The position numbers were made by a program, and so were the translations under genes. A stretch of DNA of 64,000 nucleotides from Vibrio palustris (GTDB taxonomy: Bacteria > Pseudomonadota > Gammaproteobacteria > Enterobacterales > Vibrionaceae), in the NCBI RefSeq assembly GCF_024346995.1, contig NZ_AP024887.1:806001-870000 (forward strand), in the 5' to 3' direction. The notes below the pieces were generated by a model, which was given only the letters and a program-made list of their open reading frames with translations, was not told where the DNA came from and made no database searches. Shown in pieces: positions 1-64,000 of this stretch (its first letter is position 1; every line of letters begins with the position of its first letter).

Positions 1-65
1 AGTTACTCTTTATGGAGCGGCACCGAAAATGGGTTAAATCTATCGCCTCGTCAACAGGAGCTTAA
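1..65 (+). CDS. ccmC: Heme exporter/maturation protein CcmC, C-terminal end (partial)
   Basis: Only the last 21 codons are present. Read in the frame starting at base 3, the tail has a basic segment ending in KWVKSIASSTGA and stops with TAA at 63-65. The short basic tail after a last membrane helix fits the CcmC C-terminus, and the gene that follows is ccmD, the usual ccmC neighbour. CcmC is the inner-membrane protein that hands heme to CcmE. The call rests mainly on synteny because so little sequence is visible. Confidence 0.75.
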   Translation, partial: LLFMERHRKWVKSIASSTGA

Positions 66-67
66 GC

Positions 68-274
68 ATGTTTTTTCATTCTTTACATGATTTCTTAGCG
101 ATGGGTGGTTATGCCGCCTATGTATGGAGTGCCTTTGGCATTACCTTTTTCTCGTTATTTGTATTGTCTTTACTCAGTGTCAAACGTCATAAACGTATCT
201 TGGATGAAGTGCGTCAACAGCAAGCGCGTGAAACTCGAATAGAACGTGCCAAAACCATGGAGAATACTCTTTGA
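68..274 (+). CDS. ccmD: Heme exporter protein CcmD
   Basis: A 68-residue protein with one hydrophobic segment (about residues 14-38) and a charged cytoplasmic tail rich in Arg, Lys and Glu, as expected for CcmD, the small inner-membrane partner that helps release heme-loaded CcmE from CcmABC. The ATG lies 2 bases after the ccmC stop, behind an AGGAG-like Shine-Dalgarno at about 55-60. Its stop TGA overlaps the start of ccmE. The fold has little sequence signature, so the call depends on size, the single helix and its place between ccmC and ccmE. Confidence 0.93.
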
Positions 275-753
275 CCCCTCGTCGTAAAAAGCGCTTAGCG
301 GTAGTCGGTATCATCGTCGCTGCTGTGGCAATTGCCATCAGTTTGATGATTTACGCGCTTAATCAAAATATGAATTTGTTTTACACCCCAAGCCAGATTA
401 TTTATGGCCGTGATGGACATGTCCCTAAAGTGGGAGAGCGCCTGCGTGTCGGCGGCGTTGTGGTCGCGGGCAGTGTCAAACGTGATCCCGATGATCTCGA
501 TGTACGATTTAAGCTCAAAGATATTGGGCCTGATATTACCGTGCAGTACAGTGGCATATTGCCGGACTTATTTCGAGAAGGACAGGGCATTGTCGCGCAA
601 GGCGTACTGATTGATAAGCATACCGTGAAAGCATCGGAAGTACTTGCTAAGCATGATGAAAAATATATGCCACCAGATGTAAAAGATGCCATGAAAGACA
701 ATACTGAATTTAATAAAGCGCAAGCCTCGAAGCGCAAGGAATCTCAACCATGA
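271..753 (+). CDS. ccmE: Cytochrome c-type biogenesis heme chaperone CcmE
   Basis: A 160-residue periplasmic heme chaperone that holds heme covalently before passing it to CcmF/H. It has a basic N-terminus (RRKKR), a single membrane anchor at about residues 8-29, an OB-fold periplasmic domain, and the heme-attachment motif LAKHDEKY with His128 as the covalent heme ligand and Tyr132 nearby. The C-terminal tail is flexible and charged. The start codon is TTG within a TTGA overlap with the ccmD stop, so translation is probably coupled to ccmD. Length and motif match the family. Confidence 0.97.
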
Positions 754-2702
754 TCCCAGAGTTAGGTCACTTTGCCTTAATCTTAGCCGCGGTGATGGCT
801 GTGTTATTGAGCACGTTGCCGCTGCTAGGAACCCGCAATCAATCCCATACCTTAATCAGTACGGCTCGGCCATTATCATTTGGTATGGCCGCCTTCATTT
901 CGTTTGCCTTCTTTGCACTCGCTTGGGCATTTTATCATAACGATTTTACCCTCGAATATGTCGCGCACAACTCCAATAGCCAGTTACCGTGGTATTACCG
1001 CTTAACGGCGGTATGGGGCGCTCATGAAGGCTCGTTACTACTTTGGATATGGATTCAAAGTTTATGGACCGTTGCGGTAGCCATCGGCAGTCGTAATCTT
1101 CCGGAAGAAGCGGTTGCTCGAGTTCTGGCAGTGATGGGCATGATCAGTGTCGGATTTTTGGCGTTCATTATCTTCACTTCGGATCCATTTACCCGTACGT
1201 TGCCGTATTTTCCCGTTGATGGCCAAGATCTTAATCCTTTACTGCAAGATCCTGGCTTAATTATTCATCCGCCAATGCTCTACACCGGTTACGTTGGATT
1301 TTCAGTGGCCTTTGCCTTTGCTATCGCGGCGCTAATGACGGGTAAGCTTGATACGGTTTGGGCGAGGTGGTCACGCCCGTGGACAACGGCAGCATGGATG
1401 TTTTTAACCGTAGGTATTGTATTAGGCTCTTGGTGGGCTTATTACGAATTAGGTTGGGGCGGCTGGTGGTTTTGGGACCCAGTAGAAAATGCCTCGTTGA
1501 TGCCATGGATTGCGGGCACGGCGTTGTTGCATTCCTTAGCGGTGAGTGAAAAACGAGGGACGTTTAAAGCATGGACTGTATTACTGGCGATCATCGCATT
1601 TTCATTGAGCTTGCTGGGGACTTTTTTAGTACGTTCAGGCATTTTGGTCTCAGTACATTCGTTTGCTTCTGACCCAACTCGAGGCACGTTTATCTTGAGC
1701 TTACTCGTGATTGTGATTGGTGGCTCGTTAACGCTGTTCGCGTTAAAAGGGCATAAAATTCGCTCTGCCGGTCAGTTCAATCTTATTTCGCGGGAAAGTG
1801 CACTATTAACTAATAATATTTTATTAATGGCAGGCTTAAGTACCGTGCTACTGGGCACGCTATTGCCTTTAGTTCATAAGCAGTTAGGTTTAGGGTCGGT
1901 CTCGATAGGCGCGCCGTTCTTTAACTCCATGTTTGCGTGGTTAGCCATTCCGTTTACGTTGCTATTGGGAGTAAGCCCATTACTGCGCTGGAAGCGTGGT
2001 AACTGGAAGCCGTTATTGTGGCCCATGATTGGCAGTGCACTGATTGCCTTGATTTGCGCTTATGGTGCCGTAACTGTGCTTGGCGAGCACTTCAGTATCA
2101 TGGCATACATTGGCTGGTTTATGGCGTTGTGGATTGTGGTTTTACACGCGTATGAAGTCTATTTACGAGCGACTCATCGTCATGCCTTTTTTATTGGGGT
2201 ATGGAAAATTCAACGTAGTCACTGGTCGATGCTGGTCGCGCATTTAGGGCTGGCAGTGTCCATTATTGGTATTTCGATGGCTCAAAACTACAGCATCGAA
2301 AAAGATGTCCGTTTAGAGCCAGGACAAACTTTTCAACTACTTGATTATCAATTTCGTTTTGAAGGACTGAAAGCATTGAATGGACCTAACTATCAAGGTT
2401 ATGAAGGTGCGTTCAGTGTCAGTCGTGACGGTAAAGTATTGAATACCTTATTTGCACAAAAGCGCCAGTATACGGTATCAAACTCTATGATGACCGAAGC
2501 GGCACTTGATACAGGTTTGACTCGTGATCTGTATATCGCACTTGGTGAGCCAATTGATAATACTCAGGCGTGGGCAGTCCGTATTTACTATAAACCATTT
2601 ATCCGCTGGATTTGGGGAGGAGGGTTGCTGATGGCCTTCGGTGGTTTACTCGTGCTGACGGATCGTCGTTACCGCTTTAAGCGCCAGGGAGCAACCGCAT
2701 GA
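750..2702 (+). CDS. ccmF: Heme lyase CcmF
   Basis: A 650-residue polytopic inner-membrane protein that, with CcmH, attaches heme to the CXXCH motif of apocytochrome c. It contains the WWD heme-handling motif (residues about 235-254, key residues Trp239, Trp240, Trp242 and Asp243) and conserved histidines, including one in IHPPMLY near 173 and one at about 261. Many predicted helices and a C-terminal periplasmic domain are present, as in other full-length CcmF proteins. ATG overlaps the ccmE stop by four bases. It supports maturation of the c-type cytochrome encoded at 35.2 kb as well as respiratory cytochromes. Confidence 0.97.
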
Positions 2703-3262
2703 AGAAACTGATTATCTTCTTACCTCTGGCGGCATTTTTGGTGTTGGTGGCGATTTTTGCCAGTCAGCTCAACGATAATGCCAACGGTGATGAGCCGACT
2801 AAATTAGAATCGGTATTGGTTGGAAAATCGGTTCCTGAGTTTTCACTGCCTGATTTATTTGCACCGCAAAAACAACATACGAATCGTTTGTTTACTCACA
2901 GAGATGGGCCTGTATTACTTAATGTATGGGCGACATGGTGCCCAACCTGTAAAGCAGAACATAAGTTCTTAAATCACTTATCCAAGCAGGGCGTGACCAT
3001 TATTGGTTTGAATTATAAAGATCAGCGTCAAACCGCGATTGAGTGGTTGGGCAAGCATGGTGATCCCTACCAGTTATCTATTTTCGATAAACAGGGGTCT
3101 CTTGGCTTAGATTTAGGCGTTTATGGCGCCCCGGAAACGTTTTTAATTGACCGTAATGGGGTGATTCGTCATCGTCATGTTGGTGATGTCAATGCACAAA
3201 ATTGGCAGTCAGAATTGCAACCCGTATACGAAAAATTGGTTGCGCAGCAGGAGGCACAATGA
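2699..3262 (+). CDS. ccmG: Thiol:disulfide interchange protein CcmG/DsbE
   Basis: A 187-residue membrane-anchored periplasmic thioredoxin-fold protein. The N-terminal helix (about residues 4-22) is the anchor. The active site is WATWCPTC, with Cys81 and Cys84. A cis-proline loop (GAPETF) and the acidic GLNYKDQ segment match CcmG. It reduces the CXXCH thiols of apocytochrome c or CcmH so that heme can be ligated. The ATG overlaps the ccmF stop by four bases (ATGA), continuing the coupled operon. Confidence 0.97.
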   Translation: MKKLIIFLPLAAFLVLVAIFASQLNDNANGDEPTKLESVLVGKSVPEFSLPDLFAPQKQHTNRLFTHRDGPVLLNVWATWCPTCKAEHKFLNHLSKQGVTIIGLNYKDQRQTAIEWLGKHGDPYQLSIFDKQGSLGLDLGVYGAPETFLIDRNGVIRHRHVGDVNAQNWQSELQPVYEKLVAQQEAQ

Positions 3263-3741
3263 CACGGCATACACTGTTCGCATTGTTATTTTTGATATTT
3301 TGCGCACCCGTAAATGCGGCTATTGATGTCTATCAGTTTGATTCTCCAGCTCATGAAAAGCAATTTCAAGAATTGAGCCATATGCTGCGTTGTCCTAAAT
3401 GCCAGAATAACTCGATTGCGGATTCCAATGCAGATCTGGCTAAAGACTTACGACATAAAGTTTACCAAATGACCAAAGAAGGCAAAACCAAACAGGAAAT
3501 TATTGATTATATGGTGGCACGTTATGGGGAGTTTATTACCTACAAACCACCGATGACGATAGGGACAATGATTTTATGGTTTGGTCCACTGTTGGTTGTG
3601 TTATGTGGTGTGCTGTTTTTATTGGTCCGTTCACGCCGAATTTCGAAAGAATCCCATTCAGAGCTTAACAATGATGATCATCAAGCCTACGTAGAAACAT
3701 TGATTCGCAATGCAGAAAACAATAAGGAGCAGGGTAAATGA
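3259..3741 (+). CDS. ccmH: Cytochrome c-type biogenesis protein CcmH (LRCXXC protein)
   Basis: A 160-residue protein with a cleavable signal peptide (about residues 1-20, ending near VNA), the redox motif LRCPKCQN with Cys45 and Cys48, and a C-terminal membrane helix (about 103-123). It presents apocytochrome c to CcmF after thioreduction. I chose the ATG at 3259, which makes a four-base overlap with ccmG and puts the signal peptide at the N-terminus. An upstream in-frame start at 3202 would add 19 residues inside ccmG. The CcmI part is a separate gene here, unlike the fused E. coli protein. Confidence 0.96.
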   Translation: MTRHTLFALLFLIFCAPVNAAIDVYQFDSPAHEKQFQELSHMLRCPKCQNNSIADSNADLAKDLRHKVYQMTKEGKTKQEIIDYMVARYGEFITYKPPMTIGTMILWFGPLLVVLCGVLFLLVRSRRISKESHSELNNDDHQAYVETLIRNAENNKEQGK

Positions 3742-4955
3742 TTAGCTTTTGGCTCTTCAGTATATTGATGGTAGTGATAGCGTTTAGCTGCGTCGCGTAC
3801 CCGTTTTTAAGAAAAAAACCGAATGATGACCCAGAGCAGCGCGCCAAATTAAATGCTGAATTCTACCATCATCGTTTACATGAAATGACCGCCGAAGAAG
3901 ACGCAGGTGTGATAGATGATCGCGATGCCTTAGTCGATGAATTAAAAAGTAGTTTGGCTCATGATGTGACGCCTGATAATACGCATAAAACGATTACAAC
4001 AAGTAAAGGTTGGCCGGTAAAACGCTTATTACTATGCCTTTTTCTGGTTTTATTTGGCGCCACTTATGCGATTTATGCCTATGTCGGTAGTTATCAACAG
4101 ATCGCACATTGGCAATCGATTAACAGCAATATCGAGCAATTACCTGAACAATTAAAATCCGCTAATGGACAAATCAGCCAAGAAAAGATGCAAGATTTGA
4201 TTTTAGGCTTAAGAACGAAGCTATATCATCATCCCGATCAAGCGCAAGGCTGGAATCTACTGGGGCATGTGGCAGTATCTGGTCAGGATAGCCGCACCGC
4301 AATTGGTGCTTTGCATAAAGCATATCAATTACAGCCGCACAATACAGGTTACCAATTAGATTACGCACAAGTGTTGATTCTTAGCTCAGATAAAATCGAT
4401 CAAGCCAAAGGACGAGAGTTATTGCAGCAAAGTATTCAGCAAGGTGACGGCGACCTACGTACTTATTCACTGCTCGGCTATGATGCTTATCAACATCAAA
4501 AATATGCAACGGCAATTAAGTACTGGCATAAAATGCAACAATCGATTGCCGAAGATGATCCTCGTTATGCTAAGATTGCGCGCAATATCGACAATGCGAC
4601 TGTTCGCATGAATAACGATTTATCGGTCAGTGTACCGGTAACCATTGATTTCCCGTCTTCGTTGTCAGCTCCTGATGGTGCTGCATTGATAGTGTCTGTA
4701 CATGCTGTTGATGGGAACCCAATGCCAGTGGCTGCGGTAAAATATACGAAACAACCGTTTCCACATAATGTGGTGTTAACAGATGATAACAATCTGATGC
4801 CACAACGTCGTTTATCTAAGCAGCAACGCGTTTTTGTCAAAGTCCGTATTGATTATGATGGTAATGTTTCAACCGGTTCTGGAGATTGGGTGGGGCAAAG
4901 CCAACCATTCTCTGTCGGAGATGCCGCCGATATTGCGTTAAAAAAACATCAATAA
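3738..4955 (+). CDS. ccmI: Cytochrome c biogenesis protein CcmI, TPR-containing
   Basis: A 405-residue apocytochrome c chaperone. There is one membrane helix at the start (about residues 2-22), a cytoplasmic coiled-coil segment, a second helix (about 95-117), then a periplasmic region with tetratricopeptide-type helices (about 155-280; recognisable A-W-N-L-L-G-H and Y-S-L-L-G-Y units) that bind the C-terminus of apocytochromes. The C-terminal 100 residues form a beta-rich domain seen in gammaproteobacterial CcmI. It is the last gene of the ccm operon; the next gene starts 54 bases later. Confidence 0.92.
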   Translation: MISFWLFSILMVVIAFSCVAYPFLRKKPNDDPEQRAKLNAEFYHHRLHEMTAEEDAGVIDDRDALVDELKSSLAHDVTPDNTHKTITTSKGWPVKRLLLCLFLVLFGATYAIYAYVGSYQQIAHWQSINSNIEQLPEQLKSANGQISQEKMQDLILGLRTKLYHHPDQAQGWNLLGHVAVSGQDSRTAIGALHKAYQLQPHNTGYQLDYAQVLILSSDKIDQAKGRELLQQSIQQGDGDLRTYSLLGYDAYQHQKYATAIKYWHKMQQSIAEDDPRYAKIARNIDNATVRMNNDLSVSVPVTIDFPSSLSAPDGAALIVSVHAVDGNPMPVAAVKYTKQPFPHNVVLTDDNNLMPQRRLSKQQRVFVKVRIDYDGNVSTGSGDWVGQSQPFSVGDAADIALKKHQ

Positions 4956-5009
4956 TCGTCAGTTGTACTAAACCAATAGGCAAAATAAGCCTACTATTAC
5001 GGAAAAATT

Positions 5010-5765
5010 ATGATTAACCGCTTTATTTATACTGCTTTTTTAGGGGTGTTACTGATATTAACGGGGTGTAGCTCCACCCCAAGTGATGAGCAAGCATCCA
5101 CACACTCTGATGTCAGTGATCCACTGGAAGGCTTCAACCGTACTATGTGGGATTTTAACTATAATTATTTAGACCCATACATTTTACGCCCGACTTCAGT
5201 CGCGTACGTGGATTATGTGCCAAGCCCTGTTCGGAGTGGTATATCAAACTTTTTTGGTAACCTTGATGAACCGTCAAGCATGGTTAACAACATCATCATG
5301 GGGAATGGTAAACAAGCTGTAAATCACTTTAACCGTTTTTGGATTAACTCCACTTTTGGTATTTTAGGCTTGTTTGATGTGGCATCTGCTGCGGGAATTT
5401 CGAAAGAAAGTGATCGCGAGTTTGGCGATGCCATTGGGTATTATGGCGTCGGCAAAGGGCCTTATATTATGGTACCGGGAGCTGGCCCCTATGCATTAAG
5501 AGAGTCAACTGATTTTGTTGATTCCTCTTATTTTCCACTCTCTTATATTAATATTTGGGCATCTTTGGGTAAATTTATTTTCCAAGGCTTGGATAGTCGT
5601 GCGGAGTTGATTTCACAAGAACCGATGCTAAACGACTCACCCGATCCTTATTTATTTACGCGTGATGCTTATATGCAGCATTTAGACTTTAAAGCTGAAG
5701 TGAAAAAAGACGATTACAACGCAGCGGAAGAGGCGAAAATGGACGATTATCTTGATCAATACTGA
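5010..5765 (+). CDS. mlaA: Phospholipid-binding lipoprotein MlaA (VacJ)
   Basis: A 251-residue outer-membrane lipoprotein of the Mla pathway, which removes misplaced phospholipids from the outer leaflet. The N-terminus is a lipoprotein signal with lipobox LTGC (Cys20). The family core is clear: DPLEGFNR near residue 36, RSGISNFFGN, NRFWINSTFGILGLFD, and GPYIMVPGAGPYALRES. The C-terminus carries an acidic tail. It directly follows the ccm operon and is convergent with the next gene, with only 8 bases between them. Confidence 0.95.
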   Translation: MINRFIYTAFLGVLLILTGCSSTPSDEQASTHSDVSDPLEGFNRTMWDFNYNYLDPYILRPTSVAYVDYVPSPVRSGISNFFGNLDEPSSMVNNIIMGNGKQAVNHFNRFWINSTFGILGLFDVASAAGISKESDREFGDAIGYYGVGKGPYIMVPGAGPYALRESTDFVDSSYFPLSYINIWASLGKFIFQGLDSRAELISQEPMLNDSPDPYLFTRDAYMQHLDFKAEVKKDDYNAAEEAKMDDYLDQY

Positions 5766-5773
5766 TAAAGCCA

Positions 5774-6445
5774 TTAAGTCGTCACAACTCGACCACTGAA
5801 ATAATCATTGGTCACAATATACTCTGTATGACGAGTAAGCTCTGCATAATCGTTGGAGTGGTGTGGTTCTTCCTGTAAGTGAGGAATCACACCGCCGACG
5901 CGAATATTGTAGGGCATCAACTCCTTTGCCCAGCTCTGGGTGAACCCCGTTAGCATTGAACTGGTACTTTCTATTGCGTGTGCATCACTCACGCGATTAA
6001 ACGACACCGTATTAATGATCACACCCTGGCTGTTGGACTTGCGCATGCGCTCTGCACAACGCTGGCCAAAGACAAAAAAATTATTGGTCATGATCCCCCA
6101 TTGTGTCAAAAATGCATCTGTGTGCTCTGAAGCGGCAAGCAACGACGGCGGTGGGCTATTAGGCCAATGATTGATTAAGATATCGGGTGCTTGCTTGTAC
6201 GTGTGTTCTATATAAGCCAATAATGCGTCGATGTCATTGGTTGGTGTCGCGGATAGCGTATAAGCGATAGCCGGTGCTTTTAATGAATGACATAAGGTAT
6301 GGGTTTGTACGAGTAATTCCGCTTGATGATCACAAAGCACTAATTTTGCGCCTAGCTCCGCGTAATGCTGACTTAACATTCGTCCCATCAACGAACCTGC
6401 TGAGGTGATCAGGACCACAGCATCTTGTATTTTCATGAACGGCAT
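5774..6445 (-). CDS. Short-chain dehydrogenase/reductase-like protein with degenerate active site
   Basis: A 223-residue Rossmann-fold protein of the SDR superfamily. The N-terminal nucleotide motif reads ITSAGSLMGRML where classical SDRs have TGxxxGxG, so the first Gly is replaced by Ser. The region equivalent to the catalytic YxxxK reads IESTSSM, so both Tyr and Lys appear to be missing. The NHWPN and INTVSFNRVS segments still align with NAG and the catalytic-Ser strand. It may bind a nucleotide or serve a structural role without normal dehydrogenase chemistry. It is transcribed toward mlaA. Start could be residue 1 or the Met at position 4. Confidence 0.75.
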   Translation of the reverse strand: MPFMKIQDAVVLITSAGSLMGRMLSQHYAELGAKLVLCDHQAELLVQTHTLCHSLKAPAIAYTLSATPTNDIDALLAYIEHTYKQAPDILINHWPNSPPPSLLAASEHTDAFLTQWGIMTNNFFVFGQRCAERMRKSNSQGVIINTVSFNRVSDAHAIESTSSMLTGFTQSWAKELMPYNIRVGGVIPHLQEEPHHSNDYAELTRHTEYIVTNDYFSGRVVTT

Positions 6446-6615
6446 ATCCCTGTCAGTGAGTTTTACGCATCGGTGCGTGTCGAGTCATCACAGCATGAGC
6501 AATAACCACTATTCGTGGTGTGAAATACGTCAAATAAATTCATTCACTGATGTAGTCGGAAGTCAAAGTGAGGGGTCAAACAGGAATTGTAAGGAGAGTG
6601 GGAAACATGGAGAGT

Positions 6616-7119
6616 TTACGCTTGAGCGCGAATTTGGTCACAGCGCATAGCAGTATTAAGTTGTTGATATAAATCCGCAGGTAAGTTTTTCGTTGGCTGA
6701 GTTTGTGCAAGATGACGGCGATCATGTCCAGATAAGTTGTGATACACCTCTTCAGGTAGGTTGTACGTATCTTCCGGAAGGTAGGTAAGCGCATCTGGGG
6801 TTAAATAATGACTAAGCTTGGCACTGGGTAAACCACTGGCATGAAACAACGATGCTTGGTTTTCCGACATTGCATAGGAGCTTTGATCGTTACGCAGAGC
6901 TTGCGGGGCTTGTAATTGGAAGCGTTGACGTAATAAATCATCGGTTGTGATCGGCGCTTCAACATGCTCGACGGGCGTATTATCACGCACATCACCTGAG
7001 AACATGGCGAGCATTAGTGAAAAATCGGCACGACGACGCTGATGCACGGCATGGCTCATGCCATTGCCAACCGTCAGTTCGTTAATTAAAGCCGCTTTAT
7101 CTAATGTGTGTACTTGCAT
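6616..7119 (-). CDS. VC2046/SO_2500-like conserved hypothetical protein
   Basis: A 167-residue soluble protein with no signal peptide or membrane segment. Its position between an SDR-like gene and sodB matches the place of VC2046 in Vibrio cholerae as I remember it, and the sequence style (MQVHTLDKAALINELTVGNG..., then RRRADFSLMLAMFS and a C-terminal LPED/LPEEVY/LPADLY repeat-like series) fits that uncharacterised family. The three short LP-(E/A)-(D/E) units in the C-terminal third are notable. A weak GGAGAA-like ribosome site precedes the ATG. The function is unknown. Confidence 0.75.
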   Translation of the reverse strand: MQVHTLDKAALINELTVGNGMSHAVHQRRRADFSLMLAMFSGDVRDNTPVEHVEAPITTDDLLRQRFQLQAPQALRNDQSSYAMSENQASLFHASGLPSAKLSHYLTPDALTYLPEDTYNLPEEVYHNLSGHDRRHLAQTQPTKNLPADLYQQLNTAMRCDQIRAQA

Positions 7120-7224
7120 GAGGTTCTCCGTTGCTTACGGATAATAACGGCTTGATAATCTGAAACTTTAGCCGCTTCCTCAATTAATTTATGACTCTCT
7201 GATGAGATGGCTTTCAGACAAGCA

Positions 7225-7254
7225 TAAAAAAGCCTGCTTAATGCAGGCTTTTCT
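7225..7254 (-). terminator. Intrinsic terminator downstream of sodB
   Basis: A 10-bp stem (AAAAGCCTGC/GCAGGCTTTT) with a 5-base loop at 7228-7252. On the minus strand the stem is followed by a run of T residues, so it ends sodB transcription. The plus-strand side has a short T run as well. Confidence 0.85.
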
Positions 7255-7278
7255 CATCATATCGTTAACGAAACGAAC

Positions 7279-7863
7279 TTATTTTGCTAGGTTTTTAGCA
7301 ACGAAGTCCCAGTTAACTAGATTCCAGAATGCTTCCATGTAGCTTGGACGAGCATTACGGTAATCGATGTAGTAAGCGTGTTCCCAAACGTCAACAGTTA
7401 GCAGTGGAGTCACACCTTCTTCAGTGATTGGTGTTGCTGCGTTTGAAGTGTTAACAATTGCGACAGAACCGTCAGCTTTTTTCACAAGCCAAGTCCAGCC
7501 AGAACCGAAGTTCGCAACTGCGTTGTTTGTGAATTGAGTTTTGAATTCTTCAAAAGAACCGAACGCTTTGTTGATCGCGTCTGCAACGTCACCAGTAGGT
7601 TCGCCACCAGCTTGTGGTGCAAGACAGTTCCAGTAGAACGTGTGGTTCCATACTTGTGCTGCGTTGTTGAATACGCCACCTGTAGAAGTTTTGATGATCT
7701 CTTCTAGAGATTTGTTTTCAAACTCAGTACCAGGGATAAGACCGTTTAGTTTTACAACGTAAGTGTTGTGGTGTTTACCGTAGTGGTACTCAAGAGTTTC
7801 TTTTGAGATATGTGGTTCTAGCGCATCTTTCGCGAAAGGAAGTGCAGGTAGTTCAAATGCCAT
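7279..7863 (-). CDS. sodB: Superoxide dismutase [Fe], SodB
   Basis: A 194-residue cytoplasmic enzyme that converts superoxide to hydrogen peroxide and oxygen. The metal ligands are visible as His27, His74, Asp158 and His162 (in the [10 protein letters not shown] motif). Gln70 in [11 protein letters not shown] is the active-site Gln position of iron-type enzymes. There is no signal peptide. The ribosome site GGAGAAATGAGC lies immediately before the ATG, similar to the leader that RyhB targets in enterics, but I cannot show a RyhB here. It is flanked by an independent terminator and is divergent from grxD. Confidence 0.97.
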
Positions 7864-8236
7864 TGCTCATTTCTCCATTTAGTTATGTTTGAAAGAGCGA
7901 ACTCTTTCATAGATTGCTTCCAGTGTTATTATTTTTGCCCGTTTTGCATAAACAGTATAGCTCATACTTTCGGGTTAATCGTCTTACGACTGACTGCAAA
8001 TCATTTTAGCAACTTTTTACTTTATTTAAAGCCTGATCTGTATAAAATCTGTGAAATCACACAGTGTTAGAAACATCATTGAGACAGAATACAGCCCAGC
8101 AAGTTGGATAAAATGTAGTCATATTGTTGACTGTGCCAGCATGACAAAGTAAAGCCCATACGTAAAGAGGGCTTTTTATTCTGTGGTAATGATTTAGAAT
8201 GGACATATAACTAAGACCGAATCCAACGAGGAAGCA
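7864..8236. other. Intergenic region sodB/grxD with promoter region and an orphan terminator
   Basis: This 373-bp gap separates two divergent genes. It must hold both promoters. A TATAAA at 8041-8046 on the plus strand is a possible -10, but its -35 is poor. A hairpin at 8150-8177 followed by T residues stands 60 bases before grxD and is not explained by any upstream plus-strand gene. I see no convincing protein-coding frame. Confidence 0.5.
8150..8178 (+). terminator. Orphan intrinsic terminator or attenuator upstream of grxD
   Basis: The arms AAAGCCC and GGGCTTT are separated by about 12 bases, and the 3' arm runs into TTTTTATT. No plus-strand gene lies upstream back to topB-facing DNA, so it could end a small RNA that starts near 8050 or attenuate grxD. 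Confidence 0.55.
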
Positions 8237-8575
8237 ATGGAAACTATCGACAAAATTAAACAGCAAATCTCTGAAAATGCCATCCTTCTTTACATGAAAG
8301 GCTCACCAAAGCTACCTAGCTGTGGTTTTTCTTCTCAAGCGAGCCAAGCACTTATGGCTTGTGGCGAAAAGTTTGCCTACGTAGATATCCTGCAAAATCC
8401 AGATATCCGTGCAGAACTGCCTGTATATGCACAATGGCCAACGTTCCCACAACTTTGGATTGAAGGTGAGTTGATCGGTGGTTGTGACATCATTTTGGAA
8501 ATGTTCCAAAAAGGTGAGCTAAAAACCTTGGTCGAAGAAGCAGCAGCACGTCAACCAAGTGAAGACGAAGAATAA
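8237..8575 (+). CDS. grxD: Monothiol glutaredoxin GrxD
   Basis: A 112-residue monothiol glutaredoxin that binds and transfers [2Fe-2S] clusters, with BolA-type partners. The CGFS active site is at residues 29-32, preceded by the conserved Lys21 (YMKGSP). The WPTFPQLW (cis-Pro) and GGCDI glutathione-binding motifs follow. The C-terminus is acidic. The ATG follows an AACGAGGAAGCA ribosome site. It has its own terminator and is followed by topB. Confidence 0.97.
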   Translation: METIDKIKQQISENAILLYMKGSPKLPSCGFSSQASQALMACGEKFAYVDILQNPDIRAELPVYAQWPTFPQLWIEGELIGGCDIILEMFQKGELKTLVEEAAARQPSEDEE

Positions 8576-8610
8576 TACTGTACATAAGCACAGTTTTTCT
8601 TGATTTTATA

Positions 8611-8641
8611 AGGCCACATTCGATAATGTGGCCTTAGTTTT
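8611..8641 (+). terminator. Intrinsic terminator after grxD
   Basis: AGGCCACATT and AATGTGGCCT form a 10-bp stem with a small loop, followed by a T-rich stretch (TAGTTTTTT). It separates grxD from topB. Confidence 0.85.
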
Positions 8642-8662
8642 TTATAAAGAGTACCAAGCCAG

Positions 8663-10648
8663 ATGACGCGGTTGTTTATAGCAGAGAAGCCAAGTTTAGG
8701 GCGTGCGATTGCCGATGCCTTACCGAAACCTCAGAAAAAAAATCAAGGGTGGATCACCTGCGGTAATGGGGACATCGTGACTTGGTGCATTGGGCATCTG
8801 TTAGAACAAATCGAACCTGATGGTTATGATGAGCGCTATAAAAAATGGAACCTTGCTGATCTTCCTATTATTCCCGACCAATGGCAGCTTAGGCCACGTA
8901 AAGCCGCCAGTAAACAGCTTACGGTTATCAAAAAGCTCGTTAAACAGGCTGATCATGTCGTCCATGCTGGCGATCCCGATAGAGAAGGGCAGTTACTTGT
9001 CGATGAAGTGATTGACTACTGTAAGCTTGCTAAGCGTAAAAAAGACACGGTTGAGCGCCTGTTGATCAGTGATTTAAACCTACCAGCAGTAAAAAATGCG
9101 TTAGGTAAGCTGCGCTCAAATCGTGAGTTTATTCCGTTATCAGTATCCGCTCTTGCTCGCTCACGCGCCGATTGGCTATATGGCATGAATATGTCGCGTG
9201 CCTATACGTTACTTGGACAGAAAGCTGGTTATCAAGGCGTGTTATCTGTCGGACGAGTACAAACACCCGTTCTAGGGCTTGTGGTACGCCGTGATGAAGA
9301 GATCGAGAACTTTGTGCCCAAAGATTATTTTACCGTTGATGCCTTGATCCCATATCAAGGCGAGCAAGGGATATTTGATATTCGAGCACGCTGGAAACCT
9401 AGTGAGGCTTGTCAGCCGTGGCAAGATGAAGAAGGGAGAGTGCTGAATCGTAAGTTGGCTGAAAATGTGGTGCAGCGTATTCAAGCACAACCCGCCACGG
9501 TGACCGAGTCCGAACAAAAGAAAACACGCCAAGCACCGCCATTGCCATATTCGTTATCTTCGCTACAAATTGACGCCGCCAAACGCTTTAATTTTAGTGC
9601 TCAGCAGGTATTAGATACTTGTCAGAGTCTTTATGAGAAACATAAGCTGATTACGTACCCACGTTCTGATAGTCGTTACCTGCCTAAAGGGCATTTAAGT
9701 GAAGTCGGCAAAGTGACTCAGGCTATCGCTAACAATGCTAAGGAGTTACAAACGGCAGTCAATGAGGCGGATTTATCGCTGCAATCGAAAGCTTGGAATG
9801 ATAAAAAGGTGGATGCTCACCACGCGATTATTCCGACACCAAAACAAGCAAGTAGTAACGGCTTATCAGGCAATGAAATGAAAATCTATCAGCTGATTGC
9901 ACGCCAATATCTTATGCAGTTTTATCCAGCAGCTGTCTATGCCGAAGCGAAATTAGTGTTCGATATTGCTGGTGGAGTGTTTATTGCCAAAGGTCGCCAG
10001 CTTATTTCTGCAGGCTGGAAAGTGCTGATGGGCAAGCAAGAAGAAGAAACAAGTGACATTGCGACAGTGCCAGCGCTGGATAAAGGCACGGTATTAACCT
10101 GCCGAGAGGGCGAGTTGACCGCACGTAAAACAGAGCCGCCACGCCCGTTTACAGAAGCGACACTGTTACAAGCTATGACGGGAATTGCGCGTTTTGTTGA
10201 AGATAAAGAGCTAAAGAAAATCCTTAAAGATACCGATGGTCTTGGCACGGAAGCAACGCGAGCAGGAATATTAGATACGTTATTCAAACGCCAATTATTG
10301 GCGCGGCAAGGCAAAACAATTGCGAGCACACCCGCGGGGCGCGGATTAGTCCATGCATTGCCAAGTGAAGCCACCTATCCAGACATGACCGCGCATTGGG
10401 AGCACCAACTGCAAGCCATGGTTGAGCGTGGGCAAGCCTATCAACCATTTATGCAGACACTACAACAGCGTATTGAACAGTTAATGCAGCAAGTAAAAAC
10501 AGGCCCAGTACCAGACTCATTACGCTCTTTACCTAAAGTTGAACGGCCTGCTTTTAAACGTCGTAACTCTCGTAAAGCCAGCGGTGCGAGTGCTTCAAAT
10601 CGCGCCAGCAAACGCAGTACGTCTAAAGGACGGCAACAGCCGCGTTAA
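8663..10648 (+). CDS. topB: DNA topoisomerase III
   Basis: A 661-residue type IA topoisomerase that decatenates DNA by single-strand passage. The N-terminal Toprim domain begins [13 protein letters not shown] and carries the acidic motif DPDREGQ (residues 104-110), which binds magnesium. The catalytic Tyr332 is in [12 protein letters not shown]. Other type IA motifs ([43 protein letters not shown]) are intact. The C-terminus is a basic tail rich in Arg, Lys and Ser instead of a zinc finger, as in E. coli TopB. The ATG is close behind the grxD terminator, and there is little recognisable promoter. Confidence 0.97.
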
Positions 10649-10659
10649 TACATGCCATC

Positions 10660-10687
10660 GCCCCTCTCTAAAACACTAGAGTGGGGC
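10660..10687 (+). terminator. GC-rich hairpin after topB
   Basis: GCCCCTCTC and GAGTGGGGC can pair over nine positions with one mismatch and a 10-base loop. There is no T run afterwards, so it may stabilise the 3' end or work with Rho. Confidence 0.45.
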
Positions 10688-10763
10688 GCAATTAAGAGAC
10701 TTGCTTGGCGATTTATAAACGCCTGCCTAAGAATATAAAGGTAGCGTGTTGGTATGAGGGCGA

Positions 10764-11183
10764 TTAATCGCGAATCAACGCGTATTTGCCAGAGCCTAAC
10801 AACGCAATAACCATACCGGCAATCATATAAACAGCGATGTCTTCGGCGACCCAGCTGCCTACCTTGGTGAGACTAAAAAAGTGGTCGCTGTGCATCAATC
10901 CCATGACGACGACCCCTGTACCAACCACAAGTAACCCCGCGATACGTGAATAAACGCCCAGAATGAGCATGAGAGGAGCAACCACTTCGCCCAAATACAC
11001 CGCATACGCAAAGAAAGCAGGTAAGCCTAAATCCACAAATAGCCCTTCAATGAATCCAGTCCCGGTTTCTATTTTATGAATACCATGTAAGAGGAACAGA
11101 AAGCCGAAACCGACACGCAATATCAATTTGGCCATATCTGGGTGGTGTAACCATTTATTTACTTTTTCTATAAGAGCAAACAT
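10764..11183 (-). CDS. DoxX family membrane protein
   Basis: A 139-residue protein with four predicted membrane helices and the DoxX pattern: LILRVGFGFLFLLHGIHKIETG near the N-terminus, then YLGEVVAPLMLILG, a glycine-rich third helix and a last helix ending GSGKYALIRD. DoxX-type proteins are subunits of quinone-linked or redox membrane complexes; the substrate of this one is not predictable. It is a single gene, oriented against topB. There is an AAGGATTCCA-like ribosome site just upstream of the ATG. Confidence 0.88.
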   Translation of the reverse strand: MFALIEKVNKWLHHPDMAKLILRVGFGFLFLLHGIHKIETGTGFIEGLFVDLGLPAFFAYAVYLGEVVAPLMLILGVYSRIAGLLVVGTGVVVMGLMHSDHFFSLTKVGSWVAEDIAVYMIAGMVIALLGSGKYALIRD

Positions 11184-11558
11184 GATTGGAATCCTTCTCG
11201 TTAGTCAAAACAAATAGTTATAGTATGGCTAGCTTATCCATATCACTATAGTGTGGCGCTCTGTTATCACGGTTCACGTTAAGCGCGTTACCATGCCATT
11301 GGCTTATTACCCACATTAGAGTAAGTCAGCATAGAGCATAAGGGGCAGGCTTGTACCGTCACCATCGAATTTATCGACCAATATTATTGTTTTAAATCAA
11401 GACACTTTACTAAGAATTATGATTTTGTAGGCACGCGGTTCATACGAGCGAGAGACGAGGCTCGATTAGAAGAAATACCGAATAATGGACAGGTTGCGCC
11501 TTTCAATATTCGAAAGGCGGACTGAGCGTGAAGGCGTTGGCTGAAAGCAAGCGTGAAA
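11184..11558. other. Intergenic region between doxX and the HD-GYP gene
   Basis: A 375-bp gap holding the doxX promoter region and the 3' flank of the HD-GYP gene. A hairpin with 8-bp arms (CGCCTTTC/GAAAGGCG, 11497-11519) has no T run. I see no gene. Confidence 0.4.
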
Positions 11559-12962
11559 TTAGAGTAAAGGCGAGGTTTTAACTTCAGAATGCGCAAATAA
11601 TTCGTCGTCCACCGGTAATGCAGCAATGGTGCGTTTTAACGCTTCAAAGCAGTGTTTATCGATAGCGGTTCCAACATTCTCATGCATAATTGTCAGTGTT
11701 TTTTGTACGGGAACTGCCGCCCGATAGGGCCGCTCTGCGGTGATCGCATCAAAAATATCGGCGGTTGTGATAATGCGGGTTAATAGTGATAAGTCGTCTC
11801 CCGTCACGCCATTGGGATACCCCGTTCCATCGAGTTTCTCATGATGAGAAGCCGCAACATACGCAAAGCGCTCAAGCGGTGTGATCAATTTTAAGATATC
11901 GTAGGTGTAATTGGCATGCTTTTTCATTTCCTGCCATTCATCTGAAGTCAGTTGAGTCGGTTTATCTAAAATCGTATTACTGATGCCCAATTTGCCCAGA
12001 TCGTGTAAGCGCGCCGCTCGGCGCACCCAAACGCGGTCTTCTTCTAATAATCCAAGTTCTTTGGCAATCATATCACTGACGATACAAACTCTTTCACTGT
12101 GCCCAGCGGTAAACGGACTTTTCGCATCAATAATAGACCCAAATGCCGCAACAATACGGTCAAAATAATCGTCACTAATGTCGTAGTTCGCTTGTTCGGG
12201 CGCCATAGACAACACCTGTTCACTAATGCTTTTGGCTAATAACGGTTTATATACCCGTTCTTTTTTTAATAAAGTAATCGCAATCGACACTATGTCAGGA
12301 TCGAGCCACGTGCCAGCACGTTTACGTAATTCTTTAATCGTCGCTTTCATCCCTTTTGAGTGATGAAATACATCAATAATCTGTGAGGTAAGGGCAATAC
12401 GAGCGTACAGAGGAATATCTGAGCCACTGACACCATGAGGAGAGCCGCCACCGTTCCAATGCTCATCTAAATTGTAAATGCTGGTGGCGACATCTTCATT
12501 AAAGAGTAGCTCACGTGCAATATCGGCACCACGCGTGCAGCGGGTATGAATGACTTCATTCGCGTAAGTGGAACCATTTTTCAAAATATCTAAGGTGGTT
12601 TGAAAACGTTGATGCCAATGTTGATTACTACCGGCATTTTTCAGCACGAAACTAAGCGCGCCACTTAAACTGGTGTTCATGGTTTTAAAGCGATTTTTGA
12701 GTTGACGTTCATCCGCGCCGTATAACTGACAAATCCGCGCCGCATTACTGCTGCATCCCGTATCTTTAAGTAGAATAGTAAAAAACAAATCGTGTAGCTG
12801 GGCCTCGTTGAGCTGTAAGGCTTGCCCGATATGCATGCCGACCCAGCAACACCGCATGCAATGTTCAACTGGTTGGCCTTCCGTCATATCTAATGCGGTT
12901 GTTAACGAGAGTATCAACTCAGATTGGCTAATAGTTGTGGTTTTAGGTATATAATTTGTCAT
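11559..12962 (-). CDS. HD-GYP domain cyclic-di-GMP phosphodiesterase
   Basis: A 467-residue cytoplasmic protein predicted to hydrolyse the second messenger cyclic-di-GMP. The C-terminal half carries a complete HD-GYP domain: GHSERV, the HD pair in ARLHDLGKLG, the HHEKLDGTGYPNG signature (about residues 366-378) and TADIFDAITAERPYR. The N-terminal half looks like a second HD fold in which the catalytic HD pair is replaced (LLKDTGCSS), so it is probably regulatory. I chose the ATG at 12962, where MTNYIPKTT begins. Earlier in-frame ATGs at 13016 and 13094 lack good ribosome sites and add a non-conserved segment. Confidence 0.9.
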   Translation of the reverse strand: MTNYIPKTTTISQSELILSLTTALDMTEGQPVEHCMRCCWVGMHIGQALQLNEAQLHDLFFTILLKDTGCSSNAARICQLYGADERQLKNRFKTMNTSLSGALSFVLKNAGSNQHWHQRFQTTLDILKNGSTYANEVIHTRCTRGADIARELLFNEDVATSIYNLDEHWNGGGSPHGVSGSDIPLYARIALTSQIIDVFHHSKGMKATIKELRKRAGTWLDPDIVSIAITLLKKERVYKPLLAKSISEQVLSMAPEQANYDISDDYFDRIVAAFGSIIDAKSPFTAGHSERVCIVSDMIAKELGLLEEDRVWVRRAARLHDLGKLGISNTILDKPTQLTSDEWQEMKKHANYTYDILKLITPLERFAYVAASHHEKLDGTGYPNGVTGDDLSLLTRIITTADIFDAITAERPYRAAVPVQKTLTIMHENVGTAIDKHCFEALKRTIAALPVDDELFAHSEVKTSPLL

Positions 12963-13390
12963 GCGTACTCTACTGCTCGAAACATAATCTATGGTATGCC
13001 TAGTGCGGTACACCATTATTGAAAACTGCCTGGGTGACAGGCAGTGGTAAAGCTTGAGAAGTACACATGCATGATGACGCACTTGTGAAGGCATTACCTA
13101 ACGCGATATAGATGAAAAGTGATGGTGATGCTTGTGCCACTGGTGCGTAGCATAGGCTGACCACCGTTAAACGGCATCAGTATTGTTGATGCTTAAAAGT
13201 ATAAGAATAGAACATGAAAATGAATATAAAGCGAAGATCCATGATATTTTTACGTTTTTATCGGTTTGCATTTCCCCCTACCATGGACTTAAAAACGTAG
13301 AAAAGAGAGGGGAAGAAATGATTTATCGTTTTGTTTTTATACAAAAAGACCAGAAATGGTTATTTAATCCTCAAACAATCACTTAAGGGC
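12963..13390. other. Intergenic region upstream of tRNA-Ser
   Basis: A 430-bp gap with the HD-GYP promoter region and a perfect small hairpin at 13025-13045 (ACTGCCTG/CAGGCAGT). On the minus strand that hairpin is followed by TTTTC and could be a weak terminator or leader structure of the HD-GYP mRNA. A 67-codon frame at 13183-13386 has no clear ribosome site and no recognisable domain. Confidence 0.4.
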
Positions 13391-13419
13391 TTTACAGGGT
13401 TAGCCAGTCTAGCTATTAT
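13391..13419 (+). promoter_or_regulatory. Promoter of tRNA-Ser
   Basis: TTTACA (13391-13396) and TATTAT (13414-13419) are separated by 17 bases, a near-consensus sigma-70 promoter. Transcription would start near 13426, a few bases before the tRNA. Confidence 0.75.
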
Positions 13420-13432
13420 TCGTTCCAACAAA

Positions 13433-13523
13433 GGAGAGATGGCTGAGTGGTCGAAAGCACCGGTCTTGAAAACCGGCAACCGTTAATAGCGGTTCTAGGG
13501 TTCAAATCCCTATCTCTCCGCCA
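13433..13523 (+). tRNA. tRNA-Ser(UGA)
   Basis: A 91-base class II tRNA with an acceptor stem GGAGAGA/TCTCTCC, a long variable arm, the T-loop GGTTCAAATCC, discriminator G and an encoded CCA at 13521-13523. The anticodon loop CTTGAAA gives anticodon TGA (13467-13469), reading UCA serine codons. Its 3' end is the attachment site of the island that follows, and the island's left end restores the complete 3' sequence. Confidence 0.97.
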
Positions 13524-13528
13524 TATTC
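13498..13528 (+). repeat. attL: 31-bp direct repeat in the 3' end of tRNA-Ser
   Basis: The 31 bases from GGGTTCAAAT to CCATATTC, covering the T-arm, acceptor 3' strand and CCA, recur exactly at 25689-25719. This is the signature of site-specific integration by a tyrosine recombinase. Confidence 0.95.
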
Positions 13529-13557
13529 AAGCCCTTGATTTATCAAGGGCTTTTCTC
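13529..13557 (+). terminator. Terminator after tRNA-Ser, probably brought by the island
   Basis: AAGCCCTTGA and TCAAGGGCTT form a 10-bp stem followed by TTTTCTCGTTTT. It differs from the terminator beyond attR (25721-25752), which was presumably the original tRNA terminator, so the island seems to supply a replacement. Confidence 0.8.
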
Positions 13558-13575
13558 GTTTTAAAGCGAACAAAT

Positions 13576-13598
13576 GTCACCTAATACAAGTAGGTGAC
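13576..13598 (+). promoter_or_regulatory. Hairpin covering the ribosome binding site of the first integrase
   Basis: Perfect 8-bp arms GTCACCTA and TAGGTGAC with a 7-base loop. The 3' arm contains the AGGTG Shine-Dalgarno, and the ATG follows at 13603. It could sequester the ribosome site or bind a regulator. Confidence 0.6.
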
Positions 13599-13602
13599 AC
13601 AT

Positions 13603-14922
13603 ATGTATTTGATTAAATTGAGCAATAACGTGTTTTATACACGTATTTCCACTCCTGTTGCACTACAGACTTCTCTTGGTTATCCAATAGAGATTCGTCT
13701 ATCTCTTTTCACTAAATATCGTCGATTAGCGACCAAACGAAATGCTCAGCTTGCTAGCGCGATTCACACGCTACATGAACAAGCTTTAGCAGAAAACATC
13801 CCTTATACAGATTTTAAGATTAGCTTATCTAAAAAGGTGGCGGAGATTCGCCAACAGTTCTGCTCTAATCTTCCGCATGTAGACAACCCACAGTCAAAAT
13901 GTACGTCAATGAGTATGGAGACCCGAGCAATGCCTGCTCCTGCTCCTGCTCCTGAAGAAAGCCTAAGCAGTCCTTTGGTTGGAGCACAAGAACTTACCAC
14001 CGAGTTAAATAACTTTATTCGTAGTAAACGTCTAGAACAAGTAACGCCTTTGACTCTAACTCAATTAAATCAGCGGTGTACTAACTTCTTGAACTATCTA
14101 GCCAAACAGGAGATATGCTTATCTGCGAAAGCTGCCAACACTTACAGAGATCACTTAATTGAAAAAGGATTAAGTGCAAAGACAGTAAAATAATACATTG
14201 CAGCCAATAAGCAGTTCTTTGATTACTGTTAACGAATTGAACTCATTGAGAAAAATGTCTTCAAAGCTATTAAAGCACAGAAAAATCGTGGAACAAAAGC
14301 ATCACAGCAGCGAGACCGCTGGCAGTTAAAAGAGCTTCAAAAGTTATTTTCTAGCTCCGAATATCGTAAAAAAGACGCACAATTTAATTGGACAACCAAG
14401 ATACAGCTATACCACGGTTGCCGTCCTTCCGAAGTTTGCCAGTTAACGACCAGTGACATTCAAATGATTGAAGATGTCCCATGCATCACGGTTTCCGATT
14501 CTGACACTGAACAGCGGCTAAAAACATCCAATGCTTTCCGCACTATCCCTTTGTACAATCAATTGATAAAAGAGGGTTTTCTTGATTATGTGCAAGAGCG
14601 CCGAGAACAAAAACAGAAACAGCTTTTTGATTATAAGCCGCACGGAGAAAACAAAGATTGGTCATTTCGATACCGTACCAACCTCGGGAAACTGCAAACC
14701 ACAATGGGAATGAAGCCCAATGCTCGACCAACGGCTTACTCATTCCGACACACTTTTATCGATGAGTTAAAGATTGCTAATACACCTGAGCACATAGTGG
14801 CTGAGATTGTAGGTCATGCTCATCCCAATATCACCTTCGGACGATACGGAAAACAAGCGAATATTCAGCAATTAAATGAAGCAGTTAACAAGTTTCCATC
14901 AGTAGAGGTGATGTATGCGTAA
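13603..14922 (+). pseudogene. Tyrosine recombinase (integrase) interrupted by two in-frame stop codons
   Basis: One reading frame runs from the ATG at 13603 to the TAA at 14920 (about 439 codons) but is broken by TAA at 14191-14193 and TAA at 14230-14232. The first part holds the N-terminal arm and core-binding helices (SAKAANTYRDHLIEKGLSAKTVK). The rest holds the catalytic domain: Arg in HGCRPSEVCQL, the SFRHTF box, GHAHPNIT and the nucleophile Tyr in FGRYGK. Both stops would be cured by reading CAA (Gln), consistent with C-to-T changes. Lying next to the attachment site, it is the original integrase of the island. Confidence 0.88.
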
Positions 14923-15298
14923 ACTAGCAAACTTTGAGCTTAAAGCGATTCTAGACGCCATTGAGCATGCTGATTTTACAAATAACTATGACTTCTTCAA
15001 TCTGTTAACTTGTGGTATATCAATTGAACAGATTAGAGCAGTATATAGGCTCAAATCAGCTTTGCAGCGTGACTCTTCTAAAACGATCTTCGATTATCCC
15101 TTGTTTCTTGATCAAATTTACTCGAATGTTGAGTCCTTCTATTCAGTGAAAGAGGCTCTTGGATACGAAGTTGATACCCAAGAAATAGAGCGGGAAGATA
15201 AGCTTATATTTCTTATGCAATTTTTAGCTGAAAACAAAATGCAACTCAGTATAGACCGCCGTAATACACCGTACTCTATTGCAATAAATCTAGGCTAG
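14915..15298 (+). CDS. Unknown protein, 127 residues
   Basis: I do not recognise this protein. It is soluble, mostly helical in appearance and acidic (NYDFFNLLTCGISIEQIRAVYRLKSAL...), without signal peptide or membrane segment. The ATG overlaps the end of the integrase frame by 8 bases and follows a good AGAGGTG ribosome site, so it was probably translated with the integrase. It could be an excision or regulatory accessory, but nothing in the sequence proves that. It is followed closely by another small gene. Confidence 0.65.
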   Translation: MRKLANFELKAILDAIEHADFTNNYDFFNLLTCGISIEQIRAVYRLKSALQRDSSKTIFDYPLFLDQIYSNVESFYSVKEALGYEVDTQEIEREDKLIFLMQFLAENKMQLSIDRRNTPYSIAINLG

Positions 15299-15312
15299 GA
15301 AGGAGCTTTAGT

Positions 15313-15510
15313 ATGGAAGACATTCATAAACAATTAAGTGTCAGCAAATCATTTCTCAACGATACATTTGCCATGATACGTATTGCGAAAGATGGTGAAG
15401 TATGGGTGCAGTATTCAGATAAGCTTGATATACCCACTGGCATAAAAGCTATGCGTATTACCGCTAAAGTTCTAAGAGTTATAGCTACTGAGTCAACTAA
15501 CAACAACTGA
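15313..15510 (+). CDS. Unknown small protein, 65 residues
   Basis: A 65-residue protein of no recognised family, with a helical N-terminus and a beta-rich centre (AMIRIAKDGEVWVQYSD). It starts 14 bases after the preceding gene behind a strong GGAAGGAGC ribosome site, so the two probably form a pair with the broken integrase. A bidirectional terminator follows at 15531-15559. The good ribosome site is the main support that it is translated. Confidence 0.6.
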   Translation: MEDIHKQLSVSKSFLNDTFAMIRIAKDGEVWVQYSDKLDIPTGIKAMRITAKVLRVIATESTNNN

Positions 15511-15530
15511 CAAGGTTTTCAAACCCGAGA

Positions 15531-15559
15531 TAAAAGCGGCTTATAGCGAGCCGCTTTTA
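15531..15559. terminator. Bidirectional terminator between small island genes and dgt
   Basis: TAAAAGCGGCT and AGCCGCTTTTA form an 11-bp stem with a 7-base loop, with T-rich flanks on both strands. It ends the small-gene operon on the plus strand and the dGTPase gene on the minus strand. Confidence 0.85.
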
Positions 15560-15595
15560 AAAATAAGTTGAAGTTTTAGACGTTTGTTGGATTAA

Positions 15596-17062
15596 TTACT
15601 TAGATGCACTAAGATTTTGGTATTGTTCTAGAGCGAAACCATCAGTCATACCACTAATATAATCAATTACTAACCTGGAACGATGATAAATCTCAGTTAG
15701 CTTTTGGGCGTTTGAAGGGGTATCAGCGGCATAGAGATCAGATACTGCCGAAAAATAAGTGTTCTTATGTTTACTCGATAACTTATGGAATAAACGTGTT
15801 TCAATCGGATGACTTTTTAACCTGTTGCTTTGTGCTAGCGTCTTAAACTCCGAGAACGATAGTTTGATCAACGGAGAATAAATTTCCAACAGCCCAGATA
15901 TTACTGCATATCCCTTTAGCTCCAAGTTTTCAACTTCAGCATGATTAAATACATTTTCTATCGAGAGAAGCCTTAAAGTCTCGGTTGCAAGATTGTACTT
16001 ATCACACCCATCAAGCAAAGACTCATCAAAAGCCCCCGAAAAAACCAAACCATGGTTTTCAACATAACGGCTAGCTGCATAGTGTGCGAGATCATTAACT
16101 AAAGTCGTACGAAGTGTCAAAATATAGGCATGGTTACTATTAAATTTCTGCTCTCTAGCTTTTTCCATAGCTTTTCCAGAGATTTTTAATAAGTAACCCT
16201 CATCTACTAAAGAGTCGTCAACGCCATCTTTTCCTCGGAAAGATTCCCATATTCTTGCTATTTCATAATGGAGTTTATCTATTGATAGAATACCTTTATC
16301 GACGGCATCATCAACGTCGGCAATGCAGTAAGATATATCGTCAGCAGCCTCCATAATGTAAGTTAGTGGGAATCTTGCACCATCTTCAATCCCAAGGTTT
16401 TCTTGTATAGATTTGTACAATGTTTCTTCCGTCAGGTAAAAACCTGGCTTCTTTTTTCTGTATTTGAACTCATCATTAGCAGATGAAGGCTTATCTTCAT
16501 AAGCGGCTCTCGTATATTTTACCAAACAAGCCAATTGCGTATATGTAAGATTCAAAGCTTGTATTTGATGTAGTAGTCTAATCCCTTGGGCATTACCTTC
16601 AAAATTACAAAGATCTTTAATTAACTTCTGACAATCTGTTTCTTCACCAAAAGCATCTTGTATGGTTTTAGAGAGAAAGGACTTAGTCCATAAATTAATA
16701 GCCTCTTCGCCAAAATGACCAAATGGTGGATTACCAATATCATGTAGCAAACATGATACCTCTACAGCACTAACAAAACCTTCCGAATACTCTGAGAGGT
16801 CAAACCCCTGCTTACCAAGCTCTTTAAGAATAATTTTACTTATGTAGCGACCAACTTGCTGAACTTCTAGCGAATGCGTTAAACGACTTCGAACAGCTGC
16901 ATTAGATTCTAATGGGAAAACTTGCGTTTTCTGTTGTAAACGCCTTACGGCGGCAGAGTTGACTGCTCTGCCACGATCGCTTTCCATTTCTTCATTGAAA
17001 TCGCGATCTCCAATAGTGGAAGTTCGATATCTATCCGATTTTAGTTTTTCTTCATAGTTCAT
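15596..17062 (-). CDS. dgt: Deoxyguanosinetriphosphate triphosphohydrolase-like protein (dGTPase)
   Basis: A 488-residue HD-superfamily enzyme that would cut dGTP (or other dNTPs) to the nucleoside and tripolyphosphate. Motifs: SDRGRAVNSAAVRRLQQKTQVFP, His63 in RLTHSLEVQQVG, the metal-binding HD pair in LLHDIGNPPFGHFGEEAI (His107, Asp108), and a later Asp-rich helix EAADDISYCIADVDDA. Length and motifs fit type 1 dGTPases. The ATG at 17062 follows a GGAAAC ribosome site; a TTG six codons upstream is less likely. dGTPases are known anti-phage proteins that drain dNTPs during infection, and its place on an island fits that, but a housekeeping role is not excluded. Confidence 0.9.
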   Translation of the reverse strand: MNYEEKLKSDRYRTSTIGDRDFNEEMESDRGRAVNSAAVRRLQQKTQVFPLESNAAVRSRLTHSLEVQQVGRYISKIILKELGKQGFDLSEYSEGFVSAVEVSCLLHDIGNPPFGHFGEEAINLWTKSFLSKTIQDAFGEETDCQKLIKDLCNFEGNAQGIRLLHQIQALNLTYTQLACLVKYTRAAYEDKPSSANDEFKYRKKKPGFYLTEETLYKSIQENLGIEDGARFPLTYIMEAADDISYCIADVDDAVDKGILSIDKLHYEIARIWESFRGKDGVDDSLVDEGYLLKISGKAMEKAREQKFNSNHAYILTLRTTLVNDLAHYAASRYVENHGLVFSGAFDESLLDGCDKYNLATETLRLLSIENVFNHAEVENLELKGYAVISGLLEIYSPLIKLSFSEFKTLAQSNRLKSHPIETRLFHKLSSKHKNTYFSAVSDLYAADTPSNAQKLTEIYHRSRLVIDYISGMTDGFALEQYQNLSASK

Positions 17063-17587
17063 ATTGTTTCCAACTGACAATACAGTTTACAAAATACAGA
17101 CAATACCTACATATAACACGATAGTAAACTGATTACATAGTTAACCATTAGCTAAAATAGGTCAACAAATGGCAAGAGAAACACATCAAGCTTATTGAGC
17201 TAAACCACTTTGGGGATAAAAAACTAGTCCATACGCCATAATATCTAAACTTTGGCTCCTTCTGCGATAAGTGACTAAAGTTCACCAAGCATGTCTTTCA
17301 GTCCATTAAGCCAACCCCAATCGTCTTAGCATTTCAGAGATTGCTACTTTTCACAATCTTCCCCTACCAACCAATCCACTGGTTATTTTTTGACCGAACG
17401 GAGCATTTTTTTCAAAAAATTTTCTAGCTCAAAAGTCTCGATAAGCTCAATGCGTATAGGTTTGAAAAATAATTGCAAAATCGATATCGGTTGTTTCTTA
17501 TTATTGAAAACTCATATCAAAAGTAAATATTTTATTGTTAATTTTCAATTACTTACATCATTGGCGACTGTGGTTTTTAGCCGTAAC
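17063..17587. other. AT-rich intergenic region between dgt and the second integrase
   Basis: About 525 bp holding the divergent promoters of dgt and the integrase. Two short overlapping frames (17390-17605 and 17535-17798) lack ribosome sites and recognisable domains. I see no gene. Confidence 0.45.
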
Positions 17588-17628
17588 TTCCGTTTTGACG
17601 AATGACTTGCATTCGATAAAAAACGGAA
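17588..17628 (+). promoter_or_regulatory. Two-part hairpin covering the ribosome binding site of the second integrase
   Basis: The outer arms TTCCGTTTT and AAAACGGAA pair over 9 bp, and the inner arms CGAATG and CATTCG add 6 bp around a 5-base loop. The outer 3' arm contains the CGGAA Shine-Dalgarno, six bases before the ATG at 17635. The arrangement parallels those at 13576 and 18878. Confidence 0.6.
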
Positions 17629-17634
17629 AATATT

Positions 17635-18747
17635 ATGAAAACTATTACAACTACAAAGTTACCAACTGTAAAAGACTACATCGACGCATATCTCATAGAG
17701 AGAAAATATTGTTCAGCTCCCTCGACATTAGCCTCCGATCTCAGCAGAACAAAGAATATAAACGAGGCATTGGGAGAGTTCGCCATCAATGCAGTTAGCC
17801 ACTCTCAGATTAATACGCTTCTAGTAAGTTGGCACGAGCGCTTTAGCAACAAAACCATCAACGAACATCTGACAATCTTGCGTCGTATTTTTTTGAAAGC
17901 GGTACGTGATGGCGTAATTGCCCGAAATCCAATGAAAGGCGTACAGAACTACAAAACGGTAGAACTGGAGCCAAACCCTTTCACAAAAAAGGAATTAGCA
18001 CGGATGTATGAGTGCAAGAATGTCTGTACCCAAGGACAGAATGCCGTAATGCTGAATCTGCTGACAGGTCTTCGTATCAGTGAACTAATAGCATTGTCTT
18101 GGCAAGATATAAACTGGGAACGCGAAGTGCTCTATGTCCGTCGCGCTTGTGTATTGAACATTTATAAATGCCCAAAAACTAGAGGCTCGGTACGTGAAGT
18201 TGATTTAAATCCACTTGCTTTAAAGCTATTGAAAAAGCAGCTGAAACTGACAGGAAAGCGCCGCCCACAAACAATCAACATTCTTGAATGCGACAATAAA
18301 ACATTCACGAAAGACTCTGTCAGTTTCATTTTCCTAAATATAAAAACGAATCAACCATTTACTGATGCTAAAGAATTCACAGAGCGATTCTTCATCAAAT
18401 TTCTAGAACAAGCGGATGTGGCTCATAGAGGTGTCGGTCAGCTACGTCATACATTTGCTTCCCAGTGCCTAACCGCAGGGATCAGCAAAGACTGGCTCGC
18501 GGTTCAAATGGGACATAAAAGCACAACAATGATCGACAAACACTATGGTCGATGGATTCGTGAAGACTCACCCAACTACGCAAGAGAGGCTGCGCAACAC
18601 CTTCACGAGATATTCGGCCTACCGCAAATAAAGCCAAAAGTGACTTTACCTTCTGTTCCACACTCTTCGTTAGTGTTGTTGAAAAAACTTCAGTCCAAAC
18701 CACAGCTCATTCAACTTCTTGAAGGCATGCTGGAGAGCGACAGATGA
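17635..18747 (+). CDS. Tyrosine recombinase/phage integrase family protein
   Basis: A 370-residue site-specific recombinase with an N-terminal SAM-like core-binding domain (about residues 10-105) and a C-terminal catalytic domain. The catalytic residues visible are Arg147 (TGLRISEL), Arg271 (QLRHTFAS), His294 (MGHKST) and the nucleophile Tyr304 (DKHYGR). The box II position usually occupied by His reads Gly268, which is unusual. It is intact, unlike the integrase near the tRNA, and could be responsible for other recombination or could still move the island. A short frame overlaps its stop by four bases. Confidence 0.9.
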   Translation: MKTITTTKLPTVKDYIDAYLIERKYCSAPSTLASDLSRTKNINEALGEFAINAVSHSQINTLLVSWHERFSNKTINEHLTILRRIFLKAVRDGVIARNPMKGVQNYKTVELEPNPFTKKELARMYECKNVCTQGQNAVMLNLLTGLRISELIALSWQDINWEREVLYVRRACVLNIYKCPKTRGSVREVDLNPLALKLLKKQLKLTGKRRPQTINILECDNKTFTKDSVSFIFLNIKTNQPFTDAKEFTERFFIKFLEQADVAHRGVGQLRHTFASQCLTAGISKDWLAVQMGHKSTTMIDKHYGRWIREDSPNYAREAAQHLHEIFGLPQIKPKVTLPSVPHSSLVLLKKLQSKPQLIQLLEGMLESDR

Positions 18748-18869
18748 GCACGGTGACCATTGAGACCAAACATAAAGTCGTACATTTTGAAAATGTGACG
18801 ACATGGCAACCCGCTACGTTTCCGTCACACTTTTGCTCGGAAGCTGCGGGCAAGAGAAGGCTCTCTTGA
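18744..18869 (+). CDS. Possible 41-residue small protein coupled to the integrase
   Basis: An ATG overlapping the integrase stop (ATGA) opens a 41-codon frame ending at 18867-18869. No family is recognised. The four-base overlap suggests possible translational coupling, but there is no separate ribosome site, and the frame is short enough to be chance. It could also be a leader for the gene at 18900. Confidence 0.3.
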   Translation: MSTVTIETKHKVVHFENVTTWQPATFPSHFCSEAAGKRRLS

Positions 18870-18877
18870 CTCTCTAA

Positions 18878-18898
18878 CTCGACCTCTTGGAGGTCGAG
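18878..18898 (+). promoter_or_regulatory. Palindrome covering the ribosome binding site of the relaxase-like gene
   Basis: CTCGACCTC and GAGGTCGAG pair perfectly over 9 bp with a 3-base loop. The 3' arm contains the GAGG Shine-Dalgarno, six bases before the ATG at 18900. It may act as a translational lock or an operator. Confidence 0.65.
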
Positions 18899-18899
18899 A

Positions 18900-20157
18900 A
18901 TGAGAACAATCAGCTTATTCCACCGACGAATGAATTACTCTTCAACTACAGAAAGTCGTGTAAAATGCGAACACTCTCTTGCGCATTCTCTCAGGATTAC
19001 TCCTCCAACTAATGCCAAAATATCCAAGAAACTTGAGTTCAATGAGGAGCTAAGCCAACACAATTTCATCTGGATAAACAACCATATTTCTCCTCTGGAA
19101 TCTTGGACTGAAACTGAGCGGCTTGAACTCTTGTATAAGATTGTCCCAGAGCCACGTGTTCACAACCAGTTAAAGCTTCAAACACAGCAGCGCCAGTATC
19201 GCCGCAAAATGAAAAACGCAATAGATAGTGAAATTAAAAGTGGTAACACGGATGCTGCTAAGTTTTTGCAGAGTATTTTAGAAACTGATGGTCATGTTTC
19301 GTACTCCTCTATTCAGAAGTTTTCTCTTCTGACAATGCAGCGCAAGAAACAGCGTCTCAAGATGCTAGAGACTTATCTGAATGCTCACAATCAGCTACAA
19401 CACAGAGCGCCGACTAATAACATATTCATCCAAGAAGGGATTTTTAAGATCCCTCACAGATGGGAGGTTGGTAGTGATCTGGTGAATGCTTCGGATTATA
19501 TCGAGTTCACTCGGCTATTCCTTGTTCATTATTTCCCAGACTATGAAATTAAAACAATTATTTGCCATGACGATGAAAGGGATAAAAACCAAAACACAGG
19601 GTGCCACACACATTATTTTTTTATCTGCGTTGAATCAAAAAACCAACAAATTTGATCTTCACAAACGCCAAATACAAGTTGTGAGCGAATACATAGAAAA
19701 AGTTACAGGGGTAAAGGATTTCTTTCCTAGTAACTCAAAGTTGACCCGTAAAGAGACGCAAGACCTTGGGCATTACTTTCAACGAATGGTTCAGCATTTT
19801 GCGAATGAACATTTGTGTCGTTCAAAGGGCTTGCTAATTGAGTTTTCTACTGAAACAGAAAGGAGATCAAAGCAGCGTAAAGAAATGGATCAGCAAGCAA
19901 AACTTCCAAAAGGCCAAAGAAGAAACAACTTAAATAACTACTTGCTCAAAAGACAAGCAATACAACGAAAGGAACTCGCGAGTGATATTGAAGCAGGAAG
20001 GAGTGAACTAGACGGTATTAAAACGCAAGTTGCTATTTCTACAGGCGAAAACGAAATGATCAATGAACTAAAAAGGCAAAATAGCCGAGATATTTCTGCT
20101 GAGAAAAAAGAAATCGTTCAATTGCGTGCTGAAAGGCACGCCCTCTTTCGGTGTTAG
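18900..20157 (+). pseudogene. MobV/Pre-like relaxase gene with a frameshift
   Basis: Two overlapping frames together encode one protein of about 418 residues. The first (18900-19655) ends soon after CHDDERDKNQNTGCHTHYFF, which resembles the His-rich motif of MobV/Pre relaxases (H-D-E...H-x-H). The second (entering near 19615-19640) continues with FDLHKRQIQVVSEYIEKV and a coiled-coil C-terminus. The shift is +1, as if one base were added in the run of seven T (19616-19622) or six A (19637-19642). It could be a real frameshift, an assembly error or programmed slippage. The start ATG has a strong ribosome site inside a hairpin. The relaxase assignment is tentative. Confidence 0.6.
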
Positions 20158-20160
20158 GAG

Positions 20161-20349
20161 TTGACATTACCAATAATTATTAATATATTTTCCTCAGGGT
20201 TAGCTTCCCTGTCGCATGATTCTGTCAAAAGGCGACACTTTGCACTAGTTGCGCTAGCTGAAAATTTGGAAAGATTTGAAAGCCTAATGTGGAGACAGGA
20301 CGGGGCTTTATTACCTTATTTTCAACTAATTGCGAGAGTGCAACTATGA
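20161..20349 (+). pseudogene. In-frame extension after the amber stop of the relaxase-like gene
   Basis: The reading frame of the second relaxase segment stops at TAG (20155-20157) but stays open for another 63 codons to a TGA that overlaps the next gene's ATG by four bases. It has no ATG near its beginning and only a badly spaced GGAG before a TTG. It may be the former C-terminus cut off by a point mutation, or an independent small gene; the residues are not recognised. Confidence 0.35.
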
Positions 20350-21413
20350 ACCTATCTACTAGACAACCAAGACACCTCAAATACAAAGACTCTGAATTGC
20401 GTAGTAATCAACGCTTTTTGAGAGACTCTTGTTTATTCCTACCAAATGGTAAAAAACTCCACGAAGTCCGTTCAACGAATGTTGATATCGACGAATACTG
20501 TTTGAGTCTTTTCGGTCAAACCGAAGCCTCATTAATTGAAGAGTTAAAACGAAACATCATTAAACAACATGAAAACGCTGTGGATGTAAGAGCCAAAGCT
20601 CAAATGATGATTAACAGCCCTATTTTCAGTTATGACTCAATCAATATTAAGCTTGCATTGCGTGAGGTGGAAAAATTACTAAAACCTTGTGCAAAACAAG
20701 AGTATTTAGACTCAATTTATGAACTTGGGTTGCTCTACATGGAGCATGGAAGCCTACTTGGAAAAGGCGAAGCTGATTATTATCCTTTAGTTAAAAAAGC
20801 TGTAAAAAAGGGACACTCTGATGCACCGTACAACCTAGCCGTACACCACTTAAAGAAAAAAGAATGGGTTGAGGCTGAAGAACTCCTCTTGATCGGAGCT
20901 AAAAAGGAAAATTGTTCTTGCTTAAATAAACTAGCTGAAATGGCAGAAGAAGGTGTTACAAATAGCTTATCGAAAAGTGATGCTGCGAGATATTACGAAA
21001 GAGCAATGAGAAAAGGACTTCCATACGCTGCTATCAATTTAGCTAGACTCGTTTTTACTGGAGAAGACAAAAAGCATAGTGTTCAAGATGCTGTTTCCTT
21101 TCTTGAGGAGGCTGCAAGGGATGGTGAAGTCAAAGCTATGTGTCAACTTGGTATTATTTACGAAGATGGACAGTATGTTGAAGCTGATTTTAAAAAATCT
21201 CTTTCTTTCTATCAGCAAGCTGCTGATTTAGGTGACGCTAATGGGCAGTTTTTTCTCGGCTTCATATATAGAAACTTATGGGAAAAATTTGGTTTAGAAA
21301 AAAATCTATCTTTCGGTATCACGTTGTATCAAAAAGCGGCTGCACAGGGCCATCAGGAAGCTATTGCTAACCTAAACAAAGCTAATCTTTCTTCATTACT
21401 TAATCAATTTTGA
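20346..21413 (+). CDS. Sel1-repeat (TPR-like) protein
   Basis: A 355-residue soluble protein made of helical Sel1-like repeats. Clear units include AARYYERAMRKGLPYAAINLARLVFTG, AVSFLEEAARDGEVKAMCQLGIIYEDG and SLSFYQQAADLGDANGQFFLGFIYR, spaced 36-40 residues apart from about residue 140 to the end. Such repeats mediate protein-protein contacts. The N-terminal 100 residues are not recognised. I chose the ATG at 20346, which overlaps the preceding stop by four bases; an earlier in-frame ATG at 20289 has no ribosome site. It sits directly behind the relaxase-like gene and may belong to the same transcript. Confidence 0.8.
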   Translation: MNLSTRQPRHLKYKDSELRSNQRFLRDSCLFLPNGKKLHEVRSTNVDIDEYCLSLFGQTEASLIEELKRNIIKQHENAVDVRAKAQMMINSPIFSYDSINIKLALREVEKLLKPCAKQEYLDSIYELGLLYMEHGSLLGKGEADYYPLVKKAVKKGHSDAPYNLAVHHLKKKEWVEAEELLLIGAKKENCSCLNKLAEMAEEGVTNSLSKSDAARYYERAMRKGLPYAAINLARLVFTGEDKKHSVQDAVSFLEEAARDGEVKAMCQLGIIYEDGQYVEADFKKSLSFYQQAADLGDANGQFFLGFIYRNLWEKFGLEKNLSFGITLYQKAAAQGHQEAIANLNKANLSSLLNQF

Positions 21414-21426
21414 GCAGGCCAATACT

Positions 21427-21630
21427 ATGAGCAGAACTATTCAAGCACTTAAACTAATCACTGAAGAACTAGAAGATCAAGGAAAGAGAATTGATAAACT
21501 GGAACGCAAAGTGAGGAATTTAGAAATTAGGGATAAGGTCAGAGTTCAACGAAAAAAGCAAGTTGACGTAGCAAAGGAATATAACCTATCGCCATCAAGT
21601 ATTAGTGAAATATCAAAGCATACTCACTAA
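21427..21630 (+). CDS. Small coiled-coil protein, 67 residues
   Basis: The first half (about residues 5-40) is a heptad-rich coiled coil (ITEELEDQGKRIDKLERKVRNLEIRDK). The second half (about 45-65) resembles a helix-turn-helix (QVDVAKEYNLSPSSISEISK). It starts 14 bases after the Sel1-repeat gene and is probably cotranscribed. It could be a small DNA-binding regulator or a partner of the neighbouring proteins, but I do not recognise the family. Confidence 0.6.
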   Translation: MSRTIQALKLITEELEDQGKRIDKLERKVRNLEIRDKVRVQRKKQVDVAKEYNLSPSSISEISKHTH

Positions 21631-22250
21631 TAAAGAGTGTAACTTTCGGTTATTTTTAAGAATGAATGAAAGAGGAGTGACGACCCTCTTTCAAGTAATA
21701 AATAACCACCTAAATTTCGTTTTCCCTCGTAACGGAAACTAGGTTGGAGGCCGTTGCAAGCTATTGATACAAATGAAAGCATGTTACCATCGTATGTACT
21801 TACTTGTACCCTTTCGGGATAGATTAGAAATCATACTCAGCATTCGCTATTTACAGGTTTAACTCAAACACTTTGGGGCATTTTTGTGTCTTAGGCCAGT
21901 CGGCACTTTTATGGATATAAATCAACTAGTTACTTTGATAAGTTAGTGATTTATTAATTGCTTTTAGCATCACAAACGTAATTTTAATATAAGAAGGGGA
22001 AGTAAATGCATCTCTATGTAAATTTGAACTTTCAATTCTACAATAGCCAAGTGGCTAACATGTCATCTCAATAATTTAGCATCCAGAATTTTGTATACCT
22101 TTTATAGATACCATAGTGTAATTACTCTCTCATTTTCTCCCTTACCAATTGGTCTAACACTTTGAGATAGATTAATTAAGAGAGTTTAACGGTAAAACAA
22201 GACAGGCGCTTACAGGAGACATAGGGAGGTTATATCTCCTATTCAAACAT
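21631..22250. other. Intergenic region inside the island
   Basis: A 620-bp AT-rich stretch. It contains a hairpin at 21668-21692 (GAAAGAGG/CCTCTTTC), which may end the plus-strand operon, and one at 22214-22240 (AGGAGACATA/TATATCTCCT), possibly the 3' structure of the minus-strand ATPase mRNA. A 22-codon frame at 22006-22074 has an unusually good ribosome site (AAGGGG). Nothing else is recognised. Confidence 0.45.
22006..22074 (+). CDS. Possible 22-residue small protein
   Basis: A 22-codon frame whose ATG follows AAGAAGGGGAAGTAA, a near-perfect Shine-Dalgarno. The peptide is rich in Asn, Gln and aromatic residues and matches nothing I know. The ribosome site is the only support, so this is a weak call. 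Confidence 0.2.
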   Translation: MHLYVNLNFQFYNSQVANMSSQ

Positions 22251-24809
22251 TTATTTTCTTCTTGTTTTCAGGTTAGTAAAGTACTCATCAAGGTCTGCTA
22301 CATCTTTTTCCAATTCATCAATATCTGGAAATGCACCAGCAACTTCCTCTGCCATATCATGTCCGTGCATATATGTACTGCACTTGCTCATAGCAGTATT
22401 AATGGTTTCAACATCTAGGTCAGTAATATCAGTTAGGTATCTGCAACTCTGGGTTTTTACTTCCCTATTGAAACGCTCAACAACACCACGAATCAACCAT
22501 TCTTCGACAAGCCTTTCCCAAGTTTCTCGCATTTTCCCATAGATAAAGCCTGCTTTATGCTGATAGTCTTCTATGGATTCGTTGGCTGCTTTTCTAGCTC
22601 TGACTAACCTATCTTTGAGAAAACCTATTCTGCTTTGTGTTTTTAAAGCGTCCCAAGGTGGAGCATCGAGAGGAATGCCCGTAACACTCTTATTTCTAGT
22701 AACAGCTCTAATAGTTACATCGTCAGCAGTCTCTTGAATCATTTTCATGAAAGGTAAGTCATGAGTAAATACGATTACTTGTCTTGATTTTGCTGCCTCA
22801 ACGATTCTCGTTGCGAATTTCAGCCTCCATATGTGATCAAGAGAATTTACAGGATCATCAAAGATGATTGCAGACTTTCTGCTATCGGTAGCTAACTCCG
22901 CGAAGAAGCTCGCTAAAGATATACACTTTTGCTCTCCTTCACTTGCAATATCGATAATGTTTGTATTGTTCCCTGAAAGCTGAATACTGAAGTTTTGGTT
23001 CCCTTTAGCACCTTTCGTGAGAGCATTAATCTTGAAGTGGTTAAAACCTAATTTTTCTAGCTCACTATTGAAAAACTCTTGCATCCGTCCTATCGAACCA
23101 GAGCTACATATCTCGTTATTTAACCTCGTAATAGCAGTTGTAGAAGTGGAGCGCTTAACCTTATCATAGGCGTCTCTTTGCTTAGCTTTCGCAATTTCAG
23201 CTTTAATTTGCTCTTTGACCGCTAAGATTTTCTCTTTGTCTTCAATCTCAAAGATTCTCTGCTGTTTAACCTTAATTGCAGCAGCTTTTGCTTCGTCATT
23301 CAGTACTACTTTCTCTGCTTCCTCCAATTTAGTTATGTAGGAGTTTAACCGTGTAAGTGCTACTGAATTTATTTCCTCTTGTTTAAATACAGGGGTGTCT
23401 TGTAACAAGCTATCAGATCTAGTTTTAAGTGTTAGAATCAGCGTATCAAACTGCGTACCTAACTCTGCATCCTTCTCTTTGATTTCATTGAGAATGGCGT
23501 CATATGGAATAGTAGAAAAACTTAAATCCTTAATTTTCTTAAGTTCTGTATTCCAATTTTTCAATGCAACATCTGCTTCTTTTTGCAACTCACTGCGAAG
23601 GTAAGTATCGAAAGAAGCTAACCGAGATGCAGTTGTATTATCAATTTCCTGTAGGCATGTTGGGCAGTGGTCACCTTCCTGTAGAGGAAATGTCTTCTTT
23701 TGTTCTGTATTTTCAATGAATAGTTTGGCCGCGTTCCACATCGTAAGCCATTGTTCGGAACCTATATTCGATACTGGTAGTTGAGAAAATGTTACAGAAC
23801 TTAACTCAGCCGCAGCTAACTTGGTTTGTTCTTTTTTGCTGTATACAGCCTTATAGTGTTCCACCGACTTTAGATTTAGTGTATCAACTAGATTTTGTAA
23901 GAACTTTTGAAGCGGCACAGCCCGAAGTCTTCTTTTTTGATATCGGTCTTTAAGTGTTTGAGGAGAATTATTAGTCAGTTCAATAACTTCTTTTCTCAAT
24001 TCTTGTAATTCAGACAGTTCTTTTTGAGTAGCACACAATAAATCTACGTTCTCAGGTTTTAACTGTGAGCTTATGACTAGTTTGCTTGGTGTTGTGCCTA
24101 TATTCATTTGTGGAAGAACATGGACAGGTAGATAAGAGGTCTCTTCCTTTTTCGCCTTATCAGCGATGAAGCTACTCACTTTGAGCAACTCATCTAATAG
24201 CTTCAAAGCCGCTGGTTTGAAGTCCAAAGTATCAGTTTTAGACAGATAGTGAATTGATGATTGTGAGTCAAATACTCGAATAGACTTAAGACGAGGGTCT
24301 GGCTCCAATTGATTGTTCCATGTCACCAGTACTGGTTTACCATTTGACTCTATTTGAATTTCTGCCGATGGTATTCCAATTTTGGCAGCGAAGACGTTAT
24401 GTTGTAGAGCAGGAGCTTCCCCCCTTGTTAAGCAGGCATTCTTCAATATCTTGGCATAACTCGACTTCCCAGCTCCGTTGTTACCATAAATGACAGTTAA
24501 CCCTTTCGGTGAAAACTCGATTTTTTTCTCCGCAGCAAGTGTTGATATGTTTAAAGCATTACCAACAGAAATAAGTTTGTTTTCTTCAGCTTCTGCATGA
24601 TATCCAGTTGCTTTAGCTCGCTGAGTTAATATCTCGTAATCTGGACTTTTGTCTTCTAAACCAAACTCCATCTTTGCAAGTATGTAAGCAGTTTCGAGTT
24701 CTTGATGTGATAGTTCGCCTAAAATCAATGCTTGGTTTAGAGTGTACCTCCACCAATCAGGCTTTCCTTTACTGTTTATTAGGTCACAGATTTTTGTTGC
24801 AATTGGCAT
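22251..24809 (-). CDS. Large ABC/SMC-type ATPase with zinc-hook-like CPTC (RloC/SbcC-like), candidate defence protein
   Basis: An 852-residue protein with a split ABC ATPase: Walker A GNNGAGKS (109-116), signature ASEGEQKCISLASF (622-635), Walker B AIIFDDP (647-653) with NSLDH after it, and the switch His683 in FTHD. Between the ATPase halves lie long coiled coils with a CPTC pair (Cys382, Cys385), resembling the zinc hook of Rad50/RloC. The C-terminal 150 residues contain an RxxxE (Arg761, Glu765) and later HGH (815-817), faintly like the Arg-Glu-His set of RloC/PrrC tRNA nucleases; the spacing differs and this is speculation. Good ribosome site GAAGGAAG. A single-gene effector seems likely. 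Confidence 0.8.
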   Translation of the reverse strand: MPIATKICDLINSKGKPDWWRYTLNQALILGELSHQELETAYILAKMEFGLEDKSPDYEILTQRAKATGYHAEAEENKLISVGNALNISTLAAEKKIEFSPKGLTVIYGNNGAGKSSYAKILKNACLTRGEAPALQHNVFAAKIGIPSAEIQIESNGKPVLVTWNNQLEPDPRLKSIRVFDSQSSIHYLSKTDTLDFKPAALKLLDELLKVSSFIADKAKKEETSYLPVHVLPQMNIGTTPSKLVISSQLKPENVDLLCATQKELSELQELRKEVIELTNNSPQTLKDRYQKRRLRAVPLQKFLQNLVDTLNLKSVEHYKAVYSKKEQTKLAAAELSSVTFSQLPVSNIGSEQWLTMWNAAKLFIENTEQKKTFPLQEGDHCPTCLQEIDNTTASRLASFDTYLRSELQKEADVALKNWNTELKKIKDLSFSTIPYDAILNEIKEKDAELGTQFDTLILTLKTRSDSLLQDTPVFKQEEINSVALTRLNSYITKLEEAEKVVLNDEAKAAAIKVKQQRIFEIEDKEKILAVKEQIKAEIAKAKQRDAYDKVKRSTSTTAITRLNNEICSSGSIGRMQEFFNSELEKLGFNHFKINALTKGAKGNQNFSIQLSGNNTNIIDIASEGEQKCISLASFFAELATDSRKSAIIFDDPVNSLDHIWRLKFATRIVEAAKSRQVIVFTHDLPFMKMIQETADDVTIRAVTRNKSVTGIPLDAPPWDALKTQSRIGFLKDRLVRARKAANESIEDYQHKAGFIYGKMRETWERLVEEWLIRGVVERFNREVKTQSCRYLTDITDLDVETINTAMSKCSTYMHGHDMAEEVAGAFPDIDELEKDVADLDEYFTNLKTRRK

Positions 24810-25136
24810 AGATACTTCCTTCGCTGATGTGAATATCCATGATATTGCATATTATTTATAAAAAACTGATTATAGCTCAAATAAATAAATCCAACTGAGA
24901 ACGCCTTCGACGCATATTGAACAATCAATAAATCCGATTTTTCACATCAAAGGTATAGTGAATGCCTAAGATTAGATTTTCTATGGGAGCTTGTGTTTGA
25001 CTTCGCATAATCAAGTACTAAATCTAACAAGTTTCTGGGGCAGAAATAACCTGGTCGCGCAATCATCGATTTGCTAACTCGATGATGATTGCGAAAGAAC
25101 AACTTAGTTATAGAGTTGGCTTTGCTTTATAGGATT
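24810..25136. other. Intergenic region between the HipB-like gene and the ATPase gene
   Basis: About 327 bp containing the ATPase promoter region. An imperfect inverted repeat at 25058-25093 (GCAATCATCGA against TCGATGATGATTGC) lies just after the HipB-like gene and may be a terminator without a T run or a protein site. There is no trace of a hipA-like frame. Confidence 0.45.
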
Positions 25137-25403
25137 TTACCAATCATCAGGGTCACGAAGCTTAGCCTGTTCACGGCTTACAGCTTTGTCTTGAATATGT
25201 AGCTCAAGATCTAGTGATGACAGCAGGCGCATCAGACTTTCGATACTGGACGAGGTAGGATCACGTTCAAGTTTCGATACCGTGGTCTGTTTTAGACCCA
25301 CAATATCGCCGACTTTAGTTTGGTTGCGCCTTTGATTCCTGCGTACATCACGCAAGTATATCCCCAGTTGCTTAGGACTTGTTATAAGCATATCTGCCTC
25401 CAA
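25137..25403 (-). CDS. HipB-like HTH repressor (XRE family), without a HipA partner
   Basis: An 88-residue helix-turn-helix protein close in layout to HipB antitoxins: LGIYLRDVRRNQRRNQTKVGDIVGLKQTTVSKLERDPTSSSIESLMRLLSSLDLELHI, followed by a short C-terminal tail. In HipBA modules a kinase gene follows directly, but here 327 bp of non-coding DNA and then the ATPase gene follow on the same strand. It probably regulates itself through the three palindromes immediately upstream, and may also control the ATPase. The ATG at 25403 could be replaced by the Met at residue 5. Confidence 0.85.
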   Translation of the reverse strand: MEADMLITSPKQLGIYLRDVRRNQRRNQTKVGDIVGLKQTTVSKLERDPTSSSIESLMRLLSSLDLELHIQDKAVSREQAKLRDPDDW

Positions 25404-25409
25404 TCTAAA

Positions 25410-25484
25410 TTAACCCCTGTAGGGGATATTAGCATTTTAACCCCTATGAGGGTTAAAGTTAATTTTAACCCCGCACAGGGGTAA
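25410..25484 (-). promoter_or_regulatory. Three tandem palindromic operators of the HipB-like repressor
   Basis: Three 20-bp sites share the pattern TTAACCCC-N4-GGGGTTAA with small variations: 25410-25429, 25437-25456 and 25465-25484. Their starts are 27 and 28 bases apart, between 2.5 and 2.7 helical turns. They start 7 bases upstream of the repressor's start codon, as expected for autoregulation. Confidence 0.85.
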
Positions 25485-25688
25485 TCAGTAATAGCTAAGA
25501 TTAAGAGGATTAGTTGACTGGGTAAGGATACTAGAAAATATTTCGGCTTATATGCTTGATGCTCTTGCTAAGTTCGATTGTTTTCGTATACTTATTGTGA
25601 TTAACATTCGTCAACGTGACATTTGGTTGATGAACGTAGAAAGCTAGAAAATTCAAGAGATTGATATATATAGGTTTTCAAAGAGATG

Positions 25689-25719
25689 GGGTTCAAATCC
25701 CTATCTCTCCGCCATATTC
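25689..25719 (+). repeat. attR: second copy of the 31-bp tRNA-Ser end
   Basis: An exact copy of 13498-13528 but without the rest of a tRNA upstream. It marks the right end of the island. The original tRNA downstream region continues beyond it. Confidence 0.95.
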
Positions 25720-25720
25720 G

Positions 25721-25752
25721 AAAAGCCCGCTGATTATTCAGCGGGCTTTTTT
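25721..25752 (+). terminator. Original tRNA-Ser terminator, displaced by the island
   Basis: AAAAGCCCGCTGA and TCAGCGGGCTTTT pair over 13 bp with a 4-base loop and a T run. Before integration this would have followed the tRNA directly. Confidence 0.85.
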
Positions 25753-26188
25753 CGTTTTAAGCTAATAAAAAATGCTATCTATAAAACTCATAAATCGGTT
25801 TGCATATAACTCAAGAGCAGGGAGCAGCATACGTAGTGAGTTTGCTTTGTTGAGTGCGTGATTGAGACATATCGATAAATGTTCCCTACTTAGTTATATC
25901 TATAATTAGATTTTTCAATCTATTTATATTTCATTTAATATCCTTATGGTATCTGTTCATTTCGTGCATTTTTCTGCAAGTCTGGCGGCTTAAATGCCTA
26001 ACCATCATCCGTATAGCACTAATGTAGGACGCGCTGGCTTTTAAGTGAAAGAAAACATTCCTATGGAACCTGTCGCCATCGAGAGAGTTTGAATCTGAGT
26101 GTTCGGTGTATTTCCATGATTTCGTTCAATACGTTCAACCGCTTCACAACGAGGCGCAAGGGCTAAATTTAGCTGAGGATTATGTGCC
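25753..26188. other. Intergenic region upstream of the hydroxyacid dehydrogenase gene
   Basis: About 436 bp, AT-rich in its middle, holding the presumed promoter of the next gene. I see no gene or structured element. Confidence 0.4.
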
Positions 26189-27133
26189 ATGAAAATAACG
26201 ATTTTAGATGACTATCAGGATGTGGTTAAAACCCTCGATTGTTTCGAGTTACTCGCCCATCACGACGTGTCCGTTTTAAACGAAACCCTGCCAGAATCGG
26301 AGTTGGTTACCAAGCTTAAAGGTACAGAGGTGCTTGTTTTAATTCGAGAACGTACTGCCATCACTGAGTCTCTTCTTGCTCAGTTACCTGAGCTTAAAGT
26401 GATTAGCCAAACCGGTAAAGTGAGCAATCATATTGATGTTAAGCTATGTGAAAAGTATCAGGTCAAGGTGCTGGAAGGGCGTGGCTCGCCGGTTGCGCCT
26501 TCGGAATTAGCATGGGCATTGATTATGGCGGCAAGCCGCTACATACCAACGTACGCAGCTAACCTGAAAAAAGATAAATGGCAACACTCAGGTGTGCTCG
26601 GTTTAGGTCGGACTTTACAGGGCTTGAAACTCGGTATTTGGGGTTATGGAAAAATAGGACAACGCATTGCGCAATATGCGAAAGCATTTGAAATGACAGT
26701 GATGGTTTGGGGGAGCGAGCAATCGAGAAACCTGGCACTTGAGCACGGCTTTGAAGCTGCAGCATCAAAAGAGGCGTTTTTCTCTGGTTCGGATATCGTG
26801 TCGCTGCACTTACGTTTGAATGACGTAACGAGAGCTTGTGTCACTGCTCAAGACTTGCGCTTAATGAAGCCAGATTCTCTATTGGTGAACATCAGTCGTG
26901 CAGATCTGGTGGAAAGCTCTGCGTTATATAACGAGCTGCTGGCCGTCCCCACTAAGAGAGCTGCCGTGGATGTATTTGACCATGAACCAGCAGCGCTTGA
27001 TAACGAGCCTTTACTCTCATTACCTAACGTGACGGCGACGCCACACTTAGGATATGTCGAGCAGAATAGTTATGAGCGCTATTTCAAAATAGCCTTCGAG
27101 AATATTTTAGCGTTCGAGCGCGGTAGCACATAA
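26189..27133 (+). CDS. D-2-hydroxyacid dehydrogenase family protein
   Basis: A 314-residue NAD-dependent oxidoreductase. The Rossmann motif is GYGKIG (residues 152-157) in LKLGIWGYGKIGQRIAQYAKAF. The catalytic Arg237 (NISRADLV), Glu266 (DHEPA) and His286 (TPHLGY) are all present, so the enzyme is probably active on a 2-keto acid/2-hydroxy acid pair that I cannot name. The ATG at 26189 follows GAGGATTATGTGCC. It is a lone gene outside the island. Confidence 0.9.
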   Translation: MKITILDDYQDVVKTLDCFELLAHHDVSVLNETLPESELVTKLKGTEVLVLIRERTAITESLLAQLPELKVISQTGKVSNHIDVKLCEKYQVKVLEGRGSPVAPSELAWALIMAASRYIPTYAANLKKDKWQHSGVLGLGRTLQGLKLGIWGYGKIGQRIAQYAKAFEMTVMVWGSEQSRNLALEHGFEAAASKEAFFSGSDIVSLHLRLNDVTRACVTAQDLRLMKPDSLLVNISRADLVESSALYNELLAVPTKRAAVDVFDHEPAALDNEPLLSLPNVTATPHLGYVEQNSYERYFKIAFENILAFERGST

Positions 27134-27425
27134 ATCAATATGATGAGGAGCGGGTTAGTGACTCCGGTGAGTGATTCTCGGATCTTGCATCATTTGAATC
27201 ACTTATCTATAACTCCTAGTAATGAATCTCTTAGTAAACCCTATGCAAGCGATGCTCTGTCTTGGCCTTTAATCCCGCGCTGTGACTTTTGTACCCAGAT
27301 CTTTATCTATTGAAACATTTGCCAATAGTCCGGTTATGTTTATGAATCTATTGGCAGAGTAGGGAGAAATCCGTTACGTTTATCGTTACGATAAATATAA
27401 ACCAGATGCATAAGGATTAAGGGAA

Positions 27426-28274
27426 ATGATACTACGTAGGTTATTCATTCAAGAATTGTCTAAAGCGCTCACGAAACCTACACCTGATAACATTCCTCGT
27501 GCTGGAGAAGAAGGTAAGCAGGTTAACTGCTACCGTGTGTATGTCACCGATAATGATGGTACGTATTTGGCCGATGAAGTCGTCGACAATGGTAAGCATC
27601 TCAATGTTACGGTATGGAATGAAGAAAAGAGAACGCACGAAGGCTGTAAGCAGCTTGATCTCCATGATTTAAAACAGATGAACTTTACCATCCATCATTT
27701 TCATGGTTTAGTCACATTCACCTATAACTCCCCACTTGATTTTTTAGTGCACGAGTTACCGCGTATTTATCAGTTGCAGTCAAAAATTGTGCACTGGAAG
27801 TCTGCCATTCCTCAGTTACTTAATTTTAGCAAGCAATACACCAGGCCTGATAGAAGTAAGGTACTGAGTGCGGTCATCGAGCTATCTGAAACCAACCATA
27901 CGCAAACCTTAGATGTGACGCGAATTTTGAATCATATCTATGGGATGTATGCCATGGTACACCCGCAATACCCAAGCTTAAAGCAAGCCACATTGTTAGT
28001 GATGAAATCCTTGGCGGAATCAGAAGATATTGAAATGGTGAATCAATCTGAGTGCCGAATCCGAGGTAATGCGCTTACCACGATGGAAAATTTGCAGCTA
28101 GATGCCACAGAGCGAAAACGTTCTCAAATTACTATGTGGCTCACGATTATTTTTGCCATCACTTCATTATTTCAGTCCAAATTGGTAGTGACTGATTTAT
28201 CTTTAAACCTAGATAGCATTATTACTACATTATGGTTGGGTGGCAAAGCCATCGTCAATTGGATGCTGTCTTAG
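27426..28274 (+). CDS. Unknown protein with a C-terminal membrane segment, 282 residues
   Basis: A protein of no family that I recognise. The first 100 residues look beta-rich (VNCYRVYVTDNDGTYLADEVVDNGKHLNVTVWNEEKRTHEG). The middle is helical, with ILNHIYGMYAMVHPQYPSLKQATLLVMKSLA, and the C-terminus has one or two hydrophobic helices (about 234-280) after a charged region, so it may be tail-anchored in the inner membrane. There is an AAGGATTAAGGG ribosome region just upstream of the ATG. A separate transcription unit is likely. Confidence 0.75.
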   Translation: MILRRLFIQELSKALTKPTPDNIPRAGEEGKQVNCYRVYVTDNDGTYLADEVVDNGKHLNVTVWNEEKRTHEGCKQLDLHDLKQMNFTIHHFHGLVTFTYNSPLDFLVHELPRIYQLQSKIVHWKSAIPQLLNFSKQYTRPDRSKVLSAVIELSETNHTQTLDVTRILNHIYGMYAMVHPQYPSLKQATLLVMKSLAESEDIEMVNQSECRIRGNALTTMENLQLDATERKRSQITMWLTIIFAITSLFQSKLVVTDLSLNLDSIITTLWLGGKAIVNWMLS

Positions 28275-28661
28275 GGGGAGGGTAAACACTGTCAGTGCTT
28301 TTGCAAGCGATTAACACCTACCCCCAATTGATGATTTTATCAGATAACTAAAAATAGGTATCACACCCCCTTCATGGTTAGTTTGGGTGTCTTTTTTGGG
28401 AGTAGTATCGCATTATCAATAAGTTACGAAGATATCTATTTACGGCATTGTCTCATTTGTAAGAATTGAGATTTTAAGCGGTTCTACTCCTTTCTGAGAG
28501 TTCGTTATACACCCAATTGCAAACTTTTCTCCGCTCTATACACTTCAATTAAGCCAAGTAATTAAGCCATTTGAAACACTCATTTTGGTGCTCTGGCGAG
28601 TCCGAGACGCGCATCTCTACAAACTTTTTATCGTTCACTAATTGAGCACATGAGGTGTCTT
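28275..28661. other. Intergenic region with a terminator-like hairpin
   Basis: A 387-bp gap. ACACCC (28363-28368) and GGGTGT (28385-28390) form a small stem followed by CTTTTTTGGG, probably the terminator of the preceding gene. The rest holds the promoter of the lipoprotein gene. No other gene is seen. Confidence 0.5.
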
Positions 28662-29396
28662 ATGTTTTGCTGTCGAACCATTGCGTCTAAAATTTATCGT
28701 TTGGTTATATTAGGCCTCTTAGTATTGGTCACATCCGGGTGTGTCAGCAGTAATGGTCCACTGGCGAATGTGCAGGCCAATGAAGCAGCTCCAGCGATTA
28801 ATTACGAAATGATCGGCATTCCGTTGTTGTATCACGGTTTTGGTTCGAGTGTGCCGATTACGCGAGATTTGAGCCTGACGGCTGCTCATGTTGCTAAGTT
28901 GAACTGGGCGAATGTCGTTGCTTATCACCCGCACTGCGATATTGCGATAGTGAAGGCCAATAACAGCAAAGCAGTACTGCCAGATTTGGGCTTGGTGTAC
29001 ACCAACGAAAATGTCACCACTTATGGCAAAGATGGCACCGGTAATTTACTCAAAGGCGAAGGTAAATACCGTTTAGATTTAACCTTTACCAACCACAGTT
29101 ATTTTAAAAACTGCCAAGCCAGCGTGACAGATGCACCGGTTCGCGAAGGAATGAGCGGTGGTGGTACGTTTAATAGTCGTGGAGAACTGGTGGGAATTAT
29201 CTCGGCGATGGCTAGCTCTAATACTCGCTTAGCCAATGGTGAAAAACTGCCTTACGATCGCTTAAGTTTATTTGTTTCTCTTAACCAAGTGCGTGGCTGG
29301 TTAAACCAAGAAGTGTCTAAACATTATGATACACAAGCAGTGGTACTGAACTGGAACCCATCGACTCAAGGTCAGTTAGCGAACAACGCACAGTAA
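28662..29396 (+). CDS. Lipoprotein with trypsin-like serine protease fold
   Basis: A 244-residue lipoprotein with an N-terminal lipobox (VTSGCVSS) and a chymotrypsin-like fold. The catalytic triad candidates are His in LTAAHVAK, Asp in HCDIAIVK and Ser in GMSGGGTFN (GxSGG). It probably acts in the periplasm or at the outer membrane, with an unknown substrate. I chose the ATG at 28662, since GAGGTG lies just before it; the ATG at 28650, four codons earlier, is the alternative. It has its own terminator at 29423. Confidence 0.85.
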   Translation: MFCCRTIASKIYRLVILGLLVLVTSGCVSSNGPLANVQANEAAPAINYEMIGIPLLYHGFGSSVPITRDLSLTAAHVAKLNWANVVAYHPHCDIAIVKANNSKAVLPDLGLVYTNENVTTYGKDGTGNLLKGEGKYRLDLTFTNHSYFKNCQASVTDAPVREGMSGGGTFNSRGELVGIISAMASSNTRLANGEKLPYDRLSLFVSLNQVRGWLNQEVSKHYDTQAVVLNWNPSTQGQLANNAQ

Positions 29397-29422
29397 CGAT
29401 TTATTATTGCCTTAATGACATG

Positions 29423-29455
29423 AAAGCCGCTCACAGTGTTGAGCGGCTTTTTTGT
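29423..29455 (+). terminator. Intrinsic terminator after the lipoprotein gene
   Basis: AAAGCCGCTCA and TGAGCGGCTTT form an 11-bp stem with a small loop, followed by T residues. Confidence 0.88.
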
Positions 29456-29624
29456 GCAACGAAAAAGCGGTTTTTGTTCGCTTGTGATAGCAAATGACGT
29501 ACTCATATGGGAATGCTGGTAGATTCTTAGCTCACACTATATTGTTGGTTATTGGCATTGTGGTTGCAAACGAGGTGTAGAGTGATAGGCTCAAGTCTCG
29601 TTAAAGGATGAAGAAGGAATTATC

Positions 29625-30758
29625 ATGCAATACGATGTGATTGTCATAGGTGCAGGATCCATGGGAATGGCTACGGGCTATTTCTTAGCAAAGCAGGGCA
29701 AACAAGTCTTGTTATTGGATGCGTTTGATCCTCCTCATTCTCATGCGAGCCATCATGGAGAAACACGCATTATTCGCCATGCTTACGGCGAAGGTAAAGA
29801 TTACGTTCCACTCGCGTTGCGTGCGCAAACCTTGTGGGAAGAGCTGGAAAAAGAATCGGGCGAGTCGATTTTTTTGAAAACCGGCGTATTAAATATTGGT
29901 GAACGTTCGCGTCCATTCATCTCTACGCTGATCGCCAGCGCAGAAGAGTATCAATTACCCATTGATGTATTAAGTGCCGAGCAGGCTAACGCTCGTTATG
30001 AAGGGTTAAATCTTCCGCCTGAATTTATTGCGTGTCTAGAATCTACCTCAGGGGTGTTACGTTGTGAAAATGCGATTAATGCATATCGTCAACTTGCCTT
30101 AGCGCATGGCGCTGAATTACGCACGTATCATCGAGTCAGTGATATCGATGTGAGTAAAGAGGCTGTCACGGTGACGGCGAATGGACATGAATTCAGTGCG
30201 AAAAAATTAGTGGTATCTGTCGGTGCTTGGTCAAATGATATGCTGAGTATGCTTGATTTTTCCTTGCCAATTTCTCCGGTACGTAAAACCTTTGCGTGGT
30301 ACGATGCGCCAGAGGATATCTACGGGGAAGGGCAATTTCCTGCTTTTTCTTGGGATATTCCTGAAGGGATTTTTTATGGCTTTCCTAGTATTGATGGAGC
30401 CGGGCTTAAAATTGGCCGTCATGATCAAGGTGAAGCGCATGAGCCGAATACGCCCATCGTGCCTTTTTCAGAATATGAAGATGCGGCAGATCTTAACCAA
30501 CTATTGACTCGTTATATGCCGCAAGTTGGTGGGTTTCATGTTGGCAAAACGTGTATGTATACCCGTACTCCGGATGAGCATTTTATTATTGATCGTCACC
30601 CTAAACACAATCATGTCCTGATTGCTTCTGGATTCTCTGGGCACGGTTTCAAATTCGCCAGTGCCGTTGGAGAAGTGTTGACGGAGATGGCGTCAGATAA
30701 GGCACCGAGCTTTGATATTTCACTATTTTCTATGCAACGCTTTCAATCACAAGGTTGA
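29625..30758 (+). CDS. solA: N-methyl-L-tryptophan oxidase (monomeric sarcosine oxidase family)
   Basis: A 377-residue FAD enzyme of the monomeric sarcosine oxidase family, closest by eye to E. coli SolA. It has the N-terminal dinucleotide motif IGAGSMGMATGYFLAKQGK, the SHHGETRIIRHAYGEGKDYVPLALRAQ block and the covalent-flavin Cys310 in GKTCMYTRTPDEHFIID, then the GFSGHGFKFAS motif. It would oxidatively demethylate an N-methyl amino acid, releasing formaldehyde and hydrogen peroxide. The ATG follows GAAGGAATT. A methyltransferase-type gene is next, possibly linked to one-carbon metabolism. Confidence 0.88.
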   Translation: MQYDVIVIGAGSMGMATGYFLAKQGKQVLLLDAFDPPHSHASHHGETRIIRHAYGEGKDYVPLALRAQTLWEELEKESGESIFLKTGVLNIGERSRPFISTLIASAEEYQLPIDVLSAEQANARYEGLNLPPEFIACLESTSGVLRCENAINAYRQLALAHGAELRTYHRVSDIDVSKEAVTVTANGHEFSAKKLVVSVGAWSNDMLSMLDFSLPISPVRKTFAWYDAPEDIYGEGQFPAFSWDIPEGIFYGFPSIDGAGLKIGRHDQGEAHEPNTPIVPFSEYEDAADLNQLLTRYMPQVGGFHVGKTCMYTRTPDEHFIIDRHPKHNHVLIASGFSGHGFKFASAVGEVLTEMASDKAPSFDISLFSMQRFQSQG

Positions 30759-30785
30759 GGCTTAAATTAGTATGATAAGCTAAAT

Positions 30786-30822
30786 ATCTCGCACGTTATG
30801 ATGACTCTCTAACGTGTGAGAT
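30786..30822 (+). other. Long hairpin after solA
   Basis: A 13-bp stem (ATCTCGCACGTTA/TAACGTGTGAGAT, one G-T pair) with an 11-base loop, but no T run. It may protect the 3' end of the solA mRNA or act as a weak terminator. Confidence 0.5.
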
Positions 30823-30948
30823 GCTTCTGAACAGTGACCTGAGCATGAGTAAATTTCATAATCAATATGCAAAAGCGTCACTATGTTTTTTACCTTTTCG
30901 ACAGTAACTTATTGATATCAATTACTGTATTTAAAAGGTTTTCTCTGT

Positions 30949-32100
30949 ATGTCTATTCAAGCCCCCTTTCGTGCCGACGTCGTTGGCAGCTACTTACGTC
31001 CAGACTACCTTCACCAAGCTCGTCGAGAGTTTTTTGCAGGAAAGCTGTCTCAAGAAGGTCTGACGGCAGTTGAAGATACCGCGATTACTGAATTAGTCGA
31101 AAAACAGAAAGCGCTCGGCTTATCTGTGATTACAGACGGAGAGTTTCGTCGTAGCTGGTGGCATCTTGATTTTATGTGGGGACTGGGTGGCGTTGAAAAG
31201 GTCAGTATTGGTGAAGGCTATAAATTCGCTAACATGAATGCGCGCGCGGAAAGTGCGGCACTAACAGGCAAAATTACTGGGCATGATCATCCTTTTATCG
31301 AACATTTTAAATTTCTTCAGCGATTTGCCGAAGAGGGAATTGTACCCCGTCTGACCATTCCGGCCCCTGCGCAATTTTTAAAAGAACTGGAGCGTGAACC
31401 TAACCTTGCTCAAACCCGAGCCATTTATCCTGACCGCGAGGCACTGTTAGCCGACATTGTTGATGCCTATCAAACAGTCATTCAAGAAGTGTATGCAGCT
31501 GGATGTCGCAACTTACAATTAGATGATTGCACGTGGGGAATGTTAACCGATCCGAAGTTCCAAAAGACGGCAGGACAGCTAGTGGATTCATGTGGATGTG
31601 GTGATGATCACCAAGTAGATACGCATGCCAAACTCAATGAGATCCTTAATACACATCTACGTATTAATAATGCAGCGTTAGCGGGATGTCCAGACGATTT
31701 AGTCCTCACCACGCACGTGTGTCGCGGTAATTTCCGCTCGACGTGGGCGGCGAGTGGCGGGTATGAATCCGTTGCTGAGGTATTGTTTGGCCAATTGAAT
31801 GTGGACGCCTTTTACTTAGAATTTGATACTGAGCGCGCTGGCGATTTTACCCCGTTGCGCCACCTTGCTGAAGGTAAAAAGGTCGTACTAGGCTTAGTGT
31901 CATCAAAAGTGCCTGAACTTGAAGCGATTGATGATGTGATCGAACGCATTAAAGAAGCCAGCCAATATGTACCGTTAGAAAACTTATATCTCAGCACGCA
32001 ATGTGGCTTTGCTTCTACAGAAGAGGGGAATGATGTGACGCAAGCACAGCAGTGGGCGAAGATTAAATTAGTGCAAGAGGTGGCTAAACGCGTCTGGTAA
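30949..32100 (+). CDS. MetE C-terminal-like (cobalamin-independent) methyltransferase family protein
   Basis: A 383-residue single-domain protein of the MetE C-terminal (UROD-like) barrel family, similar in type to YxjG/YxjH. The zinc ligands are seen as His256 and Cys258 (TTHVCRGN) and Cys352 (STQCGF), and the N-terminus has the VVGSYLRP motif. Such proteins transfer a methyl group to homocysteine or a related thiol; the donor is unknown. A 177-bp piece of its 3' end is repeated at 38121-38297. A SolA-type oxidase lies upstream in the same orientation, but a 190-bp gap separates them. Confidence 0.88.
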   Translation: MSIQAPFRADVVGSYLRPDYLHQARREFFAGKLSQEGLTAVEDTAITELVEKQKALGLSVITDGEFRRSWWHLDFMWGLGGVEKVSIGEGYKFANMNARAESAALTGKITGHDHPFIEHFKFLQRFAEEGIVPRLTIPAPAQFLKELEREPNLAQTRAIYPDREALLADIVDAYQTVIQEVYAAGCRNLQLDDCTWGMLTDPKFQKTAGQLVDSCGCGDDHQVDTHAKLNEILNTHLRINNAALAGCPDDLVLTTHVCRGNFRSTWAASGGYESVAEVLFGQLNVDAFYLEFDTERAGDFTPLRHLAEGKKVVLGLVSSKVPELEAIDDVIERIKEASQYVPLENLYLSTQCGFASTEEGNDVTQAQQWAKIKLVQEVAKRVW

Positions 32101-32130
32101 ACAAAACGATAATAGTCATTCTTCTCGATA

Positions 32131-32157
32131 AAAAGGCGATCATTGATCGCCTTTTTT
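32131..32157 (+). terminator. Intrinsic terminator after the MetE-like gene
   Basis: AAAAGGCGATCA and TGATCGCCTTTT form a 12-bp stem with a single-base loop region, followed by more T residues. Confidence 0.88.
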
Positions 32158-32602
32158 CATTTAACGATATCGTACCGTGTGTATTGGTGTTTTTTTGCGG
32201 TTTTTAGGTAGATTGATGATAAATAGTGAGGACTTTGATCTGACGAAAGGTTTATCTGTGACTATGCTTAGCAGTATCTTGGTTTGTAGCCATTATATTT
32301 ACATTTAAATATTCATTAGATGTATGATTGAATAGATATTCATAATTTTAATTGCATTTTAGCGTATGAAATCACAGTTTTCTGTGCGTTAAGTATTAAA
32401 TTGATACAATTTTGAAAACAAATATTTACAAAAATGTATCAACACGTTTAACCTCTACGCTGGTATTTATCCGTAGAACATAAGCTAATAAAAATTCTTA
32501 TATTAATCGCTTATGTTAATGATCCACTTTGCCATATGGATGGATTAATAGGCAAAGTAAGAAAAGATTATTCGCTTCAATGATGCAGGTGAGTTGGTGA
32601 GT
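32158..32602. other. Intergenic region upstream of the GMC dehydrogenase operon
   Basis: About 445 bp of AT-rich DNA, presumably with the operon promoter. I do not see a firm -10/-35 pair or regulator site. Confidence 0.35.
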
Positions 32603-32674
32603 ATGACCGACCAGATTAGACTGCCATTGATTAGGAATAAATACAATGACACTGGAATTAAATGGATTAGCAAA

Positions 32675-33403
32675 ATGGCATTTAAACGTAATATTACACG
32701 ACGTAATTTTTTAATGGCGTCCGTCGTCGCTATACCAATGAGTCAATTCATCCTTAGGGATGCATCTGCAGCTTATGTGACCGAAATGGCAGCGCCGGAT
32801 CTTAACGATTACACCCCAACTTTTTTTAATGCCGATGAATGGAAATTCATTCTAGCAGCAACGGATTTAATCATCCCTGCTGGTGGCGAAGGAAAAGCGC
32901 CGGGGGCGCTAGAGACCAACGTTCCTATCTTTATCGATCAACAGCTTAAATCTGATGATTACGGTAAAGAAATCTATATGGAAGGACCGTTTTACACCAA
33001 TCTTCCTAAAGAGAAAGGGTATCAAATTCCTTTCTACCCACAGAAAATTTATCAACGTGGTATCGATCTCACCAATCAATGGTGTCAGCAGACATTTAAT
33101 AAGCCGTTCAGTGAACTAACGGCGAAGCAGCAGCAAGACACTCTGCAGAAATTAGAAGCCGGTACTGTCGACTTTACCCCATTTGGTGAAAATGACCTTA
33201 AGTCAGAACAATTTTTTGCAGCACTTCTTGATGACACCAAAAACGGTTATTTGTCGGATCCAATGTATGGCGGTAATAAAGGGATGAAAGCTTGGATTGC
33301 AATAGGCTTCCCTGGTGCGCGCGCAAGTTTTACTGAATGGGTAAAACAACATAACGTTGAATATCCATTAGGCCCTGTGAGCCTGCTTGGCGAACGCGCA
33401 TAA
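32675..33403 (+). CDS. GMC-type dehydrogenase small subunit (gluconate 2-dehydrogenase subunit 3 family)
   Basis: A 242-residue protein with a twin-arginine signal (TRRNFLMASVVAI, cut near DASA) and the gluconate-2-dehydrogenase subunit 3 core (FNADEWKFILAATDLIIPAGGEGKAPGALETNVPIFIDQQL). The small subunit carries the Tat signal for the partner FAD subunit and helps export the complex to the periplasm. I chose the ATG at 32675 because it places the RR motif near the N-terminus. An ATG at 32603 has a better ribosome site (GGTGAG) and would add 24 residues. It is the first gene of a three-gene operon. Confidence 0.88.
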   Translation: MAFKRNITRRNFLMASVVAIPMSQFILRDASAAYVTEMAAPDLNDYTPTFFNADEWKFILAATDLIIPAGGEGKAPGALETNVPIFIDQQLKSDDYGKEIYMEGPFYTNLPKEKGYQIPFYPQKIYQRGIDLTNQWCQQTFNKPFSELTAKQQQDTLQKLEAGTVDFTPFGENDLKSEQFFAALLDDTKNGYLSDPMYGGNKGMKAWIAIGFPGARASFTEWVKQHNVEYPLGPVSLLGERA

Positions 33404-33431
33404 ACGACGATAACTGGAGAAACGATTTACT

Positions 33432-35201
33432 ATGTCTGTAATTGAAAAAAAAGAAGTCGATGTTGTCGTCTGTGGCCTAGGTTGGACAGGCTCGCTGATG
33501 AGCATCGAGCTGGCAATGGCTGGCTTAACTGTACGCGCTCTAGAAAAAGGGCCGGATCGCTCTTATAAAGAGATGTCTTACCCAAAGCCTGCTGATCAAT
33601 ACGCTTATGATGTGCGTAATAAAGTGATGGCGACGCCAGCACAATCAGCGGTGACTTTCCGTTATAACTCAAAGGAAGTCGCGGTTCCAACGCGTAAATG
33701 GGGTGCATTTTTACCGGGTAGCGGTGTTGGTGGTTCAGGCTTGCACTGGACGGCGGTACTGCTGCGCCCAACGCCAACGGATCTTAAGCTAAAAACTTAT
33801 GCTGATGAAGCGTATAAACCGGGTATTTTGCAAGAGAATATGCGTATTTATGATTTTCCTTATGAATGGGATGAGATTGAACCATATTATACAAAATTTG
33901 AGAAAATCTGTGGTTTATCAGGTAATACCGGTAACCTAAAAGGTGAAATTCTAGAAGGTGGTGACCCATTTGAAGGCCCACGTTCAGAACCTTACCCATT
34001 GCCAGCGCTTGATGATACATTGAATTCAAGTATGTTTGCTAAAACCGCTCGCAAGATGGGTTACCACCCATTCCCTAACCCTGCGGCAATTGCATCACGT
34101 AGTTGGACAAACCCTTATGGTAACCAAATTGCACCATGTAACTATTGTGGTTTCTGTAGCCGTTATCCGTGTTTGAACTATTCTAAAGCCTCTCCACAAA
34201 GTGCGGTAATGGATTCGTTGAAACAAATGGATAATTTCTCATACGAAGTGAACGCAGAAGTAATTAAAGTGCTATTGCACGATGATAAGAAAACCGCCAA
34301 AGGCGTCTTGTACGTCGATGAAAACGGTGACGAATGCTTCCAACCTGCGAAAATTGTCGTGATCAGTGGTTTCCAATTGTACAACGTACGTTTGATGTTG
34401 CTCTCTGGTATTGGTCAGCCATACGATCCGGTCACGGAAACTGGCACCGTAGGACGTAACTATGCGTTCCTAAGTCACGGCGGCACGCGTTTATTCTTTA
34501 AAGATAAAAACTTCAATCCGTTCGCGACTGCTGGTGCTTCTGGTCAAATGTTTAACGATATTTCTCCGGGTAATTATGATGCGCCAAGCCTTGGCTTTAT
34601 TGGCGGTGCTAAAATCCACAGTTCGCAAGCCTCTGGCGCGCCAATTGGTACTGGTTTACCAGCAGGTACACCAAAATGGGGTATGGGCTGGAAAGAAGGT
34701 ATGGAAGAGTGGTATGGCCATTCAATGAAGCTAAGCATCACGACTACATGTATGTCTTACCGCGATGTGTACCTAGACTTGGATCCAAACTATACCGATA
34801 AATACGGTTTGCCGTTATTACGCATGACATTCAACTGGCAGAAGAATGAACTTAAGCTTCAACAATATTTGAAGAAAGTCGTGAATAACATCGCTGATGA
34901 AATGAAGCCAGATTCACGTACTCAAGGTTACTTGAGCATGGATGATAACTTCGATATCACTGAGTATGTGTCGACACATAACGTGGGTGGTGCGGTTGCA
35001 GGTGACGATCCTAAAACGTCAGCATTAAACAAATACTTGCAAAGTTGGGATGTGCATAACGTCTTTGTTCCTGGCGGTAATGCGTTCCCGCAAAACTTCC
35101 AAGCGAACCCAACTAATACCATTGGTGCGATGACGCTATTGTCGGCTCAGGCGATTAAAGATCATTACATCCAAAACCCAGGACCACTAGTGCAGGCATA
35201 G
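33432..35201 (+). CDS. GMC oxidoreductase FAD subunit (gluconate/sugar dehydrogenase large subunit)
   Basis: A 589-residue GMC-family flavoprotein, the catalytic subunit of a periplasmic three-subunit sugar or sugar-acid dehydrogenase. The FAD motif is VVCGLGWTGSLMSIELAMAG, followed by GSGVGGSGLHW and a Cys-rich segment CNYCGFCSRYPC that may hold an iron-sulfur cluster. The C-terminal active-site His lies in STHNVGG and an Asn in NPTNTIGAMT. No signal peptide is seen, so it must be co-exported with the small subunit. It starts 28 bases after the small subunit gene, with GGAGAAACG upstream. The exact substrate cannot be read from the sequence. Confidence 0.9.
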   Translation: MSVIEKKEVDVVVCGLGWTGSLMSIELAMAGLTVRALEKGPDRSYKEMSYPKPADQYAYDVRNKVMATPAQSAVTFRYNSKEVAVPTRKWGAFLPGSGVGGSGLHWTAVLLRPTPTDLKLKTYADEAYKPGILQENMRIYDFPYEWDEIEPYYTKFEKICGLSGNTGNLKGEILEGGDPFEGPRSEPYPLPALDDTLNSSMFAKTARKMGYHPFPNPAAIASRSWTNPYGNQIAPCNYCGFCSRYPCLNYSKASPQSAVMDSLKQMDNFSYEVNAEVIKVLLHDDKKTAKGVLYVDENGDECFQPAKIVVISGFQLYNVRLMLLSGIGQPYDPVTETGTVGRNYAFLSHGGTRLFFKDKNFNPFATAGASGQMFNDISPGNYDAPSLGFIGGAKIHSSQASGAPIGTGLPAGTPKWGMGWKEGMEEWYGHSMKLSITTTCMSYRDVYLDLDPNYTDKYGLPLLRMTFNWQKNELKLQQYLKKVVNNIADEMKPDSRTQGYLSMDDNFDITEYVSTHNVGGAVAGDDPKTSALNKYLQSWDVHNVFVPGGNAFPQNFQANPTNTIGAMTLLSAQAIKDHYIQNPGPLVQA

Positions 35202-35205
35202 ATTT

Positions 35206-36507
35206 ATGAATGGATTTAATTTTAGTCGCATTACCATCGGAAGCGCTTTACTGTTTGCTGTATGCAGCACCTCTGCAATAGCAGCACAATCAACCGTTTC
35301 TGATTCTGATAACGCACAAACTCAGCTTATTAAGCGTGGGGAATACCTTTCTCGTGCTGGTGATTGTATGGCATGTCACTCAGTGGAAGGGCAGCCAGAA
35401 TATACCGGTGGCCTCGCGATTGAGTCTGATTTAGGGGTTATTTATTCCACCAATATTACGCCAGATAAAAAGCACGGTATCGGTAACTATACTGAGAAGC
35501 AATTTGCGGATGCAGTAAGAAAAGGGGTACGAGCAGATGGGTCTAAACTCTACCCAGCCATGCCTTACCCTGACTATGCTACCGTTACTGATGAAGATAT
35601 TCACGCGTTATATACGTATTTCATGCATAAAGTACCGGCCAATGATCGTCAGCCAAAACAAACGGATTTAAGTTTTCCGTTTAATCAGCGTTGGGGCATG
35701 ATGTTCTGGAATTGGGCATTTGGTAACAGCGAGACTAAGTTTAAGCCAATTAAAGGGGCTTCTGATGAAGTCAACCGCGGCGCTTACTTAGTACAGGGGC
35801 TGGGCCACTGTGGTAGTTGTCATACGCCACGCGGTATTGGCATGCAAGAAAAAGCGTACAATGATTCAGACAAAGCCTTTTTATCCGGTGGTGAGCTCAA
35901 TGGTTGGGCTGTTCCATCATTACGTGGTGTCCATCATTGGACACAAGATGAGTTAGTAGAGTACCTACAAACTGGTCGTAATGATAAAGCGGGCGTGGCT
36001 GGTGAGATGACCTCTGTTGTTTATAACAGTACGTCTCATATGTCAGAAGCGGACTTACATGCGATTGCTGTTTACCTGAAACAGCTTGATGGTAAACGCG
36101 TTGTGCCAAAAGAAGATAAAGCTGCCACTGAGAAAACGGCTGCGAAGTTGACTCAGGCTAAAAATCTGACTGAAGGTGAGCGTTTGTACATAGATAACTG
36201 TAGTGCCTGTCACTTAGTTGATGGTAAAGGCGCGCCGAAAGCCTTTCCACAAATCAATGGTGCGAGCCTGGTGAACGCCGATAATCCGGATGGATTGATT
36301 CACATTATTTTGCAGGGTGCACAGTTGCCATCAACAGAAAAAGCGCCATCAGAGTTGATGATGCCCGGTTTTGCTCACCGTCTTAACGATAAAGAAGTTG
36401 CAGAACTTGCGACCTTCTTACGTCAAGGATGGAGTAATGATGCAGGTAAAGTGTCAGTCGATGAAGTGAAATCAGTACGCGCTAAAATTACTGATAGTAA
36501 AGAGTAA
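35206..36507 (+). CDS. Triheme cytochrome c subunit of the GMC dehydrogenase
   Basis: A 433-residue periplasmic cytochrome c with a signal peptide (ending near AIAAQ) and three CXXCH heme sites: CMACH (54-58), CGSCH (202-206) and CSACH (332-336). It passes electrons from the FAD subunit to ubiquinone or terminal oxidases. It has no obvious C-terminal anchor. The gene starts 4 bases after the large subunit stop, so translation is likely coupled. Its hemes need the ccm machinery at the left end of this window. Confidence 0.93.
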   Translation: MNGFNFSRITIGSALLFAVCSTSAIAAQSTVSDSDNAQTQLIKRGEYLSRAGDCMACHSVEGQPEYTGGLAIESDLGVIYSTNITPDKKHGIGNYTEKQFADAVRKGVRADGSKLYPAMPYPDYATVTDEDIHALYTYFMHKVPANDRQPKQTDLSFPFNQRWGMMFWNWAFGNSETKFKPIKGASDEVNRGAYLVQGLGHCGSCHTPRGIGMQEKAYNDSDKAFLSGGELNGWAVPSLRGVHHWTQDELVEYLQTGRNDKAGVAGEMTSVVYNSTSHMSEADLHAIAVYLKQLDGKRVVPKEDKAATEKTAAKLTQAKNLTEGERLYIDNCSACHLVDGKGAPKAFPQINGASLVNADNPDGLIHIILQGAQLPSTEKAPSELMMPGFAHRLNDKEVAELATFLRQGWSNDAGKVSVDEVKSVRAKITDSKE

Positions 36508-36546
36508 TTAGTTATCTTCCTTTAGGAAGCTGAACGATGAGTCTAT

Positions 36547-36574
36547 AGGACGACCAATAGGTCGTCCTTTTTTA
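36547..36574 (+). terminator. Intrinsic terminator of the GMC dehydrogenase operon
   Basis: AGGACGACC and GGTCGTCCT pair over 9 bp around AATA, followed by six T residues. Confidence 0.9.
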
Positions 36575-36801
36575 TGTGTCGATGTATTGCATCGCGGCAG
36601 TCCCCAGTCTTGTTTAAAGTGGTCAGAGAGTTTGTATCGTCATGAATTGATTTATAATCAACGATTGACAACAACATTCACACCTTTAGAATAGTTTGTC
36701 TAGTCAGCGGTTCTACCTCGCAGCTTCTGATAGTGCTTATCAACTAATTAGTCGTTAGTAAGCATAATAAAGATTATTTTTAAATAAATTGAAAATAAGA
36801 C
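36575..36801. other. Intergenic region before the first csp copy
   Basis: About 227 bp of AT-rich DNA between the operon terminator and the csp promoter. I see no gene or structured element. Confidence 0.4.
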
Positions 36802-36830
36802 TTTACAAAGAAGGTTAATTGGTAGATGCT
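36802..36830 (+). promoter_or_regulatory. Promoter of csp copy A
   Basis: TTTACA (36802-36807), a 17-base spacer and GATGCT (36825-36830) align with the same elements in copy B. The transcript would start near 36837 with a leader of about 185 bases, as is usual for cold-shock genes. Confidence 0.5.
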
Positions 36831-37021
36831 GTCTTTGCTCTGGAGTTCAGAGTTATTAAATGTAAATAGAGTCAAAGTTAAATTCTCAGTAGCCCATCGT
36901 AACTGTTGTCGTTCTTAGTGTTTCCTTAGCTTCATCTAACCATTAAATAATTCATGCCCATGGTGTATCGCAAAATTTTTTTGCGGCAATTACTTTTAAT
37001 TTTTTATATAAGGGACACACA

Positions 37022-37237
37022 ATGTCTAATGCAAAATCAACTGGTCTAGTTAAATGGTTCAACGAAGAGAAAGGCTTTGGCTTTATCACTCAAAACAATG
37101 GCGGTGCTGACGTATTCGTTCACTTCCGTGCTATTGCTTCTGAAGGCTTCAAAACTTTGGCTGACGGTCAAAAAGTAGAATTTGACGTAGAACAAGGTCA
37201 AAAAGGTCTTCAAGCTGCAAACGTTGTAGCTCTATAA
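37022..37237 (+). CDS. Cold-shock protein (CspA family), copy A
   Basis: A 71-residue single-domain RNA chaperone with RNP1 (KGFGFIT) and RNP2 (DVFVHF) motifs. The gene has a long leader of about 185 bases with a small stem (CGCAAAA...TTTTGCG) near its end, typical of cold-inducible csp mRNAs whose structure changes with temperature. AAGGGACACACA precedes the ATG. A UUCG-tetraloop terminator follows at 37248. It differs from copy B at two residues, Asn to Ser and Ala to Thr. The exact orthologue among csp genes cannot be decided. Confidence 0.93.
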
Positions 37238-37247
37238 GATTTTGAAT

Positions 37248-37275
37248 AACGCAGATAGCTTCGGCTATCTGCGTT
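37248..37275 (+). terminator. UUCG-tetraloop terminator after csp copy A
   Basis: AACGCAGATAGC and GCTATCTGCGTT pair over 12 bp around a TTCG loop. The T run afterwards is weak (AATCTT), so it may also act as a 3' stabiliser. Confidence 0.75.
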
Positions 37276-37483
37276 AATCTTCCAATACCCCACTTATACC
37301 TACTCAGTCATACACCACTTAATCTGCTTTAATGTGTATAACCCTCAGTAACAACACTTCTGTTTTATCCTGCATTCTTCTCATTTTTATTAGCGTCGAA
37401 TAATTTATAATAACAGCGAAATATGTTTGTCATATCTCTACGTTATTGTTGGATAAAATCATCGTACCCGTAAGGAAAATATT

Positions 37484-37588
37484 ATGAGCCGTTCAAATGG
37501 TCGTAAACGTATTTGGTTTCAGCATTCGCAAGATCAGAAAATCAAAAAAGACACACCGAAAATGATTCAAGCTACTAACGCAAATTAA
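37484..37588 (+). CDS. Basic 34-residue microprotein, copy A
   Basis: A short open frame starting MSRSNGRKRIWFQHSQ, with a TAAGGAAAATATT ribosome site before the ATG. It is basic, with Trp and Phe in the middle, and ends in TNAN. I know no family. The second copy at 41742-41846 is identical base for base, and both follow a csp gene by about 250 bases. It is not in the usual length range of gene finders. It could bind RNA or ribosomes by its charge, but that is a guess. Confidence 0.6.
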   Translation: MSRSNGRKRIWFQHSQDQKIKKDTPKMIQATNAN

Positions 37589-37908
37589 TTCACGCTACCT
37601 TCATTGAATAACGTTGCAGTGACTTTCAATGTTTTATACAAAACGCAGTGTGACATACTGCCAGTGAATGTCTTGACACACGCAGTGTGGTGAGACGAAA
37701 GAAAAAGAGATAAAGAAACATTTTATTTTTCAGCCTGAGGAAATCACAACGGCTCAGTGAAAAATCCAGTGACAAAGTGATGCTCCCAACATGTACTTTG
37801 CTTCTTTATCTTCTCTCCTTGATTTACCAATCTTTCTTAATAGATGCAACTCCCTATATATATTTCCCCATTTTAATGATTGCTTGAGCATCCATGCTGT
37901 ATTTTATT

Positions 37909-38120
37909 GCGCTTCAAAATAATGAGACACCCACATTGTGAAAAACAGTGGTCTTGTGACTAGCTTCCTAATGTTTATCACGGCGTGATGCTCGAATTTG
38001 TCAATCATATCTATTTTGAGCGATCAACCAGCGGCTTTACTCGAATTTTACAGTATTCAGGACGAGCGAAGACGTACTAATTAATATAGACAGTGGGAAA
38101 TGACAGAGTAGTGGTTTATC
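37909..38120. other. Junction between duplication copy A and the MetE-like fragment
   Basis: About 212 bp with no gene seen. It joins the end of the csp duplication to the truncated methyltransferase fragment, so it may hold old recombination endpoints. Confidence 0.4.
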
Positions 38121-38382
38121 GTTGCGCCACCTTGCTGAAGGTAAAAAGGTCGTACTAGGCTTAGTATCATCAAAAGTGCCTGAACTTGAAGCGATTGATG
38201 ATGTGATCGAACGCATTAAAGAAGCCAGCCAATATGTACCGTTAGAAAACTTATATCTCAGCACGCAATGTGGCTTTGCTTCTACAGAAGAGGGGAACGC
38301 ATTAACTGAAGCGCAGCAATGGGCTAAAATTGTGTTAGTGCAAACCATCGCTCAGCGAGTGTGGAAAGATTCGTTAATTTGA
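38121..38382 (+). pseudogene. 3' fragment of a MetE-like methyltransferase gene
   Basis: The first 177 bases repeat 31854-32030 of the intact gene with a single mismatch that I can see (GTGTCA against GTATCA). After GAGGGGAA the sequences diverge, although the protein remains similar (NALTEAQQWAKIVLVQTIAQRVWKDSLI against NDVTQAQQWAKIKLVQEVAKRVW). It has no proper start. It appears to be the tail of a second, related gene, whose middle was copied from, or shared with, the intact gene. Confidence 0.85.
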
Positions 38383-38422
38383 TACTTTTATCCCAGTTGA
38401 TATTAATAGCTAGATAGTAAAT

Positions 38423-38455
38423 GGGCCGGATTTTATGGTAATAATCACCGGCCCA
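38423..38455. terminator. GC-rich hairpin between the fragment and the chemotaxis gene
   Basis: GGGCCGG and CCGGCCC pair over 7 bp with a long loop. It may be the terminator of the paralogue that was lost or of the minus-strand receptor gene. Confidence 0.5.
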
Positions 38456-38478
38456 GAGGGTTTACCTAAGGGACACTA

Positions 38479-40848
38479 TTATTCCTCAGTGTTCTTGCGA
38501 ATTTCCTTACGGCGTTTATCAGAATGTTCAGTGTTGGTCACATTAAACGTATCTGTGACGCTACGCATCTTCGCACTGATCGACGTGATGTCTGTACTGA
38601 TTACGTTACATAGCTTAATAGTATGTTGCGTATTAACAAAATTTTCATCTAATTGGACGAAGTTATCGGATAATCCGTGTAAGCCTTTCACTTGCTCACC
38701 CATGAGAGAGGTTATGTCATGCACATGACCATCAATGTTGTGCATTGCCGTTTCGACCTGTTCCCATGTTATTTCTGTTTGCTGCACTCGATTTGCACAG
38801 TTTTTGGTCGATTCTAAGCCTTTATGGATAATACTTTCTACCTTATCTGTGCTATCACGTACCGTGTTGACCATTTTAGTGACGTCCTCGGTGGATGAGC
38901 GTGTGCGAGCAGCAAGAGCTCTTACTTCGTCGGCAACAACAGCGAAACCTCTGCCCATTTCACCCGCTCTGGCCGCTTCTATAGAAGCATTTAGTGCCAG
39001 TAAGTTGGTTTGTTCTGCTATTCCATTAATCACATCGACTATACGTGCAATTTCGTTAGAGTGTTGCTGCAATTCACCAACGGCAACAGATACATCTCCA
39101 ATTTCATCTTGTAAAGTATGCATATCTTTAGCTGTTTCTTGGACCGAATGTCTACCCTCTGATACTTCATTGACCGCTGAATGCGAGGCAGTTTTTATCT
39201 CTGATAGCTTAGCTTCAGCATGTTGATTACTCGCTAATACACCCTCTAAGCTGGCTTGCATTGTTTGATATTCTGATTTGGTGTGAGAAGCATGCGTATT
39301 GAGTGAATTTGTAATATCAATGACATCTTCTGACATTGGTTTCATACGGATAATTGCTGCGAGTAGATGAGAAAAAGTCACGTCAAGGTAATCAATAAAC
39401 TGGTTTAGGCTAATAGCAAGGTTATCGAGTTCATCTTTACTACCCGTTTCGGTTAATCGTACACGTAAATCGCCTTGGCCACTGGAGAGTGAGTTTACGG
39501 TATGTAATAGAACGTCCAAAGGTTTAGTGATTCGTCTCGCTAATAGCCAACTGACTAATCCACTAATCACGGTGGATGCTATGATCATTAATATAAGGAT
39601 CTTTAGTGTTTTCTCTTTCACAAGTTCTAAAGTATGTAATGCTTCGCTTTCATCGATCTCGCTCATTAGAGCCCAGTGAACCCCTTTTATTTGTATCGGT
39701 TGATAGCTTGAATACACATTGACATTACGATAGTCAGGGAACGTGGAGAAGCCTTGTTTGCCTGCAAGGGCTTCGTCTACACCTGTAGTGTTGACCGCCT
39801 GTAACCCCATTGTTGAATTTCGTTTATCGATTTCATTGATGATGGTTTGTGAAGTGCCGGATTGTTTTAGCGCAGCAAAGTAGCTGGTTTTGTCATCAAT
39901 CAAAAAGCGTCCTTCTGAGCGCATAAAGTGATCTTTACCGACCAAGTAAGTTTCTCCTGACTCTCCTAACCCTTCTTTTTTCCATTGTTTCTTGTGCAGT
40001 AAAATAGCGTTAATTTTGTCGACAGGCATTTGATAAATGAGCACTCCCATCGTTTTGCCTGCGCTGTTAACAATAGGTGTACTCATAAAAGACGCTTGCG
40101 CTTCGTAAGAGGGAGTGTATCTGGCAAAGTCTGTGAGGTAAGTCTCGTTCTTTTTTAAGTTAACCCCGTTCTGGAAGGCCTGAGCTAGGCCACTATCTTT
40201 GAAAGGCCCAGTTTTTAGGGATGTGGCGTAATCAAGTTCTTTAAATACCGAATACACGACGACACCTGTGTTGGCGTCAACTAAGAAGACATCATAGAGC
40301 CCCATCTCTTGCAGAATGTGTTGATATACTGGGTGATATTGGGCATGAGTATCGCCATAAGCGCTAACTATGGGAGGATGGACTAATTGGTCCTTGCTAC
40401 CAAGAGGGGCGGGGTTTTGCGATATATATTGGCTTTGGAACATTTTGCCCCGTTGGTCAATCGTTCTAAGTATATTGTTAACAGCAACGCTTTCCGTATT
40501 GAGCGAGTTATATTTGGGCGCAAATTCATTTTGATAAAAGTGAGTCAATGACTGAAAGCTATCCTGCTTTAGGGGTTCTGAAAAGTACTGGTTTACCAAT
40601 GCTTCCATCGCAGTTTGCGATGTTGGGTTAGACGCAGTTAGAACGAGTTGTGATTCTATGCTATGAAAGTAATCAATGAGACGTTCAGCGGTGGTGTTCC
40701 CAACCGAAGTTAGGTGCTGGCGAGCGTCTTCTTTGGTTAATGTCCCGACTTTGTTTGTGATTTCATAGCTTAATATTAAGCAGCTCAGCACCACAAAAAT
40801 AAGGCATAGTATGATATTAGAACTTAGTATCTTATGTTTAATTTTCAT
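38479..40848 (-). CDS. Methyl-accepting chemotaxis protein
   Basis: A 789-residue receptor. The first membrane helix is at about residues 8-28, then a large periplasmic domain (about 30-410) that looks like a double-Cache sensor, a second helix (about 415-435), a HAMP domain (about 436-490), and a cytoplasmic signalling domain with the conserved hairpin [36 protein letters not shown] (611-646). The ligand is unknown. It reads toward the methyltransferase fragment and is flanked on both sides by the duplicated csp module. No C-terminal CheR-binding pentapeptide of the NWETF type is seen. Confidence 0.95.
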
Positions 40849-41060
40849 TGAATATACTCAGTATTTTGCACTCAATCTTGATGCTTATATGTATAGTTAC
40901 GGTAAGAAAGGAAGGCAAGGTATCGAGGGGGTGTTTCACGAATGTTCTCATTGCTATGTGCTTGACAGCACATAGCATACATCTTTAGTATTACGTCGGT
41001 AGGTTGGTGTTGCTTACCAAACGCTTTGTAAAAATAATCTCAATTAATTGAAAATAATGC
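40849..41060. other. Intergenic region upstream of the chemotaxis gene and csp copy B
   Basis: About 212 bp carrying the receptor's promoter and the approach to the csp promoter. No other feature is seen. Confidence 0.4.
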
Positions 41061-41089
41061 TTTACAAACTGTGCGAATAAGCAGATACT
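41061..41089 (+). promoter_or_regulatory. Promoter of csp copy B
   Basis: TTTACA (41061-41066), a 17-base spacer that differs from copy A, and GATACT (41084-41089). Preservation of the boxes while the spacer changed supports the assignment. Start near 41096. Confidence 0.55.
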
Positions 41090-41279
41090 AGCTTTGCTCT
41101 GGAGTTCAGAGTTATTAAATGTAAAATCGAGTCAAAGTTAAATTCTCAGTAGCCCATCGTAACTGTTGTCGTTCTTAGTGTTTCCTTAGCTTCATCTAAC
41201 CATTAAATAATTCATGCCTACAGTGTATCGCAAAATTTTTTGCGGCAATTACTTTTAATTTTTATATAAGGGACACACA

Positions 41280-41495
41280 ATGTCTAATGCAAAATCAACA
41301 GGTCTAGTTAAATGGTTCAACGAAGAGAAAGGCTTTGGCTTTATTACTCAAAGCAATGGCGGTGCTGACGTATTCGTTCACTTCCGTGCTATCGCTTCTG
41401 AAGGCTTCAAAACTTTGACTGACGGTCAAAAAGTAGAATTTGACGTAGAACAAGGTCAAAAAGGTCTTCAAGCTGCAAACGTTGTAGCTCTATAA
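41280..41495 (+). CDS. Cold-shock protein (CspA family), copy B
   Basis: A 71-residue cold-shock protein with intact RNP1 (KGFGFIT) and RNP2 (DVFVHF). It differs from copy A at two positions only (Ser for Asn before GG, Thr for Ala before DGQ), in loop regions rather than in the RNA-binding motifs. It has the same long leader, ribosome site and terminator architecture, so both copies appear to be functional. Two copies may raise the dose or allow separate tuning of expression. Confidence 0.93.
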
Positions 41496-41505
41496 GATTT
41501 TGAAT

Positions 41506-41533
41506 AACGCAGATAGTTTCGGCTATCTGCGTT
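41506..41533 (+). terminator. UUCG-tetraloop terminator after csp copy B
   Basis: The same stem as in copy A, except that one C became T, giving a G-T wobble next to the loop. The pairing is kept. Confidence 0.75.
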
Positions 41534-41741
41534 AATCTTCCAATACCCCACTTATACCTACTCAGTCATACACCACTTAATCTGCTTTAATGTGTATAAC
41601 CCTCAGTAACAACACTTCTGTTTTATCCTGCATTCTTCTCATTTTTATTAGCGTCGAATAACTTATAATAACAGCGAAATATGTTTGTCATATCTCTACG
41701 TTATTGTTGGATAAAATCATCGTACCCGTAAGGAAAATATT

Positions 41742-41846
41742 ATGAGCCGTTCAAATGGTCGTAAACGTATTTGGTTTCAGCATTCGCAAGATCAGAAAAT
41801 CAAAAAAGACACACCGAAAATGATTCAAGCTACTAACGCAAATTAA
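41742..41846 (+). CDS. Basic 34-residue microprotein, copy B
   Basis: Identical in all bases to 37484-37588, including the ribosome site. The flanking non-coding DNA carries several differences between the copies, while this frame carries none, though the sample is too small to prove selection. Function unknown. It lies about 250 bases after the csp stop and after its terminator, so it may have its own promoter or depend on read-through. Confidence 0.6.
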   Translation: MSRSNGRKRIWFQHSQDQKIKKDTPKMIQATNAN

Positions 41847-42256
41847 TTCACGCTACCCTCATTGAATAACGTTGCAGTGACTTTCAATGTTTTATACAAA
41901 ACGCAGTGTGACATACTGCCAGTGAATGTCTTGACACACACAGTGTGATGAGACGAAAGAAAAAGAGATAAAGAAACATTTTATTTTTCAGCCTGAGGAA
42001 ATCACAACGGCTCAGTGAAAAATCCAGTGACAAAGTGATGCTCCCAACATGTACTTTGCTTCTTTATCTTCTCTCCTTGATTTACCAACCTTTCTTAATA
42101 GATGCAACTCCCTATATATATTTCCCCATTTTAATGATTGCTTGAGCATCCATGCTGTATTTTATTAAGCTTAATTTATTCGAATAGCGCATATCAGTCG
42201 GTGCATGTATAGCGATGATATTGCCCTCATGAATATTCTAGAAGGCATCATGCTTA

Positions 42257-43108
42257 TTAGCGGATCAATAGCAATGGTACCGTCGCATTCGTTAATATCT
42301 TAGTGGTCGTACTGCCGACAAACCAATGACGAAACTTAGAATGTCCATAAGCGCCCATGGCAATTAAGCCAATATCATGTTGCTGTTGATATTTTAATAC
42401 GCTATCTGCGACAACGTTTCCCATTAAATGGGCTTCGATAACGGTCACTCCCTGTTGTTGTAATCGATGTGATGCCGACTTAAATTCTTTAGGTGTTTGC
42501 TTGTCGTCGACCATGACTAAATGACATGTCATGCCTTTCAAGAGTGGTGTATTTATCGCTTTTTCGACGAGTTTCTCGCTGATATCGCTACCATCAAACG
42601 CAAGTACATAACTGGTTGGCGCTTGTGAAAACTCACTGGGTGAGACGAGTATATGAGAATGTATGGCACGTACGACACTTTCTAAATGTGATCCTAGCGT
42701 TTTTTCGTCATTTTGATGCAGCTCGCCAGATTTCCCCATCACCACCACTCGGGTCGTGTCCGCCATCTCTTTGAGTGTTTCCACGAGATTACCGTGTTTT
42801 TGTTGCTTATAAACCTCAGCGATATCCCATTTATCCGCGAATATTTCGAGATCGCTTAACAAGACCTGTCCATACTTCAAGGCGATTTTAGCGCGTTGCT
42901 CGTCGAGTTCGGCAAGCTGGGTGAGTAAATGCTCACGACTCCCTAAACCAATATGCCCACTTAGTTGAATATCGGCTTCCGGTTTAGCATCATCGAGTAC
43001 GTGCAATAAGGTGAGCGGACAAACAATACGCTGTGCCGCCCAAGCGGCAAGAGCCGTCACTGATTGCGAATAAGATGAACCATCGATACAGGCGATAATA
43101 TGTTGCAT
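42257..43108 (-). CDS. Universal stress protein with two Usp domains
   Basis: A 283-residue cytoplasmic protein made of two tandem UspA domains (about 1-145 and 150-283). The second has the ATP-binding pattern GAYGHSKFRHWFVGSTT near its end (G-2x-G-9x-G-S/T); the first has a partly matching VVMGKSGELHQNDEKTLGSHLESVVR. It starts 10 bases after the sulP gene on the same strand, so the two are cotranscribed, and the Usp may regulate the transporter or respond to the same stress. Confidence 0.93.
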   Translation of the reverse strand: MQHIIACIDGSSYSQSVTALAAWAAQRIVCPLTLLHVLDDAKPEADIQLSGHIGLGSREHLLTQLAELDEQRAKIALKYGQVLLSDLEIFADKWDIAEVYKQQKHGNLVETLKEMADTTRVVVMGKSGELHQNDEKTLGSHLESVVRAIHSHILVSPSEFSQAPTSYVLAFDGSDISEKLVEKAINTPLLKGMTCHLVMVDDKQTPKEFKSASHRLQQQGVTVIEAHLMGNVVADSVLKYQQQHDIGLIAMGAYGHSKFRHWFVGSTTTKILTNATVPLLLIR

Positions 43109-43118
43109 GGTGTACTCC

Positions 43119-44609
43119 TTAATGTCCGTCCATTAATTTGGCTACATCTTCTGGTTTATCGTGTACACCAAATTTATCCACGATCGTTGCTGTTGCTTGG
43201 TTCATGCCGATGACATTCACTTCGGTACCTTCGCGGCGGAATTTAATCACTGCGCGATCAAGCGAAGAGACCGAAGTAATATCCCAAAAATGCGCATGTG
43301 TCAGATCGATAGTGACATGCGCTACCGCTTCTTTGAAGTCGAAATATGCGAGAAATTGATCGGATGATGCAAAAAAAACTTGGCCGATAACTTGGTAGGT
43401 GCGTGAATGACCATCGTTTGAGATTTCACTCGATACGTTCATATAGCGCCCGATTTTGTTAGCAAAAAAGAGCGAGGCTAATAACACGCCGACGAATACA
43501 CCTAACGCTAAGTTATGCGTAGCAACGACAACCGCTACAGTGGCGAGCATCACGATATTCGTTGAAAGTGGGTGAGATTTAAGATCACGAATCGAGCTCC
43601 AAGAAAATGTTCCGATGGATACCATAATCATTACCGCAACTAAGGCCGCCATAGGGATAAGCTTAAGATAATCACTTAAGAACACCACCATAATTAATAA
43701 AAAAAGACCGGCACAGAACGTGGATAAACGGCCTCGTCCGCCCGATTTGATATTAATAATCGATTGACCAATCATGGCACAGCCTGCCATGCCACCGATG
43801 AAGCCAGTAATCACATTTGCCGTCCCTTGACCTTTACATTCGCGGTTTTTATCACTGCTGGTATCGGTTAAATCATCGACTATTGTCGCAGTCATCATCG
43901 ATTCTAATAAGCCCACAATCGCTAAACCAAGTGAGTAGGGGAAAATAATTCGCAGTGTTTCCAGGGTCAGTGGTACATCGGGCCATAAAAAGATCGGAAG
44001 AGTATCAGGTAGTTGCCCCATGTCGCCAACATTACGGATCGTTAACCCCATGCTGACTGCAACAATTGTTAAGCTGATAATACACACTAACGGAGAGGGA
44101 ATGATTTTCCCGATATAAGGAATATAAGGAAATAAGTAAATGATCGCCAGCCCTGCTGCCGTCATTGCATAAACATTCCAAGAGACATTAGTGAGTTCAG
44201 GAAGCTGCGCCATAAAGATTAAAATCGCCAGAGCATTAACAAAACCGGTGACAACAGAACGTGAGACAAAGCGCATTAAATTTCCTAAGCGAATGTAGCC
44301 AAATACGATTTGTAACAGACCGGTCAGCACGGTTGCGGCGAGCAAGTATTGTAAGCCATGCTCTTTGACTAACGTTACCATGAGAAGAGCCATGGCCCCA
44401 GTTGCAGCAGAAATCATACCGGGACGTCCGCCTAAAAAAGAAATAACAACCGCGATACAAAAAGAGGCATATAAGCCAATTTTAGGATCAACGCCCGCGA
44501 TAATCGAAAACGCGATAGCTTCAGGAATCAGAGCCAGCGCAACAACGGTTCCGGCGAGTATGTCTGCGCGTATATTTGAGAACCATTCACGTTTTATTGT
44601 CTCTATCAT
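43119..44609 (-). CDS. SulP family anion transporter with STAS domain
   Basis: A 496-residue membrane protein of the SulP family (sulfate, bicarbonate or other anions). About 10-12 helices include the family motifs [23 protein letters not shown] and [17 protein letters not shown], and a C-terminal STAS domain (about 390-490). I chose the ATG at 44609 behind a GAG sequence; an ATG four codons earlier (44621) is the alternative. It is the first gene of an operon with the Usp protein. Its ion is not predictable; a second SulP gene lies at 58310-59869. Confidence 0.92.
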
Positions 44610-44747
44610 TAAAAATCTCATTAATCTATGGGTAAATAAGCAGGATTACAGTAGACAGTCATCATCGAAGGTGGAATCGTAGACACGAGTCACTCCCTGG
44701 ACCGTTATTAGTTAAGCATAGTCAACACACATTATGGCGTTTAAAAA

Positions 44748-45215
44748 TTAAGAGGAGCCAAACAAACGTTCACCGAACATGAATAATGATAACCCGAGTA
44801 GCATTAAAACCAAGCCGACGTATTTCCACCAAAAGACCGGGCGTATAGGCATTTGTATCCAGCCGAAGCTATCAATCAACATTCCGGTGATAAGTTGGCC
44901 AATAATAAATAAAAACATAGTGTTAGTGATACCAATACGCGGCGCTAAAAAAACGCTAGTAAAGACAACCATCGCTCCAATTGCACCACCAACCCAACGC
45001 CACCAAGGTTGCGCGGCAAGCTGCTGCGTCATTCCAGACCATTGCACTTGTACTAGAGCCAACACACCTAAGCAAATTGCGCCAATGGTAAACGATATAA
45101 ATGCAGCCATCAGAGGTTGATCATTGACGCCAGAGCTCAAGCGACTGTTAACCGCAGCCTGAATAGACAATCCCATACCACTGGTGAGCGCGAGTACTAA
45201 ATAAAAAAGGTTCAT
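44748..45215 (-). CDS. DMT superfamily inner-membrane transporter (DUF606/YdcZ type)
   Basis: A 155-residue protein with five hydrophobic helices and the DUF606 pattern (MNLFYLVLALTSGMGLSIQAAVNSRLSS...APRIGITNTMFLFIIGQLITGMLIDSFGW). These half-size drug/metabolite transporter proteins work as dimers in some bacteria. The substrate is unknown. It ends 66 bases before the sulP start region and has its own ATG with an AGGATG-like ribosome site. It may be transcribed separately. Confidence 0.88.
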   Translation of the reverse strand: MNLFYLVLALTSGMGLSIQAAVNSRLSSGVNDQPLMAAFISFTIGAICLGVLALVQVQWSGMTQQLAAQPWWRWVGGAIGAMVVFTSVFLAPRIGITNTMFLFIIGQLITGMLIDSFGWIQMPIRPVFWWKYVGLVLMLLGLSLFMFGERLFGSS

Positions 45216-45489
45216 GATGCATCCTTGTCGATGTGATACTGAAAAATAGTCATATGAATAACCGATTAGCGGTGATAAAGACCAGCAGAGATGAAGATAT
45301 TTTATCGATGTCTAATTTATATTGTTAGTATGGGTTGATCTTTGTGACGGCTCCCCCAATCTTACTAAGCATATATCGTTCTATGCGTTAATAATAGAAT
45401 ATGTTAGCGAGTAGATTTGATATACCTATATCACCGAAATGGTTTAAACATCATGATGTTTTAAACATACAGATAATAAAGGAGATGAC

Positions 45490-46170
45490 ATGAAAGTACT
45501 TGTTGTACTTACCTCGCATGATAAGTTGGGTAACACAGGCCATAAAACTGGTTTCTGGCTAGAAGAGCTAGCAGCGCCTTATTACGCAATGCAAGATGCA
45601 GGAGTTGAAATGACGCTAGCATCTCCAGCGGGTGGCCAGCCTCCACTTGATCCTGGTAGTGCTGGTGAAGATTTCCAAACTGACGATACACGTCGCTTTG
45701 AGAAAGATCCTGTTGCTCAAGAGCGTTTAGCGAATACCATGACGCTTGCTGAAGTCGATATCAATGAATACGACGGTGTTTTCTATCCAGGCGGTCACGG
45801 TCCATTGTGGGATCTGGCGGAAGATAAAACATCGATAGCTATTATTGAAGAAACCATCAAATCTAATAAGCCAGTTGCATTGGTGTGTCATGCACCGGGC
45901 GCATTACGTCATGTGAAGAACGCACAAGGCGAGCCGCTTGTTAACGGTAAGAAAGTGACAGGTTTTTCTAACTCTGAAGAAGCGGCGGTACAATTGACCG
46001 ACGTCGTTCCTTTCTTAGTAGAAAACATGCTGCAAGAAAATGGTGGTGAGTATTCAAAAGCGGATGATTGGACATCTTATGTTCTCACTGATGGATTGTT
46101 GATTACGGGTCAAAACCCACAATCTTCAGCTGAAACCGCAACGGCGTTAATTACTAAATTAAATAGTTAA
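45490..46170 (+). CDS. DJ-1/PfpI family class I glutamine amidotransferase-like protein
   Basis: A 226-residue protein of the DJ-1/PfpI family, near the Hsp31/glyoxalase III branch by pattern: GFWLEELAAPYYAMQDAGVEMTLASPAGG, then the nucleophile Cys in LVCHAPGAL, with Glu in the ELAAPY segment and His after Cys. Such proteins detoxify methylglyoxal or act as stress chaperones or deglycases. The ribosome site AAGGAGATGAC is strong. Its own terminator follows. Confidence 0.92.
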   Translation: MKVLVVLTSHDKLGNTGHKTGFWLEELAAPYYAMQDAGVEMTLASPAGGQPPLDPGSAGEDFQTDDTRRFEKDPVAQERLANTMTLAEVDINEYDGVFYPGGHGPLWDLAEDKTSIAIIEETIKSNKPVALVCHAPGALRHVKNAQGEPLVNGKKVTGFSNSEEAAVQLTDVVPFLVENMLQENGGEYSKADDWTSYVLTDGLLITGQNPQSSAETATALITKLNS

Positions 46171-46217
46171 TCATACTATTGATTAGTGAATTGACGTTGT
46201 CGTCAATGCCTATATCA

Positions 46218-46253
46218 AAGCGCCTTAAACCTTATGTTTGAGGCGCTTTTTTA
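46218..46253 (+). terminator. Intrinsic terminator after the DJ-1/PfpI gene
   Basis: AAAGCGCCT and AGGCGCTTT, extended by AAAC/GTTT, make a stem of about 13 bp, followed by T residues. Confidence 0.85.
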
Positions 46254-46338
46254 TTGAAAGCGTAGTAGTTCGAGATAAGCAGAAAAGAAAGCTTTATGTT
46301 GGCTTTAATTACGTGATGAAGACGGCAGGGAAGATGGA

Positions 46339-46686
46339 TTAAAGCCCTGATAAATCGATGGCAACCGGATCACCAAGCCAGTAGGCGTAAGTCGTATGAT
46401 CCGCCAGATCATCTCCAGTGAGTCCGTGAACAAAGATAGTTAGACCATTACGGTTTTCTTCTAGCCAAGGGATAATGTCGTCAAAAACCTTGGTGGAAAA
46501 CTTTATCTGACAACTCCACATCGTGTGAGGGCCAACAAGCTTTTCATGTACACGGCCAATTGTCGCGGTAAATTGTTCACCCGCTTTATGGCATAAGTCG
46601 CGAGCAAACTCGAGTGTGTCCTGATTGAAATAGACATGAGCATGATAAGCTTGATGCACATTAACCGGGCGTTTGATTGCTTCCAT
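46339..46686 (-). CDS. DOPA 4,5-dioxygenase family protein
   Basis: A 115-residue protein of the DOPA 4,5-dioxygenase-like family (compact beta fold). Conserved histidines are in YHAHVYFN, GPHTMWSCQ and FVHGLTGDDLADHTTYAYWLG. The bacterial members have no settled substrate. I chose the ATG at 46686 because AGAGGCC lies directly upstream; the open frame extends 27 codons further, into non-conserved sequence. It lies 65 bases after the HAD phosphatase gene and is probably in the same operon. Confidence 0.88.
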   Translation of the reverse strand: MEAIKRPVNVHQAYHAHVYFNQDTLEFARDLCHKAGEQFTATIGRVHEKLVGPHTMWSCQIKFSTKVFDDIIPWLEENRNGLTIFVHGLTGDDLADHTTYAYWLGDPVAIDLSGL

Positions 46687-46751
46687 AAAGGCCTCTTTGA
46701 AGGTGATATCCTGAGTATAAATGAGGATGAAATTATGAACCGATATCGTAT

Positions 46752-47423
46752 TTAAAGCGAGCCCCAATTAAGCACCGTCCAGTGGGGAAGGTGTCGCTCT
46801 GTGAAGTAGCGCTTTAAACGTGAGCATGGATTAACTAAATAGACGTAATCTGCATATTCACACAGCGGTAGGTCATTGATAGAGTCTGTATAAAAATGGA
46901 GTTCATGATATGTCTTGGTTTGTTTGTTCTGCCACTGTTGTAAACGCGTGACTTTACCTTCTCGGTAGCTAGGCGTTCCCGATATTTGTGCGTGGTAATA
47001 CTGACCATCGTCGACGAGATCGACACCAATGGCATGCTTAATCCCCATACGTTGGGCAAGAGGCTCAATTAAAAATGCCGCACTGGCAGAAATAATCAAT
47101 ATATCCACATTATCTTGCTTTAATGAGTCAATTAATCGAACAGATTCAGGGAATTGTGTGCTAATTATATGCTTATCAATACACTCTTCAATAAGCGCAC
47201 GTAACCAAACTTTAGACAGATGTGAAATGGGGGAAAGTGAAAACTGTAAATACTCGTTAATGTCTAATTTCCCTTGCGCATACAATGCCATTAAACGCTG
47301 ATCTTCTTCAATAAACTGGTGTGAGGCGAACCCTTTATCGACTAAAAATTGATGCCAAACCATCGTGCAGTCGGCGTTGATTAAGGTTTCGTCCATATCG
47401 AAAACATGTAAAGCGTTAGGCAT
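46752..47423 (-). CDS. HAD-superfamily IB phosphatase (SerB-like)
   Basis: A 223-residue phosphatase of HAD subfamily IB. Motif I FDMDETLINADC holds the nucleophile Asp9 and acid Asp11, motif II is IISAS (Ser near 114), motif III has Lys in REGKVTR, and motif IV is YTDSINDLPL. The family includes phosphoserine phosphatases and phosphocholine-type enzymes. The substrate is not clear. It is upstream of the DOPA-dioxygenase-like gene. Confidence 0.92.
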   Translation of the reverse strand: MPNALHVFDMDETLINADCTMVWHQFLVDKGFASHQFIEEDQRLMALYAQGKLDINEYLQFSLSPISHLSKVWLRALIEECIDKHIISTQFPESVRLIDSLKQDNVDILIISASAAFLIEPLAQRMGIKHAIGVDLVDDGQYYHAQISGTPSYREGKVTRLQQWQNKQTKTYHELHFYTDSINDLPLCEYADYVYLVNPCSRLKRYFTERHLPHWTVLNWGSL

Positions 47424-47570
47424 AGCTGTGACCCATTAGTTGACCGAAATAAAGGCAAGTGGCCAATAAAAATACATGGGTGTTGAGCATTAAGCAAATG
47501 AAGCTGTATGAATATCGTATTGCACTTTAATGGCACTGAGAAGGGACTGGCAGTGCATCAGCACAGACAT

Positions 47571-47600
47571 AAAAAAAGAGAGCCGAAGCTCCCTTTTTTA
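47571..47600 (-). terminator. Terminator of tRNA-Pro
   Basis: On the minus strand GGGAGC and GCTCTC pair around a TTCG loop with flanking A and T runs, ending in TTTTTTT. Confidence 0.88.
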
Positions 47601-47606
47601 GGTGTA

Positions 47607-47683
47607 TGGTCGGACTGAGAGGATTTGAACCTCCGACCCCCGACACCCCATGACGGTGCGCTACCAAGCTGCGCTACAGTCCG
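47607..47683 (-). tRNA. tRNA-Pro(GGG)
   Basis: A 77-base tRNA on the minus strand with an encoded CCA (47607-47609 on the plus strand as TGG), acceptor stem CGGACTG/CAGTCCG, D-arm GCGC...GCGC, and T-loop GGTTCAAATCC. The anticodon loop ATGGGGT gives anticodon GGG, reading CCC and CCU proline codons. The anticodon arm matches E. coli proL as I remember it. Confidence 0.95.
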
Positions 47684-47692
47684 ATGAAAGAA

Positions 47693-47720
47693 ATCATATC
47701 AGTTTTCTTTCTCCCGTCAA
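47693..47720 (-). promoter_or_regulatory. Promoter of tRNA-Pro
   Basis: On the minus strand TTGACG (47720-47715) and TATGAT (47698-47693) are 16 bases apart, close to the sigma-70 consensus. Transcription would start near 47686, a few bases before the tRNA. Confidence 0.75.
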
Positions 47721-47759
47721 GCAACAAAACGACAGGATAACTAATCCAAGGTTATTGAT

Positions 47760-49568
47760 TTAATTATCTTTTGAATAAAATCGTTGTAGTTCAGTTAAGC
47801 CTTGTAACAAGACAGGCAATGTTGGGCTTTCATGGTGAATGCGATGATACTTTTCATTGTACAGTTTGAAATTACCAAACTTATCGATAACCGTCGTTTT
47901 GTTACCTGTGATCAAGGCCAATTCTTTTTGATCCCCAGCTAAAATCCATTTGCGTTTGGTTTCGTCAAATAAGTTACGACCGCTACTGAAGTCACTTGGG
48001 TTAGACGAGACACCCATTAAATCCTGCATGAGGGTAACAGAAAGATCTAAGTGGCTAGAACGATGCTTAAATTGTGCGGCCAGCTTACCCGGCCAGTGGA
48101 TCACCATCGGCACTTTGATCTGATATTGGCTGTAATTTGTGTTTGAGCCCCAGCTATTGGTTTTTGTTTCATTAAATTCCATACCATGATTAGAGGTGAT
48201 AATAACCACCGTATTATTACTCAGATTGAGCTGTTTAATCTTGGCGAATAAGTTTGCCAATTCGTTATCGGCTTGGCTCACTGATTGTTGGTAATCATTC
48301 TTTAATCGTTCAGCAGGCGAACCTTGAGCATGTGAAGAGCTGAAGTCATTAAAGTCGGCGACAGAAGTCAGTTCTAAATAACTAAACCAATGTTTGTTTT
48401 GATTGTTTTTTGCCCATTTTGCCCAGTTATCAATAGTCTGCACATCATGCGATAGGCCTTTAACAAATGACTGTTTTTGCAGCGAGGTATGACTGAACAT
48501 GGTTTTTTTGTAAAGATCGTCGTCGAAGTTATCACCGCTAAATAGACCAAACTGGTATTTATGCGATTTAAACACATCCAACATAACTGGTGCGACGCCT
48601 TGGGCTGCAATACTGGTTTCGTAACTACTTGGCAACCCATAGAACAAACCAAACACCCCGAACATATCATTACTTGAGCTGTAGTGATTGAGAAATTGCA
48701 GGTTCTGCTGCGCGTAAGCTTCTGTATTAGGCATTAGGCGAGCATTGAGTGCGTCGGCACGTAAATTATTCACGCTCACTAGCAGCACGTTCAGTTGATT
48801 TGCTCGGCGCCCAAATCGAATTTTTTCTCGTGGATAATCCATGAGGTCGACGTTATTTTGTTGATTTTCTTTAAGGCGTTTACGATATTCGTCTCTATCC
48901 AGTAAGCCATGCTTCTCCATAAAGGATTTTGCTGTCATTGGGTATGAGAGCGGAAAGTTAGATTTTTGGCTAGTGACAGGCTCATAGAAATAGGCATCTG
49001 ACCATACGTAGATGAGGTGGCTGGTAATGAAGCAAACAAAAAACACCGCTGCCATTGGGCGTCCAATACGTTTATGTGACAGTTTACGCTGTTTGCGCCA
49101 TACCCATTCGGATAGGCCCAGCTCCAGTAAAAAAATAAGCGGTAATACAACGAATAAGTGTTGAAGATCGGTACTTAAGCGATTGGCTTCATCACTGAAT
49201 AATAACTCCCATACAACAGGAGTTAGGTGTAAATTAATAATTTGATAGGCTTGAGTATCAACCAGCAGTACGGTTAATCCGATGGTAGAAAAACACACTG
49301 CGAAAAACCGGAACACTGACCTTGACGGGATGACGAAGGTCAGTGGAAACAGAATTAACAGGTAAAGTGCGAAAACCAGAAAGCCAAAATGACCCACCCA
49401 AGAGACTGATAGATACAGTTGTCCGAGGAAGGTGTCAGGCCATGGTGATTGAGCGATGTACCGCGTACCGATCAACATTGCAGCAATGATATTAAAGAAG
49501 GCAAACCAGTGCCCCCAACCGACGAGTCGCGATACGCGCTCGCCGTATGTATTTCCGCTATCTACCAT
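47760..49568 (-). CDS. yejM: Inner-membrane YejM/PbgA-like sulfatase-fold protein
   Basis: A 602-residue protein with five N-terminal membrane helices (about residues 15-200) and a periplasmic sulfatase-like domain (from about 255). In enterobacteria this protein senses lipid A and adjusts LpxC degradation, and it was earlier described as a cardiolipin transporter. The segment NVLLVSVNNLRADALN has Asn where sulfatases have their first metal-binding Asp, in line with a non-catalytic role. Later motifs (VVIITSNHGMEFNE) remain. It lies downstream of yejL. Confidence 0.9.
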   Translation of the reverse strand: MVDSGNTYGERVSRLVGWGHWFAFFNIIAAMLIGTRYIAQSPWPDTFLGQLYLSVSWVGHFGFLVFALYLLILFPLTFVIPSRSVFRFFAVCFSTIGLTVLLVDTQAYQIINLHLTPVVWELLFSDEANRLSTDLQHLFVVLPLIFLLELGLSEWVWRKQRKLSHKRIGRPMAAVFFVCFITSHLIYVWSDAYFYEPVTSQKSNFPLSYPMTAKSFMEKHGLLDRDEYRKRLKENQQNNVDLMDYPREKIRFGRRANQLNVLLVSVNNLRADALNARLMPNTEAYAQQNLQFLNHYSSSNDMFGVFGLFYGLPSSYETSIAAQGVAPVMLDVFKSHKYQFGLFSGDNFDDDLYKKTMFSHTSLQKQSFVKGLSHDVQTIDNWAKWAKNNQNKHWFSYLELTSVADFNDFSSSHAQGSPAERLKNDYQQSVSQADNELANLFAKIKQLNLSNNTVVIITSNHGMEFNETKTNSWGSNTNYSQYQIKVPMVIHWPGKLAAQFKHRSSHLDLSVTLMQDLMGVSSNPSDFSSGRNLFDETKRKWILAGDQKELALITGNKTTVIDKFGNFKLYNEKYHRIHHESPTLPVLLQGLTELQRFYSKDN

Positions 49569-49604
49569 GTGATGTTCTGTTCTTTATCCGTTTTTATGGT
49601 GAAC

Positions 49605-49820
49605 TCAATCGTCGATTGACGAGATCAACGCTTGCGAGAATTTTTCTGCAATCGATTTGCGTTGCTTCGCTGCCACATTGGTGTTAATGACATTGGTGGC
49701 AATATTGCCAGCAATCATCAATGTTAACTCAGATGATGATTCATGTTTATCAAGAACAGCCGCAATTTCCGTCAGAATTGTTTCAACTTGTTCGTCACTA
49801 TATTTTGATGTAATTGGCAT
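49605..49820 (-). CDS. yejL: YejL-like DUF1414 family protein
   Basis: A 71-residue cytoplasmic protein with the DUF1414 pattern ([46 protein letters not shown]...). The function is not established. It is adjacent to yejM on the same strand, as in E. coli, with a 36-bp gap, and is divergent from yejK. GTCCTTAT (read on the minus strand as ATAAGGAC) with AAGG sits just upstream of its ATG. Confidence 0.92.
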
Positions 49821-49903
49821 AAGGACTCTATAGATGATAGTAAAAGCGGCTTATGATAACCTACAATCCCTTACAACTGAAACCCAACGATGATAATTTC
49901 ACT

Positions 49904-50905
49904 ATGAGTCTGCACCTTTCTAACGTCATTTTGCACCAATTACGTAAAAATGATAACGACGAGCTCGTCGTAAACTTTAGAGCACAAGCCCTTGATAATG
50001 ACACATCCACTGAAAATCTAGTGGCAGAATTGCATCGCGTGTTTAATGCAAAAGCTGGTAAAGGTTTCGGTTCCTTTCAAGAAGATAGTCAATTTCAGGG
50101 CTGGCTGCAGGAATTACGTCAAGGAACGCGTGATTTTTATGACTTTTCGCAGCTAAGTGGTCAACGTTTGCGCGATGAGCTCGCAAAGTACCCATTTGCT
50201 GATGAAGGTATTTTAGTCTTCGCTGAGTATCAATCGCTGGCAACAGACTACTTGTTTATTGGTCTTTTGCCTATGAATCAAAGCCTAAAAGTGACTGAAG
50301 GTCTCGATATTAGTGCGACAGATTACCTTGATATCAATAAAATGGATATTGCGGCTCGAATTGACATTTCTAGCTTTGAAACGGATAAAGACTCGAATCG
50401 CTATTTGTCTTATATCAAAGGTCGTGTTGGACGTAAGGTCGCTGATTTCTTTTTAGATTTCTTACAAGCGAGTGTTGGTCTAGATACTAAGCAACAAAAC
50501 CAAGTATTAATGCAGGCAGTACAAGATTTCTGTTCTGACGCTAAGCTTGAGAAAGATGAAGCCATTAGCTACAAAAAACAGGTCGCTGAATACTGTACAG
50601 AACAAATTAAGTCGGGTGATGAGATTGAAGTTCAAGAACTGTCTGGTGAATTAGCGCCAAGTACAGATGGAACGAGCTTCTTAGAATATACTCAGCAACA
50701 TGGTTACGAGCTCGAAGAGAGCTTCCCGGGTGATCGTACCGCGGTTCGTAAACTGACCAAATACGTCGGCGCTGGTGGTGGTTTGAACATTAGTTTTGAT
50801 AGTTTATTAATGGGCGAGCGAGTGTTCTACGATCCAGAAACGGATACCTTAACGATTAAAGGCACGCCGCCCAATTTACGTGATCAATTAAACCGCAATA
50901 AATAA
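49904..50905 (+). CDS. yejK: Nucleoid-associated protein YejK
   Basis: A 333-residue nucleoid-associated protein of the NdpA/YejK family, with the conserved block RLRDELAKYPFADEG, the YLDINKMDIAARIDIS strand and RYLSYIKGRVGRKVADFFLDFL. The C-terminus has GYELEESFPGDRTAVRKLTKYVGAGGG and ends with PPNLRDQLNRNK. I placed the start at the ATG at 49904, where the family begins (MSLHLSNVILHQL); an upstream ATG at 49853 would add 17 residues. It is divergent from yejL. Confidence 0.94.
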   Translation: MSLHLSNVILHQLRKNDNDELVVNFRAQALDNDTSTENLVAELHRVFNAKAGKGFGSFQEDSQFQGWLQELRQGTRDFYDFSQLSGQRLRDELAKYPFADEGILVFAEYQSLATDYLFIGLLPMNQSLKVTEGLDISATDYLDINKMDIAARIDISSFETDKDSNRYLSYIKGRVGRKVADFFLDFLQASVGLDTKQQNQVLMQAVQDFCSDAKLEKDEAISYKKQVAEYCTEQIKSGDEIEVQELSGELAPSTDGTSFLEYTQQHGYELEESFPGDRTAVRKLTKYVGAGGGLNISFDSLLMGERVFYDPETDTLTIKGTPPNLRDQLNRNK

Positions 50906-50983
50906 GCCACGCTCAGGATGCCGGCAGACACCATGAGTGCCGCACTGTTTGGCTTTGATTTAGTTGCGCTTTGCGTATTGTAA

Positions 50984-51013
50984 AATGCCCAAGCACTTAG
51001 GTGCTTGGGCATT
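50984..51013. terminator. Bidirectional terminator between yejK and nhaC
   Basis: AATGCCCAAGCAC and GTGCTTGGGCATT pair over 13 bp with a 4-base loop. The two genes converge on it. Confidence 0.88.
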
Positions 51014-51020
51014 GTGTTTT

Positions 51021-52466
51021 CTACGCGTTAGTCAGCGCTTGTTTCTCTGAGACTATCTGCGTGTCGTTATGCTCATCGGTGACGACTGGTTCACATGGGT
51101 CGACAAACCATCCCATGTAAGAGCAGACGATAGTGACAATAATGCACACAAAGCTGAGCCACATGAAAGGCGCATAAGACAAGGTAGCAACGCCTAAGAT
51201 GCTAGCCATATAAATACCGTTATCGCTCCATGGCACCATACCCGATGTTAAGGTGCCACCAAACTCTGCGTTACGGGATAGGTTCTTACGTTTGAAACCA
51301 AGGCGATCATAATTTTTCGCGCATATTTTTGGTGTCAAGATAAGAGAAACATACATGGCTGAGCCAAACACATTACCTAGGAATGCTGTGCCTATGGTAC
51401 TTGTCGCTAATGACCCAGCACTTTTCACGCGATGGGAAAAGAGGTTGGCAATGGTTTCCAGTATGCCAACTTTATCAAGTAATCCGCCGAACCCGAGTCC
51501 GAAGACAATCACTGCGACCGAACTAAGCATTGATGACATACCACCACGGTTTAAAATTGAATCGATGAACTCAACACCTGAATCAATACTATAAGGCGCC
51601 CACGCGGTATTAAATGCGGTCAGCGCATTCATATCTTGAATCATTACAGCCCAAATAATACCCAGCAATGAGCCGAAACTAATCACAGGGAATGATGGCA
51701 GCCTAAGAGCCAACAATGCTAAGACAATTACGACAGGGACAAAAGAGTAGGGAGTGATATCAAATTGATTCTGCATTGCCTGCATTACCGATTGCACTTG
51801 CGACATATCGACTTGACCTGAATAGTGAAAGCCAAGTGCGGTGAACAGAACGGCAGTAATCCCATAGCTGATGGCTGCAATCGGCAGCATACCTTTGATA
51901 TGTTCAACGACTTCCACGTTAGACATGCTTGACGCTAAAATAACGGAATCAGAGAGGGGCGACATTTTATCGCCAAAATAACAACCTGATAGTACTGCGC
52001 CTGCGGTAACGGGAGCCGGAACACCAAGACCTTGGCCAATTCCCATCATTGCGATGCCGGCGGTACCGGCTGCACCCCAAGAGGTGCCGGTTGCAAGCGC
52101 TGTTAGTGAGCAAATTAACATTGTGGCAAGCAAGAATATAGAGGGATGAATCGCTTTTAGGCCGTAATAAATAATGGTGGGTACAATTCCCCCTGCAATC
52201 CATGTGCCGACTAAAGCTCCAACGGCGAGTAAGATCAGCACGGCACCTAATCCGTTTGATATCCCGTTCAAAGCCGCTTTTTCTAAGTCTTGATACTTAT
52301 GGCCTAAACGTATACCAAGAACAATAATAATAAACCAACCGATATACAGAGCGAGTTGGATAGGTAAATTAAGTTTTGCTGTGAACGAAAATGCGATCAG
52401 TAGAAACAAACCTAGTGACACAATAACTTGCAGTATGCTTGGTAAGCGCTTGCCCGCAGGTACCAT
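51021..52466 (-). CDS. nhaC: NhaC family Na+/H+ antiporter
   Basis: A 481-residue protein of about 12 helices, of the NhaC type (ion transporter superfamily), with the motif LTALATGTSWGAAGTAGIAMMGIGQGLGVPAPVTAGAVLSGCYFGDKMSPLSDSVILAS near residues 120-185 and NAEFGGTLTSGMVPWSDNGIYMA near the end. It is expected to exchange sodium for protons, which suits a marine organism; related proteins in some bacteria carry amino acids or malate. It is convergent with yejK and divergent from asd. The ATG region has only a weak ribosome site. Confidence 0.9.
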   Translation of the reverse strand: MVPAGKRLPSILQVIVSLGLFLLIAFSFTAKLNLPIQLALYIGWFIIIVLGIRLGHKYQDLEKAALNGISNGLGAVLILLAVGALVGTWIAGGIVPTIIYYGLKAIHPSIFLLATMLICSLTALATGTSWGAAGTAGIAMMGIGQGLGVPAPVTAGAVLSGCYFGDKMSPLSDSVILASSMSNVEVVEHIKGMLPIAAISYGITAVLFTALGFHYSGQVDMSQVQSVMQAMQNQFDITPYSFVPVVIVLALLALRLPSFPVISFGSLLGIIWAVMIQDMNALTAFNTAWAPYSIDSGVEFIDSILNRGGMSSMLSSVAVIVFGLGFGGLLDKVGILETIANLFSHRVKSAGSLATSTIGTAFLGNVFGSAMYVSLILTPKICAKNYDRLGFKRKNLSRNAEFGGTLTSGMVPWSDNGIYMASILGVATLSYAPFMWLSFVCIIVTIVCSYMGWFVDPCEPVVTDEHNDTQIVSEKQALTNA

Positions 52467-52879
52467 AAAAAAGCCTCTTACGAATGATTATGCTAATGAT
52501 TAAACATAAAAGTAACAATGAACCGGCCGCACTTTACCTGAAATGCATAGATTTATCGAGTTTATTGAGTAAATTAATGATTTAATATCGCTTATAAATA
52601 GAGAAAATTAGCGATTAATCATGTGTTTTTCAATATATTAGATATAAAACCCTAACTTATAGGTATATGACGCCTATAGCATAATTATCTATTTGAAAGC
52701 GAGTTTTATGTTAGAAATAGGCAGGGGAAGTATGGTTTAATTAAGGCAGTGATTTCAGTGCTGTTTGCCTTAATGAGTATAAGAAAGAGGCCGTCGACCA
52801 GATTTTTTTGGTTGAGATTTTGCTTTGAATCCCTTATAGATGGGATAGAGAAATTAAAAAGAACAAGGAGAAGTCGAGA
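52467..52879. other. Intergenic region between nhaC and asd
   Basis: A 413-bp AT-rich gap with divergent promoters. I looked for a lysine riboswitch here, because asd or nhaC can be controlled by one, and found no recognisable conserved core. No gene is seen. Confidence 0.4.
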
Positions 52880-53992
52880 ATGAAAGTAGGTCTAGTAGGT
52901 TGGCGCGGCATGGTCGGGTCAGTATTAATGCAACGCATGGTAGAAGAAGGGGACTTTGATCTTATCGAACCGACCTTCTTTAGTACTTCGCAAGTCGGAG
53001 GAGCGGCCCCAAACTTTGGTAAAGACGCAGGTACGCTAAAAGATGCATTTGATATTAATAGTTTAAAGCATCTTGATGCGATCATTACTTGTCAAGGTGG
53101 CGGCTATACTGAGCAAGTGTACCCACAACTTCGCCAAGCCGGATGGAAGGGCTACTGGATTGATGCGGCTTCAACATTACGCATGGCAGATGATTCTATC
53201 ATCACGCTAGACCCTGTGAACTTGACGCAAATTCAACAAGGTATCCATAGCGGTACGAAAACATTTGTCGGCGGAAACTGTACGGTAAGCTTGATGCTAA
53301 TGGGCTTAGGTGGGTTATTCGAGAAAGGGCTGGTGGAATGGACCAGTGCAATGACGTACCAAGCGGCTTCTGGCTCTGGCGCTAAAAATATGCGCGAGCT
53401 GATTAACCAAATGGGTGTCATTGCCGACTCTGTTAGTTCAGAGCTTGCCAATCCAGCGAGCTCCATTTTAACTATTGATCGTAAAGTTGCGGAAACCATG
53501 CGTGCAACCTCTTTCCCAACACAAGAGTTTGGTGTGCCATTGGCTGGTTCGTTAATTCCATGGATTGATGTGAAGCGTGAAGACGGTCAAAGTAAAGAAG
53601 AGTGGAAAGGTGGCGTTGAAGCCAATAAGATCTTAGGGTTACAAGATTCACCAGTGCCTATTGATGGGACATGTGTGCGTGTTGGAGCGATGCGTTGTCA
53701 TTCACAAGCATTAACGATCAAACTTAAGCAAAATGTCCCTATGGATGAAATTGAAGATATCATTGCATCTCATAACGAGTGGGCAACTGTTGTACCAAAC
53801 GATCGCAGTATTACCGAGCAGAACTTATCACCTGCCAAAGTGACCGGCACATTATCTGTACCTGTAGGGCGTTTGCGTAAAATGAAAATGGGTGATGACT
53901 TCTTGAATGCATTTACAGTCGGTGACCAACTATTGTGGGGGGCGGCCGAACCTTTACGTCGTTCGCTCCGTATCATTCTTGCAGAGAAATAA
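52880..53992 (+). CDS. asd: Aspartate-semialdehyde dehydrogenase
   Basis: A 370-residue enzyme of the second step of the aspartate family pathway: it reduces aspartyl phosphate to aspartate semialdehyde with NADPH, feeding lysine, threonine, methionine and diaminopimelate synthesis. N-terminal Rossmann motif VGWRGMVGS, the catalytic Cys134 in GGNCTVSLM, the conserved block [15 protein letters not shown], and the C-terminal [12 protein letters not shown] with catalytic His. The form fits the gram-negative-type Asd. GGAGAAGTCGAGA precedes the ATG. Confidence 0.97.
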
Positions 53993-54039
53993 GCAGGTTA
54001 TGTCTCTGGCTTGATTATTTTTATTGAGATTAATAAGTT

Positions 54040-54070
54040 AAAAGCGCCGATTATCATCGGCGCTTTTTTG
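54040..54070. terminator. Bidirectional terminator between asd and marC
   Basis: AAAAGCGCCGAT and ATCGGCGCTTTT pair over 12 bp with a 4-base loop, followed by T residues. asd and marC converge here. Confidence 0.88.
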
Positions 54071-54107
54071 TATCTCATAAAACATGGGCGTCAATCACGC
54101 TGAGCGA

Positions 54108-54749
54108 CTAAACAGCAAGCCCGGGTAGAAGGTTGATAAGTCCATTCGCCATAAACTCGATGCCGAGCGCGGCCAAGATAAGTCCCATAATACGCGTAAT
54201 GACGTTGATCCCGGTTTGCCCCAAAAATCGCACAATAAATGGTGCCGAACGGAATAGTACCCAACCACCGAAACAGAAGATGATAATCGTGATAATAATC
54301 CCGATTAAATTGAAGGTTTCTGGGTAACGAGAGCCATAAACTATCGTCGAGCTGATGGCTCCAGGGCCCGCCATGAGTGGCATAGCCAGAGGTACGACGC
54401 CAACTTGCTCGCGGCTCATTGATTCGCTAATTTCTTGTTTATTCTGTTTATCTTCTCCGAGTTTTCCGCTCATCATTGAAAACGCAATACTGAGAAGTAG
54501 TAACCCACCTGCCACACGAAAGGCATCAAGCGAGATGCTAAAAACATCTAATAGTGTTTGACCACCAATTAAAGAACAAATCAAAATCACCGCAACCGAG
54601 AAGTGAGTCGTGCGGGCGGTTTTACGTCGTTCATCACTATCCATGTAGCTGGTTAAAGACACAAAAACTGGCATGATGCCAATTGGGTTTACCGTGGCAA
54701 ATAAGCCAAGGAAAAATTGTAAAAATATTGCGAAATCGCTATAAGCCAT
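54108..54749 (-). CDS. MarC family integral membrane protein
   Basis: A 213-residue protein with six predicted helices and the MarC pattern (FLGLFATVNPIGIMPVFVSLTSYMD, REQVGVVPLAMPLMAGPGAISSTIVYG). Despite the name, MarC proteins are not known to give antibiotic resistance; some may transport amino acids or peptides. I chose the ATG at 54749; an upstream TTG would add 10 residues with no ribosome site. It is convergent with asd. Confidence 0.92.
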   Translation of the reverse strand: MAYSDFAIFLQFFLGLFATVNPIGIMPVFVSLTSYMDSDERRKTARTTHFSVAVILICSLIGGQTLLDVFSISLDAFRVAGGLLLLSIAFSMMSGKLGEDKQNKQEISESMSREQVGVVPLAMPLMAGPGAISSTIVYGSRYPETFNLIGIIITIIIFCFGGWVLFRSAPFIVRFLGQTGINVITRIMGLILAALGIEFMANGLINLLPGLAV

Positions 54750-55171
54750 GCAAGTACTCTGATACGTAACGTGAACCAATAAAAGTGCGGCTAATGTAAG
54801 CGAAATGAGATGTTATAACGAATGAAAAAAATTGTAGTAAATTATCAATTACGGATTACTTTTTTTTATGCGTGATTAGATTTTTTCAGACAAATTAGCA
54901 TTTCACACGTAACCAGTAATAAATGCGATTCCTTTTTTCCCCAAACCTTTGGTGGAGACTTTCATAATCACCCAGTGGCACATAAAGCGTGTATGGCAGA
55001 GCAAGAGAGTGGCGTGGTGTAATTTTTTTACAAAAAATCGTTATTCTCTAACTTTATCAGCGATCTGCTACAACTCCTAGAATAAGATAATTTGCACAAA
55101 AACCATTTAAAACATAAGGTTAAATGCTGTTTATGTGAGTGTTAAATATTATCGTTTTTTAGCAAGCCAAA
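54750..55171. other. Long upstream region of adhE
   Basis: About 420 bp of AT-rich DNA upstream of the adhE promoter, holding the marC promoter and room for regulators. I see no gene. Confidence 0.45.
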
Positions 55172-55213
55172 CTGATCCAAATCAATTTTCTCGACTGAAT
55201 TCACGTCTATACT
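55172..55213 (+). promoter_or_regulatory. FNR-like site and promoter of adhE
   Basis: CTGAT-CCAA-ATCAA (55172-55185) matches the FNR consensus TTGAT-N4-ATCAA at 9 of 10 positions. A -10 element TATACT lies at 55208-55213. With a start near 55220, the site is centred at -41.5, the class II position of FNR-activated promoters. Confidence 0.7.
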
Positions 55214-55332
55214 CACCACATGAAAACAATTTACTAAGTGTTTAGATGCGTAAAGTGAGAAGAACTCAGCATGAGAGCAAAAAAAGGACTTACTAAAAAG
55301 TTTTTAACTATTTTCGATTTAGGAGATTCAAT

Positions 55333-58077
55333 ATGGCTGTAACTAACTTAGCTGAACTCGATGCCCTTGTGGCACGTGTCAAAAAAGCTCAGGAAGAGTT
55401 TTCGACTTATTCACAAGAACAAGTCGATAAAATTTTTCGAGCGGCTTCTCTAGCGGCTAACCAAGCGCGTATTCCGCTTGCGCAGCAGGCGGTTGCTGAG
55501 TCAGGAATGGGGATTGTGGAAGACAAGGTGATCAAAAACCACTTTGCATCAGAATATATTTACAACAAATATAAAGATGAACAAACCTGTGGTGTACTCG
55601 AAGAAGATGACAGCATGGGCACCATGACTATCGCAGAGCCGGTTGGTATTATCTGCGGTATTGTGCCAACAACTAACCCAACCTCGACAGCGATTTTTAA
55701 ATCACTTATTTCTTTAAAGACTCGTAACGGGATTATTTTCTCACCACACCCACGGGCCAAACACTCGACTAATGATGCAGCAAAACTTGTGCTTGATGCG
55801 GCTGTCGCTGCGGGCGCACCGAAAGACATCATTGGGTGGATTGATGAGCCATCGGTTGAACTTTCTAATGCGCTGATGCGCCATGAAGACCTTGCATTGA
55901 TTCTCGCGACAGGTGGACCGGGGATGGTGAAAGCCGCGTATTCTTCTGGTAAACCCGCGATTGGTGTTGGTGCGGGTAACGTGCCAGTGGTGATTGATGA
56001 AACGGCGGATATCAAACGAGCGGTGGCGTCTGTATTGATGTCTAAAACATTCGATAACGGTGTTGTGTGTGCGTCTGAGCAAGCCGTCATCGTTGTTGAT
56101 GAGGTCTATGAGCAAGTGAAAGAGCGTTTTGCTTCTCATAAAGGCTATGTACTTAGTAAAGACGAAGCGACAAAAGTACGTGATGTATTACTTATCGATG
56201 GTGCTTTGAATGCGAAGATTGTCGGCCAGCCAGCAACGAAAATTGCTGAGATGGCAAACATCACAGTCCCTTCTGATACCAAAGTGCTGATTGGTGAAGG
56301 CTTGCATGGCAAAGTTACGACAGAAGATGCGTTTGCTCATGAAAAATTATCACCTACGTTAGGTATGTTCCGTGCCACTGATTTTGAAGATGCGGTTAAA
56401 CAAGCGGTGCATATGGTAGAAATCGGCGGTATCGGCCATACATCCGGTTTGTATACCAATCAAGATATGAATCAAGATCGCATTTTATACTTCGGTGACA
56501 AACTCAAAACGGCGCGTATTTTGATTAATATCCCAACGACTCATGGTGGTATTGGTGACCTATATAACTTCAATATTGCCCCATCGTTAACGTTGGGTTG
56601 CGGCTCTTGGGGTGGGAACTCTATCTCTGAAAACGTGGGCCCTAAACATCTAATCAACAAAAAAATTGTTGCGAAACGAGCTGAAAATATGTTGTGGCAC
56701 AAACTTCCTAAATCCATCTACTTCCGCCGTGGTTCACTCCCTGTGGCATTAACGGATTTGGAAGACAAAAAACGCGCGTTCCTAGTGACTGACCGCTATC
56801 TATTCAATAATGGTTATGCCGACGAGATTGTTGACTTATTGAAAGCGCAAGGCATCGAAGTTCAGACTTTTTACGAAGTAGAAGCCGATCCAACATTATC
56901 TATCGTACGCAAAGGTGCCGAGCAAATGAATAGCTTTAAACCTGATGTGATTTTAGCGTTGGGTGGCGGTTCACCGATGGATGCAGCGAAAATTATGTGG
57001 GTGATGTACGAGCACCCTGAAACCGAGTTTGAAGAATTGGCAATGCGCTTTATGGACATCCGCAAACGTATCTACAAATTCCCTAAAATGGGTAAAAAAG
57101 CAGACTTGGTGTGTGTAACTACCACCTCGGGTACTGGCTCAGAAGTGACACCGTTTGCGGTTGTGACGGACGATAAAACTGGCGCGAAATACCCACTGGC
57201 TGATTATGAAATTACGCCTAGTATGGCAATTGTTGATGCCAACTTAGTGATGAATATGCCGAAATCTTTGACCGCCTTCGGTGGTTACGATGCAGTGGTT
57301 CACTCGCTAGAAGCGTATGTATCGGTGATGGCGAGTGAATATTCAGACGGGCAAGCATTACAAGCGTTGAAACTGCTTAAAGCTTACTTACCGTCTAGCT
57401 ACTCAAACGGTGCCAAAGATCCGATTGCTCGTGAGCGGGTTCATAACGCAGCAACGATTGCTGGTATCGCATTTGCAAATGCTTTCCTTGGGGTATGTCA
57501 CTCAATGGCGCATAAGCTAGGGGCTGAGTTCCATATCCCTCACGGGTTAGCCAACGCGTTACTGATGGAAAACGTGGTACGCTACAATGCCAATGATAAC
57601 CCAACCAAGCAAGCAGCATTTTCTCAATACGACCGTCCGCAAGCGCGCCGTCGTTATGCTGAAGTGGCTGAGCATCTTGGTTTGGCAAAACCTGGTGACC
57701 ATACCGCCGAGAAGATTCAAGCTTTGTTATCTTGGTTACATGAGTTGAAAGTAGAATTAGACATTCCATTGTCTATTCAAGCTGCGGGTGTCAATGAAGC
57801 TGATTTCTTTGCGAAACTAGAAGAGCTAGCAGTAGAGGCGTTCGATGACCAATGTACAGGTGCTAATCCTCGTTATCCATTGATTAGCGAGTTAAAAGAA
57901 GTTCTGATTGCATCTTACTATGGTAATGCTTATGTAGAAGGGGAAACCTTTGAAGGTACGACGGTCATTAAGAAAAAAGCTGACCAAGTGGCTGCGGTAA
58001 AACGTGCTCATGAAGAAGCGAAAGCACAACAAGAAGCCCCTAAGTCTGCCGCTAAGAAAACCAAAAGCGAAGCTTAA
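55333..58077 (+). CDS. adhE: Bifunctional acetaldehyde-CoA/alcohol dehydrogenase AdhE
   Basis: A 914-residue fermentative enzyme that reduces acetyl-CoA to acetaldehyde and on to ethanol with NADH. The N-terminal aldehyde dehydrogenase domain (about 1-440) has the catalytic Cys in NGVVCASEQ (about 246). The C-terminal iron-dependent alcohol dehydrogenase domain (about 450-870) has GGGSPMDAAK, the SGTGSEVTPFAVVTD block and the metal-binding histidines of AVVHSLEAYVS and GVCHSMAHKLG. The tail beyond 885 is Lys- and Ala-rich. AGGAG precedes the ATG. The FNR-like site upstream fits anaerobic induction. A 23-codon frame (55271-55342) overlaps its start. Confidence 0.97.
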   Translation: MAVTNLAELDALVARVKKAQEEFSTYSQEQVDKIFRAASLAANQARIPLAQQAVAESGMGIVEDKVIKNHFASEYIYNKYKDEQTCGVLEEDDSMGTMTIAEPVGIICGIVPTTNPTSTAIFKSLISLKTRNGIIFSPHPRAKHSTNDAAKLVLDAAVAAGAPKDIIGWIDEPSVELSNALMRHEDLALILATGGPGMVKAAYSSGKPAIGVGAGNVPVVIDETADIKRAVASVLMSKTFDNGVVCASEQAVIVVDEVYEQVKERFASHKGYVLSKDEATKVRDVLLIDGALNAKIVGQPATKIAEMANITVPSDTKVLIGEGLHGKVTTEDAFAHEKLSPTLGMFRATDFEDAVKQAVHMVEIGGIGHTSGLYTNQDMNQDRILYFGDKLKTARILINIPTTHGGIGDLYNFNIAPSLTLGCGSWGGNSISENVGPKHLINKKIVAKRAENMLWHKLPKSIYFRRGSLPVALTDLEDKKRAFLVTDRYLFNNGYADEIVDLLKAQGIEVQTFYEVEADPTLSIVRKGAEQMNSFKPDVILALGGGSPMDAAKIMWVMYEHPETEFEELAMRFMDIRKRIYKFPKMGKKADLVCVTTTSGTGSEVTPFAVVTDDKTGAKYPLADYEITPSMAIVDANLVMNMPKSLTAFGGYDAVVHSLEAYVSVMASEYSDGQALQALKLLKAYLPSSYSNGAKDPIARERVHNAATIAGIAFANAFLGVCHSMAHKLGAEFHIPHGLANALLMENVVRYNANDNPTKQAAFSQYDRPQARRRYAEVAEHLGLAKPGDHTAEKIQALLSWLHELKVELDIPLSIQAAGVNEADFFAKLEELAVEAFDDQCTGANPRYPLISELKEVLIASYYGNAYVEGETFEGTTVIKKKADQVAAVKRAHEEAKAQQEAPKSAAKKTKSEA

Positions 58078-58131
58078 TAATACGACGCAATTGATACGAC
58101 TTAATTAATACGAAAAGACACATAAGTGATA

Positions 58132-58162
58132 AAAACCCTACTGTCATGCAGTAGGGTTTTTT
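58132..58162 (+). terminator. Intrinsic terminator of adhE
   Basis: AAAACCCTACTG and CAGTAGGGTTTT pair over 12 bp with a small loop, followed by T residues. Confidence 0.88.
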
Positions 58163-58201
58163 TCTGCCGATGAGAGTATTCTCTGTGAGTATTATTAAAA
58201 C

Positions 58202-58228
58202 AAAAAAATCCCCGCTGAGGCGAGGATT
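58202..58228 (-). terminator. Terminator of the second sulP gene
   Basis: On the minus strand AATCCTCGC and GCGGGGATT pair over 9 bp (one G-T) around CTCA, followed by seven T residues. Confidence 0.8.
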
Positions 58229-58309
58229 CTAATGTGTCACTTTAGTGCGTTGTAACCATGGCCGATGCCGGGCACCGACTTAGTGTACTACACGCATTGT
58301 CTATTGATT

Positions 58310-59869
58310 TTAATCGGCGAGAGAGTTCGTCGCGACTTTATAAATCGGGTCTTCTTCGCTGTTCACTTCCACTAAACTGCCGGCTTTTTTCAATAGCGCG
58401 CGACAATCTTTACTTAAGTGGCGTAAATGAATCACTTTACCTTTAGAAGAATAACGTTCAGCAACAGTTTCAATGGCTTCGATGGCTGAATGATCCACTA
58501 CACGTGAGCGAGCGAAGTCAATAACCACTTCTTTTGGATCATTATCGGCATCAAAAATCTCAGTGAAATTTGCCGCCGAGCTAAAAAAGATAGGCCCATC
58601 GATTTTATAGGTTTTTACCCCTGATGAGTCTGTCTCTTGTTTAGCGCTAATATGTTTCGCATGTTGCCATGCAAACATCAGTGCTGATGCAATCACACCA
58701 ATACCTACTGCCATGGCAAGGTCTGTGAAGACAGTGACAACTGTCACCAACACAATCAAAAAGAAATCTTGCTTTGGTACGCGGCGTGCTAATGAGAAGG
58801 TTGCCCATTCAAACGTACCAATGACCACCATGAACATGACGCCCACAAGTGCGGCAAGAGGGATCATCTCAATCAATGATGAAGTGAACAGAATAAACAT
58901 GAGTAGAGCGATAGCGGCAGTAATTCCTGATAAACGGCCACGACCACCTGAGTTAATGTTGATCATTGACTGACCAATCATAGCGCAGCCACCCATCGCG
59001 CCGAAGAAAGAACATCCAACGTTAGCCAAACCTTGGCCAATACATTCGCGGTTAGATTTACCACGAGTGTTCGTCATTTCATCGATAACCGTCAGTGTTA
59101 GCAAAGATTCGATCAACCCCACACCTGCTAAAATCAGTGAGTATGGTGTGATAATTTGCAGCGTTTCCCACGTGAAAGGCACTTGTGGTATTGAGAAGCT
59201 CGGTAGGTTACCTGCCATTGTGGCATCCGCATTCCCCGTCATTGAACGTAGGAAGTCGACCACTGTGCGTGTATCTAAATTAAAGAACTGCACAATCAAC
59301 GTAATAATGACGATCGCTGCCAAAGAAGATGGCACTGCTGTTGTCAGTTTGGGTAAAAAGTGAATGATAGCCATGGTCAGTAATACCAAGCCTAACATGA
59401 TCATCATCTTATCTTGGCCAAGCCAATGCATTGAACCGTCTACCCCAGGGGCTTTAAATTGACCTAATTGCGCTAAAAAGATAACGATAGCCAGTCCGTT
59501 AACAAAACCAATCATCACAGGGGTAGGGACAATACGAATAAATTTACCGAGCTTAAAAACGCCGGCTAAAAGTTGGAATATGCCCGCTAATAGTACGGCT
59601 GCGAATAAATATTGGACGCCATGATTGGCAACTAAGCTAACCATTACCACCGCCATAGAGCCGGTGGCGCCAGAGATCATACCTGGACGACCGCCAAAAA
59701 TAGACGTAATTAAACCGACAAGGAAAGCGGCGTATAAACCGACCATTGGTTCCACGCCCGCGACAAAGGCAAATGCGACTGCTTCTGGCACTAATGCAAG
59801 TGCGACCGTTAAACCAGACAGCACATCGTTTTTAACCGAGTGCTTAGTAAACTGCGGAAATTCAAACAT
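58310..59869 (-). CDS. SulP family anion transporter with STAS domain (second copy)
   Basis: A 519-residue SulP transporter with the same family blocks as the first ([65 protein letters not shown]) and a C-terminal STAS domain (about 405-500). It is a clear paralogue of the gene at 43119-44609 but has no Usp partner. As I recall, a SulP gene lies at this place between adhE and rne in V. cholerae, so this is likely the core copy. Confidence 0.93.
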   Translation of the reverse strand: MFEFPQFTKHSVKNDVLSGLTVALALVPEAVAFAFVAGVEPMVGLYAAFLVGLITSIFGGRPGMISGATGSMAVVMVSLVANHGVQYLFAAVLLAGIFQLLAGVFKLGKFIRIVPTPVMIGFVNGLAIVIFLAQLGQFKAPGVDGSMHWLGQDKMMIMLGLVLLTMAIIHFLPKLTTAVPSSLAAIVIITLIVQFFNLDTRTVVDFLRSMTGNADATMAGNLPSFSIPQVPFTWETLQIITPYSLILAGVGLIESLLTLTVIDEMTNTRGKSNRECIGQGLANVGCSFFGAMGGCAMIGQSMININSGGRGRLSGITAAIALLMFILFTSSLIEMIPLAALVGVMFMVVIGTFEWATFSLARRVPKQDFFLIVLVTVVTVFTDLAMAVGIGVIASALMFAWQHAKHISAKQETDSSGVKTYKIDGPIFFSSAANFTEIFDADNDPKEVVIDFARSRVVDHSAIEAIETVAERYSSKGKVIHLRHLSKDCRALLKKAGSLVEVNSEEDPIYKVATNSLAD

Positions 59870-60051
59870 GTTGATTGTTTCTCATTTAGTAAAAGGGGTG
59901 TTGCTAGCTGAATAAAACGTCTTTACATAGTAGTGAACAACTGTGAAATGCGTATTTCATCAGCAAGACGACAACTTGCAATAGAGGGCGCATGCTACAG
60001 AAATGTTGTGTTCAGTTCAATATAGAAGCGTTTCCTGACAATAATTCATAA

Positions 60052-60080
60052 AAAAAGGCTGCGATAAGCAGCCTTTTTAT
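60052..60080 (-). terminator. Terminator of rne
   Basis: AAAAGGCTGC and GCAGCCTTTT pair over 10 bp around GATAA, with A and T runs on both sides. rne ends 20 bases to its right and is read leftward. Confidence 0.85.
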
Positions 60081-60097
60081 TTTTACACTATCGAGAA

Positions 60098-63000
60098 TTA
60101 CTTCGACGTGTTCGCCATCTCAGCACTAGACTGACTGCGAGCAGCTTGACTACCAGCGCCTTTAGACTGATAACGCTCAGTACGGAATGGTGCCGCATTG
60201 ATCGTGATGGTTGCCATCTCATTACTTCCTGGTGCTTTAGTCATTGCTGACGCGGCATGCAGTTTGTAGTTTTTGACAACATTATCACTCGTCACTGTTT
60301 CAGAGTGCACAACGTTAATAGCTTCTGCTTGAACATTGGTTTCAACTGAAGTGTTGTCTGCCACTGTTGCGTTAACCATAGGCGCTGCGGTTTCAGCGTT
60401 GCTGGTTGCTTCGGCTGTTGTGATCTCTGGCGCCATGTCAGTCGTAGTGTCGGCAACTTGCTGCTGCGCAACGCTTGCATTGACCGTAGTGTCTTCAACA
60501 TGAGCTGCGACGGTGGTTTCCACTGTCACTTCTTCTGCTGGTTGAGATTTCACTAACGGCTCAGTCACTTGGCTGTCTTCTCGACGGATAATGACTTTAC
60601 CCATTGCCATCTCAGGGAATGCAAAGCCACCTGTCGGTACTGGCGTAACGTCTTGAGTTGACGCTTGCTCTGCTTTCTCTGCCTTCGGTGTCTGCTTAGT
60701 AATACCGTAACTTGGCATCACTTTACCCATTGCCATCTCTGGAGAGGCAACGCCACCTTTACGTAGGCGGAATGGGTTAGGGCGACGATCACGACCGCGA
60801 CGACGACGTTGTCCACTTGCGCGCAGATGACGAGGCGAGCGACGATTACGACGTTGCTTCTGCTCTTTCGGTTTATCCGTTTGCGCGTTGTCCGCTGCTG
60901 GTTCGTCTACTTGTACTTGTTGAGTGGTTGGTGTTTCTACGTGCTCATCCGGTTTCGCTTCAACAGGAGCTTGCGCCGTGACGTTTGTTTCTTGTGGCTT
61001 CTCAGTCACTTTAGAGTTTACACGTACTTGCTTGGTAAGCTTACGACGTTGACGACGTTCCTTAACCTTCGCATTTTGGTTTTGAGCTTCAGCTTGATTA
61101 TCTTTTTGCTGCGGCTTTTCTTTCTCTGGTGTTTGAGCTTCTTCAGCAATTTGACGACCTTGCTCTTGAACTTTATTTGGCTTGCTATCGTCACCTTCGT
61201 TGTTATTACGACGGTCTTGCTTTGGTTTGCGATCTTGGCGCGGCTTACGATCTTGTTTAGGTTTACGGTTTTGATTGCCGTTATCCTTATTATCGTTGGT
61301 GCTAGCCTTCGCATTAGGGGTCGCATTTTTATCTTGATCGGTCGAGTCAGCGTTACCGTTTTGGTTATTGGTATTCGCTGGTTTGTTATTACGACGATTC
61401 TGATTTCTGTCGCGTTGTGGGCGACGGCGATCATTATTATTGCTGTTGTTACCGTTATCACGACGCTGCTGATGAGACTTTTCTTTGTCGTCTTGGCTAT
61501 CTTCTTTTACTTCCGCTTTGACAGGCGCGGTTTCTTTAGCCGGTGCTGCTGGTTGTGGCTCCGGATTGAAAAACTTCTTCAGGCCAGTTAGGGCACGAGA
61601 CACTAGAGATGGGTGCGTCGCTGCTGGTTGGGCAGGTGTTGCAGTTTCTTCTGGTTTCTCTTGCTTTGGCGCACTGTTCGTTGAGTGAGAAGTAAAGCTT
61701 TTCAGAACAGGTTCTTCAATGCGTTTTGGTTTTAAAGACGCTTCGTTATTTTCTTTGCTCTCCGCTTCTTTTAGTGCTTCTAGTTTCTTAGGCACTAAGT
61801 AAGATAGGAGCTCTTGCTCTTCACCTTCACGGATGCGTAGAACTTCAAAGTGTGGGGTTTCCATATCCGAGTTAGGGATGATGGTAATTTTCACTTCTTG
61901 GTTACGCTCGATGTGATTCACAGAACGACGCTTTTCGTTCAATAGGTAAGAGGCAATTGAAACTGGGACAACAGCCAATACTTGAGCTGTATTGTCTTTC
62001 AATGCTTCTTCTTCGACTAAACGCAATACGGATAACGCCAATGACTCGTTATCACGAACAACGCCCGTACCAGAACAACGTGGACAAATATGGTGGCTTG
62101 CTTCGGCTAGAGAAGGGCTTAAACGCTGACGCGACATTTCCAACAAACCGAAACGAGAAATACGACCAATTTGTACCCGTGCACGGTCCATACGAACGGC
62201 TTCACGAATACGACTTTCTACTTCACGTTGATGGCGAACTGGCGTCATATCGATAAAATCGATGACCACTAAGCCGCCAAGATCACGTAAACGTAACTGA
62301 CGAGCGATTTCATCCGCCGCTTCTAAGTTTGTATTCAAAGCAGTTTCTTCGATATCTCCACCTTTCGTTGAACGTGAAGAGTTGATATCGATAGATGTGA
62401 GTGCTTCTGTAGGATCGATAACAATCGAGCCGCCAGATGGCAAGCGGACTTCACGTTGGAAAGCGGATTCAATTTGGCTTTCTATTTGGAAGTGGCTAAA
62501 TAGCGGTACATCACCGTCGTACTTTTTAACGCGGCTGACGAAATCTGGACGCACATCATTGATGTGTTCCATCACTCGGTCGTAAATGGTTTGGCTATCG
62601 ATCATAATTTCGCCGATATCTCGACGGAGATAATCACGAATCGCACGGACAACCACGTTACTTTCTTGGTGAATTAAGAACGGCGCCGGTTGAGACTTAG
62701 CGGCAACTTGGATGCGATCCCAAAGATTGGTCAAGTAACCGAAGTCACTACCAAGGTCTTCGGCACTTTTACCCACACCCGCGGTACGTACAATAATGCC
62801 TTTATCTTTTGGTAAGGTATCGATTGCTGCTTTTAGTGCTATTCGCTCTTCGCCTTCGATACGACGAGAAATACCACCCGCTTTCGGGTTGTTTGGCATA
62901 AGAACCAGGTAGCTACCCGCTAACGAGATCATCGTTGTTAGCGCAGCACCTTTGCTGCCACGTTCTTCTTTCTCTACCTGAACAATGACTTCTTGGCCTT

Positions 63001-63286
63001 CTTTCAGCACTTCTTTAATGCTTGGGCGGCCTTTAAAAGTATATCCAGAAGGGAAATATTCGCGAGCTATCTCTTTAAGAGGAAGGAAACCGTGTCTTTC
63101 TGCGCCGTAATCGACAAACGCTGCTTCCAAGCTTGGTTCAATGCGGGTAATACGTCCTTTGTATATGTTTGATTTCTTAGATTCGTGACCTGGACTTTCG
63201 ATGTCCAAATCGAATAAACGTTGGCCATCGACCAACGCGACACGCATCTCTTCTTTTTGAGTTGCGTTAATTAGCATTCTTTTCAT
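60098..63286 (-). CDS. rne: Ribonuclease E
   Basis: A 1062-residue endoribonuclease and degradosome scaffold. The N-terminal catalytic half has the S1 domain (about 38-120), the 5' sensor region, the DNase I-like site with Asp300 and Asp343 (E. coli Asp303 and Asp346), and the zinc-link cysteines Cys401 and Cys404. The C-terminal half is disordered and low in complexity, with Lys/Arg-Asn/Gln tracts around 620-760 that probably bind RNA, tandem RKPKQDR-type units, and two copies of a PEMAMGKV motif (about 843-852 and 888-897). A long leader precedes the ATG, where rne mRNAs are usually autoregulated. Confidence 0.97.
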
Positions 63287-63901
63287 TGAAAAAATCTCAT
63301 TATCTTTATCTTTTGTTTTGATTTTTGTTCTTGCTGCTTTGAGTCGTTTTCAAGGTGCCTGATCCCATGGCTTATCGGTACAGCCTCCCGGCTGGAAGGG
63401 ATGCTCTGTGGGCACTTCAGTTACCACAGGCAAATACATAGCCTGTGATCCGCGGATATATGCGGTGGATACTCAACATGAAAAAGCGATGAGTGAGCAG
63501 CAAGAGGGACTTAACTAACCGTGTCTTACGCCACATGCTGCACATTAGTTTTCGACCTGTTACTCATTTAGTTGTATACAAGAGTGGCTCGGACAAATGG
63601 AACCGAGTAATCCTTATAAACAGGTGTGAACTATAGCAGCGACTGCGTAACTCAGCAATCTGCTTTATAAGAAAGCGAGTAAAATTTTGTTTCATCGCGC
63701 AAAAATTAACAAGTTGCTCTTTCCCCGATAAAAACCATCGAGAATGATGAACAAATTCGCATATTGTTTTTACTGGTATTTCGCAGTCTTTGAAAGTGGT
63801 TTGTGTCATTTTCTTGCTGTTCGACGTGAATTTGCCGAAAAAGTGAAATTTATATTAATCCGAAATATGCTTTTGCGAGGTTTACAGTTAGAATACGCGC
63901 C
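63287..63901. other. Divergent rne/rluC region with the rne leader
   Basis: A 615-bp gap. The rne leader on the minus strand includes a GC-rich hairpin region near 63370-63410 (GCCTCCCGGCTGGAAGG). In E. coli, RNase E binds its own leader to control its mRNA, and this structured segment may play the same role. The rluC promoter is near 63870. Short frames on the minus strand (63564-63809 and 63806-63988) look non-coding. Confidence 0.5.
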
Positions 63902-64000
63902 ATGAGTGAGATAAGAACCCAAGTCCAATTTGTCGAAATTGACGATGATATGGCTGGTCAGCGCATTGATAATTTTCTGCGTAACCAATTAAAAACCATC
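63902..64000 (+). CDS. rluC: 23S rRNA pseudouridine synthase RluC, N-terminal part
   Basis: The first 33 codons are visible: MSEIRTQVQFVEIDDDMAGQRIDNFLRNQL, which corresponds to the start of the S4 domain of RluC, the enzyme that modifies positions 955, 2504 and 2580 of 23S rRNA. The gene is divergent from rne, as in E. coli and Vibrio. It runs off the end of the window, so nothing can be said about the catalytic domain. Confidence 0.9.
   Translation, partial: MSEIRTQVQFVEIDDDMAGQRIDNFLRNQLKTI

Follow-up and report, generated by a model that had tools for sequence, protein, structure and literature searches.

The island in tRNA-Ser(UGA) and its genes

The window analysed here, i.e., a stretch of 64,000 nt of Vibrio palustris (GCF_024346995.1, contig NZ_AP024887.1, positions 806,001-870,000 of the forward strand), harbours an island of 12.2 kb enclosed by two perfect 31-bp copies of the 3' end of a tRNA-Ser(UGA) gene. 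The two copies are identical over exactly 31 bp and cannot be extended, and a 23-mer taken from them occurs twice in the 64-kb window and never in 100 shuffles (three or fewer mismatches), which bears out the borders proposed in the initial annotation. The GC content is 0.386 in the island and 0.442 and 0.429 in its flanks. The mobile island in tRNA-Ser(UGA) is real; the idea of such an island is itself already known. Its features are the following (window positions and strand):

13433..13523, +, tRNA-Ser(UGA), the integration target (ARAGORN), present in three identical copies genome-wide
13498..13528, +, attL, 31-bp repeat (tRNA 3' end)
13594..14922, +, int1, tyrosine integrase, broken (DUF6538 N-terminus, Phage_integrase C-terminus)
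14915..15298, +, small core gene, 127 aa (dN/dS 0.06 vs. V. fujianensis)
15313..15510, +, core gene for a small protein of 65 aa, shared with V. fujianensis and V. cincinnatiensis
15571..17210, no strand, cargo slot A, with other content in the sibling (blastn breakpoints)
15596..17080, -, Dgt-type dGTP triphosphohydrolase (HD dNTPase), intact
17635..18747, +, int2, second tyrosine recombinase (XerC/D-like), intact (dN/dS 0.10)
18770..18873, +, putative origin of transfer, a conserved structured site (hairpins H2 and H3 and an inverted-repeat partner upstream of them)
18878..18898, +, hairpin that would overlie the relaxase ribosome-binding site (MFE fold of the window; siblings judged by eye)
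18900..20157, +, MOBV-like relaxase gene, frameshifted, 3' end missing (ORFs 18900-19655 and 19486-20157)
20142..25134, no strand, cargo slot B, with other content in the sibling (KfrA-like core gene absent here)
20289..21413, +, Sel1-repeat protein
21427..21630, +, small ORF
22251..24809, -, RloC-like ATPase, intact (zinc-hook CPTC, R-x3-E-x51-H; catalogued PDC-S06)
25137..25403, -, HipB-like HTH gene
25689..25719, +, attR, 31-bp repeat

All the genes that had been recognised previously (the integrase adjoining the tRNA, the second recombinase, the relaxase-like gene, the dGTPase, the hook ATPase and the HipB-like gene) are present. The initial annotation was silent on the two in-frame TAA stops that interrupt the int1 frame, and missed both the split of the relaxase gene and its truncation relative to the V. 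fujianensis sibling. In the sibling L087, int1 is a single open frame (72-1175), the 5' side of which is cut by the contig end. The HipB-like gene, formerly regarded as cargo, occurs also in the islands of V. fujianensis, V. salilacus and G051 and therefore belongs to the core common to sibling islands. It falls below the cut-off of the HipB equivalog model (45 vs. 79 bits) and no HipA-like Pfam family was detected among the 10 island proteins scanned, so that its assignment to a HipBA toxin-antitoxin system was rejected. Because of the several tyrosine recombinases in the island, strand-biased circularizing elements were also considered.

An island family with exchanged cargo

Together with related islands of Vibrio, Photobacterium and Shewanella, the island forms a family whose layout runs from tRNA-Ser and int1 to int2, the hairpin site and a relaxase of about 500 aa. 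The V. fujianensis sibling shares a core with 90-95% DNA identity and carries different cargo (blastn) in two slots, slot A between int1 and int2 and slot B between the relaxase and attR; this swap already speaks against a fixed segment. A KfrA-like (plasmid-type) gene is present in 12 of 28 mapped loci; a tRNA-Ser with an adjoining int1 was not found in the stretch compared at six of 28 relaxase loci, namely three of Aliivibrio and those of V. fluminensis, V. mimicus and Vibrio sp. HA2012. No T4SS family scored over its cut-off in Pfam scans of 10 window and eight sibling proteins. The family thus combines the features of integrative and mobilizable elements, i.e., an integrase with att sites at a specific target and its own predicted relaxase and origin, with no mating-pore genes.

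The comparison of the tRNA-Ser locus in search of an empty site, as initially proposed, was carried out with one genome per species. The other two identical tRNA-Ser(UGA) genes of the same genome have no int1 within 1.5 kb on each side. The flanking dehydrogenase and HD-GYP genes reach at best 88% (G112) and 61% identity elsewhere, so that close relatives give no syntenic flank, and a conserved upstream gene of 661 aa was used instead. Ten stretches were compared, nine containing this gene and the tenth (L171) being the one beyond the V. fujianensis island. In four other species (G019, G012, G006 and G011) a tRNA-Ser(UGA) without int1 lies near the 661-aa gene. In these four stretches (L162, L164, L166 and L167), however, the int1-free tRNA, 3-7 kb from that gene, is on the strand opposite to the window arrangement, and these places may therefore not be strictly equal to the window site. 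Elsewhere, int1-like fragments adjoin an HD-GYP gene at a contig end (L165), the end of a family island lies beside the 661-aa gene in V. salilacus (L170), and no tRNA-Ser was found in the stretch compared at L163, L168 and L169.

As for the cargo, the dGTPase and the RloC-like ATPase both match defence catalogues. The former, an HD dNTPase like the anti-phage dGTPases, matches the PADLOC dGTPase model (E 3.7e-66); unlike them, it scores above the cut-off of the E. coli Dgt-type equivalog and well below that of the NCBIfam anti-phage model NF041026 (179.2 vs. 400 bits). It was detected at E<=1e-60 in 23 of 196 Vibrio genomes, the source genome included. The latter is embedded in a DNA block (22194-25049) that recurs elsewhere at 98%, and by its motifs is an ABC ATPase with a CxxC hook (Walker A at 109, CPTC at 382-385), the hook being present in 12/12 aligned RloC-like proteins. 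Its C-terminus carries R761, E765 and H817 with a gap of 51, within the printed range (R-x3-E-x36-52-H); two homologues have a gap of 54, outside it. The protein thus resembles the RloC anticodon nuclease, as presented in the available text of PMC2610378, in its Walker motifs, in the CxxC hook within an insert and in R-x3-E-x51-H; it differs in being catalogued in PADLOC as a candidate system (PDC-S06). RloC-like proteins were found in 266 of 72,556 plasmid records, all below 60% identity, and none was found in phage. The expectation that the island delivers unnamed defence systems is thus to be narrowed: catalogue matches exist, but the ATPase is already listed and has RloC motifs, and the dGTPase is of the Dgt type. 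That such islands often carry defence-type cargo holds at the family level, with strong catalogue matches in nine of 14 islands scanned and none in the remaining five.

The relaxase-like gene and its upstream hairpin site

The intact family relaxase has no Pfam or NCBIfam name, and no Pfam relaxase family, Mob_Pre included, matched it over the cut-off; two genes of the family score 21.4 and 21.6 bits against Mob_Pre (cut-off 25.5). The predicted structure of the intact sibling protein has an HUH-relaxase fold nearest to MobM/MOBV, and the nearest folds among the matches listed are relaxases (MobM, MobA, NES, TraI/TrwC), although Foldseek by itself gave no E below 0.001. A sequence search for solved relatives yielded just three weak matches, to coiled-coil or trimeric proteins. 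An HxDE...HxH motif is alignable with Mob_Pre proteins, and H223, D225, E226, H236 and H238, as well as H29, are invariant in 17/17 relaxases; a catalytic role of H29 in nicking is a guess by analogy with MobM. On the basis of fold, motif and gene order, we infer that intact members encode a distant MOBV-type relaxase. With the relaxase/oriT module of pMV158 they would share the best fold match, the motif and a competing-inverted-repeat site immediately upstream of the gene; they differ from it in scoring below the Mob_Pre cut-off, in a long C-terminal helix and in the sequence of the hairpin site, and the plasmid on which a relative is located is typed as non-mobilizable by MOB-suite. The two relaxase halves of the window still show low dN/dS (0.18-0.25), and therefore either the damage is recent or the pieces are still working.

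The hairpin site shows covariation, even if "further pair types" were not above shuffles (251 of 500), and no Rfam family matched there at E<=1. Of the strong sites, 37 in all, 34 have a relaxase gene at a distance of 60 bp or less. Of the three without a relaxase gene, two come after interrupted copies of int1 and are perhaps relics; the third, in the second island of G109, has both att ends and an int1 that is open. Conversely, the relaxase gene occurs in 37 genomes, seven of which gave no hairpin match; these include V. cincinnatiensis and V. salilacus, in which the spacer is short and H2 is lacking. An upstream inverted-repeat partner is located at 19-20 nt in 16/18 sequences. The alternative H1-H2 pairing (83% of cells paired vs. 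36-52% when slid) was rejected as a proven stem since covariation is not clear, and is regarded as a conserved repeat. From these sequence features we read the site as a putative origin of transfer; the window copy of it lacks the tip of H2.

Alternative explanations and proposed reading

Different explanations might account for these data. The 500-aa protein might initiate rolling-circle replication, with the hairpin as the origin; the element would then be an integrated plasmid and not a mobilizable island. Rep proteins and relaxases have the HUH fold in common, KfrA-like genes occur in the family, and a relative resides on a 4-kb plasmid. However, a Replicase domain is found in another protein of that plasmid, named "replication initiation protein", and the nearest folds listed are relaxases, so that we regard this explanation as unlikely. 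It appears equally improbable that the hairpin is an RNA leader controlling relaxase translation and not a DNA transfer site: its proximity to the gene on the mRNA strand, and the next hairpin downstream, which would cover the ribosome-binding site, fit such a role, but the site is kept at three places without relaxase, one of them with open int1 and both att ends, and its upstream partner recalls the overlapping inverted repeats that the available text of PMC5863519 describes for the pMV158 oriT.

The spreading of the island by phages, as a satellite or a transduced island, is very unlikely: size, att sites in a tRNA gene and defence cargo do resemble tmRNA islands (PMC12595487) and PICMIs, as far as the accessible parts of those reports go, but a relaxase is present, it has no match in 50,697 phage records or in viral contigs, and the Pfam scans (10 window and eight sibling proteins) revealed no family of primases, of AlpA or of packaging or capsid proteins. 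Membership in the PICMIs was rejected, since these, as defined in the available portion of PMC10803314, integrate at fis and carry primase and AlpA, whereas the site here is tRNA-Ser and the 10 proteins scanned contain neither family. Lastly, a segment fixed in the chromosome long ago, its repeat being fortuitous, would suit a copy that probably can no longer move, but in the face of the shuffles, the int1-free tRNA-Ser(UGA) genes in the same genome and in the four species, and the sibling with other cargo, it can be practically dismissed.

We thus consider it likely that the island has decayed from an integrative and mobilizable element, one of a family with int1-mediated insertion, nicking by the relaxase, helper-dependent exit and two slots of often defence-type cargo, and has lost autonomous movement. 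Intact members insert via int1 at the 3' end of tRNA-Ser(UGA), as the att repeats and their position show; the conserved hairpin site would be nicked by the distant MOBV-type relaxase, and a helper conjugative element would supply the mating pore for the exit. Cargo, often phage defence, enters at two slots, as the exchange in V. fujianensis shows. The retained dGTPase would drain dGTP; in the RloC-like protein, the Rad50-like ATPase/zinc hook would serve to perceive a DNA or restriction signal, upon which the protein would cleave tRNA anticodons. The earlier interpretation of a compact mobilizable island is accordingly to be divided: family island and swapped defence-type cargo stand, and intact members appear to encode a MOBV-like relaxase, but since int1, relaxase and hairpin site all carry lesions, "mobilizable" is not supported for the window copy, which probably no longer moves by itself while its cargo is intact.

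According to the available text of PMC5704250, PMC9299015 and PMC8409611, the Vibrio integrative and mobilizable elements (MGIs at yicC/trmE, SGI1 relatives) likewise combine an integrase with a mobilization site and carry restriction or toxin-antitoxin genes; those described there either lack their own relaxase or use MpsA (tyrosine-recombinase type), and they integrate at protein genes and not at tRNA-Ser. By its description, VPI-2 of V. cholerae shares a tRNA-serine target and a tyrosine integrase, but is given in the accessible part of PMC3014918 as 57 kb with sialic-acid cargo. The new part, relative to the open-licence literature (most subscription papers being outside it), is the unrecognised relaxase/hairpin module.

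Many marine Vibrio defence genes reside on islands without recognised means of movement; the available portion of PMC10803314 calls the transfer mechanisms of phage defence elements unexplored, and according to that of PMC12824646 the defence systems of V. europaeus reside mainly in unclassified regions of plasticity. A relaxase and an origin missed by standard profiles would offer such islands a testable route, and profile A2 with covariance model R1 is a simple search handle for further islands. With somewhat more conviction than doubt, we suggest that Vibrionaceae and Shewanella harbour mobilizable islands of a hitherto unrecognised family, with its own MOBV-like relaxase branch and structured origin, invisible to current typing, that would shuttle phage-defence cassettes between tRNA-Ser(UGA) sites, and on whose full members some relaxase-free islands (integrase plus origin) would ride. 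If this is true, some of the "phage defence elements" of marine Vibrio could be transferred by such a route.

The tRNA-Ser(UGA) island and its relatives

The initial annotation had placed an island between two repeats of the 3' end of tRNA-Ser(UGA), and our analysis confirms it: the 31-bp copies are exact and not extendable, and a 23-mer of the repeat occurs in just these two places of the 64-kb window and in 0/100 shuffles. The 12.2 kb between them have a GC content of 38.6%, compared with 44.2% and 42.9% in the flanks. The genome (G000, 3.74 Mb in two contigs) carries three identical tRNA-Ser(UGA) genes; int1, the integrase adjoining the occupied one, was not found within 1.5 kb on either side of the other two. 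The main features are as follows.

13498-13528, attL, 31-bp repeat of the tRNA-Ser(UGA) 3' end
13594-14922, int1
18770-18873 (+), hairpin site, including hairpins H2 and H3
18878-18898, short hairpin over the ribosome-binding site of the relaxase gene
20289-21630, Sel1-repeat gene and small ORF, both within slot B (cargo place between relaxase gene and attR)
22194-25049, RloC-like block, 2.85 kb
25689-25719, attR, second copy of the repeat

The second tyrosine recombinase, int2, is 98% identical in Vibrio fujianensis (G158, stretches L087/L099), whose island we call the sibling, and 47-52% identical in nine other Vibrio genomes; 12 stretches were fetched around int2 matches, two of them more distant. 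Scanning GTDB contigs with an alignment of the relaxase, a MOBV-like protein of about 500 aa by predicted fold, returned 17 loci from Vibrio, Aliivibrio, Photobacterium and Shewanella, several being the same places, and further search added more; the distinct mapped loci with a relaxase gene number 28. An adjoining tRNA-Ser(UGA)/int1 pair is present in 18, three are truncated where the contig stops (L087, L088, L089), one (L090) has int1 next to an att-like repeat where no tRNA is called, and six lack the pair within the fetched piece (L104-L106 from Aliivibrio, L108, L111, L113). int2 occurs in 24/28 (12 of these having been chosen by int2), a plasmid-type KfrA-like gene in 12/28 and the HipB-like HTH gene in 3/28 (V. 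fujianensis, V. salilacus, G051). Among 196 Vibrio genomes, 37 hold the relaxase gene (E<=1e-10) and 62 an int1 relative (E<=1e-40; some partial or other integrases).

The fullest gene order is tRNA-Ser, int1, (small gene), slot A, int2, hairpin, relaxase, KfrA-like, slot B, (HTH), att; the V. barjaei island (L100/L148) is without int2, and order or strand deviates in some members (L097, L098). Past the V. sinaloensis island core (G048, stretch L186) two more tRNA-Ser 3'-end copies lie 3.7 kb apart, at 13346 and 17044, and it is therefore possible that a second small island follows in tandem.

The window copy is decayed. Its int1 has two in-frame stops, the sibling's being one open frame; its relaxase gene is split over two frames, with homology to the sibling stopping 274 nt ahead of the latter's stop codon; its hairpin lacks the tip (62 bits, sibling range 50-106), and no KfrA-like gene was found in the island. 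Open frames are seen for int2, the HTH gene, the dGTPase and the RloC-like gene. Divergence from V. fujianensis is unequal along int1, with a dS of 0.05 in one half and 0.63 in the other, a contrast that would be a sign of mosaic ancestry inside the core.

Exchange of cargo and its defence content

The window and V. fujianensis share three blocks, 13825-15570 (90%), 17211-20141 (95%) and 25135-25752 (90%), between which slots A (from int1 to int2) and B show no match: cargo is swapped between the two islands. The sibling island encodes the PDC-M22A/B pair together with an AbiEi-like protein, an AAA_13 ATPase and an nSTAND3/Mrr protein matching PDC-S73 (5.8e-135).

A PADLOC scan, covering selected ORFs (mostly >=150 aa) of 14 islands of the family, gave cargo matches at E<=1e-30 in 9/14, including the window and V. 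fujianensis.

PADLOC matches at E<=1e-30 in the other seven islands
V. cincinnatiensis: methyltransferase
G109: PDC-S31
G091: CBASS cyclase, E1-E2, SAVED-HNH effector
V. sinaloensis: PDC-S25, DUF1848
G009: methyltransferase
Vibrio sp. RE86: Hachiman HamA/HamB and PRTase_III-A
Photobacterium pectinilyticum: HEC-06

In all nine, the matched genes sit between the tRNA or int1 and the second tRNA 3'-end copy, the tRNA side being cut by a contig end in V. fujianensis and V. cincinnatiensis. No match at this threshold was obtained for V. salilacus, G037 (which holds a chemoreceptor-like protein), G119 (a GHKL ATPase), V. plantisponsor and Vibrio sp. PID17_43. Beside the family core of the last (L154, 2-7425), protein starts alone indicate apparent arsenic-type rather than defence genes; a second att copy was not seen there. 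As a control, 1/10 flanking window proteins matched at E<=1e-5, the product of the conserved 661-aa gene upstream of the island (DpdF, 2.3e-92).

dGTPases can give protection from phages. With a match to PDB 4x9e at E 9.9e-124 and NF003429 above cut-off, the window enzyme is of the E. coli Dgt type; it scores below the cut-off of the NCBIfam anti-phage dGTPase model. Such a dGTPase is present in 23/196 Vibrio genomes, this one counted. The large ATPase matches PDC-S06 along its full length (1124 bits) and has a Walker A motif, a CPTC hook and R761-x3-E765-x51-H817, which falls inside the RloC motif R-x3-E-x36-52-H printed in PMC2610378. Relatives (E<=1e-60) are found in 12/196 Vibrio genomes, again counting this one. 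In the fetched stretches compared (L048, L049, L050, L051), the block recurs in G087 (98.2% identity), twice in G142 (97.5%, over 2.7 kb) and in G126 (88.7%), and no island int1, int2, relaxase or HTH genes were found in these pieces. The block thus travels by itself as well.

The earlier interpretation, a possible compact mobilizable island delivering unnamed defence systems, is partly supported: cargo is swapped and often of defence type, but mobility is not supported for the window copy, whose int1, relaxase gene and hairpin are damaged.

A hairpin site before the relaxase gene

Ahead of the relaxase gene lies conserved DNA with a structured fold (z -5.3 in the window). Across 17 siblings 95% of hairpin alignment cells pair; eight pairs are changed on both sides (equalled in 6/500 shuffles), and both-side-changed cells number 34, against 10.6 in shuffles (reached in 0/500) and 1-3 when slid. 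Further pair types are no more numerous in these siblings than in shuffles, and the RNAalifold covariation term is small (-0.91).

The covariance model R1, built from 17 hairpin loci that match by construction, finds the hairpin in 34/196 Vibrio genomes (E<=0.01); 30 genomes have hairpin and relaxase gene, seven the relaxase gene alone and four the hairpin alone (G139 strongly; G080, G120 and G138 weakly). Of 37 places with E below 1e-8, 34 are followed within 60 bp by a relaxase match, and three have none. One of these is a 3.7-kb G109 island (L091, 800-5100), in tandem beside a full island, with tRNA-Ser, an open int1, the hairpin, other genes and att, and without int2 or relaxase; the other two follow broken int1 copies in G139. 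The hairpin is also carried by plasmids pSTUT-A16-2 (L176, 4.8e-11) and, in Aliivibrio salmonicida, pRVS1-224 (L177, 4000-4075, 1.3e-10), and was absent from 14 other stretches searched. pSTUT-A16-2 is small and has a relaxase relative, yet is typed non-mobilizable; on pRVS1-224 an AAA ATPase and a DUF4435 gene are near, with no family relaxase gene annotated alongside. In V. cincinnatiensis and V. salilacus the relaxase gene is preceded by a short spacer without H2.

The left arm has an upstream partner at 19-20 nt in 16/18 sequences, exceeding shuffles at p<=0.013 in 11/18 (three of 21 sequences, without such an arm, were left out). This resembles the pMV158 oriT, in which inverted repeats overlap at the promoters of mobM (PMC5863519). 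Because of its conservation, structure, association with the relaxase gene and this pMV158-like repeat partner, we read the site as a candidate origin of transfer; an RNA leader is a possible alternative for the same conserved, structured DNA. Next to the candidate origin, the short hairpin over the ribosome-binding site recurs at the corresponding position in the siblings that make up alignment A3, where, judged by eye, letters vary and the stem is kept; it may control relaxase translation.

Both mobilizable islands and tRNA-gene islands with defence cargo are already known kinds, and literature searches, over sources available in part, returned no description of this relaxase/hairpin family. 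The variant here is an island family with a relaxase branch and a hairpin site unrecognised by Pfam, NCBIfam and MOB-suite in this analysis.
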